A stretch of DNA of 41,050 bases. Origin: Myxococcaceae bacterium. GTDB taxonomy: Bacteria > Myxococcota > Myxococcia > Myxococcales > Myxococcaceae. The notes below the pieces were generated by a model. That model worked only from the letters and a program-made list of their open reading frames with translations. It had not been told where the DNA came from and searched no databases. The stretch covers positions 1 through 41,050 of the forward strand of contig JALHOS010000015.1 of NCBI GenBank assembly GCA_022842905.1, read 5' to 3'. Positions 1 through 41,050 of this stretch are shown here, one piece after another; the first letter of the stretch is position 1; each line of letters starts with the position of its first letter. The position numbers and the translations under genes were made by a program.

Positions 1-115
1 CAGCCGTGCCGCCAGCGCCAGCGGAGCCACCAGCGCCAGCCGTTCCGCCCGCGCCAGCCGTTCCGCCCGCACCAGCCGAGCCACCCGCACCACCCGCACC
101 AGCCGTGCCTCCGGC
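1..115. repeat. Imperfect 18-bp repeats encoding a Gly-Gly-Thr/Ser-Ala-Gly-Ala linker
   Basis: About six imperfect 18-bp units rich in GCC and GCG lie inside the truncated lipoprotein. On the coding strand each unit encodes GGTAGA or GGSAGA. Units differ mainly at third codon positions. The array probably continues past the left edge. Confidence 0.6.
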
Positions 116-217
116 GCCGCCTGACCCACCGGACCCAGCAGTTCCTCCATCGGTTCCGCTCGGAGCGCCGCACCCCAGCGCGAGCACGAAGCAGCAGCCC
201 ATCACGACGTGACGCAT
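1..217 (-). CDS. Gly/Ala-rich repeat lipoprotein, N-terminal part only (runs off left edge)
   Basis: The minus strand opens with an ATG at 217-215, preceded by an AGGGGGA ribosome site, and stays open to the window edge. Residues 1-16 form a lipoprotein signal (MRHVVMGCCFVLALGC) with the lipobox Cys at residue 16. A Gly/Ala/Thr/Ser linker built on a six-residue unit, GGTAGA or GGSAGA, follows at once. This looks like an exported, lipid-anchored protein with a flexible low-complexity spacer, a common arrangement in myxobacteria. The functional domain lies outside the window, so no role can be given. The Pro-rich reading of the opposite strand is the antisense of this repeat. Confidence 0.72.
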   Translation of the reverse strand, partial: MRHVVMGCCFVLALGCGAPSGTDGGTAGSGGSGGAGGTAGAGGAGGSAGAGGTAGAGGTAGAGGSAGAGGTA

Positions 218-302
218 GTGCTTTCCCCCTGGCCTTTGAAGGGCGTCACCTTAGCGCAGGCCGGCCGAGTCCGGAGCGGCCCTCAGCGCTCGCGGGCGCG
301 GC

Positions 303-1205
303 TCACTGCGCCCGGCTGCCTCCTCGCCGCTCGAGGAACGCGCGCAGCGTCTCTCGGTCCTGCCAACGCTGCCGCGCGTCCGTCGCCACCTGCGCGAACC
401 CGGGCTTGAGCGCCGCGGCCTGGTCGAATGCCTCAATCGCCCCCTCCAAGTTGCCCTGCGCGGTGAGGAACGCGCCCAGGTGAAAATAGGCCTCGGCGTG
501 GTTGGGGCTGCCGGCCAGGAACGCGCGCGTCCTGCGTTCGGCTTCGGCGAGCTCTCCCTTGGCGGCCAGCTCACCTGCGGTCTTCAGCGGCCCGTCCTTC
601 GCCAGCACGAACGTGTCCGACACGGTCTGCGGCTGAACGTCGGCCAGGAAGTGCCCGCAGGCGCGATCGACGGCGCGGCGCACCAAGGGCGTCTGGTCTT
701 CTCCCGTCGCGCTCCCTCCGTACTGGTGCTGGTAGACGAAGACGCGCGCGCGGTCCTCGGCGGCGATCTGCAGGTCCGCCGACCCCAAGTACGTGCGCTT
801 CACCGTCTTCTGCTTCGTCTTGGAGTCCTCCTTCACCTCTTCCTTGCTCAGTTGGACCTTGCTGTCCGAGACCTGGACCCAGATCGTCAGGTCCGCCTGC
901 GGACACGGTGCCTGGCAGCCGGCGACCACCTGGAACAGGCCGCTGTTCGTCAGCCCCTGCTCGACGCAGCGCTGCGCTTCGGGCGTGTAGAGCGTCAGGC
1001 GGCTCGCGGTGCCGAACGGATCGACCACGGTGCGCAGCACGTCCATCGCGACGTCGCCGCTGAAGCCCTTGGCTTGCACCGAGACCGTGCGCGCTTCGAG
1101 CATGACGCGCGGAGGTACGTCGCGGCGAACGACGATCTGGGGCGCACAGGCGCTGGCCGCCACGACCGCGCAGAGCAACAAGGTCAGCTGGAGGGGGCGG
1201 TACAT
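303..1205 (-). CDS. TPR-containing lipoprotein of unknown function
   Basis: A 300-residue predicted lipoprotein. The signal is MYRPLQLTLLLCAVVAASAC, with the lipobox Cys at residue 20. I chose the ATG at 1205 because the longer open frame adds 69 residues of non-signal sequence in front of this signal. The middle (about residues 35-190) is a mixed region with a Lys/Glu-rich stretch and is not recognisable to me. The C-terminal third resembles one or two TPR repeats (for example AEAYFHLGAFLTAQGNLEGA, then a second helix ending in ALKPGF), suggesting protein-protein contacts in the periplasm. It is divergent from the next gene. Function unknown. Confidence 0.75.
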   Translation of the reverse strand: MYRPLQLTLLLCAVVAASACAPQIVVRRDVPPRVMLEARTVSVQAKGFSGDVAMDVLRTVVDPFGTASRLTLYTPEAQRCVEQGLTNSGLFQVVAGCQAPCPQADLTIWVQVSDSKVQLSKEEVKEDSKTKQKTVKRTYLGSADLQIAAEDRARVFVYQHQYGGSATGEDQTPLVRRAVDRACGHFLADVQPQTVSDTFVLAKDGPLKTAGELAAKGELAEAERRTRAFLAGSPNHAEAYFHLGAFLTAQGNLEGAIEAFDQAAALKPGFAQVATDARQRWQDRETLRAFLERRGGSRAQ

Positions 1206-1272
1206 GGTGGCGGGCGAGTCTAGTCGGGCCACGTCGCCGGGCGACTCGCGAGCAGGCTCATGCGGGACTACG

Positions 1273-1866
1273 GTGTGCCTTCGCGTGGGCGCTCTTCGGT
1301 GGATCGGTGCGGTGGTCGTTCTGGTGGGCTTGGTCGTTTCCTGCGGCCCGCAGCCGCGCAAGCCCGGCCCGTTCGGCGGCGAGTTCGCGTTCTGGCGTGT
1401 GACATCGTCCACCGTCGACTTCGGCGAGTGCTCCGACGAGCCTGGGCTGCGCCAGAGCTTGGGCCCGATCGATGCGGGGACGGATCGCTTCTTTCTCTAC
1501 CGCGTCGAGAAGGACGCCAAGACCGCCGTCGCGCAGGACTGCACGCACCTGAGCCGAACCACCTGCAAGGACTCCGACGCCGGCATCGTCTTCGCGATCG
1601 CCGGGAACGAGCTGACGTACACCACCGAGTCCAGAGCGGCGATCACCAACACCACCTGCGGGCTCAAGGTGCTCGAGACGTGGACGATCACCGACCAGGG
1701 CGAAACCTGCACGGTCGATGTCAAGGACCTGCTGTCGCTCGACGGGCCTTCGGTGGAGTGCCAGCGCGTGGAGGCCGACCTCGTCCGCCGCTCACCGAAT
1801 ATGAAGGGCGTCACCGGCTGCGTCGTCTCGTACACGCTGACCGGAGCATGGACGCCGGTGCAGTAG
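1273..1866 (+). CDS. Small predicted lipoprotein, unknown function
   Basis: About 197 residues, with a hydrophobic signal (GAVVVLVGLVVSC) ending in a lipobox Cys and followed by polar sequence with several further Cys residues, which suggests disulfides after export. The start is uncertain. GTG at 1273 has a GGGA motif five bases upstream; GTG at 1285 would also give a sensible signal. The open frame extends far upstream, but that part overlaps the divergent TPR lipoprotein and does not look coding. The stop is 44 bases before the PEP-synthase-like gene, so the two may be co-transcribed. I recognise no family. Confidence 0.62.
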   Translation: MCLRVGALRWIGAVVVLVGLVVSCGPQPRKPGPFGGEFAFWRVTSSTVDFGECSDEPGLRQSLGPIDAGTDRFFLYRVEKDAKTAVAQDCTHLSRTTCKDSDAGIVFAIAGNELTYTTESRAAITNTTCGLKVLETWTITDQGETCTVDVKDLLSLDGPSVECQRVEADLVRRSPNMKGVTGCVVSYTLTGAWTPVQ

Positions 1867-1910
1867 CCGTCTCACCAGGGCAGTCGACGCGGTCACAGGA
1901 AAGCTCTCTC

Positions 1911-3977
1911 ATGACGATTCAGGCGCCTCGCGGCTTCTCGCTGTTCGGACCGAATGGCCCCTTCACGGCCCGGCGGGCTGCGCCGATCGCCACGACCCCG
2001 GCGCCCGGTGCCTCGGCGAAGTCCGCGCCGCTGGACTTCAGCTTTGCGCCGAGGCTTCGAAACCCCGCCGACCCGGGTGTGCGTGCGGCTGCCGGACCAC
2101 GCCTCCAGCCGGGCGCCGGCTCCATCAGCGTCGACACCCGCGCGCAGTTCGAAGCGCTCGCCCGCCGCGACGACACGCCGGGGGCGCCGGGTGCTCGGGA
2201 ACTCAAGTTCCTGATCCTCGACGTCGACAGCCCCAACCCGAAGCTGTTCTTCATCAACACCAAGAAGCACGAGTACCACATCAAGTTCGCCACGGACGGG
2301 CTGGGCCAGGAGATCAGCATCGAAGAGTTCAACCGGCTCACCTACTTCACCGACGCGCGGAAGAACCTGGCCGGCTCGATCATCGCCCACGACAGCTTCG
2401 AGCAGGGCGGCCAGAAGGGCCTCTACACGCTCGAGTTCTGGCCGACCGACCCCGTCGCCGGGAAGCACGTGGCCAAGGCGTTCTCACTGGTGAAGGACGG
2501 CATGCCCTTCGCCAAGGACCAGCTGCGCTACCACCCGTCGGGCGACACACAGGAGCGGCTGTTCCAGCGTGACAAGGCGGTCCTCGCCGATGCGGGCGTG
2601 AAGTCCGTCGACACCGCGACCCTGTTCAAGAACGTGAAGTACTCACCGCTGAACCCGGGCGTCGGCTACGGCGTGCTCCGCGTCATCGACGCCAACCAGC
2701 CCGACGCACGGCCCCCGTCGATTCGCGACATCGTCATCTTCAAGTCGCTGCCGAACGATCTGTCCCACGTCGGCGGTGTCATCTCCGAAGGCCCGCAAAC
2801 GCCGCTCTCGCACATCAACCTGAAGGCCAAGCAGAACGACACGCCCAACGCGTACGTGAAGGACGCCGCGACGGATCCCCGCGTGGCGCCCTTCATCGGC
2901 AAGCTGGTGCGCTACGAAGTCGGCCCGGACGGCTTCGAGCTTCGGGAGGCTTCGCAGGAAGAGGCCGCCGCGTGGCTCGAGAAGAACCGCCCGGCGAACC
3001 CGCAGCGCCCGCCGCGCGACCTGTCGGTGAAGAAGATCGTCGACGTCGATCAGCTCGATCACCGCGCGCTCAAGGCGTTCGGCGCGAAGGTCGCCAACAT
3101 CGGCGAGCTGCGCAACGTACTGCCCGCGGCGCAGGTGCCCGACGGCTACGGCATTCCGTTCTCCTTCTACGACGACTTCATGAAGGCCAACGGCCTGTAC
3201 GACAAAGCCAAGGAGATGATGGCGCGCGACGACTTCCAGCGCGATCCCGCAGTCCGCGAGAAGCTGCTGAAGGACTTTCAGAAGCTGGTGAAGAAGGCGC
3301 CCGTGCCGGCGCACCTCGCCAGCCAGCTGACCGCGCTGCAGGCCAAGTTCCCGCCGGGCCAGCCGATTCGCTGCCGCAGCTCGACGAACAACGAAGACCT
3401 GGCCGGCTTCAACGGCGCCGGGCTCTACGACTCGTTCACGCACCGGCCGGACGAAGGCGATCTGTCCAAGAGCGTCAAGCAGGTCTGGGCGAGCTTGTGG
3501 AACTACCGCGCGTTCGAAGAGCGCGAGTTCCACCGCGTCGATCACTTCGCCGCGGCCATGGGCGTGATGGTGCACCGCAACTTCGACGACGAGCAGGTCA
3601 ACGGCGTCGCGGTGACGAAGAACATCTACGACCCGAACTGGCCGGGCTTCTACGTGAACGTGCAGGTCGGCGAGAGCCTGGTCACGAACCCCGACCCGTC
3701 CGCGACGCCGGACGAGCTGCTGATCTCCGCCATCGGCCCGAACGGCGAGTGGGAGACCCAGTACATTCGCAACTCGACGCTGACCGAAGGCGGCAAGCGC
3801 GTCATGACCAAGCCCCAGCTCGAGCAGCTGCGCGCGGCCATGGAGAAGATCCAGGCGCACTTCCGCCGCGTCTACGGCGTGGCCGACGAAGACAAGCAGT
3901 TCGCCATGGACATCGAGTTCAAGTTCGACGCGAAGGGCCAGCTGTTCGTCAAGCAGGCCCGTCCCTGGGTGGACTGA
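1911..3977 (+). CDS. PEP/pyruvate-binding (PPDK/PEP synthase-like) protein with permuted domains
   Basis: A 688-residue protein. The C-terminal half (about 365-688) matches the ATP-grasp nucleotide-binding region of pyruvate phosphate dikinase/PEP synthase: FGAKVANIGELRNVLP near its start, the Arg/Ser/Asn core RCRSSTNNEDLAGFNGAGLYDS near residue 487 onward, and the closing QARPW. A swivelling phosphohistidine-like segment lies before it (about 280-320): GPQTPLSHINLKAKQNDTPN, with candidate phospho-His at H301. In canonical enzymes this segment follows the ATP-grasp region. There is no PEP/pyruvate TIM-barrel domain, so it probably transfers phosphate from ATP to something other than pyruvate. 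The first 270 residues are unrecognised. ATG 1911 has AGGA ten bases upstream. Confidence is good for the family, low for the substrate. Confidence 0.85.
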   Translation: MTIQAPRGFSLFGPNGPFTARRAAPIATTPAPGASAKSAPLDFSFAPRLRNPADPGVRAAAGPRLQPGAGSISVDTRAQFEALARRDDTPGAPGARELKFLILDVDSPNPKLFFINTKKHEYHIKFATDGLGQEISIEEFNRLTYFTDARKNLAGSIIAHDSFEQGGQKGLYTLEFWPTDPVAGKHVAKAFSLVKDGMPFAKDQLRYHPSGDTQERLFQRDKAVLADAGVKSVDTATLFKNVKYSPLNPGVGYGVLRVIDANQPDARPPSIRDIVIFKSLPNDLSHVGGVISEGPQTPLSHINLKAKQNDTPNAYVKDAATDPRVAPFIGKLVRYEVGPDGFELREASQEEAAAWLEKNRPANPQRPPRDLSVKKIVDVDQLDHRALKAFGAKVANIGELRNVLPAAQVPDGYGIPFSFYDDFMKANGLYDKAKEMMARDDFQRDPAVREKLLKDFQKLVKKAPVPAHLASQLTALQAKFPPGQPIRCRSSTNNEDLAGFNGAGLYDSFTHRPDEGDLSKSVKQVWASLWNYRAFEEREFHRVDHFAAAMGVMVHRNFDDEQVNGVAVTKNIYDPNWPGFYVNVQVGESLVTNPDPSATPDELLISAIGPNGEWETQYIRNSTLTEGGKRVMTKPQLEQLRAAMEKIQAHFRRVYGVADEDKQFAMDIEFKFDAKGQLFVKQARPWVD

Positions 3978-4008
3978 AGCCGCGCGCCTCGCCGCTCACG
4001 CGGACGGC

Positions 4009-5202
4009 TCAGGCGGAGGTGAGGATCAGCTTCACGACTTCGGGCGGCGCGCCCACGCGCATGGGCGGCCCGACGAAGCCGCAGCCTCGGCTCGTGTAGA
4101 CGAAGGTGGACTCGCCGACCTTCGACAGGCCCGTGTTGAGGCTGCCCCAGATCGCCTGGCCGATCAGCGTCGCCGGGAAGAGCTGCCCGCCGTGGGTGTG
4201 ACCGGACAGCTGCAGCCCAATGCCCTTGGCCGCGACGGCTTCGACGTTCTGCGGTTGGTGGGACAGCAGCACGCTGGCGCGGGACGGGTCGAGGCCCGCG
4301 GCCGCGGCGTCGAGATCGTAGTCACCGCCGCCGAAGCGGGTGCCCCAGTCTTCGACGCCGAGCAGATCGAACGACGCGGCCGCGTCGCCAATGCGCACCG
4401 AGCGGTTGCGCAGGAGCACCCAGCCCAGCCGCTCGAGCTCCGGCGCCCAGCGCTCCCAGCCGGAGTAGTAGTCGTGGTTGCCCGACACGAAGTGGGTGCC
4501 CCAGCGTGACTGGAGTCGCCCCAGGCGCTGCACGTGGCGGAGCAGGTCGCTGGGCGGGCCGTCGACGAGATCGCCGGTGATCGCCACCAGGTCCGGCTTG
4601 GCGGCGTTGGCGACTTCCACCAGCTGGTCCAGGAAGCGCGACTGGATCACCGCGCCCACGTGAATGTCCGTGAGCTGGACGATCGACACGCCGTCGAGCG
4701 CCTTGGGCAGCCCGCGCAGTCGAATGGGGACCTCGGTCAGCTCCGGCTTGGTGAACGCGCGGTAGGCGCCGTACGTCGAGAGCATGGCGCCGGTGCCCGC
4801 CGCCGCCCCCGCCACGGTGCGCGCCAGGAAGAGCCGCCGGGCGGGATCGTCGACGTCCACCTGACCTCGCGCGGCGCCTTCAGACGTCGACGTCACGCGC
4901 CGGGCTTTGCGCCGCCAGGCCCACCGCCCGACCTCGACGGCGATCAGCACCATCAGCACGTGGACGAGGAAGCCCCACCAGCTCATGAAGGTGGCGGCCA
5001 GCGTGGGGCTCTCGAGCTGCGCGCCCAGCCAGCGCACCGCGGGGATCGCCGCGAAGCATGCGCCCATGAACGCCACGGCGACGCGGCGAAGCCACGGCTC
5101 TTCCGTCACGTCCCGCACCAGCCGCCGGTACAGGTACACGTTGAGGAAGGCGAAGGTCGCGAAGAAGGCGACCCCGAAGAGGATTCGGACGACCGGGAAC
5201 AC
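4009..5202 (-). CDS. Membrane-anchored metallophosphoesterase
   Basis: A 397-residue protein with about three N-terminal membrane helices (near 4-24, 41-60 and 71-92), then a calcineurin-like phosphoesterase domain. All metal-site motifs are present: QLTDIHVG (D179, H181), GDLVDG (D211), GNHDYY (N242, H243), SHQP (H315) and GHTHGGQ (H335, H337). The layout resembles the YaeI/YkuE-type envelope phosphoesterases, some of which act on lipid-linked phosphates; the substrate here is inferred, not shown. It starts at GTG 5202, just after a strong AAGGGAGG site. It lies 36 bases downstream of the AmpG-like transporter on the same strand, so an operon linked to envelope recycling is plausible. It ends tail to tail with the PEP-synthase-like gene. 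Confidence 0.93.
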   Translation of the reverse strand: MFPVVRILFGVAFFATFAFLNVYLYRRLVRDVTEEPWLRRVAVAFMGACFAAIPAVRWLGAQLESPTLAATFMSWWGFLVHVLMVLIAVEVGRWAWRRKARRVTSTSEGAARGQVDVDDPARRLFLARTVAGAAAGTGAMLSTYGAYRAFTKPELTEVPIRLRGLPKALDGVSIVQLTDIHVGAVIQSRFLDQLVEVANAAKPDLVAITGDLVDGPPSDLLRHVQRLGRLQSRWGTHFVSGNHDYYSGWERWAPELERLGWVLLRNRSVRIGDAAASFDLLGVEDWGTRFGGGDYDLDAAAAGLDPSRASVLLSHQPQNVEAVAAKGIGLQLSGHTHGGQLFPATLIGQAIWGSLNTGLSKVGESTFVYTSRGCGFVGPPMRVGAPPEVVKLILTSA

Positions 5203-5238
5203 GTGCCTCCCTTAACTCCGGGCCGCCGTACGCGCCCA

Positions 5239-6807
5239 TCAAGAAACGTTGCGACCCCTCGCGGCCATTCCCGCGGCCGTCGCCAGGCCCGCCATGAGCC
5301 CGAAGGCCAGGGCTCCGATCAGGTCCAGGCCGCCGCTCAGGCTGGCCGGCCGGAGCACCGTGAGCAGCGCGGGGACGAAGTCGAAGGCGCCGCCTTCTCG
5401 CAGGCCTTTGAGCGCGACCAGCAGGCCGGCGATCAGCACGGCGAACGCTGCCGCGGTGAGCCCGACCCACGCGCCGGTCCGGGCGAGCTGGGAGCGTGCG
5501 TAGGGTTCGCCGGCCGGGGTGAGCGTCTCTTCGTCGGGTGACGTCTCGGCCAGGCCCTGGAAGCGCCGCAACAGCCACAGGCCCGGCAAGGCGGCGGGCA
5601 GCGTCAGCGAGAAGAACCACGCCCAGCCGACGCTGGACACGAGCGCACCCGCGGGCGGCCCGGCCAGCATTCGACCCAGCGCCCAGACGCTGGTGAGCAG
5701 CGCGAACTGCGTCGCCGAGAAGCGCTTGGCCGTCAGCCGCATGGTCAGCAGCCCGAAGGACGCGCTCCCCAGCCCCGACGTGAAGTACTCGAGCGCGGTG
5801 GCCGCGTAGAGCCACACGCGCTCCACCGGGGCGACCGCGAGCGCCGCGTAGCCGAGGTTGCTGACGGCTTGCACCACCCCGAACACCCACAAGGCGCGCA
5901 CCAGGCCCCAGCGCAGCGTGGCCCAGCTCCCGACGAAGGTGCCGGCCGACGCGGCGAGGAGGATCGTCACGCCGCGCCCGACGCCGACGTCCCACTCGCC
6001 GTAGCCGCGCTGGGTGAGGAAGGGGGTGATCAGCGACTCGGCGAGGTTGTCCGCCATTTTGTAGAGGAAGAGGAAGGCGGCGATCTGCAGCGCCTGCGGC
6101 CGGCGCAGAAAGCCCACCAGCGGGAGCCACACCGCGTCCTTGAGCGTCGTGACGGGGCGCGGGAGCCCTCGCGGCTCCTCGGCCACCAACGTCACCGGCA
6201 CCAGCGCCAGGAACAGCCAGCCGAGCGCCGCCAAGGTCCAGCTCCACCCCCAGAGGGGCCCGAGGGAGATGACGGCGTTGCCGGAGATCCACATGGCCAG
6301 CCGGTAGAGCAGCGTGCGTGCGCCACTCGCGGCGGCCTGCTCCGTCGGCTCGAGGACCTCCACCGCGTACCCGTCGAGGGCGATGTCCTGCGAGGCCGAC
6401 GTGAAGGCGAGCAGCAGCGTCAGCCCGGCGATGCTCGCCACCAGCCAGGTGCCGTCGCTGCCCGCCCCTGCGCTCAAGTGCGCCGCCGCCCACGCGAGCG
6501 CCAACATGCACGCGGCCAGGAGCAGCTGCGTCACCAGCACCCAGCCGCGCTTTCGGCCCAGGAAGGGCAGGGCGTAGCGATCCATGAGCGGCGCCCAGAG
6601 GAACTTGAAGGCGTAGGGCGCTTGCACCAGCGTCAGCACGCCGATCGTCTTGATGTCGACGCCCAGCTTCGTGAGCCACTGGGGCATGGAGCGCAGCACG
6701 AAGCCCAGCGGCAGCCCGCTCGACAGGGACAAGACCGCCACCGCGAGCACCCGCTTGCGCGTCACCACGCGCCAGAGTTCGGCCTTGGGTTTGGAGTCGT
6801 TCTCCAC
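5239..6807 (-). CDS. AmpG-like MFS transporter (muropeptide permease family)
   Basis: A 522-residue integral membrane protein with at least twelve hydrophobic segments. The N-terminal stretch (SSGLPLGFVLRSMPQWL, then GVLTLVQAPYAFKFLWAPLMDR) is typical of the AmpG branch of the major facilitator superfamily, which imports GlcNAc-anhydroMurNAc peptides during cell-wall recycling. The cytoplasmic loop after helix 2 has the usual basic signature (FLGRKRGWV). Length is close to AmpG proteins with extra C-terminal helices. It precedes the metallophosphoesterase gene by 36 bases and is divergent from the EVE gene. Family assignment is good; muropeptide as the exact substrate is inferred. Confidence 0.88.
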   Translation of the reverse strand: MENDSKPKAELWRVVTRKRVLAVAVLSLSSGLPLGFVLRSMPQWLTKLGVDIKTIGVLTLVQAPYAFKFLWAPLMDRYALPFLGRKRGWVLVTQLLLAACMLALAWAAAHLSAGAGSDGTWLVASIAGLTLLLAFTSASQDIALDGYAVEVLEPTEQAAASGARTLLYRLAMWISGNAVISLGPLWGWSWTLAALGWLFLALVPVTLVAEEPRGLPRPVTTLKDAVWLPLVGFLRRPQALQIAAFLFLYKMADNLAESLITPFLTQRGYGEWDVGVGRGVTILLAASAGTFVGSWATLRWGLVRALWVFGVVQAVSNLGYAALAVAPVERVWLYAATALEYFTSGLGSASFGLLTMRLTAKRFSATQFALLTSVWALGRMLAGPPAGALVSSVGWAWFFSLTLPAALPGLWLLRRFQGLAETSPDEETLTPAGEPYARSQLARTGAWVGLTAAAFAVLIAGLLVALKGLREGGAFDFVPALLTVLRPASLSGGLDLIGALAFGLMAGLATAAGMAARGRNVS

Positions 6808-6871
6808 GGCGCTTCCCGGCGGGACCTTAGCCGCCTCGCTCCGCGCACCCTTGCGCTAAGACGGGCCCGTC

Positions 6872-7354
6872 ATGGCTTCCAAGTCCACGCGGCAGTGCTG
6901 GCTGATGAAGAGCGAGCCCGACGTCTACGGCATCGACGCGCTCGAGCGCGACGGCGAAACGTTGTGGGACAAGGTTCGCAACTACCAGGCGCGGAACTTC
7001 ATGCGCGACACGATGCGGGTGGGCGACGACGTCCTCTACTACCACTCGAACGCCGAGCCGTCGGGTGTGGTGGGGCTCGCGCGGGTGGCCAGCGGCCCGG
7101 AGGTGGACCCGACGCAGTTCGAGAAGGGGGAGTACTTCGACCCGCTCGCAAGTCGCGCCGAGCCGCGGTGGTTCGGAGTTCGGGTTCGGTTCGTCGAGCG
7201 CTTTCGCCAGCCCGTCACGCTCGCGCAGCTCAAGGCCGACAAGGCGCTCAAGGGGCTGCTCGTGATCCAGCGCGGCCAGCGGCTGTCGGTCCAGCCCGTC
7301 GAGCCGAAGCACTTCGATCGCATCGCCGCGCTCGGCCGTGGAGGTGGCAAGTGA
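6872..7354 (+). CDS. EVE-domain protein
   Basis: A 160-residue single-domain protein with the opening typical of the EVE family (WLMKSEPDVYGIDAL), then LWDKVRNYQARNFMRD, GDDVLYYHSN and the late GLLVIQRGQRLSVQPV. EVE domains share the PUA-like fold and bind modified bases in RNA or DNA; bacterial members are stand-alone or fused to restriction-like nucleases. This one is stand-alone, with no nuclease nearby. The reading frame ends in a four-base GTGA overlap with the next gene. A cytoplasmic base-reading role is family knowledge; its target is unknown. Confidence 0.93.
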   Translation: MASKSTRQCWLMKSEPDVYGIDALERDGETLWDKVRNYQARNFMRDTMRVGDDVLYYHSNAEPSGVVGLARVASGPEVDPTQFEKGEYFDPLASRAEPRWFGVRVRFVERFRQPVTLAQLKADKALKGLLVIQRGQRLSVQPVEPKHFDRIAALGRGGGK

Positions 7355-7827
7355 AGCTGACGTGGCCGAAGGCGGTTGGTGTTGGGGTGCTGTGCGTGCT
7401 CGTGCTCTTCGCCGCGTGCACCCAGGAGTGCGAAGACAAGTACGACTGCCCGCTCAAGCAGAAGTCAGGGGAGACGCTGGTCTGTGTCGCCGGCCGATGT
7501 GTCCCGGTGATGGATGCGGGGCAGGGTGAGGACGCCGGTGAGGGTGATTCGGGCGTGGACGCTGGGTCGGATACTGACGCGGGCAGCCAGGAGGACGCAG
7601 GGAGCACGGTCGACGCGGGGCAGCTCCCAGACGCGTCCGTCGACGCGGGCAGCGGCGACGCCGGGGCTCCGGACGCGGGCGCCACCGACGCCGGGGTAGA
7701 TGCGGGCAGCATCGATGCGGGGCTCGACGCAGGCGTCGATGCGGGGACTGCGCCGCCGGACGCCGGGCTTGATGCGGGTACTGCGGATGCGGGCTCGGGC
7801 GACGGAGGCGCGACGGACGCTGGCTGA
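7351..7827 (+). CDS. DAG-repeat lipoprotein, unknown function
   Basis: A 158-residue protein starting at GTG 7351, overlapping the EVE stop by four bases (GTGA), which implies translational coupling. The signal (VGVGVLCVLVLFAAC) ends in a lipobox Cys, followed by a short Cys-rich module (CEDKYDCPLKQ ... CVAGRCVP). The remainder, from about residue 52, is almost only Asp-Ala-Gly/Ser repeats. No globular domain follows the repeat, so it appears to be a small Cys-rich head on an extended acidic tail. DAG tails are common in myxobacterial lipoproteins. Function unknown; the DAG tail may be a spacer or bind cations. Confidence 0.82.
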   Translation: MKLTWPKAVGVGVLCVLVLFAACTQECEDKYDCPLKQKSGETLVCVAGRCVPVMDAGQGEDAGEGDSGVDAGSDTDAGSQEDAGSTVDAGQLPDASVDAGSGDAGAPDAGATDAGVDAGSIDAGLDAGVDAGTAPPDAGLDAGTADAGSGDGGATDAG

Positions 7828-7858
7828 GGTGGGCGTGCCGAGCCGTCCGTGCCGACGC

Positions 7859-8473
7859 TCAGCGATTCCAGGCGGCCCGCGCGGCGTCAGCCCCTGCCCG
7901 CGTGCGAAACAGCGCCACCGCCGCGACGTCGTCCGCGGTTCGCACGGGCTCGCCGCCGTCCGGCCTGGTGATGCACCAGCCCGTTGGCCCGTCACGAGGC
8001 ACCATCGTCGCGGCGTACCGCACGACTCCGAACGCGCGCTCGGTGACCCCCGACAGCATCGGCCGCAAGAACCAGCACGCGTGACCACCGAGCAGGAAGA
8101 AACGCCCCGACGAGGCCGTGCTCTGTCCGACGATCCACTCGCCGCCCGCGCCGCTGCACTCTTCTCGGAGCTCGACCGTCGCCGTCACGAGCTGGTTTGC
8201 CGGCGAGCTCGGGCGCATGTCCTGCTCGGTGCCTGCGGCAGGACAGCTGTTGGTCCGCGCGACGACGATCCCGAACGGCTGCTCAGTGCCAGCATCGGCG
8301 CTCCCGCCGTCGCCGCCGGCGTCGGGTTGACCGGCGTCGCGCTTACCGCCGTCGCCGTTGACGGCGGGCCCAGCGTCAGCACCCGCGTCCATCGCGTCGT
8401 CCGAGAGGCCAGTTCGACCGCAGCTCTGCGCGAAGACGAGGCTGAAGGCGAGGAGCCGCAGCGCTCGTTTCAT
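7859..8473 (-). CDS. Predicted lipoprotein with DAG linker, last gene of the nuo cluster
   Basis: 204 residues. The signal MKRALRLLAFSLVFAQSC has lipobox AQSC. A DAG-rich linker covers about residues 25-65, followed by a small domain of about 140 residues containing several Cys (SCPAAG, EECSG, HACWF, GWCITR) that could form disulfides. Its ATG is four bases after the nuoI stop, and the TGAGG at that stop doubles as its ribosome site, so it should be translated with the complex I genes. No known complex I accessory subunit resembles it. Function unknown. Confidence 0.8.
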   Translation of the reverse strand: MKRALRLLAFSLVFAQSCGRTGLSDDAMDAGADAGPAVNGDGGKRDAGQPDAGGDGGSADAGTEQPFGIVVARTNSCPAAGTEQDMRPSSPANQLVTATVELREECSGAGGEWIVGQSTASSGRFFLLGGHACWFLRPMLSGVTERAFGVVRYAATMVPRDGPTGWCITRPDGGEPVRTADDVAAVALFRTRAGADAARAAWNR

Positions 8474-8477
8474 CGCC

Positions 8478-9209
8478 TCAGCCCTTGAGGAACTTCGTCA
8501 CCGCGACCGGCTTGCTGGTGTCGATCTCCACCGACTTGTTTCCGCCGCCCAGGTGCAGCCCTTCGCCGACGCGCGTGTGCGCTTCCTTGTGCGAGTCGTC
8601 CGGCTGCTCGGAGTTGCCGCGCTTGTACCAAGGATCCGACGGGTGGCTGACCGGCGGTCCCTGCAGCAGCCGAGGAATGTCCCAGACGAAGCTCTGCCGC
8701 GTCTCGCCCGAAGGCGTGTGTGTGTACGTGTCCATGCGGATCGCGTCCTTGGGGCACGCGTCGACGCACAGGCCACAGACGATGCAGCGCAGCTCGTCGA
8801 TCACGAACTGCTTGGGGTACTTCTCGATGACGCGCGACTCGGCGGCGGCGTCGTCCTGCGAGTACTCGCCCGCTTCGATGTAGATGCACTGCGCCGGGCA
8901 GATCGTCGCGCACATGTAACAGGCGACGCAGCGGGGCTGGCCGTCTTCGCGCGGCACCAGGCGGTGCAGCCCGCGGTACCCAGGCGGGTAGGGGATCTTC
9001 TCTTCGGGGTACTGCACCGTCGTGACGTGGCTGCCCTCGCGGTCCACCACCTGCGGGTTCGGATCGCGCTCGACGAAGAGGTTCTTCAGGAAGTGCCGCG
9101 TGGTGATCGCCAGCCCCTTGAGCAGCTCGGGGACGTAGCTGCGCTCGCGCACGTCCTGCTCGACGAGCTCCTTCTTCTTCACCGCGTGGCTTGAGTGACC
9201 GTGGCCCAT
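8478..9209 (-). CDS. nuoI: NADH-quinone oxidoreductase subunit I (NuoI)
   Basis: A 243-residue ferredoxin-like subunit of respiratory complex I that carries electrons through clusters N6a and N6b toward the quinone site. Two complete 4Fe-4S motifs are visible: C94-C97-C100-C104 followed by Pro, and C142-C145-C148-C152 followed by Pro. The core sequence [11 protein letters not shown]-like entry helix and PGYRGLHRL are typical. It is longer than E. coli NuoI (about 180) because of an N-terminal His/Lys extension ([13 protein letters not shown]) and a polar C-terminal tail after the second cluster. It follows nuoH by 18 bases. Confidence is high. Confidence 0.97.
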
Positions 9210-9227
9210 GTGCGTCTCGTCCTCGCT

Positions 9228-10691
9228 TCAGTGCGCGTCCAGCGCCGGCACCGGGTTGTGACCGCCGTGCGCGTCGGCCGCGTGATCGTCGGCGCCGTGT
9301 CCGCCGCCGTGGCCATGTCCGCCGTGATCGTGCTCAGCCGCCTCCGCCTCGCGGCGCTTCTGACGGTTCGGCGTGACGGTCAAGAACGCGATGACGGCCA
9401 GCTCCGCGAAGCCGAAGAGCGTCAGCCACCGCAGCGACGGGTCCCACAGAATCAGCGCGCCAGACACGAAGACGTTGGCCAGGCCGATCGGCAGCAGGAT
9501 CTGCCAGCCGAGCGTCTGGATCTGATCGTACCGGAAGCGCGGGAACGTCCAGCGAATGACGAGCTGCAGGTAGCACAGCAGCACCACCTTCACCCAGAAC
9601 ACCATGCCGAAGAAGCCTCCGGCCAGCGCGGTGGTGTGGTTGGGCCAGTCGCCGCCCGTCGGCAGCAGCGCCAGCACCGACTCGGTGCTCACGAAGGGAA
9701 TCGACGAGCCGCCGAAGAAGATCGCCACCAGCACACCGGACAGCACCACCACCTCGACGAACTCCGAGATCATGAACATGCCGAACTGCATGCCGGAGTA
9801 TTCGATGAAGTAGCCGACGATCTCCGACTCACCTTCCGGCGTGTCGAAGGGCGCGCGCTTGGTCTCGGCGAAGGCCGCTGCGAAGAAGAGCAGGAAGCCC
9901 AGCGGCTGCAGGAAGAAGCCCCACTGCGGCACGCCGATCTCCAGGCCGCCGACCTTGGTCGACCACAAGAGCTTCTCCTGGAGCGCCGCCATGCCCGTGT
10001 CGCCCGCCAGCCGCACGGTGGAGAACGCCATCATCATGCCCACCAGCGACAAGCCCAGCGCGACCTCGTAGCTGATCATCTGCGACGACGCGCGCACGCC
10101 GCCGAGCAGCGCGAACTTGTTGTTCGAAGACCAGCCGGCCAGCGACGTGCCGTAGACGGCCAGCGAGGCGATCGCGAACATGAACAGCAGCCCGAAGTCC
10201 GGGTTCGCCGGCGCCATGATGATCGGCTTGCCCCACAACGTCAGCGTGGGCCCCGCCGGGACGATGGCGAAGAGCGCGAAGACCGGCGCGAAGGCCAGCA
10301 TGGGCGCCAGCTTGAACAGGAAGGCGTTGGCGCCGGCCGGGCGGAACGCTTCCTTGGTCAGCATCTTGAAGACGTCGGTCAGAATGTGGGGAATGCCCGC
10401 GAGCGGCATCTTCCCCAGCACTGGGAGGATCGACAGGCGCGCGCGGTTGGGGCCGATGCGGTCCTGCATGAGCGCCGACCACTTCCGCTCGGCGATCGTC
10501 AGCAGCGTGGCGATGATCATCACCACCGCGAGCATCAAGCTGAGAATGTTGACGATGAAGCCGCCGCCCTTGAGCCCGTGCTCCTGGAGGAGATTCTCGA
10601 GCCACCCGGCGGCCAGGTACGTGACCGTCATGTGGCCGAACAGGCTGCCGATGATGACCGCGATGCCGATCGAGACGTTGAGTGCGCGCAT
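9228..10691 (-). CDS. nuoH: NADH-quinone oxidoreductase subunit H (NuoH) with His-rich C-terminal tail
   Basis: A 487-residue membrane subunit that forms much of the quinone-binding cavity of complex I. Recognisable segments are AERKWSALMQDRIGPNRA, VFKMLTKEAFRPAGAN, and AETKRAPFDTPEGESEIVGY followed by EYSGMQFGMF. These conserved acidic and Arg loops face the quinone channel. It is clearly longer than E. coli NuoH (325 residues). Part of the excess is an extended N-terminal hydrophobic region; the rest is a C-terminal tail of about 40 residues with many His and Gly (HDHGGHGHGGGHG...). It lies 20 bases after nuoG. The subunit call is firm; the tail's role is unknown. Confidence 0.97.
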   Translation of the reverse strand: MRALNVSIGIAVIIGSLFGHMTVTYLAAGWLENLLQEHGLKGGGFIVNILSLMLAVVMIIATLLTIAERKWSALMQDRIGPNRARLSILPVLGKMPLAGIPHILTDVFKMLTKEAFRPAGANAFLFKLAPMLAFAPVFALFAIVPAGPTLTLWGKPIIMAPANPDFGLLFMFAIASLAVYGTSLAGWSSNNKFALLGGVRASSQMISYEVALGLSLVGMMMAFSTVRLAGDTGMAALQEKLLWSTKVGGLEIGVPQWGFFLQPLGFLLFFAAAFAETKRAPFDTPEGESEIVGYFIEYSGMQFGMFMISEFVEVVVLSGVLVAIFFGGSSIPFVSTESVLALLPTGGDWPNHTTALAGGFFGMVFWVKVVLLCYLQLVIRWTFPRFRYDQIQTLGWQILLPIGLANVFVSGALILWDPSLRWLTLFGFAELAVIAFLTVTPNRQKRREAEAAEHDHGGHGHGGGHGADDHAADAHGGHNPVPALDAH

Positions 10692-10711
10692 GGTTGTTCA
10701 GCTCCGTTCGA

Positions 10712-12454
10712 TCACTTGGTGTTCGCCTGCACCAGCGTCAGCCCACGCACGTTGGGCGAGCCCTGCTCACGCCAGCCCGGAGGCCGCCCGTCGGAGCCCG
10801 ACGCCAAGATCGAGATGCCCGGCCGCGCCTGGTTCATGGGCGCCTGCTTGTCCCATTCGAAGCTCGCCAGCTCCGGGACCTGCCCGGCCAGCGCCTTCCA
10901 CACCTCACGCGAGCTCGTCGCCTTCACCTGCCCGCCGAGCGCCGCCGACAGATCCACCGCCCACTTCCACGCCGGCGCCGAGTCGCCCTTGGGCGGAAAC
11001 GCGCGCCGCACCCGCTGGGTGATGCCGTCGGCCTGCGTGAAGCTGCCTTCGTCTTCCACGTGGCTCGACTGCGCCAGCACGAAGCCGGCCTGGGCCGTCA
11101 CCGGTGAGTCGTTCTGCGCGACCACCGCGACCAGCTCCACGCCTTCGAGCCGCTTGGCGAACGCGTCGGCGCTCTCGGGCACGTCCGCGCCGAAGGCCAC
11201 CAGGCCCCGCACCTGACCCTTGTCGATCGCCTGGGTCAGGTCCGCGAAGGCCTTGAGCTCCACCCCGGCGGCCTTGGCGATCCACTCCAGGCCCTTCCGG
11301 TTGGGGTTCTTGTCCGCCTGCATGAGGAAGTCGTCGGCCTGCCCAGCGGCGCGGCCCGTGACGTAGGCCACCTTCGCGCTCAACGACTCCTTGGCGAAGG
11401 CGAAGGCCGCGAGCAGATCTTCGTTCGACAGCATGGGCGATACGGCGAAGGCGAGCTGCCCCGCGACGGGCTTGAGCTTCTCGGCCAGCTGTTTGATCAG
11501 CTCCGCGCGGCTGACGTCCTTCACGTCGGCGGCCTTGCCGACGCGAGACTGGAGCACGCGGTGCTGGTTGAGCTGCTTGTACGAGAGCCGGCCTTGATCG
11601 CACATCCAGCTCTTGTTGATCGCCTCGTTCTCGCGCGGGCGGTAGCGGTACGCGTCCTGCCCCATGAAGTCGACCACCGTGCTGCAGCCGCGGGAGCAGC
11701 CGGTGCAGACCGACGGCGCCGCCGACAAGAACCACGCGCGGGCCCGGAAGCGGAAGTCGCGGTTGAGCAGCGCGCCGACGGGGCACAGATCGACGATGTT
11801 GCCCGAGTAGTTCGAGTCGAGCTTGCCGTAGTGCGGCGCGACGTCGACCACCTCGTGCGACCCGCGGCCGAAGACGCCGAGCTGCGGCTGCTTGGCCACT
11901 TCGTCCATGAAGCGCACGCAGCGGGTGCACAGCACGCAGCGCTCCTGATCGATGACCACCAGGTCGCCGAGCACCTTGCGCTTGTTGCGCAGGATCTTCG
12001 GCCCCGTCAGCCGCGACGACTTGAAGTCGTAGCGCATGTAGTAGTCCTGCAGCTTGCACTCGCCGGCCTGGTCGCAGATCGAGCAGTCCACCGGGTGGTT
12101 GAGCAGCAGGAACTCCATGACCGACCGCTGCTGCGCGCGCACCTTGTCGGTGGTCGTCTTGATCGCCACGCCTTCAGTCACCGGCGTCTGGCAGGCCGGC
12201 ACCAGCTTGGGCGCTGCCGACGACTCGACCATGCACATGCGGCAGTTGGCCGCCACGCTCAGCCGCGGGTGGTAGCAGTAGTAGGGGATCTCCACCCCCA
12301 CCGTCTTGGCCGCGTCCACCATGTTGGTGCCCGGCTTGACGACGACTTCCTTGCCGTCGACGGTGAACGTGACGAAACCAGGGTTCTTCGGCGGGGGAGG
12401 GCCCGGCGGAGGACCGGCCGGCTTGGGCGCTTCGACCTTCTTGTCGTCACTCAT
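10712..12454 (-). CDS. nuoG: NADH-quinone oxidoreductase subunit G (NuoG), short form with N7 cluster motif
   Basis: A 580-residue iron-sulfur subunit of complex I. The N-terminal 2Fe-2S site is C60, C71, C74, C88. The His-ligated 4Fe-4S site is H120, C124, C127, C133. The next 4Fe-4S site is C173, C176, C179, C224. A fourth set, C250-x2-C253-x3-C257-x27-C285, matches the N7 motif that many complex I enzymes have lost. The C-terminal molybdopterin-oxidoreductase-like domain is shortened compared with E. coli NuoG (about 900 residues). A Pro-rich stretch (residues 10-24) precedes the ferredoxin domain. The ATG overlaps the nuoD stop (ATGA), indicating coupled translation. Confidence 0.96.
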   Translation of the reverse strand: MSDDKKVEAPKPAGPPPGPPPPKNPGFVTFTVDGKEVVVKPGTNMVDAAKTVGVEIPYYCYHPRLSVAANCRMCMVESSAAPKLVPACQTPVTEGVAIKTTTDKVRAQQRSVMEFLLLNHPVDCSICDQAGECKLQDYYMRYDFKSSRLTGPKILRNKRKVLGDLVVIDQERCVLCTRCVRFMDEVAKQPQLGVFGRGSHEVVDVAPHYGKLDSNYSGNIVDLCPVGALLNRDFRFRARAWFLSAAPSVCTGCSRGCSTVVDFMGQDAYRYRPRENEAINKSWMCDQGRLSYKQLNQHRVLQSRVGKAADVKDVSRAELIKQLAEKLKPVAGQLAFAVSPMLSNEDLLAAFAFAKESLSAKVAYVTGRAAGQADDFLMQADKNPNRKGLEWIAKAAGVELKAFADLTQAIDKGQVRGLVAFGADVPESADAFAKRLEGVELVAVVAQNDSPVTAQAGFVLAQSSHVEDEGSFTQADGITQRVRRAFPPKGDSAPAWKWAVDLSAALGGQVKATSSREVWKALAGQVPELASFEWDKQAPMNQARPGISILASGSDGRPPGWREQGSPNVRGLTLVQANTK

Positions 12455-13680
12455 TGCTCTACCTCGCCGCCGATCATGTTGATCGTGTCGAACGTGGGGA
12501 TCAGGTCGGCCAGCATGCGGCCTTCACACATGCGCGGGAGCGCGGACAGCAGCTGGAAGCCGGGCGCGCGAACGTGCACCTTGTACGGCCGGCCGGAGCC
12601 GTCGCTCTTGAGGTACCAGCCCAGCTCGCCATTGGCCGACTCCGTCGCGTGGTAGACCTCACCGACCGGCACCGGCACGCCTTCCATGACCAGCTTGAAG
12701 TGGGCGATCACCCCTTCGATCGTGCTGTACACCTGGTCCTTGGGCGGCAGCGCGATGCGCCAGTCGTCCACCATGACCGGCCCGCCCGGCATCATGTCGA
12801 TCGCCTGGCGGATCATGCGAATCGACTGCTCGATCTCCAGCACCCGCAGGTAGTAGCGCGCGAAGTTGTCGCCGTCGGACGCGACGGGCACTTCGAAGTC
12901 GAGCTTGTCGTAGACCCAGTACGGCTTGTTCTTGCGCACGTCGTACTTCACGCCGCAGGCGCGCAGGCACGGCCCCGAGAACCCGAAGTCCAGCGCGTCG
13001 TCCTTGCTGATCACGCCGGTGCCGCGCACACGGTCCGCGAAGATGCGGTTGCGGGTGAGCAGCCCGTCGACCTCGGCCGCGTACTGCTCGATCTTCACCA
13101 GCGACTTGAGGACGTTCTCTTCCCAGCCGGGCGGCAGATCGCGGTTCATGCCGCCGATGCGGCCGTAGTTCGTCGTCAGCCGCGCGCCGGTCAGCTCGGT
13201 GACGCGATCGGTGATGAGCTCGCGGCCTTCGATCGCGTAGAGGAACGCCGCGAAGCCCCCGAGCTCGAGCCCCAGCGCGCCGGCGGTCGTCAGGTGGCTG
13301 GCGATCCGGTGCAGCTCCGCGCCGATCACGCGGATGTACTTGGCCCGCTCGGGGATCTCGACCCCCATGAGCTTCTCGACCGCGGTGATGAAGCCGAAGT
13401 TGCAGGTCAGCGACGCGACGTAGTCGAGGCGATCCGTGTACGGAATGCACTGCGTCCACGTGACGTTCTCGCAGCTCTTCTGGAAGCCGCGGTGGAGGAA
13501 CCCGATCTCCGGGTCCATCTTGACGATCGTCTCGCCGTCCAGCTCCAGCTTGAGCCGCACGGTGCCGTGGGTCGCCGGGTGCGACGGGCCAAGGTTGATC
13601 TCCATGTTGCGCGTCTGCAGGTGCGCTTCGAGCTCGTCTTCGCTCGGCGTCGGATCGTAGTCGTCACCGGCTTGGGCCAT
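12451..13680 (-). CDS. nuoD: NADH-quinone oxidoreductase subunit D (NuoD, 49-kDa subunit)
   Basis: A 409-residue peripheral subunit that forms the quinone site with NuoB and NuoH. Landmarks are the opening NLGPSHPATHGTVRLKLELD (its HPATHG loop contacts the quinone head), GFLHRGFQKS, IGAELHRIASHL, GRIGGMNRDLPPGW, and the C-terminal signature PRMCEGRMLADLIPTFDTIN. Length is normal for the family. ATG 13680 has a GAGGA ribosome site seven bases upstream. It is encoded separately from nuoC, not fused as in E. coli. It overlaps nuoG by four bases, and no nuoE or nuoF lies between them. Confidence 0.97.
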   Translation of the reverse strand: MAQAGDDYDPTPSEDELEAHLQTRNMEINLGPSHPATHGTVRLKLELDGETIVKMDPEIGFLHRGFQKSCENVTWTQCIPYTDRLDYVASLTCNFGFITAVEKLMGVEIPERAKYIRVIGAELHRIASHLTTAGALGLELGGFAAFLYAIEGRELITDRVTELTGARLTTNYGRIGGMNRDLPPGWEENVLKSLVKIEQYAAEVDGLLTRNRIFADRVRGTGVISKDDALDFGFSGPCLRACGVKYDVRKNKPYWVYDKLDFEVPVASDGDNFARYYLRVLEIEQSIRMIRQAIDMMPGGPVMVDDWRIALPPKDQVYSTIEGVIAHFKLVMEGVPVPVGEVYHATESANGELGWYLKSDGSGRPYKVHVRAPGFQLLSALPRMCEGRMLADLIPTFDTINMIGGEVEQ

Positions 13681-13728
13681 GGTCTGTCCTCGTGTCGAAA
13701 GGTCGAAAGGAAGGGGCGGGGCGCGCGC

Positions 13729-14262
13729 TCACTCGGCGACGCCGTTGGTCCCCGGCCCGCGGAAGATGTCCTTGATGGGCCGCTCGGCGATGAGCCCTTG
13801 CCGGCCGCGCAGCGGGTAGTCCTTGCGCAGCGCGTGGCCCACGAATTCTTCGTACATGAGCATGCGGCGCAGATCGCCGTGGCCCTTGAACGGCACGCCG
13901 TAGAAGTCCCAGACGAAGCGCTCGGCCCAGTTCGCGCCCTGGTAGATGAAGCGGATCGTCGGCACTTCTTGCCCTTCGTCGGCGCGCACCTTGAGGCGCA
14001 CGTGCTCCGAGCGCTCCGGGCTGCAGATGAAGTACAGGACTTCGAAGCGCGGCGACTGCTCTTCGGGCGGCAGGTGGAGTCGATCCACCGCGTCCATGGA
14101 CACGAACAGCCGGAAGCCCAGCTTGTCCTTGAGCAGGCGGGCGGTGTCCTGAATGCGCTCGGGCTTGATCACGCCCCAGGCGTCACCGGCGCGGTCCACG
14201 TACCGCTCGACGAGCGCGTCGGGCAGCTGCTGCTGAATCTGATCGAGGGCGAAAGTGCTCAC
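13729..14262 (-). CDS. nuoC: NADH-quinone oxidoreductase subunit C (NuoC, 30-kDa subunit)
   Basis: A 177-residue peripheral-arm subunit of complex I. The family signature is near the C-terminus: AERFVWDFYGVPFKGHGDLR followed by RMLMYEEF and RKDYPLRG. It starts at GTG 14262 with an AGGG ribosome site upstream and is separated from nuoD by 48 bases. It is the first nuo gene in this cluster; the expected nuoA and nuoB are not upstream, where fhs sits instead, 81 bases away. The call is firm. Confidence 0.95.
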   Translation of the reverse strand: MSTFALDQIQQQLPDALVERYVDRAGDAWGVIKPERIQDTARLLKDKLGFRLFVSMDAVDRLHLPPEEQSPRFEVLYFICSPERSEHVRLKVRADEGQEVPTIRFIYQGANWAERFVWDFYGVPFKGHGDLRRMLMYEEFVGHALRKDYPLRGRQGLIAERPIKDIFRGPGTNGVAE

Positions 14263-14275
14263 GTGAGGCCCTGGC

Positions 14276-14303
14276 TTCTAAGGAGCCGCCCCCCGCGAGT
14301 CAA
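14276..14303 (-). promoter_or_regulatory. Weak promoter candidate for nuoC
   Basis: On the minus strand a TTGACT hexamer (14303-14298) is followed after 16 bases by TTAGAA (14281-14276), just upstream of the nuoC start. The -35 match is good and the -10 match poor, and the implied leader is very short. nuoC could equally be read through from fhs. Confidence 0.22.
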
Positions 14304-14343
14304 CGTGATTTGGGCAAGAGAAATGCGGGCTTAGCCTTCAACT

Positions 14344-15951
14344 TCACTGCACGCCGACGACCTCGCCGTCGTCGCGCAGGTCCAGGTTGTACGCGGCCGG
14401 CACCTTGGGCAGCCCAGGCATGGTCAAGATCTCGCCCGTGAGCGCCAAGAGGAAGCCTGCGCCGGCGGACACCCGCATTTGCCGAACGGCGATCGTGAAG
14501 CCTTCGGGCGCACCCTGCTTGGCCGGATCGTCCGAGAGGGACAGGTGCGTCTTGGCCATGCAGATCGGCCACTGATCGAAGCCCCAGGCCTTGATGCGCT
14601 CGAGGTCCTTCCGGGCGTCCTGGGTCAGCTCCACGTCCTTGGCGCCGTAGACCTTCTGGGCGATGGCGCGGATCTTCTCTTCGGGCGAGGCGGTCAGCTC
14701 GTAGGTGAACTTGGGCGTCGGCGCCGGCTTGGTGAGCGCCCGCTCCACCGCTTCGGCCACCGCGACCGATCCTTCGCCGCCGCGCACGTAGCCTTCGTTG
14801 CGGGCCACGGTGACCCCTTCGGCGCGGCCGAGCTTCTCGATGAGGCCGAGCTCCTCTTCGGTGTCGGTGCTGAAGACGTTGAGCGAGAGCACCGGCTCCA
14901 GGCCAAAGCCCCGAATGGAGTTGAGGTGCCGACGTACGTTGGCGAAGCCCTTCTCGATCGCGCCGAGGCCCGGCTGATCGCCGCCGTGGAAGCGCAGCGC
15001 CCGCGCCGTGCCGACCAACACCACCGCGTGTGGCCACAGCCCCGCCGCCCGGCACTTGAGGTCCAGGAACTTCTCTCCGCCCAGATCGAACGCGAAGCCC
15101 GCCTCGGTGACCACCACGTCGGCCAGCGCCAGCGCCGCCTTCGTCGCCATGACCGAGTTGCACCCGTGGGCGATGTTGGCGAACGGCCCGCCGTGCACCA
15201 GCGCGGGGCAGCCTTCGGTCGTCTGCGCCAGGTTCGGCAAGAGCGCGTCGCCGAGCAGCGCGGCCATGGCGCCGACGGCGTTGAGATCTCCCGCGGTGAC
15301 CGGCTTGCCGTCGCGATCGACGCCGACGATCAGCCGGCCCAGCCGCGCCTTGAGGTCCGCCACGCCGTCGGCCAGACACAGCGTGGCCATGATCTCCGAC
15401 GCCGCGGTGATGTCGAAGCCGTCCTCGCGGGGCACGCCGCTGGCGGGGCCCCCCAGCCCGATGACGGTGTTCCGCAGGAAGCGATCGTTCATGTCGATGC
15501 AGCGGCGCCAGGTCACCTGCTTGAAGCGGCGCTGATCGAAGTTGATCGCGTTGTCCACCAGCGCAGCGAGTAGGTTGTTCGCCGCGGTGATCGCGTGGAG
15601 GTCTCCCGTGCAGTGCAGGTTGATACGCGCGCTGGGCTCGAGCGTCGCCTTGCCGCCGCCGGTGCCGCCGCCCTTCGCGCCGAACACCGGGCCCAGGCTC
15701 GGTTCACGCAGCGCCGCCATGGCCCTCACGTTGCGCTTGCGCAGTCCCTGGACGAGGCCGATTGAAGTCGTCGTCTTGCCTTCACCGTACTTCGTCGGCG
15801 TCATCGCCGAGACGAGCACCAGCTTCCCGCGCTTCGTCGAGCCGGACAGCCGCTTCATGGTCGCCCAGGACAGCTTCGCGAGCGGGCCGTAGGGCAGCAG
15901 GTCGTCCGGCTTGAGGTCGAGCGACGCGGCGACTTCCGTCAGTGGGCGCAT
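14344..15951 (-). CDS. fhs: Formate-tetrahydrofolate ligase (10-formyl-THF synthetase)
   Basis: A 535-residue cytoplasmic enzyme that joins formate to tetrahydrofolate using ATP, feeding 10-formyl-THF into purine synthesis and one-carbon metabolism. The family P-loop TPTKYGEGKTTTSIGL is at residues 51-66 with K59. Other conserved blocks are EPSLGPVFGAKGGGTGGGKA, HAITAANNLLAAL, VHGGPFANIAHGCNS and MAKTHLSLSDDP. Length is near the usual 550-560. I chose ATG 15951; an in-frame TTG 36 bases upstream is less likely. It lies between the receiver gene (45 bases upstream) and nuoC on the same strand. The call is firm. Confidence 0.97.
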   Translation of the reverse strand: MRPLTEVAASLDLKPDDLLPYGPLAKLSWATMKRLSGSTKRGKLVLVSAMTPTKYGEGKTTTSIGLVQGLRKRNVRAMAALREPSLGPVFGAKGGGTGGGKATLEPSARINLHCTGDLHAITAANNLLAALVDNAINFDQRRFKQVTWRRCIDMNDRFLRNTVIGLGGPASGVPREDGFDITAASEIMATLCLADGVADLKARLGRLIVGVDRDGKPVTAGDLNAVGAMAALLGDALLPNLAQTTEGCPALVHGGPFANIAHGCNSVMATKAALALADVVVTEAGFAFDLGGEKFLDLKCRAAGLWPHAVVLVGTARALRFHGGDQPGLGAIEKGFANVRRHLNSIRGFGLEPVLSLNVFSTDTEEELGLIEKLGRAEGVTVARNEGYVRGGEGSVAVAEAVERALTKPAPTPKFTYELTASPEEKIRAIAQKVYGAKDVELTQDARKDLERIKAWGFDQWPICMAKTHLSLSDDPAKQGAPEGFTIAVRQMRVSAGAGFLLALTGEILTMPGLPKVPAAYNLDLRDDGEVVGVQ

Positions 15952-15996
15952 GGGGCACGACAAAGGCAAAAAGCGCCGGGCCGTCAACGCCCGGGG

Positions 15997-16428
15997 TCAA
16001 GGCTTGGACTTGAGCTGGGCCATCGTCGCCGACAGCTGCTGCTGCAGCCGGCGTCGCTCCCGGGCGTCCAAAGCCGAACGCACCGTGCTGGCGACTTCGC
16101 CGATCGCGCGGAAGGGCTTGGGCAGGTACCCGTCGACGTGGACCCCAGGCGGGAGCCGCTCGGCGTGCGCGGTCATCAACACCACCGCGAGGTCCGGCTG
16201 CTTCATGCGCGCGTGCTCGATGAGGGTGTAGCCGTCCATGGTCGGCATGTTCTTGTCGGCGACCAGCACGTCGATCGCCTCGCCCAGCAGCGACTCCAAC
16301 GCCTGCGTCGCGCCGCTCGCCGTCCGCGTCCGGAAACCCGCGCTGGTGAGCACCTTGTCGACCAGCTGCAGGACCGACGGCTCGTCGTCGACGATCAAGA
16401 CGAGCGGCGGCTTCGTCTCAGCGGCCAC
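15997..16428 (-). CDS. Stand-alone response-regulator receiver
   Basis: A 143-residue CheY-like protein made of one receiver domain and a short basic C-terminal helix (ARERRRLQQQLSATMAQLKS). The phosphorylation machinery is intact: D14/D15/E16 in VDDEP, phosphoacceptor D58 in VADKNMP, T86 in MTAH and K104 in LPKPF. No output domain follows, so it must signal by protein contact, as in chemotaxis or phosphorelay systems. No histidine kinase lies in the window. It starts at GTG 16428 and lies upstream of fhs on the same strand. Its partner is unknown. Confidence 0.92.
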   Translation of the reverse strand: MAAETKPPLVLIVDDEPSVLQLVDKVLTSAGFRTRTASGATQALESLLGEAIDVLVADKNMPTMDGYTLIEHARMKQPDLAVVLMTAHAERLPPGVHVDGYLPKPFRAIGEVASTVRSALDARERRRLQQQLSATMAQLKSKP

Positions 16429-16522
16429 GGGAGTTCTCTTGCGCCGGGTGGGTCATCGAAGGGGCTGACAGCATGCAGACACCCGCGCAGCGGAGCAACA
16501 ACGCTGGTATGGCGCGCGCCCC

Positions 16523-17308
16523 ATGGGCTCGAAGGTCCAGCCGTTGATCTGGGCGCTGCACGACAGCGTCATGGTGCTCGCCCCGGCGGGCTGGTCGTCC
16601 GTGGAGCTGCGCTTTGCCCGCACCGCCGACGGGCTGCGCCTGACCGAGCTGTCGACGAAGGGAACGGGGGCCGCCGCGCCGCGCCCGAAACCGGCGCTGA
16701 CGATCGACGCCCGCGCCGAGGCCTTGCGGCTGTCCCAGGCTTTCGAAGACCTGCTGGCCGAAGTCGGTCGGCAGGGCGCAGTGCGCGCCGTCGTCGAGCG
16801 GTCCGCGGACCTGGCCGACTGGCGCTTGTTCGACGCGCAGGATCACCTCGCCTACTTCACGCGCGTGCCCCGCGCCGAGCTCGACGGGCTGGTCATGACC
16901 GACGCGCTGTTCGAGCTGCTGGCGGGCAGTGAGGCCGCGTTCGGCTACGTGCAAGCGCAGCTCGAGGCGCGGCTCGCCTCGCACCCCGGCGGCGCGCAGG
17001 CGCTCTTGGCTCACGGGGCTCACGTGCTCCTCGGCGACTACTTCCCGGGCGACTACGTCTGGGTGTGGAGTTGGTCGGAAGAAGACGGCAGCGCGCCTCC
17101 GGCGGTGCGGCGGGTGTGTGCGGTCGACGCCCAGCCCGCTGGCCTCGCCGCGCTCTGGCGGCCGGCGGTGCACGTCGAAGAAGGCCTCGCTTGGGCCCTG
17201 GCCGGGAGCGTCTGCATGGCCCTGGGCGCCCGCGGGTTGCTTCGCGTTCCCCACGCGCAGGGCGGCGGCGTGAGCTTCGTCGCGGTCGAGCCGGCGACGG
17301 TCAGCTGA
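16523..17308 (+). CDS. Hypothetical soluble protein
   Basis: A 261-residue protein with no signal peptide or membrane segment. Composition is Ala/Leu-rich, with a Trp-rich stretch about two-thirds along (GDYFPGDYVWVWSWSEED). I recognise no family. ATG 16523 lacks a clear ribosome site. It is divergent from the receiver gene, with 94 bases between their starts that may hold both promoters. It looks like a real gene because codon use is ordinary and both flanks are tightly packed. Function unknown. Confidence 0.7.
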   Translation: MGSKVQPLIWALHDSVMVLAPAGWSSVELRFARTADGLRLTELSTKGTGAAAPRPKPALTIDARAEALRLSQAFEDLLAEVGRQGAVRAVVERSADLADWRLFDAQDHLAYFTRVPRAELDGLVMTDALFELLAGSEAAFGYVQAQLEARLASHPGGAQALLAHGAHVLLGDYFPGDYVWVWSWSEEDGSAPPAVRRVCAVDAQPAGLAALWRPAVHVEEGLAWALAGSVCMALGARGLLRVPHAQGGGVSFVAVEPATVS

Positions 17309-17396
17309 AGCTTTGTGCGCCGGGGGCCCGGGCCCGTGTGCTTTGCTCCGCCCGCCTTTTCCCCTCGTCGGTTCTTCAAAGAGTCTTCGATCGCCC

Positions 17397-18188
17397 ATGT
17401 GGATGACGGTCTTCGTGCTGGCTGCTGCACCCGTGAAGCTCGCGGTGAACGACTTTTCGACGAACGGAAACGTCGACCGGCAGATCGTCGGCGCGCTGCA
17501 AGAACGCTTCGCGCAGGGCGTGGCGCGGCCGGGGCGGGCCGAAGTCCTCACGCCTCGAGCCGTCGCGGCCGTGCTGGGCCTGGAACGGCAGAAGCAGCTG
17601 CTGGGCTGTCAGGACGACTCCTGCCTGGCCGAGCTGTCCGGCGCCTTGGGGGTCGACGCGCTGGCCGTCGGTGACGTGGTGCGGCTCGACGCGACGCTGC
17701 TGCTCAACGTGCGCGTGGTCGACGTGCGCAACGCGAAGACCCTGGCGTCTGCGTCAGCGACGGCGAAGAACTTCGACGCGCTGCTCCCGCAAGTGGACAC
17801 CGTCGCCGCGGAGGTCGAGCGCAAGCTCCTGCACCACCTGCGCGGCGCGCCGCTCGCCGCGCCGATTCCCGTCGCGCCGTGGCTCGTCATGGGGACCGGC
17901 CTGGCCGCGCTCGTGGCTGGCAGCGTGCTGCTCGGGACTGGCCTGACCGATCGCGACGCCGTCGTCGCCAGTGGCCAGTCCGCCACCCCGGCCTGGACTC
18001 CGGGCGAGGCGGTCATCGTCCTCAGGAATGCCGCCGGGCGCGCCACGGCCGGGCTGATCGTCGGTGGGGTCGGGCTCGCGGCGATCGTCGGCGGCTTGGT
18101 CTGGCGGCTGCTCGGCTTTCGTGAGGCCCCGTTGTCACTTCGGCTCGACCGCGGCGAGCTCGGTGTCTTCGCCGGAGGTCCGTGGTGA
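17397..18188 (+). CDS. CsgG/TolB-like protein with two C-terminal membrane helices
   Basis: A 263-residue protein. Residues 1-12 are a weak signal (MWMTVFVLAAAP). The next part, to about residue 155, reads like the small alpha/beta domain found in CsgG, LpoB or TolB-N proteins (KLAVNDFSTNG, then a region around LGCQDDSCLAELSGALGVDA, then LLLNVRVVDVRNAKTLASAS). Two hydrophobic segments follow (about 161-183 and 216-238), with a short tail. The domain assignment is by resemblance only. It overlaps the next lipoprotein by four bases (GTGA), so the two are probably made together and may act in one envelope complex. Confidence 0.72.
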   Translation: MWMTVFVLAAAPVKLAVNDFSTNGNVDRQIVGALQERFAQGVARPGRAEVLTPRAVAAVLGLERQKQLLGCQDDSCLAELSGALGVDALAVGDVVRLDATLLLNVRVVDVRNAKTLASASATAKNFDALLPQVDTVAAEVERKLLHHLRGAPLAAPIPVAPWLVMGTGLAALVAGSVLLGTGLTDRDAVVASGQSATPAWTPGEAVIVLRNAAGRATAGLIVGGVGLAAIVGGLVWRLLGFREAPLSLRLDRGELGVFAGGPW

Positions 18189-19834
18189 GGCGCGCGCTAC
18201 CGCTGCTGTTGGCCGCCCTTGCCCAGGGGTGTGACTTCACGAGTGATGCCACCGCCTATCGCGAGGCGTACTGCGCCAGGGTGTGCGCGGCCGCAGCACC
18301 AGAGTGTGCCGTGCACTGCGACGGAGGGATCGCCGACTCCGGTATGCGTGACGCGGGCGCCGGGCAGGACGCGGGGCTCGCCGACGGCGGCCCGGTCGAT
18401 GCCGGCGCGGATGGGGGTGGACCGGACTCAGGTAGCGCGGACGCCGGGGCTCCGGACGCTGGCGGTGTGGACGCTGGCAGTGTGGACGCTGGCAGTGTGG
18501 ACGCTGGCAGTGCGGACGCTGGCAGTGCGGACGCTGGCAGTGCGGACGCTGGCAGTGCGGACGCTGGCAGTGCGGACGCCGGCAGCGTGGACGCCGGCAG
18601 CGTGGACGGCGGGCCATGGCTCGTGCAGCTCACGTCGCCGGGCCCCTTTGCGCTGACCGCGTTGGCGCCGTGGGGAGAGGGCGCCGTCTTCGCGGGCCGT
18701 GGCGGCAGCGTGTGGCTCCAGGACCAGTGGCTCCCGGTGGACGCCGGCGCGCAGTCGCTCCTGGTCGTCCGCGTCGATGGCGCGGGCAGCGTCGCCGGCG
18801 TGCGACGGCTGACGGTGCGGGCGACGGCGGACTTCGACCGGCTCCTGCTGCTGCCGCAAGAACTCGGGTTCCTGGCGGTCGGTACCGTGTCCGGGGCGAT
18901 CGACGAGCTGCCGAGCCTCGGCGTCGCTGCCGGCACCGACGTACTGCTCGTTGGCTTTGGGCCGGACCTGGCGCCGCGCTGGGCGCACCGGCTGGGCGGC
19001 GCCTCGACGGATCGGGTGATCGGCGCATGGCTCGAGTCCCCAACCTCCGCCCAAGTCGCCATGACGCTGCCAGCGGGTGGGTCGAGTGCCGGGGTCACCG
19101 TGTCGCGAGGCACCGCGGTCGTCCGGGTTCGCTTCGACGGTGGACTCGAGCACGTCGAGCACTTTCCCGAGGTGCTGCTGGGCGGCATGGCGCAGCTCGG
19201 GGCCGCGCGGCTCGTCGTCGGCGAAGCCTTGGCGGACGGCGGTAGCGGCGGCTTGTTCCCCGCGCAGCTCCCCGGCAGCACGTACTTCGCCGTGTCTGAC
19301 GGAGGCGCGGGCTACCAGCTCGTCGGATCGACGGCGCACGACGGGCTCGCGGATCTCGATTGCAGCCTCGTCGAAGCCGGCGTCGGCGGCGCGCTCGTTG
19401 GCTGCGCGTTCGACGACGACGCCCCGGCGCGCCTCCGGGTCGGCGCGGTCGATGCGGGACCCACCACCGCGTTTGTGCTCGAGCTGGGCGGCGACGGGCA
19501 GCTCCGGTCGCTGACGGCCTTGCCTCGGCGGATCGGCGTGATTCCGTCGCTCGCCGGCTCGTTCGAAACGGCGGCGGGCCGAGGCTACGCGGTGTCGGAC
19601 CTGCCGCTCATGGGGGAAGACGAGGCGCGCTACGTGTTTCAGCTGAGCGACGGCGGCTTCGACGAGTCGGTCCACGCGCTGAGCGTGCGGCGGGTCGTCG
19701 GCCACTCGAGCGGGTCCGCGTTCGTGCTCGGGGTCCTGCGCAGCGGTCCTGCGACGCGCGCGGTCTTCCCGGGGCTCAGCGTGAGCTATGACGGTGGGTA
19801 CCGAGCGATCGCAACCAGGGTTCGGTTGCCGTGA
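18185..19834 (+). CDS. Lipoprotein with nine-copy DAGS repeat linker
   Basis: About 549 residues. The signal RRALPLLLAALAQGC ends in a lipobox Cys near residue 16. A Cys-containing stretch follows (residues 30-45: YCARVCAAAAPECAVHC), then a DAG-rich linker with a perfect-register five-residue repeat (V/A-D-A-G-S). From about residue 140 there is a beta-rich region of repeated Gly/Val/Leu strands (for example GFLAVGTVSGAIDELP, then VLLVGFGPDLAPRWAHRLGG) that looks like a propeller. I chose GTG 18185, which gives the GTGA overlap with the upstream gene; GTG 18182 is one codon earlier. A decayed copy of its 3' end lies downstream at 20949-21087. Function unknown. Confidence 0.8.
   Translation: MRRALPLLLAALAQGCDFTSDATAYREAYCARVCAAAAPECAVHCDGGIADSGMRDAGAGQDAGLADGGPVDAGADGGGPDSGSADAGAPDAGGVDAGSVDAGSVDAGSADAGSADAGSADAGSADAGSADAGSVDAGSVDGGPWLVQLTSPGPFALTALAPWGEGAVFAGRGGSVWLQDQWLPVDAGAQSLLVVRVDGAGSVAGVRRLTVRATADFDRLLLLPQELGFLAVGTVSGAIDELPSLGVAAGTDVLLVGFGPDLAPRWAHRLGGASTDRVIGAWLESPTSAQVAMTLPAGGSSAGVTVSRGTAVVRVRFDGGLEHVEHFPEVLLGGMAQLGAARLVVGEALADGGSGGLFPAQLPGSTYFAVSDGGAGYQLVGSTAHDGLADLDCSLVEAGVGGALVGCAFDDDAPARLRVGAVDAGPTTAFVLELGGDGQLRSLTALPRRIGVIPSLAGSFETAAGRGYAVSDLPLMGEDEARYVFQLSDGGFDESVHALSVRRVVGHSSGSAFVLGVLRSGPATRAVFPGLSVSYDGGYRAIATRVRLP
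18467..18601 (+). repeat. 15-bp tandem repeat, nine copies, encoding (V/A)DAGS
   Basis: Nine consecutive 15-bp units, starting GTGGACGCTGGCAGT. The first three begin GTG, the next five GCG, and the last GTG. The final two units use GCCGGCAGC in place of GCTGGCAGT. Runs of identical units point to recent slippage or unequal exchange. Every unit keeps the reading frame, so length change would only shorten or extend the linker. Confidence 0.92.
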
Positions 19835-20284
19835 CCCAAGCGGTGATCAGCGCCGCGCACGAGCGACGCCGGTGAACCTCGATTCGAGTGCGTCGCGTCG
19901 AGGCTTTCCCGCCCGCAGGACGGGCGTTCGTCAGGCGCGCCGTCCGACCCTCCCCGCCCCGGCGCTCACGTCCCGCCACGGCTGTCGGAGCCCAACGCAG
20001 ACCCGTCGTGTCAGCCGTCCACGTACGCGCCCTGCGCCTGGTCGGGCCAGAGGTGCGCGGCGTGGCTGCGGCTCGCAGTGCTTGCGGCGAGCCGCCGTCG
20101 AAGTCGAGTCGGCATGTCGCGAAAGTAACCCCTTGCGCGAACACCGCCGCAGTGAGGGAGCGTTGACGCGGGCCGAGTTCTGGTTGTTCACGGCTTAAGG
20201 GGATGCGTCGTTCACGCCAGCGCCCAACAACCGCACCGACGTTGCTGGGAGAATGAAGTAACTCGCAGCCCCACGGTGAATCCC
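19835..20284. other. 450-bp stretch with no convincing gene
   Basis: Short open frames occur on both strands but none has a signal, motif or ribosome site I trust. Two features stand out: a terminator-like hairpin early on, and an imperfect hairpin at 20223-20249 (CCCAACAAC against GTTGCTGGG, one mismatch) upstream of the next gene. The first 40 bases resemble the sequence following the decayed copy near 21090, so the duplication covers this flank too. Confidence 0.6.
19877..19903 (+). terminator. Possible terminator after the DAGS lipoprotein
   Basis: CCTCGA (19877-19882) pairs with TCGAGG (19898-19903), followed by CTTTCCC. The loop is 15 bases, so the hairpin is weak. A second small stem, CGCCCG/CGGGCG, lies at 19910-19926. 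Position 42 bases after the stop codon fits a terminator. Confidence 0.3.
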
Positions 20285-20917
20285 ATGTCCGTCCGCATCG
20301 GTGAAGAACGCAACGCCTCGACCCAACAGTTCGTCTCCCCGCGCGACCTCCTTCGCAACGAGGTTCGGACGGCTCTGGCCGAGAAGGGCACGGTTCGGCT
20401 CTCGAAAGCGCCCGAGATTCCAGCGGGGGCCGCCAAAGTCGTCGTCGACAGCGACTGGACCAAGGGTCGCACCGCGACGCGCGTGGGCGAGGCCGTCTAC
20501 ATCCACTCGTATTCGTTGAAGTCGCCTGGCGCAGAAATGACGACGGACTCGTGGCACAAGCTCGCCAGCGTACCCCCCGCCCTCGACGCCAGCCTCACCC
20601 GGACCGAGGTTCAGCACGCGGTCGAGAACCTCAAGCCGCCGCCGACGGGCTTCAACCCGGCTTGGTCCTCGCGAGCACCAGACAGGAAGGACGTGCTGGC
20701 GCGGATTCCCTTGGCTGGATCGCGCACGCCGTTCACCGTGAGCGCGCTGATTCTCAAGGGCAATCGCATGGTCTTCGAGCAAGTCCTCACTGGCGGCAAG
20801 CGCCCAGCTCAGCCGGGAGACGAGCGCTATAGCCGCCCGACGTCCCTGCCTGCGAAGCTGGCTCCCGCCGGCTTTGACTGGGCGCAGTTCGGGGACTTCA
20901 CCCGCGGACGGCACTGA
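20285..20917 (+). CDS. Hypothetical protein next to duplicated sequence and tRNAs
   Basis: A 210-residue protein with no signal peptide, membrane segment or motif I recognise. It starts MSVRIGEERNASTQQ and ends QFGDFTRGRH. The ATG at 20285 has GGTGA five bases upstream; a GTG nine bases earlier is in frame but would place that site inside the gene. Content is polar with many Pro, Arg and Lys; it could be cytoplasmic or secreted by a non-classical route. It sits alone between the two copies of a lipoprotein 3' end, so it may have arrived or been trapped during that rearrangement. Function unknown. Confidence 0.66.
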   Translation: MSVRIGEERNASTQQFVSPRDLLRNEVRTALAEKGTVRLSKAPEIPAGAAKVVVDSDWTKGRTATRVGEAVYIHSYSLKSPGAEMTTDSWHKLASVPPALDASLTRTEVQHAVENLKPPPTGFNPAWSSRAPDRKDVLARIPLAGSRTPFTVSALILKGNRMVFEQVLTGGKRPAQPGDERYSRPTSLPAKLAPAGFDWAQFGDFTRGRH

Positions 20918-20948
20918 CTCGTCCATTCAACCTGGGAGGCGCATCGGA

Positions 20949-21087
20949 GTGAGGCAGGTCGTTGGCTCCTGGAGTCGGTCGAAGGAGTCTGCGAAGCGGT
21001 CCTTCGACGTGCACGGTCTGTTGGGGCTCAGCGGTGAGCGACGACGGCGGCTACCGAGCGATCGCAACCAAGGTCCGGCTGCCGTGA
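20949..21087 (+). pseudogene. Decayed duplicate of the 3' end of the DAGS lipoprotein gene
   Basis: This segment aligns by eye with 19685-19834. The intact gene ends VSYDGGYRAIATRVRLP-stop; here the matching frame reads VSDDGGYRAIATKVRLP-stop (stop 21085-21087). Upstream, VRQVVG matches VRRVVG, but insertions and deletions break the frame between the two blocks, so no intact product is possible. The homology continues a little past both stop codons. It is a remnant of a paralogue that once lay here. Confidence 0.75.
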
Positions 21088-21097
21088 CTCGTGCCTT

Positions 21098-21115
21098 GAT
21101 CGCTGACGCGATCAC
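21098..21115 (-). terminator. Perfect 7-bp inverted repeat downstream of tRNA-Glu
   Basis: TGATCGC (21098-21104) and GCGATCA (21109-21115) form a perfect stem with a four-base loop, 32 bases past the tRNA-Glu 3' end on the minus strand. No T-run follows, so termination is plausible but unproven. Confidence 0.35.
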
Positions 21116-21146
21116 CGACGCTCGACGACCAGCTCAACCAGTTGGT

Positions 21147-21219
21147 TGACCCCACCGGGATTCGAACCCGGGTTTTAGCCTTGAAAGGGCCACGTCCTAG
21201 GCCTCTAGACGATGGGGCC
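21147..21219 (-). tRNA. tRNA-Glu (anticodon TTC)
   Basis: 73 bases without an encoded CCA in the usual position. On the minus strand the acceptor stem GGCCCCA pairs with TGGGGTC. The D-arm TCGTCTAGAGGCCTAGGAC is nearly that of E. coli tRNA-Glu. The anticodon loop is CTTTCAA (anticodon TTC), and the T-arm contains GGTTCGAATCC. The discriminator base is A rather than the G found in E. coli. It lies 13 bases downstream of tRNA-Lys and is probably processed from the same transcript. Confidence 0.95.
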
Positions 21220-21232
21220 AGATTCACTTGTG

Positions 21233-21305
<73 letters not shown>

Positions 21306-21327
21306 ATAGAGCGTCGATTCGCCGGTG

Positions 21328-21909
21328 TCACTTCTTCGCTTTGTCAGCCTCCACGGTGACTTGCAAGGACGACTTCACGGCGTCCACCTGAACGTCAATC
21401 TGCGTGCTGCCGGGGTCGAGCGGCAGAATGTCGCCGCCGCCGACGATCTGCGCGACCGCCTTGTCCTTCGTCGACAGCGTCACCTGGCGATCCGTGAGCA
21501 GCCGCCCGTCCGCCGCGTACGCCTTGACGGTCGGGTGGTACGCCGAGTCGCCTTCCTTGAGCGTCACGACTTTGGGCTCCACTTCGATCCGCTCCACCAG
21601 GATCACGTTCACCGTCGAGCGCGCCTCGACGTCGCCGTACTTGGCGATGATCTCGGTCGTGCCTGACTTCATCGGCTTGACGAGCCCCTTCGGCGTGACG
21701 GTCGCGATCGACGGGTCCTTCGACGACCACGTCACCTGCGCCTTCACCGCGCGGACACCGGTCCGGGCCATGCACTTGGCTTCGACGAACTTCTCGTTGT
21801 TCAGCTGCTTGAAGTCGATCGTGCTCGGGCTCAGCTCGATGAAGTCCACCTGCTCACAGCCCGTGAGCGCGAGCACCAACCACAGCCCTGCCGCGATTCG
21901 CAACGCCAT
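21328..21909 (-). CDS. Lipoprotein with two bacterial Ig-like (Big_2-type) domains
   Basis: 193 residues. The signal MALRIAAGLWLVLALTGC has lipobox LTGC. Two beta-sandwich repeats follow. The first (about 25-103) has VTWSSKDPSIATVTPKGLV and SGTTEIIAKYGD, the usual Big_2 pattern. The second (about 108-187) has RIEVEPKVVTLKEGDS and VTLSTKDKAVAQIVGGGD. Such domains serve as adhesion or spacer modules on the cell surface. There is no further domain, so this is a short two-domain rod on the membrane. It is divergent from the haem-lipoprotein gene and upstream of the two tRNAs. Specific role unknown. Confidence 0.87.
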   Translation of the reverse strand: MALRIAAGLWLVLALTGCEQVDFIELSPSTIDFKQLNNEKFVEAKCMARTGVRAVKAQVTWSSKDPSIATVTPKGLVKPMKSGTTEIIAKYGDVEARSTVNVILVERIEVEPKVVTLKEGDSAYHPTVKAYAADGRLLTDRQVTLSTKDKAVAQIVGGGDILPLDPGSTQIDVQVDAVKSSLQVTVEADKAKK

Positions 21910-21984
21910 GGCCGCGGGCCTGTACCACGCAGGCCTTCATGTGGGCGAATTCATACTGTCAACTCAGCTTCTCAATCCCTGATA
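21910..21984. promoter_or_regulatory. Divergent intergenic region, likely promoters
   Basis: 75 bases between divergent starts, locally AT-richer than its surroundings. A perfect TTGACA hexamer lies on the minus strand (21962-21957), at a suitable distance upstream of the Ig-like lipoprotein, but I see no good -10 at 16-18 bases. The plus-strand gene lacks a clear ribosome site here. Confidence 0.3.
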
Positions 21985-24429
21985 ATGCTGGACATGCGTC
22001 AAGCCCGAGTCGGTTCAATTCTGTGTTTTCTGGTGTTTACGGGCTGCCAGCCGACGAACGACGGCCAGCTCGTGATCCGCGCTATGCCGGAGCAGCCGAG
22101 TTTGGCGCCCGTGCTGCCGACGCTGGGGCTTCGGCCGAGCCGGCCCTTCGTGGGCACCTGCCGGAGCACCAAGGCTGTCTTCCAGCGCGACGTGTGGAGC
22201 GGCTTCATGAGCCGGGCCTGCGCGGGCTGTCACACGCTCGACGGCAGCGCGGTGGAGCGGGGCGCTCGCTTCATCTTGCAGCGCGAGAACACGCCGGCGT
22301 TCCTCGACTACAACTTGGCCGCGGTTCGGACGATCGCCCTCGAAGACGTGGCGGGCATGCCCAAGATCCTCGCCAAGGCGCAGGGCCTGGCGAACCACGG
22401 TGGCGGCCAGGTGCTCAACCCGGCGGGTGAGGAGTTCAACACGCTCGCCTCGCTCGTGCGGACGCTGCGCTCCGGCCAGGAGGCGACCTGCCCGCCGCAA
22501 GATCACGGCGTGTTCGACGGGCTGCGCTTGCTGGGCAACCGAGAGACGCTGCGCAAGGCGGCGCTCGGCGTCGCCGGCACGGTTCCCACTCCCGCCATGC
22601 TCGACCTCGCGCAGACCGACGACGGGCTCGATCGCCAGCTCGACGAGCTGCTGCGCCAGGAGGGCTTCTTCGACTGGCTCAAGGACGCGTGGAACGACGT
22701 GCTGCTCGTTCGTCGCGGGACCGCCAGCTCCGTGGGGCTCGACGACTTCGACCCGGCCGATTTCCCGCGCGTCACCTACTACAAGGGGCGCCCGACGTCG
22801 GACGAGTACGCGCTGGTTCAGCACGCGATCGCCGAGCAGCCGTTGGAGCTCATCGAGTACATCACTCGCGAAGATCGCCCGTTCTCCGAAGTGCTGACTG
22901 GCTCGTACACGGTCGTGAACCCGTGGCTCGCCGACCTCTTGGGCGTGCCCGGTCTGCCGGCTCCGACTGCGGAGAATAAGGGGTACTGGCAGCTGGCTCG
23001 CACCGTCACCGCGCGGCAGGGCAGCAGCCCCGTCGCCATGCCCATGGCCGGCGTGCTGACGACGCCGGGCTTCCTGGCGCGCTACCCCACGACGCCGAGC
23101 AACCGCTCCCGCGGCCGCGCGCGGCACGTGATGAAGATCTTCCTCGGGTCCGACGTGCTCACCCTGGCGACGCGGCCCATCGACGCGGCGCAGCTCTCGA
23201 CGGTGATCAACGCGACGCGGAACAGCGCCAGCTGCGCGGTGTGCCACCAGTTCATGGAGCCGGTGTCGGGCTTCTTCATGGGCTTCGGCGAGGCTGACGG
23301 GAAGAACTACGCGTTCGATCCGAACCGCGCCTGGCACGCCGACATGTTCCCCGCGGGCTTCAACGGGCAGCTCATGCCGGCCGGCGAGTACCAGCGCGCC
23401 GCGGCGTGGGGCGGGGCGCAGCTTGCCAGCGACCGGCGCTTCGCCCTGGCCGTCACCCAGCACATGTACCGCGCGCTCACCCAGGCGCCGCTGCTGCCGT
23501 ACCCCATGGATTCCGCCGACCCGCGCTTCGAGCAGCAGCTGCGCGCGTGGACCGCCCAGGACGAGTACCTCCAGCGGCTGGCGACGCAGTTCGCCGAGCG
23601 CAGCTACTCGATGAAGTGGCTCCTCAAGACGCTGATCAAGGGGCCGTACTACCGCAGCATCGCTCACGACGCGTCTGAGCCCGAGGTGCTGGCGGTGTTC
23701 GGCGCCGGCAAGCTCCTGACGCCCGAGCAGCTCTCGCGAAAGATCCTCGCGACCACGGGGGTTCGGTTCGGGCGCGGCTACGTCACGACGCCGCTCGGCA
23801 TCAAGCCGCACGAGACGTTGATCGACGACCACTACTTGTCGGCCGGCGGCATCGACTCGGACGTCGTGGTGTCGCGGCCGACGAGCTTCAGCACCATCGG
23901 CGGCGCGCTGCTCGATCGCATGGCGGCGCAGGTGGCGTGTGTCGCGGTGCCGTACGACTTCTCGAAGGTCAGCAGCCAGCGCACGCTGTTCCCCGGCATC
24001 GATCTGGCGCAGGTGCCCCTCGTGCCGGACGACGAAGGCACGGCGATGAACCCCCACCCCGAAGGTGAGCAGCACATTCGCCGCGGCCTGGTCTCTCTCT
24101 ACGCGCGGCTGCTCGGCCGGGAGTTCGGGCCGCAGGACGAGCCGATCAACGACGCGTTCGACCTGTACGTCGACGTGTGGCGGGATCTGCGGCAGCAGGG
24201 GACGGTGGATCTCTCGCGGGCTGGCGTCGGCGAGGGCTGCGCGGCCGAACTCGACCCCAACGCCCCGGTGACCAGCGGCGTGCTCGGGCAAGGGGGGACC
24301 GTCACCGACCACGCCGTTCAGGCGCTGCCCATGGCGCGGCGAATCACCACTGACCCCACGTTCACCCTGCGCTCGTGGCAGGCCGTCACCTGGTACCTGC
24401 TCAGCGACCCCTCGTTCCTCACGGAGTGA
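21985..24429 (+). CDS. Di-haem-motif lipoprotein, DUF1588-type, copy 1
   Basis: 814 residues. A lipoprotein signal (MRQARVGSILCFLVFTGC, from the second in-frame ATG at 21994) precedes two c-type haem motifs: C79-A-G-C-H83 near the N-terminus (cytochrome-like domain as in planctomycete PSCyt1) and C417-A-V-C-H421. The second lies in a DUF1588-like block: NRSRGRARHVMKIFLG upstream, then NATRNSASCAVCHQFMEP. DUF1588/1592 proteins often lie next to a DUF1501 or DUF1552 gene, as here. The motifs imply covalent haem attachment in the periplasm, so an electron-transfer or oxidase role is likely; the substrate is unknown. ATG 21985 is used, but 21994 may be the true start. It is paralogous along its length to the protein at 25803-28223. 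Confidence 0.88.
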   Translation: MLDMRQARVGSILCFLVFTGCQPTNDGQLVIRAMPEQPSLAPVLPTLGLRPSRPFVGTCRSTKAVFQRDVWSGFMSRACAGCHTLDGSAVERGARFILQRENTPAFLDYNLAAVRTIALEDVAGMPKILAKAQGLANHGGGQVLNPAGEEFNTLASLVRTLRSGQEATCPPQDHGVFDGLRLLGNRETLRKAALGVAGTVPTPAMLDLAQTDDGLDRQLDELLRQEGFFDWLKDAWNDVLLVRRGTASSVGLDDFDPADFPRVTYYKGRPTSDEYALVQHAIAEQPLELIEYITREDRPFSEVLTGSYTVVNPWLADLLGVPGLPAPTAENKGYWQLARTVTARQGSSPVAMPMAGVLTTPGFLARYPTTPSNRSRGRARHVMKIFLGSDVLTLATRPIDAAQLSTVINATRNSASCAVCHQFMEPVSGFFMGFGEADGKNYAFDPNRAWHADMFPAGFNGQLMPAGEYQRAAAWGGAQLASDRRFALAVTQHMYRALTQAPLLPYPMDSADPRFEQQLRAWTAQDEYLQRLATQFAERSYSMKWLLKTLIKGPYYRSIAHDASEPEVLAVFGAGKLLTPEQLSRKILATTGVRFGRGYVTTPLGIKPHETLIDDHYLSAGGIDSDVVVSRPTSFSTIGGALLDRMAAQVACVAVPYDFSKVSSQRTLFPGIDLAQVPLVPDDEGTAMNPHPEGEQHIRRGLVSLYARLLGREFGPQDEPINDAFDLYVDVWRDLRQQGTVDLSRAGVGEGCAAELDPNAPVTSGVLGQGGTVTDHAVQALPMARRITTDPTFTLRSWQAVTWYLLSDPSFLTE

Positions 24430-24437
24430 TCCACACC

Positions 24438-25790
24438 ATGAACCGCCGCACGTTCCTTCGAGGCGCGACCCTCGGCAGCATGTCCCTGATCCTCCCGTGG
24501 GGCGCCTCGTCCCAGGCGCGCGCAGACGCCATTCGCTACACGGGCCCGGTGTTCTTCCACCTGCACCTCGCTGGCGGGTGGGATCCGACGTTCACCTTCG
24601 ATCCCAAGCCCAACCTGAGCAACCTGTTCGGCGAGTCCGACGTCCGCACCCACGGCGAGTCGGCCGTGCCGTACGCCGACATTCCGCTCAGCGGCTACGG
24701 CGTGACGATCGACACGGTCGGCAACTTCATGCGCGACCACGGCAACGACTTCACGATCGTCAACGGCATCGACGTCGCCACGATCAACCACGGCGTCGCC
24801 GCGCAGGCGATGGGGTCCGGCCACGGCATCACCGAGCTGCCCGCGTTCGCGGCGCTCGCCGCCGCCAAGGTGTCGCAGCAGGCCGACGTGCCGCTCGCCT
24901 TCGTCGGGGGCGGAGGCTACGAGTTCTCGGCCGGGCTGGTGCCGGTCACGCGGCGCAACTCGTCGGTGATCGCCGAGGTCGCCTACCCCAACCGGCAGAA
25001 CCCGGCGAACACCAACGGGCTCAACCTGCACGAGAGCGCGTACCGGAAGGTCATGGCCGCCCGGAACGCCCAGCTCACCAAGCAGTTGACGCAGGCGTCG
25101 CTGCCGCGCACCAAGGCCGCGCTCAATGCGCTCAAGGACGCGCGGGCTCGGTCCAACGCGCTGGCGACGCTGGTGGGGCTGCCGAACAACGCCGTGCGCT
25201 CGCGCACCGTGTTCTCTCAGCTCGCCACCGCCCCGCAAGGCAGGCTGGACGACCTCGACGCGGCGCTCAGCCACACCGAGATGGCGCTGCAGGGCTTCCG
25301 CGAAGGCATGTCCGTCTCGTCCACGCTCGAGTTCGGCTGGTTCGACACGCACTGCCACCACGACCTGGAGCACCCGGTGCTCATCGGCCAGAGCCTGCTG
25401 ATCGCCCGGTACGTCCTGCAGAAGGCCGTCGAGTACGGCATTCGGGACCGGCTGTACTTCCTCATGTCGACCGACGTCGGCCGGACGCCCAACTACAACG
25501 GCTGCGGCAAGGACGACTGGAACGTGTGCAGCGCGCTGATCAGCGGTCCGCGCTCGACGGTCTCGACGTTGGGGCAGCGCGTCGGGGCCAGCGGCCCGGG
25601 GCACACGCCCCTGCTCATGACGCCCACCAACCTCACGGGAACGGCGACGGCCAACGACGCGAACGCCACCAGGCTCAAGCCCGCGCACGTGCACGGGGCG
25701 CTGCGGCGGGCCTTCGGCATCACCGGCACCGAGCTCGATCGCCGCTTCCCCTTGGCGGACATGACGGCGCCGCTGCCGCTCCTGGGCTGA
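24438..25790 (+). CDS. Tat-exported DUF1501 protein, copy 1
   Basis: 450 residues. A twin-arginine signal (NRRTFLRGATLGSMSLILPW) ends near ASSQARA, so it is exported folded, often meaning a cofactor is present. The body resembles DUF1501, an uncharacterised family with an alkaline-phosphatase/sulfatase-like fold: FDTH (302-305), then a late block DVGRTPNYNGCGKDDWN. In the second copy and in the family generally this block reads FGRTP...GKDHW; here the His is Asp (D360). ATG 24438 lies nine bases after the upstream stop, and the next gene starts 12 bases after this stop, so all four genes form one operon. Substrate unknown. Confidence 0.88.
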   Translation: MNRRTFLRGATLGSMSLILPWGASSQARADAIRYTGPVFFHLHLAGGWDPTFTFDPKPNLSNLFGESDVRTHGESAVPYADIPLSGYGVTIDTVGNFMRDHGNDFTIVNGIDVATINHGVAAQAMGSGHGITELPAFAALAAAKVSQQADVPLAFVGGGGYEFSAGLVPVTRRNSSVIAEVAYPNRQNPANTNGLNLHESAYRKVMAARNAQLTKQLTQASLPRTKAALNALKDARARSNALATLVGLPNNAVRSRTVFSQLATAPQGRLDDLDAALSHTEMALQGFREGMSVSSTLEFGWFDTHCHHDLEHPVLIGQSLLIARYVLQKAVEYGIRDRLYFLMSTDVGRTPNYNGCGKDDWNVCSALISGPRSTVSTLGQRVGASGPGHTPLLMTPTNLTGTATANDANATRLKPAHVHGALRRAFGITGTELDRRFPLADMTAPLPLLG

Positions 25791-25802
25791 GGACCCCCAA
25801 CC

Positions 25803-28223
25803 GTGGCTTCGAAGTGGCTGGTGGGGTGCCTGGTGTCGTGTGTGCTCGTCGGCTGCGACGGCATGGCGAGGATCCGCCTGCCGGGGCAGGACGGCGGCGG
25901 GCCCGTCACGGAGCCAACGGTGGACGCCGGCGGCCCCACGGACTGCGTGAGCACCCACGCGCGCTTCGAACGCGACGTGTGGAGCGCGTTCATGAGCCGC
26001 AGCTGCGCGGGCTGCCACGTGCCCGACGGGACCGCCTCGGAGCGCGGCGCGCGCTTTCTGCTCCAGCGGGAGACGTACCCCGCGTTCATCGACTTCAACC
26101 TCGCGGCCATCAAGTCGATCGCGATCGAGGACGTCGCCGGCACGCCCAAGCTGCTCGCCAAGGCGCTCGGCCAGGCGGGGCACGGCGGCGGGACGGTGCT
26201 GACCGCCAACAGCGATGAGTACCGGGCCCTCGCGGAGATCGTGGGCGCGCTTCGAGAAGATCGGCTCGTCACCTGTCCGGGTGAGAACTCCCGGGTGTTC
26301 GACGGGCTCGAGCTGCTGACGGCGCCGCAGACGCTGCGAAAGGCGGCGATGAGCTTGGGCGGGTACGTGCCTTCACCAGCCGCGCTCGCGCAGGCGGCCA
26401 CCGACGCGGGGCTCGACGCGCAGCTCGACGAAGTGCTTCGCCGCCCCGAGTTCTACGCGTGGCTCAAGGACGTCTGGAACGATCAGCTGCTGGTGCGCAA
26501 AGGGCTGACCGTCGGCTTGCCCGGCGTCTACGAGTTCCACCCCAGTGAGCACCCGCGCGCGGTGCACTACCAGAACGTGGGCACGTCAGGGTACGCGAGC
26601 GCCGAAGAGTACTGGACCGCCGTGTGGGGCGTCGTCGAGCAGCCGCTCAAGCTGATCGAACACGTCGTGCGCGAAGACCGGCCGTTCACCGAGATCCTCA
26701 CGGCGCAGTACACGTTCGTGAACCCGTCCTTGGGGGACATTCTGGGCATTGGAGGGCTGCAGACCGTCAGCTACGCCAACAAGGACGTGTGGACGCGGGT
26801 GGATCACGTCTATTCGAAACCAGGCACGGCGGCTCAGGTCGAAGTCCCGCTGGCAGGGGTGCTCACGTCGCCAGGCTTCTTGGGGCGCTTCGTGACGACG
26901 GCGACCAACCGCAGCCGGGCGCGCAGCCGCGCCGTGTACCGCATCTTCCTCGGGACCGACCTGTTCACGCTCTCGCAGCGCGGGGTCGACACGTCGTCGC
27001 TGACGTCGATCATCAACGCCGAGCGCAACAACGCGGCCTGCTCGGTGTGTCACCAGGTCATGGACCCCATCGCCGGGTTCTTCCGCGGCTTCCAGGAGCA
27101 CGACGGCCTGTACAACTTCTCTTTCGAAGGGGCGCACCAGTGGCACCCGGAGATGTACCCGCCGGGCTTCAGCGGCGCGCTCATGCCGTCGGAGCAGTAC
27201 TCGAGCGCGACGCGCTGGGGCGCACAGCAGCTGGTCCAAGACAAGCGCTTCAGCCTGGCGGTGACGCAGACCATGTTCCGAGCCTTGGTGGGCGGGGCCT
27301 TGCTCAAGTACCCGACGGATCCGACCGAAGCGGCGTTCGAGACGAAGCGGGTCGCGTGGGCTGCGCAAGACGACTACCTGCAGGGCCTGGCCAAGCAGTT
27401 CGCCGAAGCGCACAACTTCTCGCTCAAGTGGCTCGTCCGCGAGATCGTCAAAGGCCCCTACTACCGCGCCAGATCGCACAGCTCGACGGACCCCAACCTG
27501 GTCGGAGCGTTCGGCTTTGGCCGGCTGCTCACGCCGGAGCAGCTCTCGCGCAAGCTGCTGGCAACCACCGGCATGCTCTACGGGATCGGCCACTACACCC
27601 CGCACACCGGGCCCAAGCGCCACGACTACCTGCTCGACAGCTACCCGATTCAGGCGGGCGGGATCGACAGCAACAGCGTGACGACGCGGCCCACGCAGCT
27701 CGGCGCTTTGTCGGCGGCGCTCATGGGCCGCATGGCCGCGTACGTCGCGTGCCGCGCGACGGGGTTCGACTTCAGCAAGGCGCCGGCGGACCGGGTGCTC
27801 TTCCCGGAGATCGAGCTGGGGGACGTGCCGCTGACCCAGGTCGCCGGGGAATGGGTGCCGCACCCGCAAGGGGCGCCCAAGCTCCGGCGGGCGCTCGTGC
27901 GGCTCCACGCGCGGCTGCTCAACGAGGAACTCGAGCCCAGCTCGGCGCGCATCGACCAGTCCTTCGCCCTACTCGCCGACGCCTGGCAGTTGCTGCGCAC
28001 GGCGGGACAGCCAGGCTTCTCGAACGGCGGCATCATCGAAGGGTGCGCGGCGACCGAAGACCATGACAACCCGGTGCGCGACATGGCTGGGGCGGTGGTC
28101 AACCACCAGCTCCAGCCACTGCCGGCAGCGCGGCAGATCACGTCGGATCCCAACTTCACGCTGCGCGCCTGGCAGGCGGTCGTCTGGTACCTGCTGAGCG
28201 AGCCGCGGTTCCTGATGGAGTAG
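25803..28223 (+). CDS. Di-haem-motif lipoprotein, DUF1588-type, copy 2
   Basis: 806 residues, starting at GTG 25803 with TGAGGA about nine bases upstream. The signal MASKWLVGCLVSCVLVGC ends in a lipobox Cys. The haem motifs are C68-A-G-C-H72 and C413-S-V-C-H417, at nearly the same spacing as in copy 1. Shared blocks with copy 1 include RDVWSAFMSRSCAGCH, NRSRARSRAVYRIFLGTD, LLTPEQLSRKLLATTG and, at the end, FTLRAWQAVVWYLLSEPRF. A short DAG-type linker follows the signal. It is likely a periplasmic, membrane-anchored redox partner of the adjacent DUF1501 protein. The activity is not known for this family. Confidence 0.89.
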   Translation: MASKWLVGCLVSCVLVGCDGMARIRLPGQDGGGPVTEPTVDAGGPTDCVSTHARFERDVWSAFMSRSCAGCHVPDGTASERGARFLLQRETYPAFIDFNLAAIKSIAIEDVAGTPKLLAKALGQAGHGGGTVLTANSDEYRALAEIVGALREDRLVTCPGENSRVFDGLELLTAPQTLRKAAMSLGGYVPSPAALAQAATDAGLDAQLDEVLRRPEFYAWLKDVWNDQLLVRKGLTVGLPGVYEFHPSEHPRAVHYQNVGTSGYASAEEYWTAVWGVVEQPLKLIEHVVREDRPFTEILTAQYTFVNPSLGDILGIGGLQTVSYANKDVWTRVDHVYSKPGTAAQVEVPLAGVLTSPGFLGRFVTTATNRSRARSRAVYRIFLGTDLFTLSQRGVDTSSLTSIINAERNNAACSVCHQVMDPIAGFFRGFQEHDGLYNFSFEGAHQWHPEMYPPGFSGALMPSEQYSSATRWGAQQLVQDKRFSLAVTQTMFRALVGGALLKYPTDPTEAAFETKRVAWAAQDDYLQGLAKQFAEAHNFSLKWLVREIVKGPYYRARSHSSTDPNLVGAFGFGRLLTPEQLSRKLLATTGMLYGIGHYTPHTGPKRHDYLLDSYPIQAGGIDSNSVTTRPTQLGALSAALMGRMAAYVACRATGFDFSKAPADRVLFPEIELGDVPLTQVAGEWVPHPQGAPKLRRALVRLHARLLNEELEPSSARIDQSFALLADAWQLLRTAGQPGFSNGGIIEGCAATEDHDNPVRDMAGAVVNHQLQPLPAARQITSDPNFTLRAWQAVVWYLLSEPRFLME

Positions 28224-28243
28224 TCGACGCAGGCGAGGTGCCC

Positions 28244-29638
28244 ATGGCGCTGTCACGCAGAACCTTCCTTCGAGCGTCCTCGGCGTCGAGCATTGGCTTG
28301 CTGCTGCCCTGGGCCGCGTCGTCGCAGGCGCACGGCCAGGCGCTCACGTACGAAGGGCCGTTCTTCTTCAACATTCACGCCGCCGGCGGGTGGGACCCGA
28401 CGCTGTCCTTCGACCCCAAGCTCATGAACGGCTCGACGGTCGTGAACAACGCGTTCACGTCGGCGCAGCTGCGTACGTTCGGGCCGACTGGCATGCCGTA
28501 CGCAGACGTGCCGCTGGTCGACGGGCCCAACACCGCCAGCGCGCTTCAGCTCGACACCGTCGGCAACTTCATGCGCGATCACGGCGCGGACTTCGTCTTC
28601 CTCAACGGCATCGACACCGCGACCAACAACCATGAAGTCGGAACGCAGGCGATGGGGTGCGGCAAGTCCATCGAGGCGCTGCCGGCGCTCGCCGCGCTGA
28701 TCGGCGCGCAGGTGTCGGAGCAGCGCGACGTTCCGCTGGCCTTCATCGGCGCCGGCGGGTTCGAATTCACCGGCGGCGTCGTGTCGTTGTCCCGCGTGAA
28801 CGCGAGCGTGCTGCAGGAAGTGAGCACCCCCAATCGCCAGTACGGGTACTCCGCGCAGTATCTCAACCTGCCGGACCCGGTCTTCCAGCGGGTCATGCGC
28901 GCGCGGAACGACTCGCTCAATGCACAGCTCGCGCAAGCCGCGCTGCCTCGCGCGAAGGCGGCGCTGTCGGCCATGAAGGACGCGCAGGCGCGCACCGACG
29001 CGCTGGCGGCCCTGGTCAGTCAGCTGCCCACCACGGCGGTGACCGCCAAGACCCACTTCCCGCACCTCGCGTCGGCGGCGGACGGGCGCCTGGGAGATCT
29101 CGACGCGGCGCTCGGGCAGATCGAGCTGAGCCTGCTGTCCTTCAAGGCCGGGCTGTCGGCGGCGGCGTCGCTGCACGTCAGCGGCTTCGACACGCACTCG
29201 AGCCACAATGACGCGCAGACCGTCGTGTTGGGAAAGCTCCTCTTGGCGCTGCGGTACCTGCTGACCAAGGCCACGGCGCTCGGCTTGCGGGACAAGATCT
29301 ACGTGGCCGTGACCTCCGAGTTCGGCCGTACCCCCGGGTACAACGCGGGCAACGGCAAGGATCACTGGAACATCACCTCGGCGATGCTCGCCGGCCCGCG
29401 GCAGGTGGTGCGCTCGGCTGGCCGCGCGCTGGGCGCCACCGATGCTGGGCACAAGCCCAAGGTCGTCACGCCGGACAACCTCACCGGCTCGGCGCCGACG
29501 TCGGCCGCCAACGCCACCCGCCTCAAGCCGCAGCACCTGCACCAGACCTTGCGCGGCGCCTTCGGCCTGACCGGCACCGAGCTGGACCGGCGATTTGCGT
29601 TGCCTCCGTCCGCCCCGCTGCCACTGTTCGCCGCGTGA
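28244..29638 (+). CDS. Tat-exported DUF1501 protein, copy 2
   Basis: 464 residues from ATG 28244, which has GAGG five bases upstream. The Tat signal is SRRTFLRASSASSIGLLLPW, with cleavage likely after ASSQAHG. Family landmarks are FDTHSSHND and the late block SEFGRTPGYNAGNGKDHWN, with H374 at the position that is Asp in copy 1. Near the C-terminus both copies share ATRLKPxHxHxxLRxAFGxTGTELDRRF. It probably keeps the full metal site while copy 1 may not. The stop overlaps the greB start (GTGA). No experimentally known activity can be assigned. Confidence 0.89.
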   Translation: MALSRRTFLRASSASSIGLLLPWAASSQAHGQALTYEGPFFFNIHAAGGWDPTLSFDPKLMNGSTVVNNAFTSAQLRTFGPTGMPYADVPLVDGPNTASALQLDTVGNFMRDHGADFVFLNGIDTATNNHEVGTQAMGCGKSIEALPALAALIGAQVSEQRDVPLAFIGAGGFEFTGGVVSLSRVNASVLQEVSTPNRQYGYSAQYLNLPDPVFQRVMRARNDSLNAQLAQAALPRAKAALSAMKDAQARTDALAALVSQLPTTAVTAKTHFPHLASAADGRLGDLDAALGQIELSLLSFKAGLSAAASLHVSGFDTHSSHNDAQTVVLGKLLLALRYLLTKATALGLRDKIYVAVTSEFGRTPGYNAGNGKDHWNITSAMLAGPRQVVRSAGRALGATDAGHKPKVVTPDNLTGSAPTSAANATRLKPQHLHQTLRGAFGLTGTELDRRFALPPSAPLPLFAA

Positions 29639-30168
29639 GTGAGGCGAACGACTCCGACGACGACGACGCGGACGACGAAGCAGACGCGCCGCGCGGCGCG
29701 CTCTACATCACTCCCGCTGGCGCCCAGAAGCTCAAGGCGGAGCTCCAGCACCTGCTGCGGGTGGAGCGGCCCAAGGTGACGGCCGAGGTGTCCTTCGCCG
29801 CGTCGCTGGGCGATCGATCCGAGAACGCCGAGTACATTTACGGCAAGCGCAGGCTGCGGGAGATCGACCGGCGGCTGCGGTGGCTCGACAAGCGGATCGA
29901 GCGGCTGACCGTCGTCGACCCGACGGCGCAGGCGGACCGGTCCAAGGTGTACTTCGGCGCCACGGTCACGCTCGAGAGCGACGAAGACGGCGGCAGGGTG
30001 ACGTACCAGCTGGTCGGCCCGGACGAGACGGATCTGAAGGCGGGCCGCATCTCGGTCGAGTCGCCGGTGGCGCGCGCGCTGCTCGGACGCAAGCGGGGTG
30101 ACACCGTCACCGTGCGCCGACCGAAGGGGGAGGTGGACTTCACCGTCGTGGGCGTGAAGTACGTCTAG
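29635..30168 (+). CDS. greB: Transcription elongation factor GreB
   Basis: 177 residues. GreB rescues backtracked RNA polymerase by stimulating transcript cleavage. The coiled-coil tip carries the acidic pair (D60 and E63 in ASLGDRSENAEY), and the GreB-type helix YIYGKRRLREIDRRLRWLDK follows. The C-terminal FKBP-like domain is complete (GRISVESPVARALLGRKRGD). An extra acidic N-terminus (residues 2-18, mostly Asp and Glu) is unusual for the family. It starts at GTG 29635, overlapping the DUF1501 stop by four bases, so its translation is coupled to an operon of exported proteins. It may also have its own promoter inside the upstream gene. Confidence 0.95.
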   Translation: MSEANDSDDDDADDEADAPRGALYITPAGAQKLKAELQHLLRVERPKVTAEVSFAASLGDRSENAEYIYGKRRLREIDRRLRWLDKRIERLTVVDPTAQADRSKVYFGATVTLESDEDGGRVTYQLVGPDETDLKAGRISVESPVARALLGRKRGDTVTVRRPKGEVDFTVVGVKYV

Positions 30169-30172
30169 AGCA

Positions 30173-30195
30173 GGGGCTCCCATCGACGGAGCCCC
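30173..30195 (+). terminator. Hairpin terminator after greB
   Basis: GGGGCTCC (30173-30180) pairs perfectly with GGAGCCCC (30188-30195) around a seven-base loop, five bases after the greB stop. Only CTT follows, so the T-tract is weak. The stem and position between convergent genes fit a terminator. Confidence 0.55.
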
Positions 30196-30308
30196 CTTGG
30201 CGCGCCGACGAACGTCCTGCGGGCCGCTTCCTCGTGCGACTCGAAGCGAGGCATTCCGGGGCGGTCCGGCATTCCCTGCGCGGGGTCTTCGGCCGCGGGG
30301 GCCGTGCT

Positions 30309-31235
30309 TCAGCCGCCGTCCGCCGCCGCCCGCGCAACGGCCGGCAGTTGGGCCTTGGCTTTCTCGATGTCGGACTCGTGCTTGAGCACCAGGTTCAGCG
30401 TCTGGGCGATCAGCTCGGACGACAGCGTGTCCGCGTTCAGCAGCGCGAGCGCCTGGACCCAGTCCAGCGTCTCGGCGATCGACGGCGCTTTCTTCAGCTC
30501 GAGCCCCCGCAGCGCCGTCACCGCGCGCACGACGGCCTGCGCCAGCGTGTCCTTCACGCCCGGCAGCCGGCTGCGGACGATCGCCAGCTCGCGCTCCTTC
30601 GTCGGAAAGTCGATGTAGAGGTGCAGGCAGCGGCGCTTGAGCGCGTCGGACAGCTCCCGCGCGTTGTTGCTCGTCAGCACCACCCGCGGCAGGTGTTTGG
30701 CCGTGAGCGTGCCCAGCTCGGGGATCGTCACCGCGTTCTCGGCGAGCACCTGCAGCAGGAACGCTTCGAACTCCGGGTCCGCCTTGTCGACCTCGTCCAC
30801 CAGCAGCAGGGCGGGGGTGGGTGAGAGGAGCGCCTGCAGGACCGGGCGAGGGAGCAGGAAGCGCTCGGAGAAGAACACCGCGTCGGACTTGGACACCCGC
30901 TCTGCCGCCGCTTCGAGCGTGCTCGCGCCTTCGAGCAGCTCGCCGATCTTGTCCTTGAGCAGCTGGGTGTAGAGCAGCTGCTTGGCGTACTCCCACTCGT
31001 AGAGGGCCTTCGTCTCGTCGAGCCCCTCGTAACACTGGAGGCGGATCAGCGTGCGCCCGAGCGCCTGCGCGGCGGCCTTGGCGAACTCCGTCTTGCCGAC
31101 GCCGGCCGGGCCTTCGATCAGCACTGGCTTCTGGAGCCGGTCCATCAAGAACGCCACCGTCGCGATGTCCTTCGACGGCAGGTAGCCCACGCGCTCCAGC
31201 CCAGCCTTCGCCTCGTCGATGCTCGAGAACTCCAT
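30309..31235 (-). CDS. MoxR-family AAA+ ATPase
   Basis: A 308-residue cytoplasmic ATPase. Walker A is GPAGVGKT (42-49) and Walker B is LLLVDE (143-148). The sensor/arginine region reads VVLTSNNARELSDALKRRC, as in MoxR proteins, which act as chaperones that load metals or activate partner complexes, often with a VWA-domain protein. No VWA gene is in the window. ATG 31235 was chosen because the open frame continues upstream into non-coding antisense sequence. It is convergent with greB. Partner unknown. Confidence 0.92.
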   Translation of the reverse strand: MEFSSIDEAKAGLERVGYLPSKDIATVAFLMDRLQKPVLIEGPAGVGKTEFAKAAAQALGRTLIRLQCYEGLDETKALYEWEYAKQLLYTQLLKDKIGELLEGASTLEAAAERVSKSDAVFFSERFLLPRPVLQALLSPTPALLLVDEVDKADPEFEAFLLQVLAENAVTIPELGTLTAKHLPRVVLTSNNARELSDALKRRCLHLYIDFPTKERELAIVRSRLPGVKDTLAQAVVRAVTALRGLELKKAPSIAETLDWVQALALLNADTLSSELIAQTLNLVLKHESDIEKAKAQLPAVARAAADGG

Positions 31236-31421
31236 GCGCGCGGGCTTGTACCAGCGTTCGCCGAACCAAAGGTGTCGGAGAACTGCGGGCGCTGTCGCCC
31301 TGACACGGCTGCCTGAGGCGTCGGCGCCCGAGGCCGAAGGGGCGCCAGGGGTTTGTGCCGTCGAAGCGGCCGAAATGACGGCGCTGCGCCTTGGGCACGC
31401 TGGCTGCAAAACGAAGCCGGC

Positions 31422-31628
31422 ATGGGCATGACGTTGGCGCGAATGGTGGCGGTGGCACTGGTGGCGATCGTCCCGGGTGCGCTGGTCGTCCTCGGGACCT
31501 ACCTGCTCGCGCGCAGCGTGGCGGCGAACATGCGGCGCACGCGCGGTCCCTTCGGCGCCAGGCTCAAGCACGCGTTCGCGGCGGTGCGCCTGGACGAGCT
31601 GACGCGGCAGGTCCGGGGCGGCAGCTGA
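31422..31628 (+). CDS. Very small membrane protein
   Basis: About 68 residues: one hydrophobic helix near the N-terminus (MVAVALVAIVPGALVVLGTY) and a basic C-terminal half (RRTRGPFGARLKHAF). Start ATG 31422 or 31428; neither has a strong ribosome site. The pattern suggests a single-pass inner-membrane peptide with a positively charged cytoplasmic tail. It lies 78 bases before the next lipoprotein gene. Short length makes this call tentative. Confidence 0.48.
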   Translation: MGMTLARMVAVALVAIVPGALVVLGTYLLARSVAANMRRTRGPFGARLKHAFAAVRLDELTRQVRGGS

Positions 31629-31706
31629 GGCGCGAGACAAAGCCAAACGACAGCGGTAAGGGCCGAGCGGTTCACCGCCGTGTCCGCTCCTCAAGAGAGA
31701 CTGCCC

Positions 31707-33968
31707 ATGAGCCTCGTTCGCATCGCCCTCGCCGCGGCCGCCGCCGCGCTCCTGGCCGGGTGCCCAGCGCCGTCGATCTGCGAGAAGGTCTCCAAGGCTG
31801 ACCTGTCCAACAAGACGCAGGCCTGCATGAGCGCGCTGCCGCCGCCGTTCTTGGGTGCGGACAAGGCGAGCTGCGGCATGAAGACGGCCGCGTGCAGCGC
31901 CAAGGACGTCGAGGCCATGGACAAGGCGCTCGGCTGCTTCGACCGCCTGCCGACCTGCACCGTGGACGCGCCGGGCGCTTGGCTGTCGCTGCGCGACGGC
32001 TGCTACGCCGAGCTCGACGCGCTGTCGCAGGCGTGCGTGGACGGGCTCATGTTCGTCAACCCTGCCAAAGACGCCGGCGTGGAGCCGGTCGACGCGGGCC
32101 CGCAGCCCGTCACCGACGGCGGTGAAGGGGTGCACCTGGTGGTGGTGGGCGACGAGCGCGACTTCGCGTTGGCCTGGTCCACCCAGCAGCCCTCGAGTGA
32201 GGTCAATCAGTGGGTGGTCGTCTCGCGCAACGCGGCGGACGAGCTGCTGCCCGAGGTGGTGCTCCCCGGCGAGGCGCGCACGCTGATCGTCCGCGACGCA
32301 GGGCTGCGGCTGCCCGACGGCGGCGCCGAGCGCTTCACGCGGCGCTTCTTCGTGGTGGGCTTCACGGCAGACGCGAGCATCGCGCTCGGCATTCCCGACG
32401 GCGGCCTGCCGGATCCGGACGCCGGCGTGCTGCGCTGCACGTCCAACATTCAGTGCCCGTTCGATGAAGTGTGCAGCGCGGGCCAGTGCCGCCGCGAGCT
32501 GTGTGTGGTGCAAGGGCCCATGACTTGCCCGCAGGACTACGCCTGCGACCGTCCTGGTGTCTGCCTGCGCCAGCTCGGCGACGCCGGCACCTTCGACGCG
32601 GGGATCTTCCGGCGCGATGCGGGCATGCCGGTCGATCGGCGCTTCCCGATGGTGTCCGCCGTCGTCACGGCGAGCGTGGGGCCGATCTCACCGCCTCCAG
32701 CGGTGGCGCTCGGGAGCTTCACCGCGTCGCGCCCCGACGTCGTGGCGATCGACTCCGCTCGCGTCGTCACCGTGGCGCAGCAGGACAGCAACGTGGTGGC
32801 CCACGTGTCGAGCAAGCGGGGCCGCGACTATGTGACCGAAGAGGTCGACACCACCGTGCTGATCGACACCCGCGGCTCCGAGGCCCGGCTCACCTACAAC
32901 CCGGACAGCCGCACCGTGTTCGTCTGCTACACGGCCGGCGTCGGCGTGCGGGTGCGGCGCAGCACCGACTTCGGCAAGACGTGGCTGCTCGATACCCTGT
33001 CGATCGACCCGCCGATCGTCGACGGCGGCGCGGGTGGGCTCATCGGCAGCTGCGATCTGTCACCTGGCCAGGGCGGCGGCGCGGTGCTGGTGACGGTGGA
33101 GCCGCCGAGCCTGGTGGTGCGCCTGCTCAGCCCGACGTTGCAGGTCACCGGCACCGACGTCGCGTTCACCGGCAACGACGAGGCCGACGCGGGGCTCGGC
33201 GCCATCGGCTCACCCCAGCATCCCGCGGTGGCGTCCCTGCCGAACGAGCCGACGATCCACGTCACCTTCACCGCCCAGCGCGTCGCGGACTCGACCGGCC
33301 GCCGCGACCCGGAGACGTACGGCGTCTTCCGCGCGCCGAACTCGCCCTTCGGCGCCCAGCCGCCGGCGCCGCTCGGCGTGCTCAACCCCTTCCTGCAGGA
33401 CTACTCGACGGTGGCGATCGACCCCGTCACCAAGCGCGTCGTCGCCGCGTACACGTCGACCGAGCAGAACGCCGCGATGGTGCCGTACTCCACGATCTAC
33501 TTTTCGCTCTTCAACGCCCAGCTCAAGCGGTGGGGCACCGGCAGCGACCTCAACGTGCAGTACCGAAGCCCGCTCAACGTGCACCCGCTGCTGCCGGCCA
33601 AGCGGCCGGAGGTCGTCTGGGACGCGTTCGGCCCGTCGCTCAACGTGCTGCCCGACGGCCGCATCTTCCTGGGCTTCACGGCGGGGGAGCGGAGCATTCC
33701 CACGATCGGCAACGACTACCGCGCGTACGTGGTGCAGTTCGACCTGACCGCGCCGAACCCGGTCGTGGCGCCGCCGGGGTGGTTCGTGCCTCCAGCGCTC
33801 AAGCTGTCCGACGTGCGCGTCCGCGATCCGAGGTCCGGCGCGGGGCCGGTGGCGCCGGTGGCGGCCTACGCGGTGGACAGCCAGCTGTCGCTCTACGGCG
33901 TCTTCCCGGAAGGTACCGGGGTCGCCGGGGACTTCGACGGCCGGGCGTACCTGGTGGTGCGGCCGTAG
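31707..33968 (+). CDS. Lipoprotein with Cys-rich module and BNR-like beta-propeller region
   Basis: 753 residues. The signal MSLVRIALAAAAAALLAGC ends in a lipobox Cys. The first 120 residues hold several Cys (CEKVSKADLSNKTQAC ...). A beta-sandwich-like part follows, then a Cys-rich knot near residues 244-290 (CTSNIQCPFDEVCSAGQC ...). The C-terminal 450 residues are beta-rich with a sialidase/BNR-type repeat (RRSTDFGKTWLLDT near 418-431) and other strands that resemble a propeller, but no catalytic set of a sialidase is evident. It is 61 bases upstream of the IgGFc-binding-like gene, and both are surface lipoproteins, so a shared adhesion or matrix role is a fair guess. Confidence 0.82.
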   Translation: MSLVRIALAAAAAALLAGCPAPSICEKVSKADLSNKTQACMSALPPPFLGADKASCGMKTAACSAKDVEAMDKALGCFDRLPTCTVDAPGAWLSLRDGCYAELDALSQACVDGLMFVNPAKDAGVEPVDAGPQPVTDGGEGVHLVVVGDERDFALAWSTQQPSSEVNQWVVVSRNAADELLPEVVLPGEARTLIVRDAGLRLPDGGAERFTRRFFVVGFTADASIALGIPDGGLPDPDAGVLRCTSNIQCPFDEVCSAGQCRRELCVVQGPMTCPQDYACDRPGVCLRQLGDAGTFDAGIFRRDAGMPVDRRFPMVSAVVTASVGPISPPPAVALGSFTASRPDVVAIDSARVVTVAQQDSNVVAHVSSKRGRDYVTEEVDTTVLIDTRGSEARLTYNPDSRTVFVCYTAGVGVRVRRSTDFGKTWLLDTLSIDPPIVDGGAGGLIGSCDLSPGQGGGAVLVTVEPPSLVVRLLSPTLQVTGTDVAFTGNDEADAGLGAIGSPQHPAVASLPNEPTIHVTFTAQRVADSTGRRDPETYGVFRAPNSPFGAQPPAPLGVLNPFLQDYSTVAIDPVTKRVVAAYTSTEQNAAMVPYSTIYFSLFNAQLKRWGTGSDLNVQYRSPLNVHPLLPAKRPEVVWDAFGPSLNVLPDGRIFLGFTAGERSIPTIGNDYRAYVVQFDLTAPNPVVAPPGWFVPPALKLSDVRVRDPRSGAGPVAPVAAYAVDSQLSLYGVFPEGTGVAGDFDGRAYLVVRP

Positions 33969-34029
33969 GCCACTTTGGCTATAGGGGCGCCCTCGCTGCT
34001 TCGTGAGGAGCGGGAAGGGTGCCTTCGAC

Positions 34030-36597
34030 ATGTCGCGTGCGAACCGAGTCTTGGGGCTGTGCTGGCTGGTGGCACTGGCCGGGTGTGAGACCGTCCGCGT
34101 TCGCACCCAGGACGACGGTGGTCCGGTGTGCCCCGAAGGGGAGCAGCTGATCCAGGGCACCTGCCGCTTCGTGTGCACCCGGGACTCCCAGTGCCCTTCG
34201 GCCAAGCGCTGTGACGTGTTGCTCGGGCAGTGTGTGGACCGAACGCAGGCCGTCGACGCGGGCCGGCGGGTCGTCTGCACCGAGGGCGCCGAGCGCTGCC
34301 GCGCGGACAACAAGGCGGTCGAGCGCTGCGCGGCTGACGGCGGGTGGGCGACGTCGCAGGAGTGCCCGGGGCTCGAAGGCTTCTGCCAGAACGATCGCTG
34401 CCTGGCGTGCCGGCCGGGCACGGCGCGCTGCCCGCCGACGCCGCTCAACGAGGCGCAGGTCTGCCGGCCGGACGGCTCCGGCTACCGCAGCATCACCTGC
34501 GCGGGCGCGGCGACCTGCCAGGCGGGCCTCTGCGCGGAGTGTGCCCAGGGCATGCGCCGCTGCAGCCCCGACGGCAAGAGCGTGCAGGAGTGCCAGCGGC
34601 AGCCCCGCGAAGAGCTGGCGCTGGGCTTCGCCGACGTCGGCGACAACTTCGACGGCACCTGCATCACCCAGCAGTGCACGTCGGCCAGCGGCGTCCCGGC
34701 CTGCGTGGCGCCGGCCTGTGTGCCGGGCACCCAGCAGTGCCTGAGCCTGACGACGTTGCAGGTCTGCGGGCCGACCGGCGCATGGCAGAACCAAGTCTGC
34801 GCGAGCCAGCCGGGGGCGACCGCGAACTCCGAGTGCCAGAACGGCGCCTGCGTCGACGAGTGCGCGGACGCCGTGCGGCAGAAGAGCTACTTCGGGTGTG
34901 AGTACTGGACGACGGTCATGGACAACGGCGTCGCCCCCGTCGAGTTCAAGGCCAACACGCTGCAAGGGCAGGGCACGGTCGACAGCGAGTTCGCGTTCGT
35001 GGTGTCCAACCGCTCGGCGCTGCCGACCCGCGTCGAGGTCAAGCGCTGGCGGAACGGCGCCGAAGAGACGGTGAAGGACCAGATGGTGCCGGGCCGCAAC
35101 GACGCGGCCACCAAGGGCGTCGCGGTGATCAAGGTGCCGTGGCAGTCGCTGGGCCGGCGCACCGACGCGGTCGGCATCACCGCGCGCGACCTGTACGCGT
35201 ACCGGCTGACGTCCAACCGCCCGGTGACGGTGTACCAGTTCAACCCGCTGGCGGCGGTGGTGACGGGGCCGTCGTGTCTGCTGTTCTGCTCGAGCCCGGA
35301 CGCGGAGTGTGTGAACGGCCGCTGCCAGACGTACTCGTATTCGAATGACGCGTCGCTGCTGCTGCCCGCACACATTCTGGGGACGTCGTACGTGGGTTTG
35401 GTGCCGGAGCACGTCACCGCCCGCAGCCCGCTTTCCAGCTCGGCGCCGCAGATCTTCGGGAACAACACCCTGTCGATCGTCGCGACGAAGAACGGCACCG
35501 AGGTGACGGTCAAGGCAACGGCGCGCACCCTTGCGAGCACCACGGGCACCCCGATCCCCGCGATCGCCGCGGGAGGGACCGCTACCTTCACGCTGGCGCG
35601 CTACGAGGTGTTGCAGCTGTCGAGCGACAACCCGATCGAGCTGCAGACCGGCTCGACCGTGGGCAACCTCGAGTGTGGAACCAACCCGTTCCCCACGGGG
35701 GGCGGCCAGGTCTGCCGGGTGTCGGGCGATCTGACGGGCACGGTGATCACCTCGAGCGACCCCATCGCCGTCTTCGGCGGCGCCAAGTGCACGCTGCGCG
35801 GTTACCGCGACACCGCGTGTGATCACGTCGAAGAGCAGCTCTTCCCCTTCGTCACCTGGGGGCAGCGCTTCGTGGCCGTGCGCACCGCGCCGCTGCGGCT
35901 GGTGAACGGCACCTTCGCCGACGCGGCCAACGCCGGTCCGGACTACTACAAGATCGTCGCCGGCTGCCCCGACAGCCAGTGCCCCAACGGCACGCTGATC
36001 ACCCTGTCACAGAACGGCGTCCCGGCGCCGGGCAACGTGCTCTCGCAGGCCGCGGGCATGGGCTGCTCTCCGGGCACGAGCCTGGCGCAGAACACCTGCC
36101 GGCTGCGCGGCGGCCGCTTCGTGGAGTTCACCAGCAAGCAGTCCTTCACCATCACCGCGGACCGGCCGATCCAAGTCGCGCAGATGTTTGCGGGGCAGAA
36201 CGCGACGACGGGCACGGTGCGGCCGGATCAGGGCGACCCGTCGCTCGTGCTGCTGCCGCCGATCGAACAGTGGCGCAGCAACTACACGGTCCTCACCGCG
36301 CCGGGCATTCGCGACAACTACCTGGGCCTGGTGGTGGACGACGCGCGCGTCGCGAGCGTCACCGTCAACGGCGGGCCGGTGACGACCTGGACCACGATCC
36401 CGACCACCACCTTCAAGGTGGCGAACGTCGCGGTGCCGATCGGCACGCACACGATCCAGGTCGCCGCGAAGCCTGGGCAGACGACGCTGCCGGGCGCGGG
36501 CGTGACGGTCTACGGCTTCGACAGCTACGTGAGCTACGGCTACACGGGCGGCCTGGACCTGAGCACGATCGTCAGCGGCATCAACCCGGGCGGGTGA
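34030..36597 (+). CDS. IgGFc-binding-like surface lipoprotein
   Basis: 855 residues. The signal RANRVLGLCWLVALAGC has lipobox LAGC. Residues 25-290 are Cys-rich (CPEGEQLIQGTCRFVC, CRADNKAVERCAADGGW ...). From about residue 440 the sequence follows the IgGFc-binding family: AHILGTSYVGLVPEHV, NGTEVTVKAT, FTLARYEVLQLSSD, then VITSSDPIAVFGGAKC and ACDHVEEQLFPFVTWGQRF. The family is named after a mucin-like human protein; bacterial members are surface proteins of unclear ligand. ATG 34030 follows a GGAAGGG site; a GTG 27 bases upstream is less likely because it would put nine residues before the signal. It converges on the AglZ-like gene with 15 bases between stops. Confidence 0.88.
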   Translation: MSRANRVLGLCWLVALAGCETVRVRTQDDGGPVCPEGEQLIQGTCRFVCTRDSQCPSAKRCDVLLGQCVDRTQAVDAGRRVVCTEGAERCRADNKAVERCAADGGWATSQECPGLEGFCQNDRCLACRPGTARCPPTPLNEAQVCRPDGSGYRSITCAGAATCQAGLCAECAQGMRRCSPDGKSVQECQRQPREELALGFADVGDNFDGTCITQQCTSASGVPACVAPACVPGTQQCLSLTTLQVCGPTGAWQNQVCASQPGATANSECQNGACVDECADAVRQKSYFGCEYWTTVMDNGVAPVEFKANTLQGQGTVDSEFAFVVSNRSALPTRVEVKRWRNGAEETVKDQMVPGRNDAATKGVAVIKVPWQSLGRRTDAVGITARDLYAYRLTSNRPVTVYQFNPLAAVVTGPSCLLFCSSPDAECVNGRCQTYSYSNDASLLLPAHILGTSYVGLVPEHVTARSPLSSSAPQIFGNNTLSIVATKNGTEVTVKATARTLASTTGTPIPAIAAGGTATFTLARYEVLQLSSDNPIELQTGSTVGNLECGTNPFPTGGGQVCRVSGDLTGTVITSSDPIAVFGGAKCTLRGYRDTACDHVEEQLFPFVTWGQRFVAVRTAPLRLVNGTFADAANAGPDYYKIVAGCPDSQCPNGTLITLSQNGVPAPGNVLSQAAGMGCSPGTSLAQNTCRLRGGRFVEFTSKQSFTITADRPIQVAQMFAGQNATTGTVRPDQGDPSLVLLPPIEQWRSNYTVLTAPGIRDNYLGLVVDDARVASVTVNGGPVTTWTTIPTTTFKVANVAVPIGTHTIQVAAKPGQTTLPGAGVTVYGFDSYVSYGYTGGLDLSTIVSGINPGG

Positions 36598-36612
36598 CGT
36601 CGGCCGTCGCGG

Positions 36613-39600
36613 TCATTCGCCCAGGTTGTCGATGATCGACGTGAAGTCGGCTTCGTCGTCGGTCGCGGCCTTGGGCAGCGCGGACGCAGGCACTGAGGGC
36701 TTGGCAGGGGCAGCGGGGCGCGCAGGCGCGGCGGCGGGCTTCGCTGCGGGTTTGGCCGGAGGCTTCGTCGCCGGCACGGCTGCGTCGGTCGCTGCGTCGA
36801 CAGGCACGGCGTTCACCGACGTCGGCGGTTCGGGGTCCTCGCCGAGCGCGGCGTTGATCGACGAAGCGACCGCAGGCTTTGCCCCCGCCGTGGCCGGCCG
36901 CGGCGCGGCGCTCGTCGCCGGCTTGTTCTTGTAGCGTGCCAGCTCCAGCTCGACGACCTTGAGCTGCTTGGTCTTCTCCTGCACCGAGTCCTGGAGCTTC
37001 TTGATCTCCTGCGCCTTGAGCTGCTCGCGGCGCTCCAGCTCCGCCTTCTGCTTGGCGTTGAGCTCGTCGATCGCCTTCTGGTGCGCGGCCTCGAGCGCCT
37101 TGCGGTCGCCGCCGGCCGACTGCACCTTGCTCGTCGCTTCCTGGGCCTTGGCCTCGGCGGCGGCCAGCTTCGCCTGGAACTCCTTCTCGAGCCGGGTCTT
37201 CGTCGCGGACGATCCTTCGAGCGCCTGCTCCAGCTCGGACGCCCGCCGCTGCCGCTGCGCCAGCTGGCTCTGCGCTTCCTTGAGCCGCGACTCCATCTCC
37301 GTGAGCTTCGCGGTCGTCTCTTGCTGGACCTGGGCCACCCGCTGCTCGGCCTTCTGCGCCTTGGCGGCTGCTTCCTCGATCGCCTTCTTGGCCTGGGCCT
37401 TCTCGGCGGTCAGGGCAGCGGCGGCTTCCTGCAGCTTGGTGTTGGCCTGCGTCAGCGCGGCCTGCGTCTGCGTCTTGCTGGCTTCGCGCTCGGCCTGGCC
37501 CTGCGTCAGCGCTTCGGTCGCCTTCTTCAGCTCGGCGGCCTTCGCGGCGCCGTCCTTCTTCGCCGCGTCGAGCTCTCCGCTGAGCTGAGTCACCTTCGCG
37601 GTCAGCTCGTCCTGGCGCTTCTTCCCGTCGTCCTGCGCCGCCTTGAGCTTGAGCTCGAGCGCCTTGCCGGCCTCGGTCTTCGCGGTGACTTCTCGTGACA
37701 GCGCGTCGACCTGCCGCGCCTTCTCCTGCTGCGCCGTCGTCAGCTTGCGCAGCGTGTCGGCCAGCTCCTTGGCCTTGGCGGCGAGATCGTTCTTGAGCAG
37801 CTCCTCGCGGCGGGTGCCTTCCTCGGTGAGGACGGCGATCCGGTCTTCCAGGTTCTGCCGCGAGTCTTCGGCCTGGGCGAACTGCGCGTTGAGCTGGGTG
37901 AGGTCGCCGACCTTGAGCCCCAGCTCCTGCTTGGTCGCCGCCAGCTGCTCGCTCAAGTCCTGGCCGAGGTCTTGGGCGTTGGCCAGCTCGCCCTCGAGCC
38001 CGGCGACCCGCGCCTGGAACTCCGCGGTGCTCTTGGCGTTGGCCTTCTGCTCGGTGTCCAGGGCGTGGCGGGTCTGCTCGAGCAGCTTCTTGGCGTGCTC
38101 CAGGGTGCCGTGGGTCTGCTGGAGCTCGGCGGTCGTCTTCTCGAGCTTCTGCGACAGCTCGTCGCGGTGGGCGCCGACCTCGTGGTGCGCGGCCGTGAGC
38201 GCTTCGTGCGCGCCCTGCAGCTCGGACAGCGCGGTCTTGAGCCCGCCGATCTCCCCGGTCAGCGCGGTCTCGGTGTCGGCCTTGGCCTGTTCGGTCTGCT
38301 GCAGGACGCCCGAGAGCCGCTGGATCTCGGTGCGCGCCGCGACCAGGTCGGCCTGCCGCTCGTCCCGTTCCTTGCGCGTCTGCGCCAGCTCGTTCTGCGT
38401 GCGCTGGAGCGTCTGGGTGGTGCTGCCCAGCTCGGCGTTGCGCTTGTCCAGCTCGGCCAGCGTCTGGCCCAGGCGGTCTTCGGTGTCGGTGAGGGTGCCG
38501 CGGAGTTGGTTGAGCTCGTCGTTGAGGGCGCTCAGCGTGCCGTCGCGCTCCGCCACTGTGGCCTGCAGCCCCACGATCTCCGTCTGACGCTGCTCGAGCG
38601 TCTGCTCCAGCGAGCTGACCGTGCCGTCGCGCTCGGCGATGGTGGCGGTGGCCTGCGCCAGCTTCCCTTCCAGCCGCTCGATGGAACTCGCGCGGTCGGC
38701 CAAGTCGGCGGCCTGCTGATCGAGGCTCGCCTGGCGCGCGGCCAGCGTCTCGTTGAGGTCGGCGATCGTCGCGGTGTGCGTGTCGATCGTCCCGTTGGCC
38801 TGCTCGAGCTGCTGCTTGAGGTCCGCCTCGAGCGAGTCCTTCGCGGCGTTCAGGTCGTCCAGCTGCTGCGTGAGCTCGGCTTCGCGGTCGGCCAGCGCGG
38901 CCTTGGCGGCTTCGACTTCTCCTTCCAGCTCGCCGATGCGCTCGAGGCGCTCTTGGATCTGCGACTGCAGGTCGGCTTCCTGCCGGTCCTTGCGCTCGAC
39001 GGTCTCAGCCAACTCCGTCTCGAGCTGCGAGACGCGCCCGTCGCGGGTGGCGATCTTCTCGGTGAGGCTGGCCTCGAGCTCGTTCTTCTCGGCGCCGAGC
39101 GTCTCGTAGCTGCTCTTGAGCGCGGCGATCTCCCCTTCGAGCTCGCCGGCCTTCTCCGCTGCCCGGCCGCGGGTCTGCGCCAGCTCGTCTTCGAGTCGGG
39201 CGATCTCCGTGTCCGACCGCTGCGCGTGCTCCTGCGAGAGCCGCAGCTTCGACTCCAGGTCGAGCACCGTGGTGTCGCGCTCGGTCTGCGTCTTCTGGAG
39301 CGTCTCGTTGAGCGCCGCCAGCTGGCCGTCGTACTCGGCGTACCGCGTGTCGCGCGCGGCTTCCGACGCCTGGAAGTTCGTCGTCGTCTGCTCGAGCTCG
39401 CCGGTCAGCCGCTGCGCCTCGGCGGTCTTCGCGTTGAGCCCGTTGGTGAGGTCGGTCAGCTTGACCTCGAAGTCCAGGGTGGCGACCTGGTACTCCTTCT
39501 CGAGCTGCTCGTATTCGCTGCGCTGGCTCTCCAGTTCCTGCGCGCGGCGGCTCAGCTCGTCTTCCTTGGCGGACACCTCGCGGCGCAGTGAGTTGACTTC

Positions 39601-40563
39601 TTTTTCCTTCGCCGAGACGACCTCGATGACTTCCTTCTCGCCGATGAACTTCTGCAGGAGCAGATCTTCGACCTGCCGGCCGTGCTCCCGTTCCTTCTCG
39701 ACGAGCGTGTTCTGCGCGTCGTTGAGTCGGCGGGTGATGTCGTCGAGCTGGAGCTTGACTCCTTGAATCTCGACGTCCTTCTCGTTGAGCCGGTCTTCGA
39801 CGCCGAGCAGCTCACGCTCGCGGACGCTCCAGATCTCGGAGATGCGGGCGACCTGCGCTTCGCGGACCTTCAGCTCGTCGCGCAGCAGCTGGATCTTCGC
39901 TTCCGGGGTGCCGAGCTGATCGCGGCGCGGCGTGGGGCGCTTGAGCTCGCGGGACTCGGCGAGCAGCTCGGTCTTGCGATCGGCGATCGACTGGAACGCG
40001 CGGTCGAGGAACTGGCGATCCTCTTCGGTGAGCGCGCTGCGGCGCTCGCGCTTGGGTAGCCGCGGCGGCCCGGCGGCCTTGAGCGGCGGCGGGGCGCCTG
40101 GATCTGGCGGTGGGGCAGCCGCCGCTCCTCCGCCCAGCAACGCGTTGTCCAACGTCGAGTCCATGTCGTCCGCGGACGGCGCGGCCTGCGGGGCACCAGC
40201 GAAGGTCTGGCTCAAGCGGGTCAACTCCCCCATTTCGAAGGGTATGGCGAGGTAGCCGTTGGCGGCGGTGGGCCCGGCGGCGTGCTGCTGGAGGCCTTCG
40301 GTGCCGACGTCGCTGGACAGGAGGATCACCGGCAGCTTGGTGCCGAAGCGGCCCTTGCGAATGTTGCCGCACAGCACGAAGCCGTTCGTGTCCGGCAGCT
40401 CCGCGCGGATGATGATGAGGTCCGGCGTGCGTTGATCGAGCTCGCGCGTGGCCTCGGCGGCGCTGGCGGCGAGGCTCGGAACGAAGCCGGCATCCTTGAG
40501 GCCTGACGCCATGGTCAGGGCGAGATCGTTACGGCTTTCGACAATCAGGACGCGGCGTTCCAT
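36613..40563 (-). CDS. aglZ: AglZ-like gliding-motility protein: pseudo-receiver plus long coiled coil
   Basis: 1316 residues. Residues 1-120 form a receiver fold without phosphorylation residues: the acidic pair is VESRN, the phosphoacceptor position is R53 (IIRAELPD) and the usual Lys is I107 (YLAIPFE). A Pro/Ala linker follows (about 125-160), then about 1000 residues of heptad coiled coil rich in Glu, Gln, Leu, Ala and Lys, and a Pro/Ala-rich tail ending DDEADFTSIIDNLGE. This matches AglZ of Myxococcus xanthus (about 1400 residues), a cytoplasmic scaffold of the focal-adhesion motor complexes of A-motility. FrzS has the same plan but is about half as long. ATG 40563; no other agl genes are in view. 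Confidence 0.82.
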   Translation of the reverse strand: MERRVLIVESRNDLALTMASGLKDAGFVPSLAASAAEATRELDQRTPDLIIIRAELPDTNGFVLCGNIRKGRFGTKLPVILLSSDVGTEGLQQHAAGPTAANGYLAIPFEMGELTRLSQTFAGAPQAAPSADDMDSTLDNALLGGGAAAAPPPDPGAPPPLKAAGPPRLPKRERRSALTEEDRQFLDRAFQSIADRKTELLAESRELKRPTPRRDQLGTPEAKIQLLRDELKVREAQVARISEIWSVRERELLGVEDRLNEKDVEIQGVKLQLDDITRRLNDAQNTLVEKEREHGRQVEDLLLQKFIGEKEVIEVVSAKEKEVNSLRREVSAKEDELSRRAQELESQRSEYEQLEKEYQVATLDFEVKLTDLTNGLNAKTAEAQRLTGELEQTTTNFQASEAARDTRYAEYDGQLAALNETLQKTQTERDTTVLDLESKLRLSQEHAQRSDTEIARLEDELAQTRGRAAEKAGELEGEIAALKSSYETLGAEKNELEASLTEKIATRDGRVSQLETELAETVERKDRQEADLQSQIQERLERIGELEGEVEAAKAALADREAELTQQLDDLNAAKDSLEADLKQQLEQANGTIDTHTATIADLNETLAARQASLDQQAADLADRASSIERLEGKLAQATATIAERDGTVSSLEQTLEQRQTEIVGLQATVAERDGTLSALNDELNQLRGTLTDTEDRLGQTLAELDKRNAELGSTTQTLQRTQNELAQTRKERDERQADLVAARTEIQRLSGVLQQTEQAKADTETALTGEIGGLKTALSELQGAHEALTAAHHEVGAHRDELSQKLEKTTAELQQTHGTLEHAKKLLEQTRHALDTEQKANAKSTAEFQARVAGLEGELANAQDLGQDLSEQLAATKQELGLKVGDLTQLNAQFAQAEDSRQNLEDRIAVLTEEGTRREELLKNDLAAKAKELADTLRKLTTAQQEKARQVDALSREVTAKTEAGKALELKLKAAQDDGKKRQDELTAKVTQLSGELDAAKKDGAAKAAELKKATEALTQGQAEREASKTQTQAALTQANTKLQEAAAALTAEKAQAKKAIEEAAAKAQKAEQRVAQVQQETTAKLTEMESRLKEAQSQLAQRQRRASELEQALEGSSATKTRLEKEFQAKLAAAEAKAQEATSKVQSAGGDRKALEAAHQKAIDELNAKQKAELERREQLKAQEIKKLQDSVQEKTKQLKVVELELARYKNKPATSAAPRPATAGAKPAVASSINAALGEDPEPPTSVNAVPVDAATDAAVPATKPPAKPAAKPAAAPARPAAPAKPSVPASALPKAATDDEADFTSIIDNLGE

Positions 40564-40701
40564 GCGGTGTGCTTGGTGCCTCGAAAGAGAGTCCGCGACA
40601 TGGAGGAACGGCTGGCGCGGCGGGACGGGTGCGAAAACGTGCGGTGCAGTCTGCTACTTCGACGAAGGCCGGTAAACCGCGTTGTGCGGGGCGGGTGGAG
40701 A

Positions 40702-41050
40702 TCAGGTGTCGCGGCCCGGCATCGTCGTGGGCGGGGTATGGCGATCGAACGTCGCGTCCTCGGGAGGCACGTAGCCGTGCACCAGCTGGCCCAACCAGAA
40801 GTGCTCCGTCGTCTCGAGCATGGGCGCGACGTCGGCGAAGGGGACGGCGTCGCCCTGCTCGACGGTGAGCGCGGAGGCCTCCGCTGCGCTGCCCCCGTCA
40901 TCGAGCACTTCGTCGTCGGACAGCTCGGCGGAGTCCTCCGCACGGAACGGCGGCAGCGGCGAGGGCCTGGCGGGGCTCGCTTCGGGCGCCGCTTCTGGGC
41001 TCAGGACGGGGACCGGGCGCCCGAACGCAGCCGGGAGCGCTGGACCGGTG
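40702..41050 (-). CDS. Acidic, Pro/Ala-rich protein, C-terminal part only (runs off right edge)
   Basis: The frame is open from the right edge to a stop at 40702, about 116 residues. The visible part starts in Pro/Ala-rich sequence (PEAAPEASPARPSPLPPF), passes an acidic stretch (EDSAELSDDEVLDDGG) and ends with HFWLGQLVHGYVPPEDATFD. No family is recognised. It is on the same strand as the AglZ-like gene, 138 bases upstream. Because the start is outside the window, neither length nor function can be judged. Confidence 0.6.
   Translation of the reverse strand, partial: TGPALPAAFGRPVPVLSPEAAPEASPARPSPLPPFRAEDSAELSDDEVLDDGGSAAEASALTVEQGDAVPFADVAPMLETTEHFWLGQLVHGYVPPEDATFDRHTPPTTMPGRDT

Follow-up and report, generated by a model that had tools for sequence, protein, structure and literature searches.

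Why does the end of a putative lipoprotein gene occur twice beside a pair of tRNA genes, and what is the second copy? In the window (the whole stretch of Myxococcaceae bacterium DNA that was analysed, 41,050 nucleotides), the elements that raise this question are the following.

18182–19834, plus strand: DAGS-repeat putative lipoprotein gene, an open reading frame of 550 codons and the intact parent of the repeat
19685–19857, plus strand: copy 1, the last 150 bases of this gene and about 23 bases after its stop (alignments, position counts)
19835–20275, no strand assigned: gene-poor spacer of 441 bases, without detectable lipoprotein sequence
20276–20917, plus strand: uncharacterised gene, open over 213 codons, with a GTG start (an ATG is possible at 20285)
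20949–21110, plus strand: copy 2, a decayed copy of the same segment (alignments, position counts, protein match)
21143–21220, minus strand: tRNA-Glu (TTC)
21232–21305, minus strand: tRNA-Lys (TTT)

Both tRNA genes lie on the minus strand and the 3′ end of tRNA-Glu therefore faces the remnant. Judged from the sequence, copy 2 is probably what is left, in decayed form, of a duplicated 3′ end of the DAGS-repeat gene, that is, a pseudogene fragment.

The segment at 19685–19857 recurs colinearly and on the same strand at 20949–21110. In the core pair (19736–19834 and 20989–21087, stop included), 84 of the 98 aligned bases are identical, with two cancelling one-base indels and an offset of 1253 bases between the copies. 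Local alignment of 19500–20284 with 20918–21146 gave a score of 123, whereas the best of 500 first-order Markov randomisations scored 34. Upstream of the core, 24 of 32 bases are identical between 19685–19716 and 20949–20980, a match that, the segment itself excepted, was equalled at none of 41018 window positions; the colinear alignment score of this upstream part was matched by 24 of 5000 randomisations. The initial annotation had proposed that the last 150 bases of the gene reappear in decayed form from 20949, ending in almost identical C-termini. The core score and the 24/32 block, which supports the start, agree with this, and both C-termini read as described. Further upstream, from about 20939 back, no similarity was detectable (2114 of 5000 randomisations were equally good).

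The similarity had also been said to extend past both stops, and for this the support is weaker. Over the 23 colinear bases that follow the stops, compared without gaps, 14 are identical. At least as many agree at 112 of 41027 positions of the window, or at 50 of 41027 when the query is the other copy. Longer flanks, aligned locally and freely, gave no significant score (1447 of 5000 randomisations did as well). The shared strand, together with the similarity running past the stop, favours a duplication of DNA over convergence of two protein ends, and we infer duplication as the origin of the second copy. When copy 2 was searched against the whole genome (7,854,015 bases in 667 contigs), copy 1 was the only comparable match (E 8.7e-23; the next had E 0.068). 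Outside the shifted codons, the copies show 6 synonymous and 5 non-synonymous differences, with 3.3 synonymous expected at random (P 0.07). This pattern is not significant but is compatible with divergence during which at least one copy was constrained.

Copy 2 is clearly damaged. Downstream of its upstream block (20949–20980) it carries a 10-base gap and a further one-base gap, it has several one-base indels in all, and nothing of the gene is seen upstream of about 20939. At the protein level, the match is 70% over 33 residues (20986–21084). The remnant is still open for 44 codons up to its stop, slightly more orderly than a random wreck would be; the two cancelling indels and the short length explain this openness. 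Just past the stop, a perfect hairpin of 7 base pairs with a 4-base loop lies at 21097–21114, about 30 bases from the 3′ end of tRNA-Glu, and has no T run.

The stretch between the copies was searched for the missing gene body. Neither the spacer (19835–20275) nor the 213-codon gene (20276–20917) contained lipoprotein sequence above random, whichever strand was compared (34 to 94 of 200 randomisations scored as well). Elsewhere in its own genome, the spacer gave short matches of 20–48 bases alone, five beyond itself at E up to 0.1. These formed no coherent gene on comparison and were provisionally taken for chance. With homology to the intact neighbour beyond chance and with a damaged frame, copy 2 has two marks of a duplicate-gene remnant; no remains of the other parts of the gene were found, and no intact copy in the relatives searched. 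The missing trace bears on whether the duplicate was once full length and not on whether it is a duplicate of the 3′ end, and a duplicated and decayed 3′ end is well supported.

The G+C content of the DAGS-repeat gene itself is 0.78, 0.58 and 0.84 by codon position. Pfam gave a weak Pentapeptide_2 match alone, below the cut-off and over the DAGS repeats. The would-be lipobox is LAQGC, which is atypical by the usual lipobox rule, and naming the product a lipoprotein is a guess. A whole-protein query matched relatives mainly via the DAGS repeats, so the C-terminal 406 residues were used instead. In their own genome, these residues match only themselves and the remnant. In the order, 1 of 144 other genomes has a weak match, a stretch of 51 residues with E 4.3e-4; at most 12 candidates were scored per genome in this search, and a search of 40 genomes with every candidate scored had the same outcome. 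In the named genome collection, the C-terminal query gave 67 pattern matches, none of which was confirmed, by a method that reaches close relatives only and may have left out the source genome. A 21-base pattern from the shared core found one record, a single match in an Acidiferrobacteraceae MAG that was taken for chance.

These searches turned up neither a relative with two copies nor one with an intact paralogue. Since the C-terminal part has a match, and a weak one, in only 1 of the 144 other genomes, an intact second copy could not be sought elsewhere. The lists of relatives include no other genome of the same genus, so that the comparison gives no order of events. The comparison proposed at the outset, in which relatives might carry either an intact second lipoprotein gene or the same short remnant, revealed neither, in a set of genomes where the same genus is absent and the contrast is weak. 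In the other loci fetched from relatives, copy 2 gave only scattered matches of 21–43 bases.

The surroundings of the repeat are more widely conserved, and the following features anchor the comparison.

16523–17308, plus strand: DUF6882-like gene, which anchors the conserved layout on the left (Pfam 25.2 bits, cut-off 23.9)
17313–18188, plus strand: gene just upstream of the DAGS-repeat gene, weakly resembling DUF2380/DUF3280 (Pfam 26.4 bits, below the cut-off of 30.1)
21328–21909, minus strand: Big_2-domain gene, right anchor beside the tRNA pair (Pfam 45.7 bits, cut-off 22.8)
29635–30168, plus strand: greB (NCBIfam GreB 208 bits, cut-off 188)

The Big_2 loci of 14 relatives, the best of 27 other genomes with a match, were examined. 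In the stretches fetched, both tRNA-Lys and tRNA-Glu were present in 11, one tRNA in two and none in one. In all nine of the longer stretches greB adjoins the Big_2 gene; in the window, four genes and 7.7 kb lie between them. Relatives of the DUF6882-like gene were found in 19 genomes of the family besides its own (20 of 96 in all). The tRNA pair was found within the fetched flank of about 1.5 kb in 9 of these 19 loci and not in the other ten, including one genome (G004) in which the gene and the tRNA pair are about 2 kb apart on one contig. The older layout was thus likely a DUF6882-like gene, the tRNA-Glu/tRNA-Lys pair, the Big_2 gene and greB.

In the nine relatives, the gap from the DUF6882-like gene to tRNA-Glu measures 45, 63, 362, 417, 433, 436, 447, 449 and 1126 bases; in the window it measures 3834. 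The DUF2380-like gene, the DAGS-repeat gene, the spacer, the 213-codon gene and the remnant are consequently all in a stretch that those relatives lack here. Seven relatives have a small conserved gene in this gap, on the strand of the tRNAs (e.g., L048:8236–8505), which had no match in the window, the only sequence searched for it. Proteins related to the product of 17313–18188 are present in 88 of 145 genomes of the order, and the pair formed by a weakly DUF2380-like gene and a DAGS-repeat gene seems to be repeated in the genome, for example on contig C398 (3596–4330 and 4516–4797). On the other side of the tRNAs, between the Big_2 gene and greB, the region 21985–29638 holds two gene pairs with DUF1588/DUF1592-type matches (below or near cut-off) and DUF1501 matches. 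As greB adjoins the Big_2 gene in nine relatives, these pairs are a second expansion beside the same tRNA pair.

A simple series of events would account for the locus. In this lineage the convergent gap between the DUF6882-like gene and the tRNA-Glu/tRNA-Lys pair probably gained extra sequence, in which the lipoprotein gene lies together with a repeat of its final 150 bases or more. This distal copy would have lost its body, or never had one, and would then have gathered small deletions and frameshifts; it would do nothing evident now. The 213-codon gene between the copies could be there because the body of the duplicate was deleted, or because a rearrangement placed foreign sequence next to its end. 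Like the remnants known from tandem duplications, copy 2 is on the same strand as an adjacent gene, homologous to it beyond the stop, decayed by indels and incomplete; unlike them, it is detectable as a 3′ end alone and has an unrelated gene between it and its parent. The first of the two readings in the initial annotation was a tandem paralogue mostly lost. The duplicated and decayed 3′ end agrees with this reading, which is plausible, but the space between the copies holds no lipoprotein trace and none of the relatives searched an intact copy, so that a lost paralogue goes beyond the evidence. The observation is true and its cause most likely ordinary. Beyond careful annotation its significance is small, as it adds one example to the gene copies that decay in gaps next to conserved tRNA genes.

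The leading alternative, although an unlikely one, is that a mobile unit carried the spacer and the 213-codon gene into the lipoprotein end or to a place beside it, and that the flanking copies arose with the insertion. The copies do flank a gene of a patchy family (10 of 145 genomes), and the block lies 3′ of a tRNA, where insertions are common. However, when the 25 longest of 45 pairs were inspected, no inverted repeats lay at the edges, and no transposase, integrase or reverse transcriptase family was found in the 24 of 29 candidate window frames scanned with Pfam. Moreover, usual target duplications are far shorter than this direct repeat of about 160 bases, and the 213-residue protein found no match in plasmids or viral contigs. 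The second reading in the initial annotation, an insertion within a duplicated gene, gained no positive support: it likewise lacks inverted repeats at the edges among the pairs compared, and no repeat of the tRNA end was found near the block.

Two known kinds of tRNA-linked or cassette-borne insertion were also compared with the block. The 3′ end of tRNA-Glu borders directly on sequence that was not seen in nine relatives, as it would with a genomic island inserted there; unlike such an island, the block has no repeat of the tRNA 3′ end near it and no integrase family in the 24 frames scanned. With up to 2 mismatches, tRNA 3′-end queries of 16 and 18 bases matched the tRNA itself only, and a 14-base query had a single additional match, at 12650 within a complex I gene. 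Without a far-edge repeat or an integrase, the assignment to a tRNA-associated island was rejected. Integron cassettes have paired RYYYAAC and GTTRRRY cores around a gene; here there is one RYYYAAC at 21132 and GTTRRRY in neither flank, and this assignment was rejected as well.

Returning to the decayed duplicate, we also weighed whether copy 2 is instead a kept element, such as a transcription terminator or a buffer between the convergent lipoprotein and tRNA genes. We regard this as improbable, even more so than a mobile unit. The hairpin between the remnant's stop and tRNA-Glu, perfect over its 7 base pairs, would suit such a role, but it is absent from copy 1, and the similarity is mostly in the coding part. 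The four strands fold unremarkably (z of −0.03, −1.39, −0.51 and 0.70), and simple consensus scans of 19700–21350 gave no terminator-like or promoter-like sites. In addition, the scattered short matches of copy 2 across the other fetched loci argue against a conserved element. A more specific form of the idea is very improbable: the copy beside tRNA-Glu would be kept because it acts, for example by serving as a gene-conversion donor for the lipoprotein C-terminus or by buffering convergent transcription that runs towards the tRNAs.

Finally, we give hardly any credence to the copies being the template and variable repeat of a diversity-generating retroelement targeting the lipoprotein C-terminus: such systems do repeat a gene's 3′ end with a second copy downstream of that gene, as here, whereas the 27 mismatches between these copies are not adenine-specific (copy 2 has 21 A, of which 4 are mismatched, and copy 1 has 20, of which 3 are), both copies have indels and no reverse transcriptase family was found in the 24 frames scanned.

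With the decayed duplicate as the preferred reading, the gene between the copies can be considered on its own. Its protein had no match in Pfam, NCBIfam or PHROGs, none among PDB sequences (three-row profile) and none in plasmids; viral contigs gave four pattern matches, 0 confirmed. A structure model from the single sequence was unusable (mean pLDDT 35.4). The G+C content of the gene by codon position is 0.65, 0.54 and 0.82. A four-row profile, of which one row (L059) appears in our reading to be out of frame in its first half, found the family in the 10 genomes of the order counted above, own included, all of one taxonomic family; stop codons interrupt 6 of the 16 matches. This small family, which within the order searched was seen in a single taxonomic family, is all at this locus that might merit later work. 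The same genome encodes a paralogue on another contig (C150; 38% identity, E 1.9e-30), and across the patchily distributed family the C-terminal part is conserved as LKG...TGG..P..PGD.
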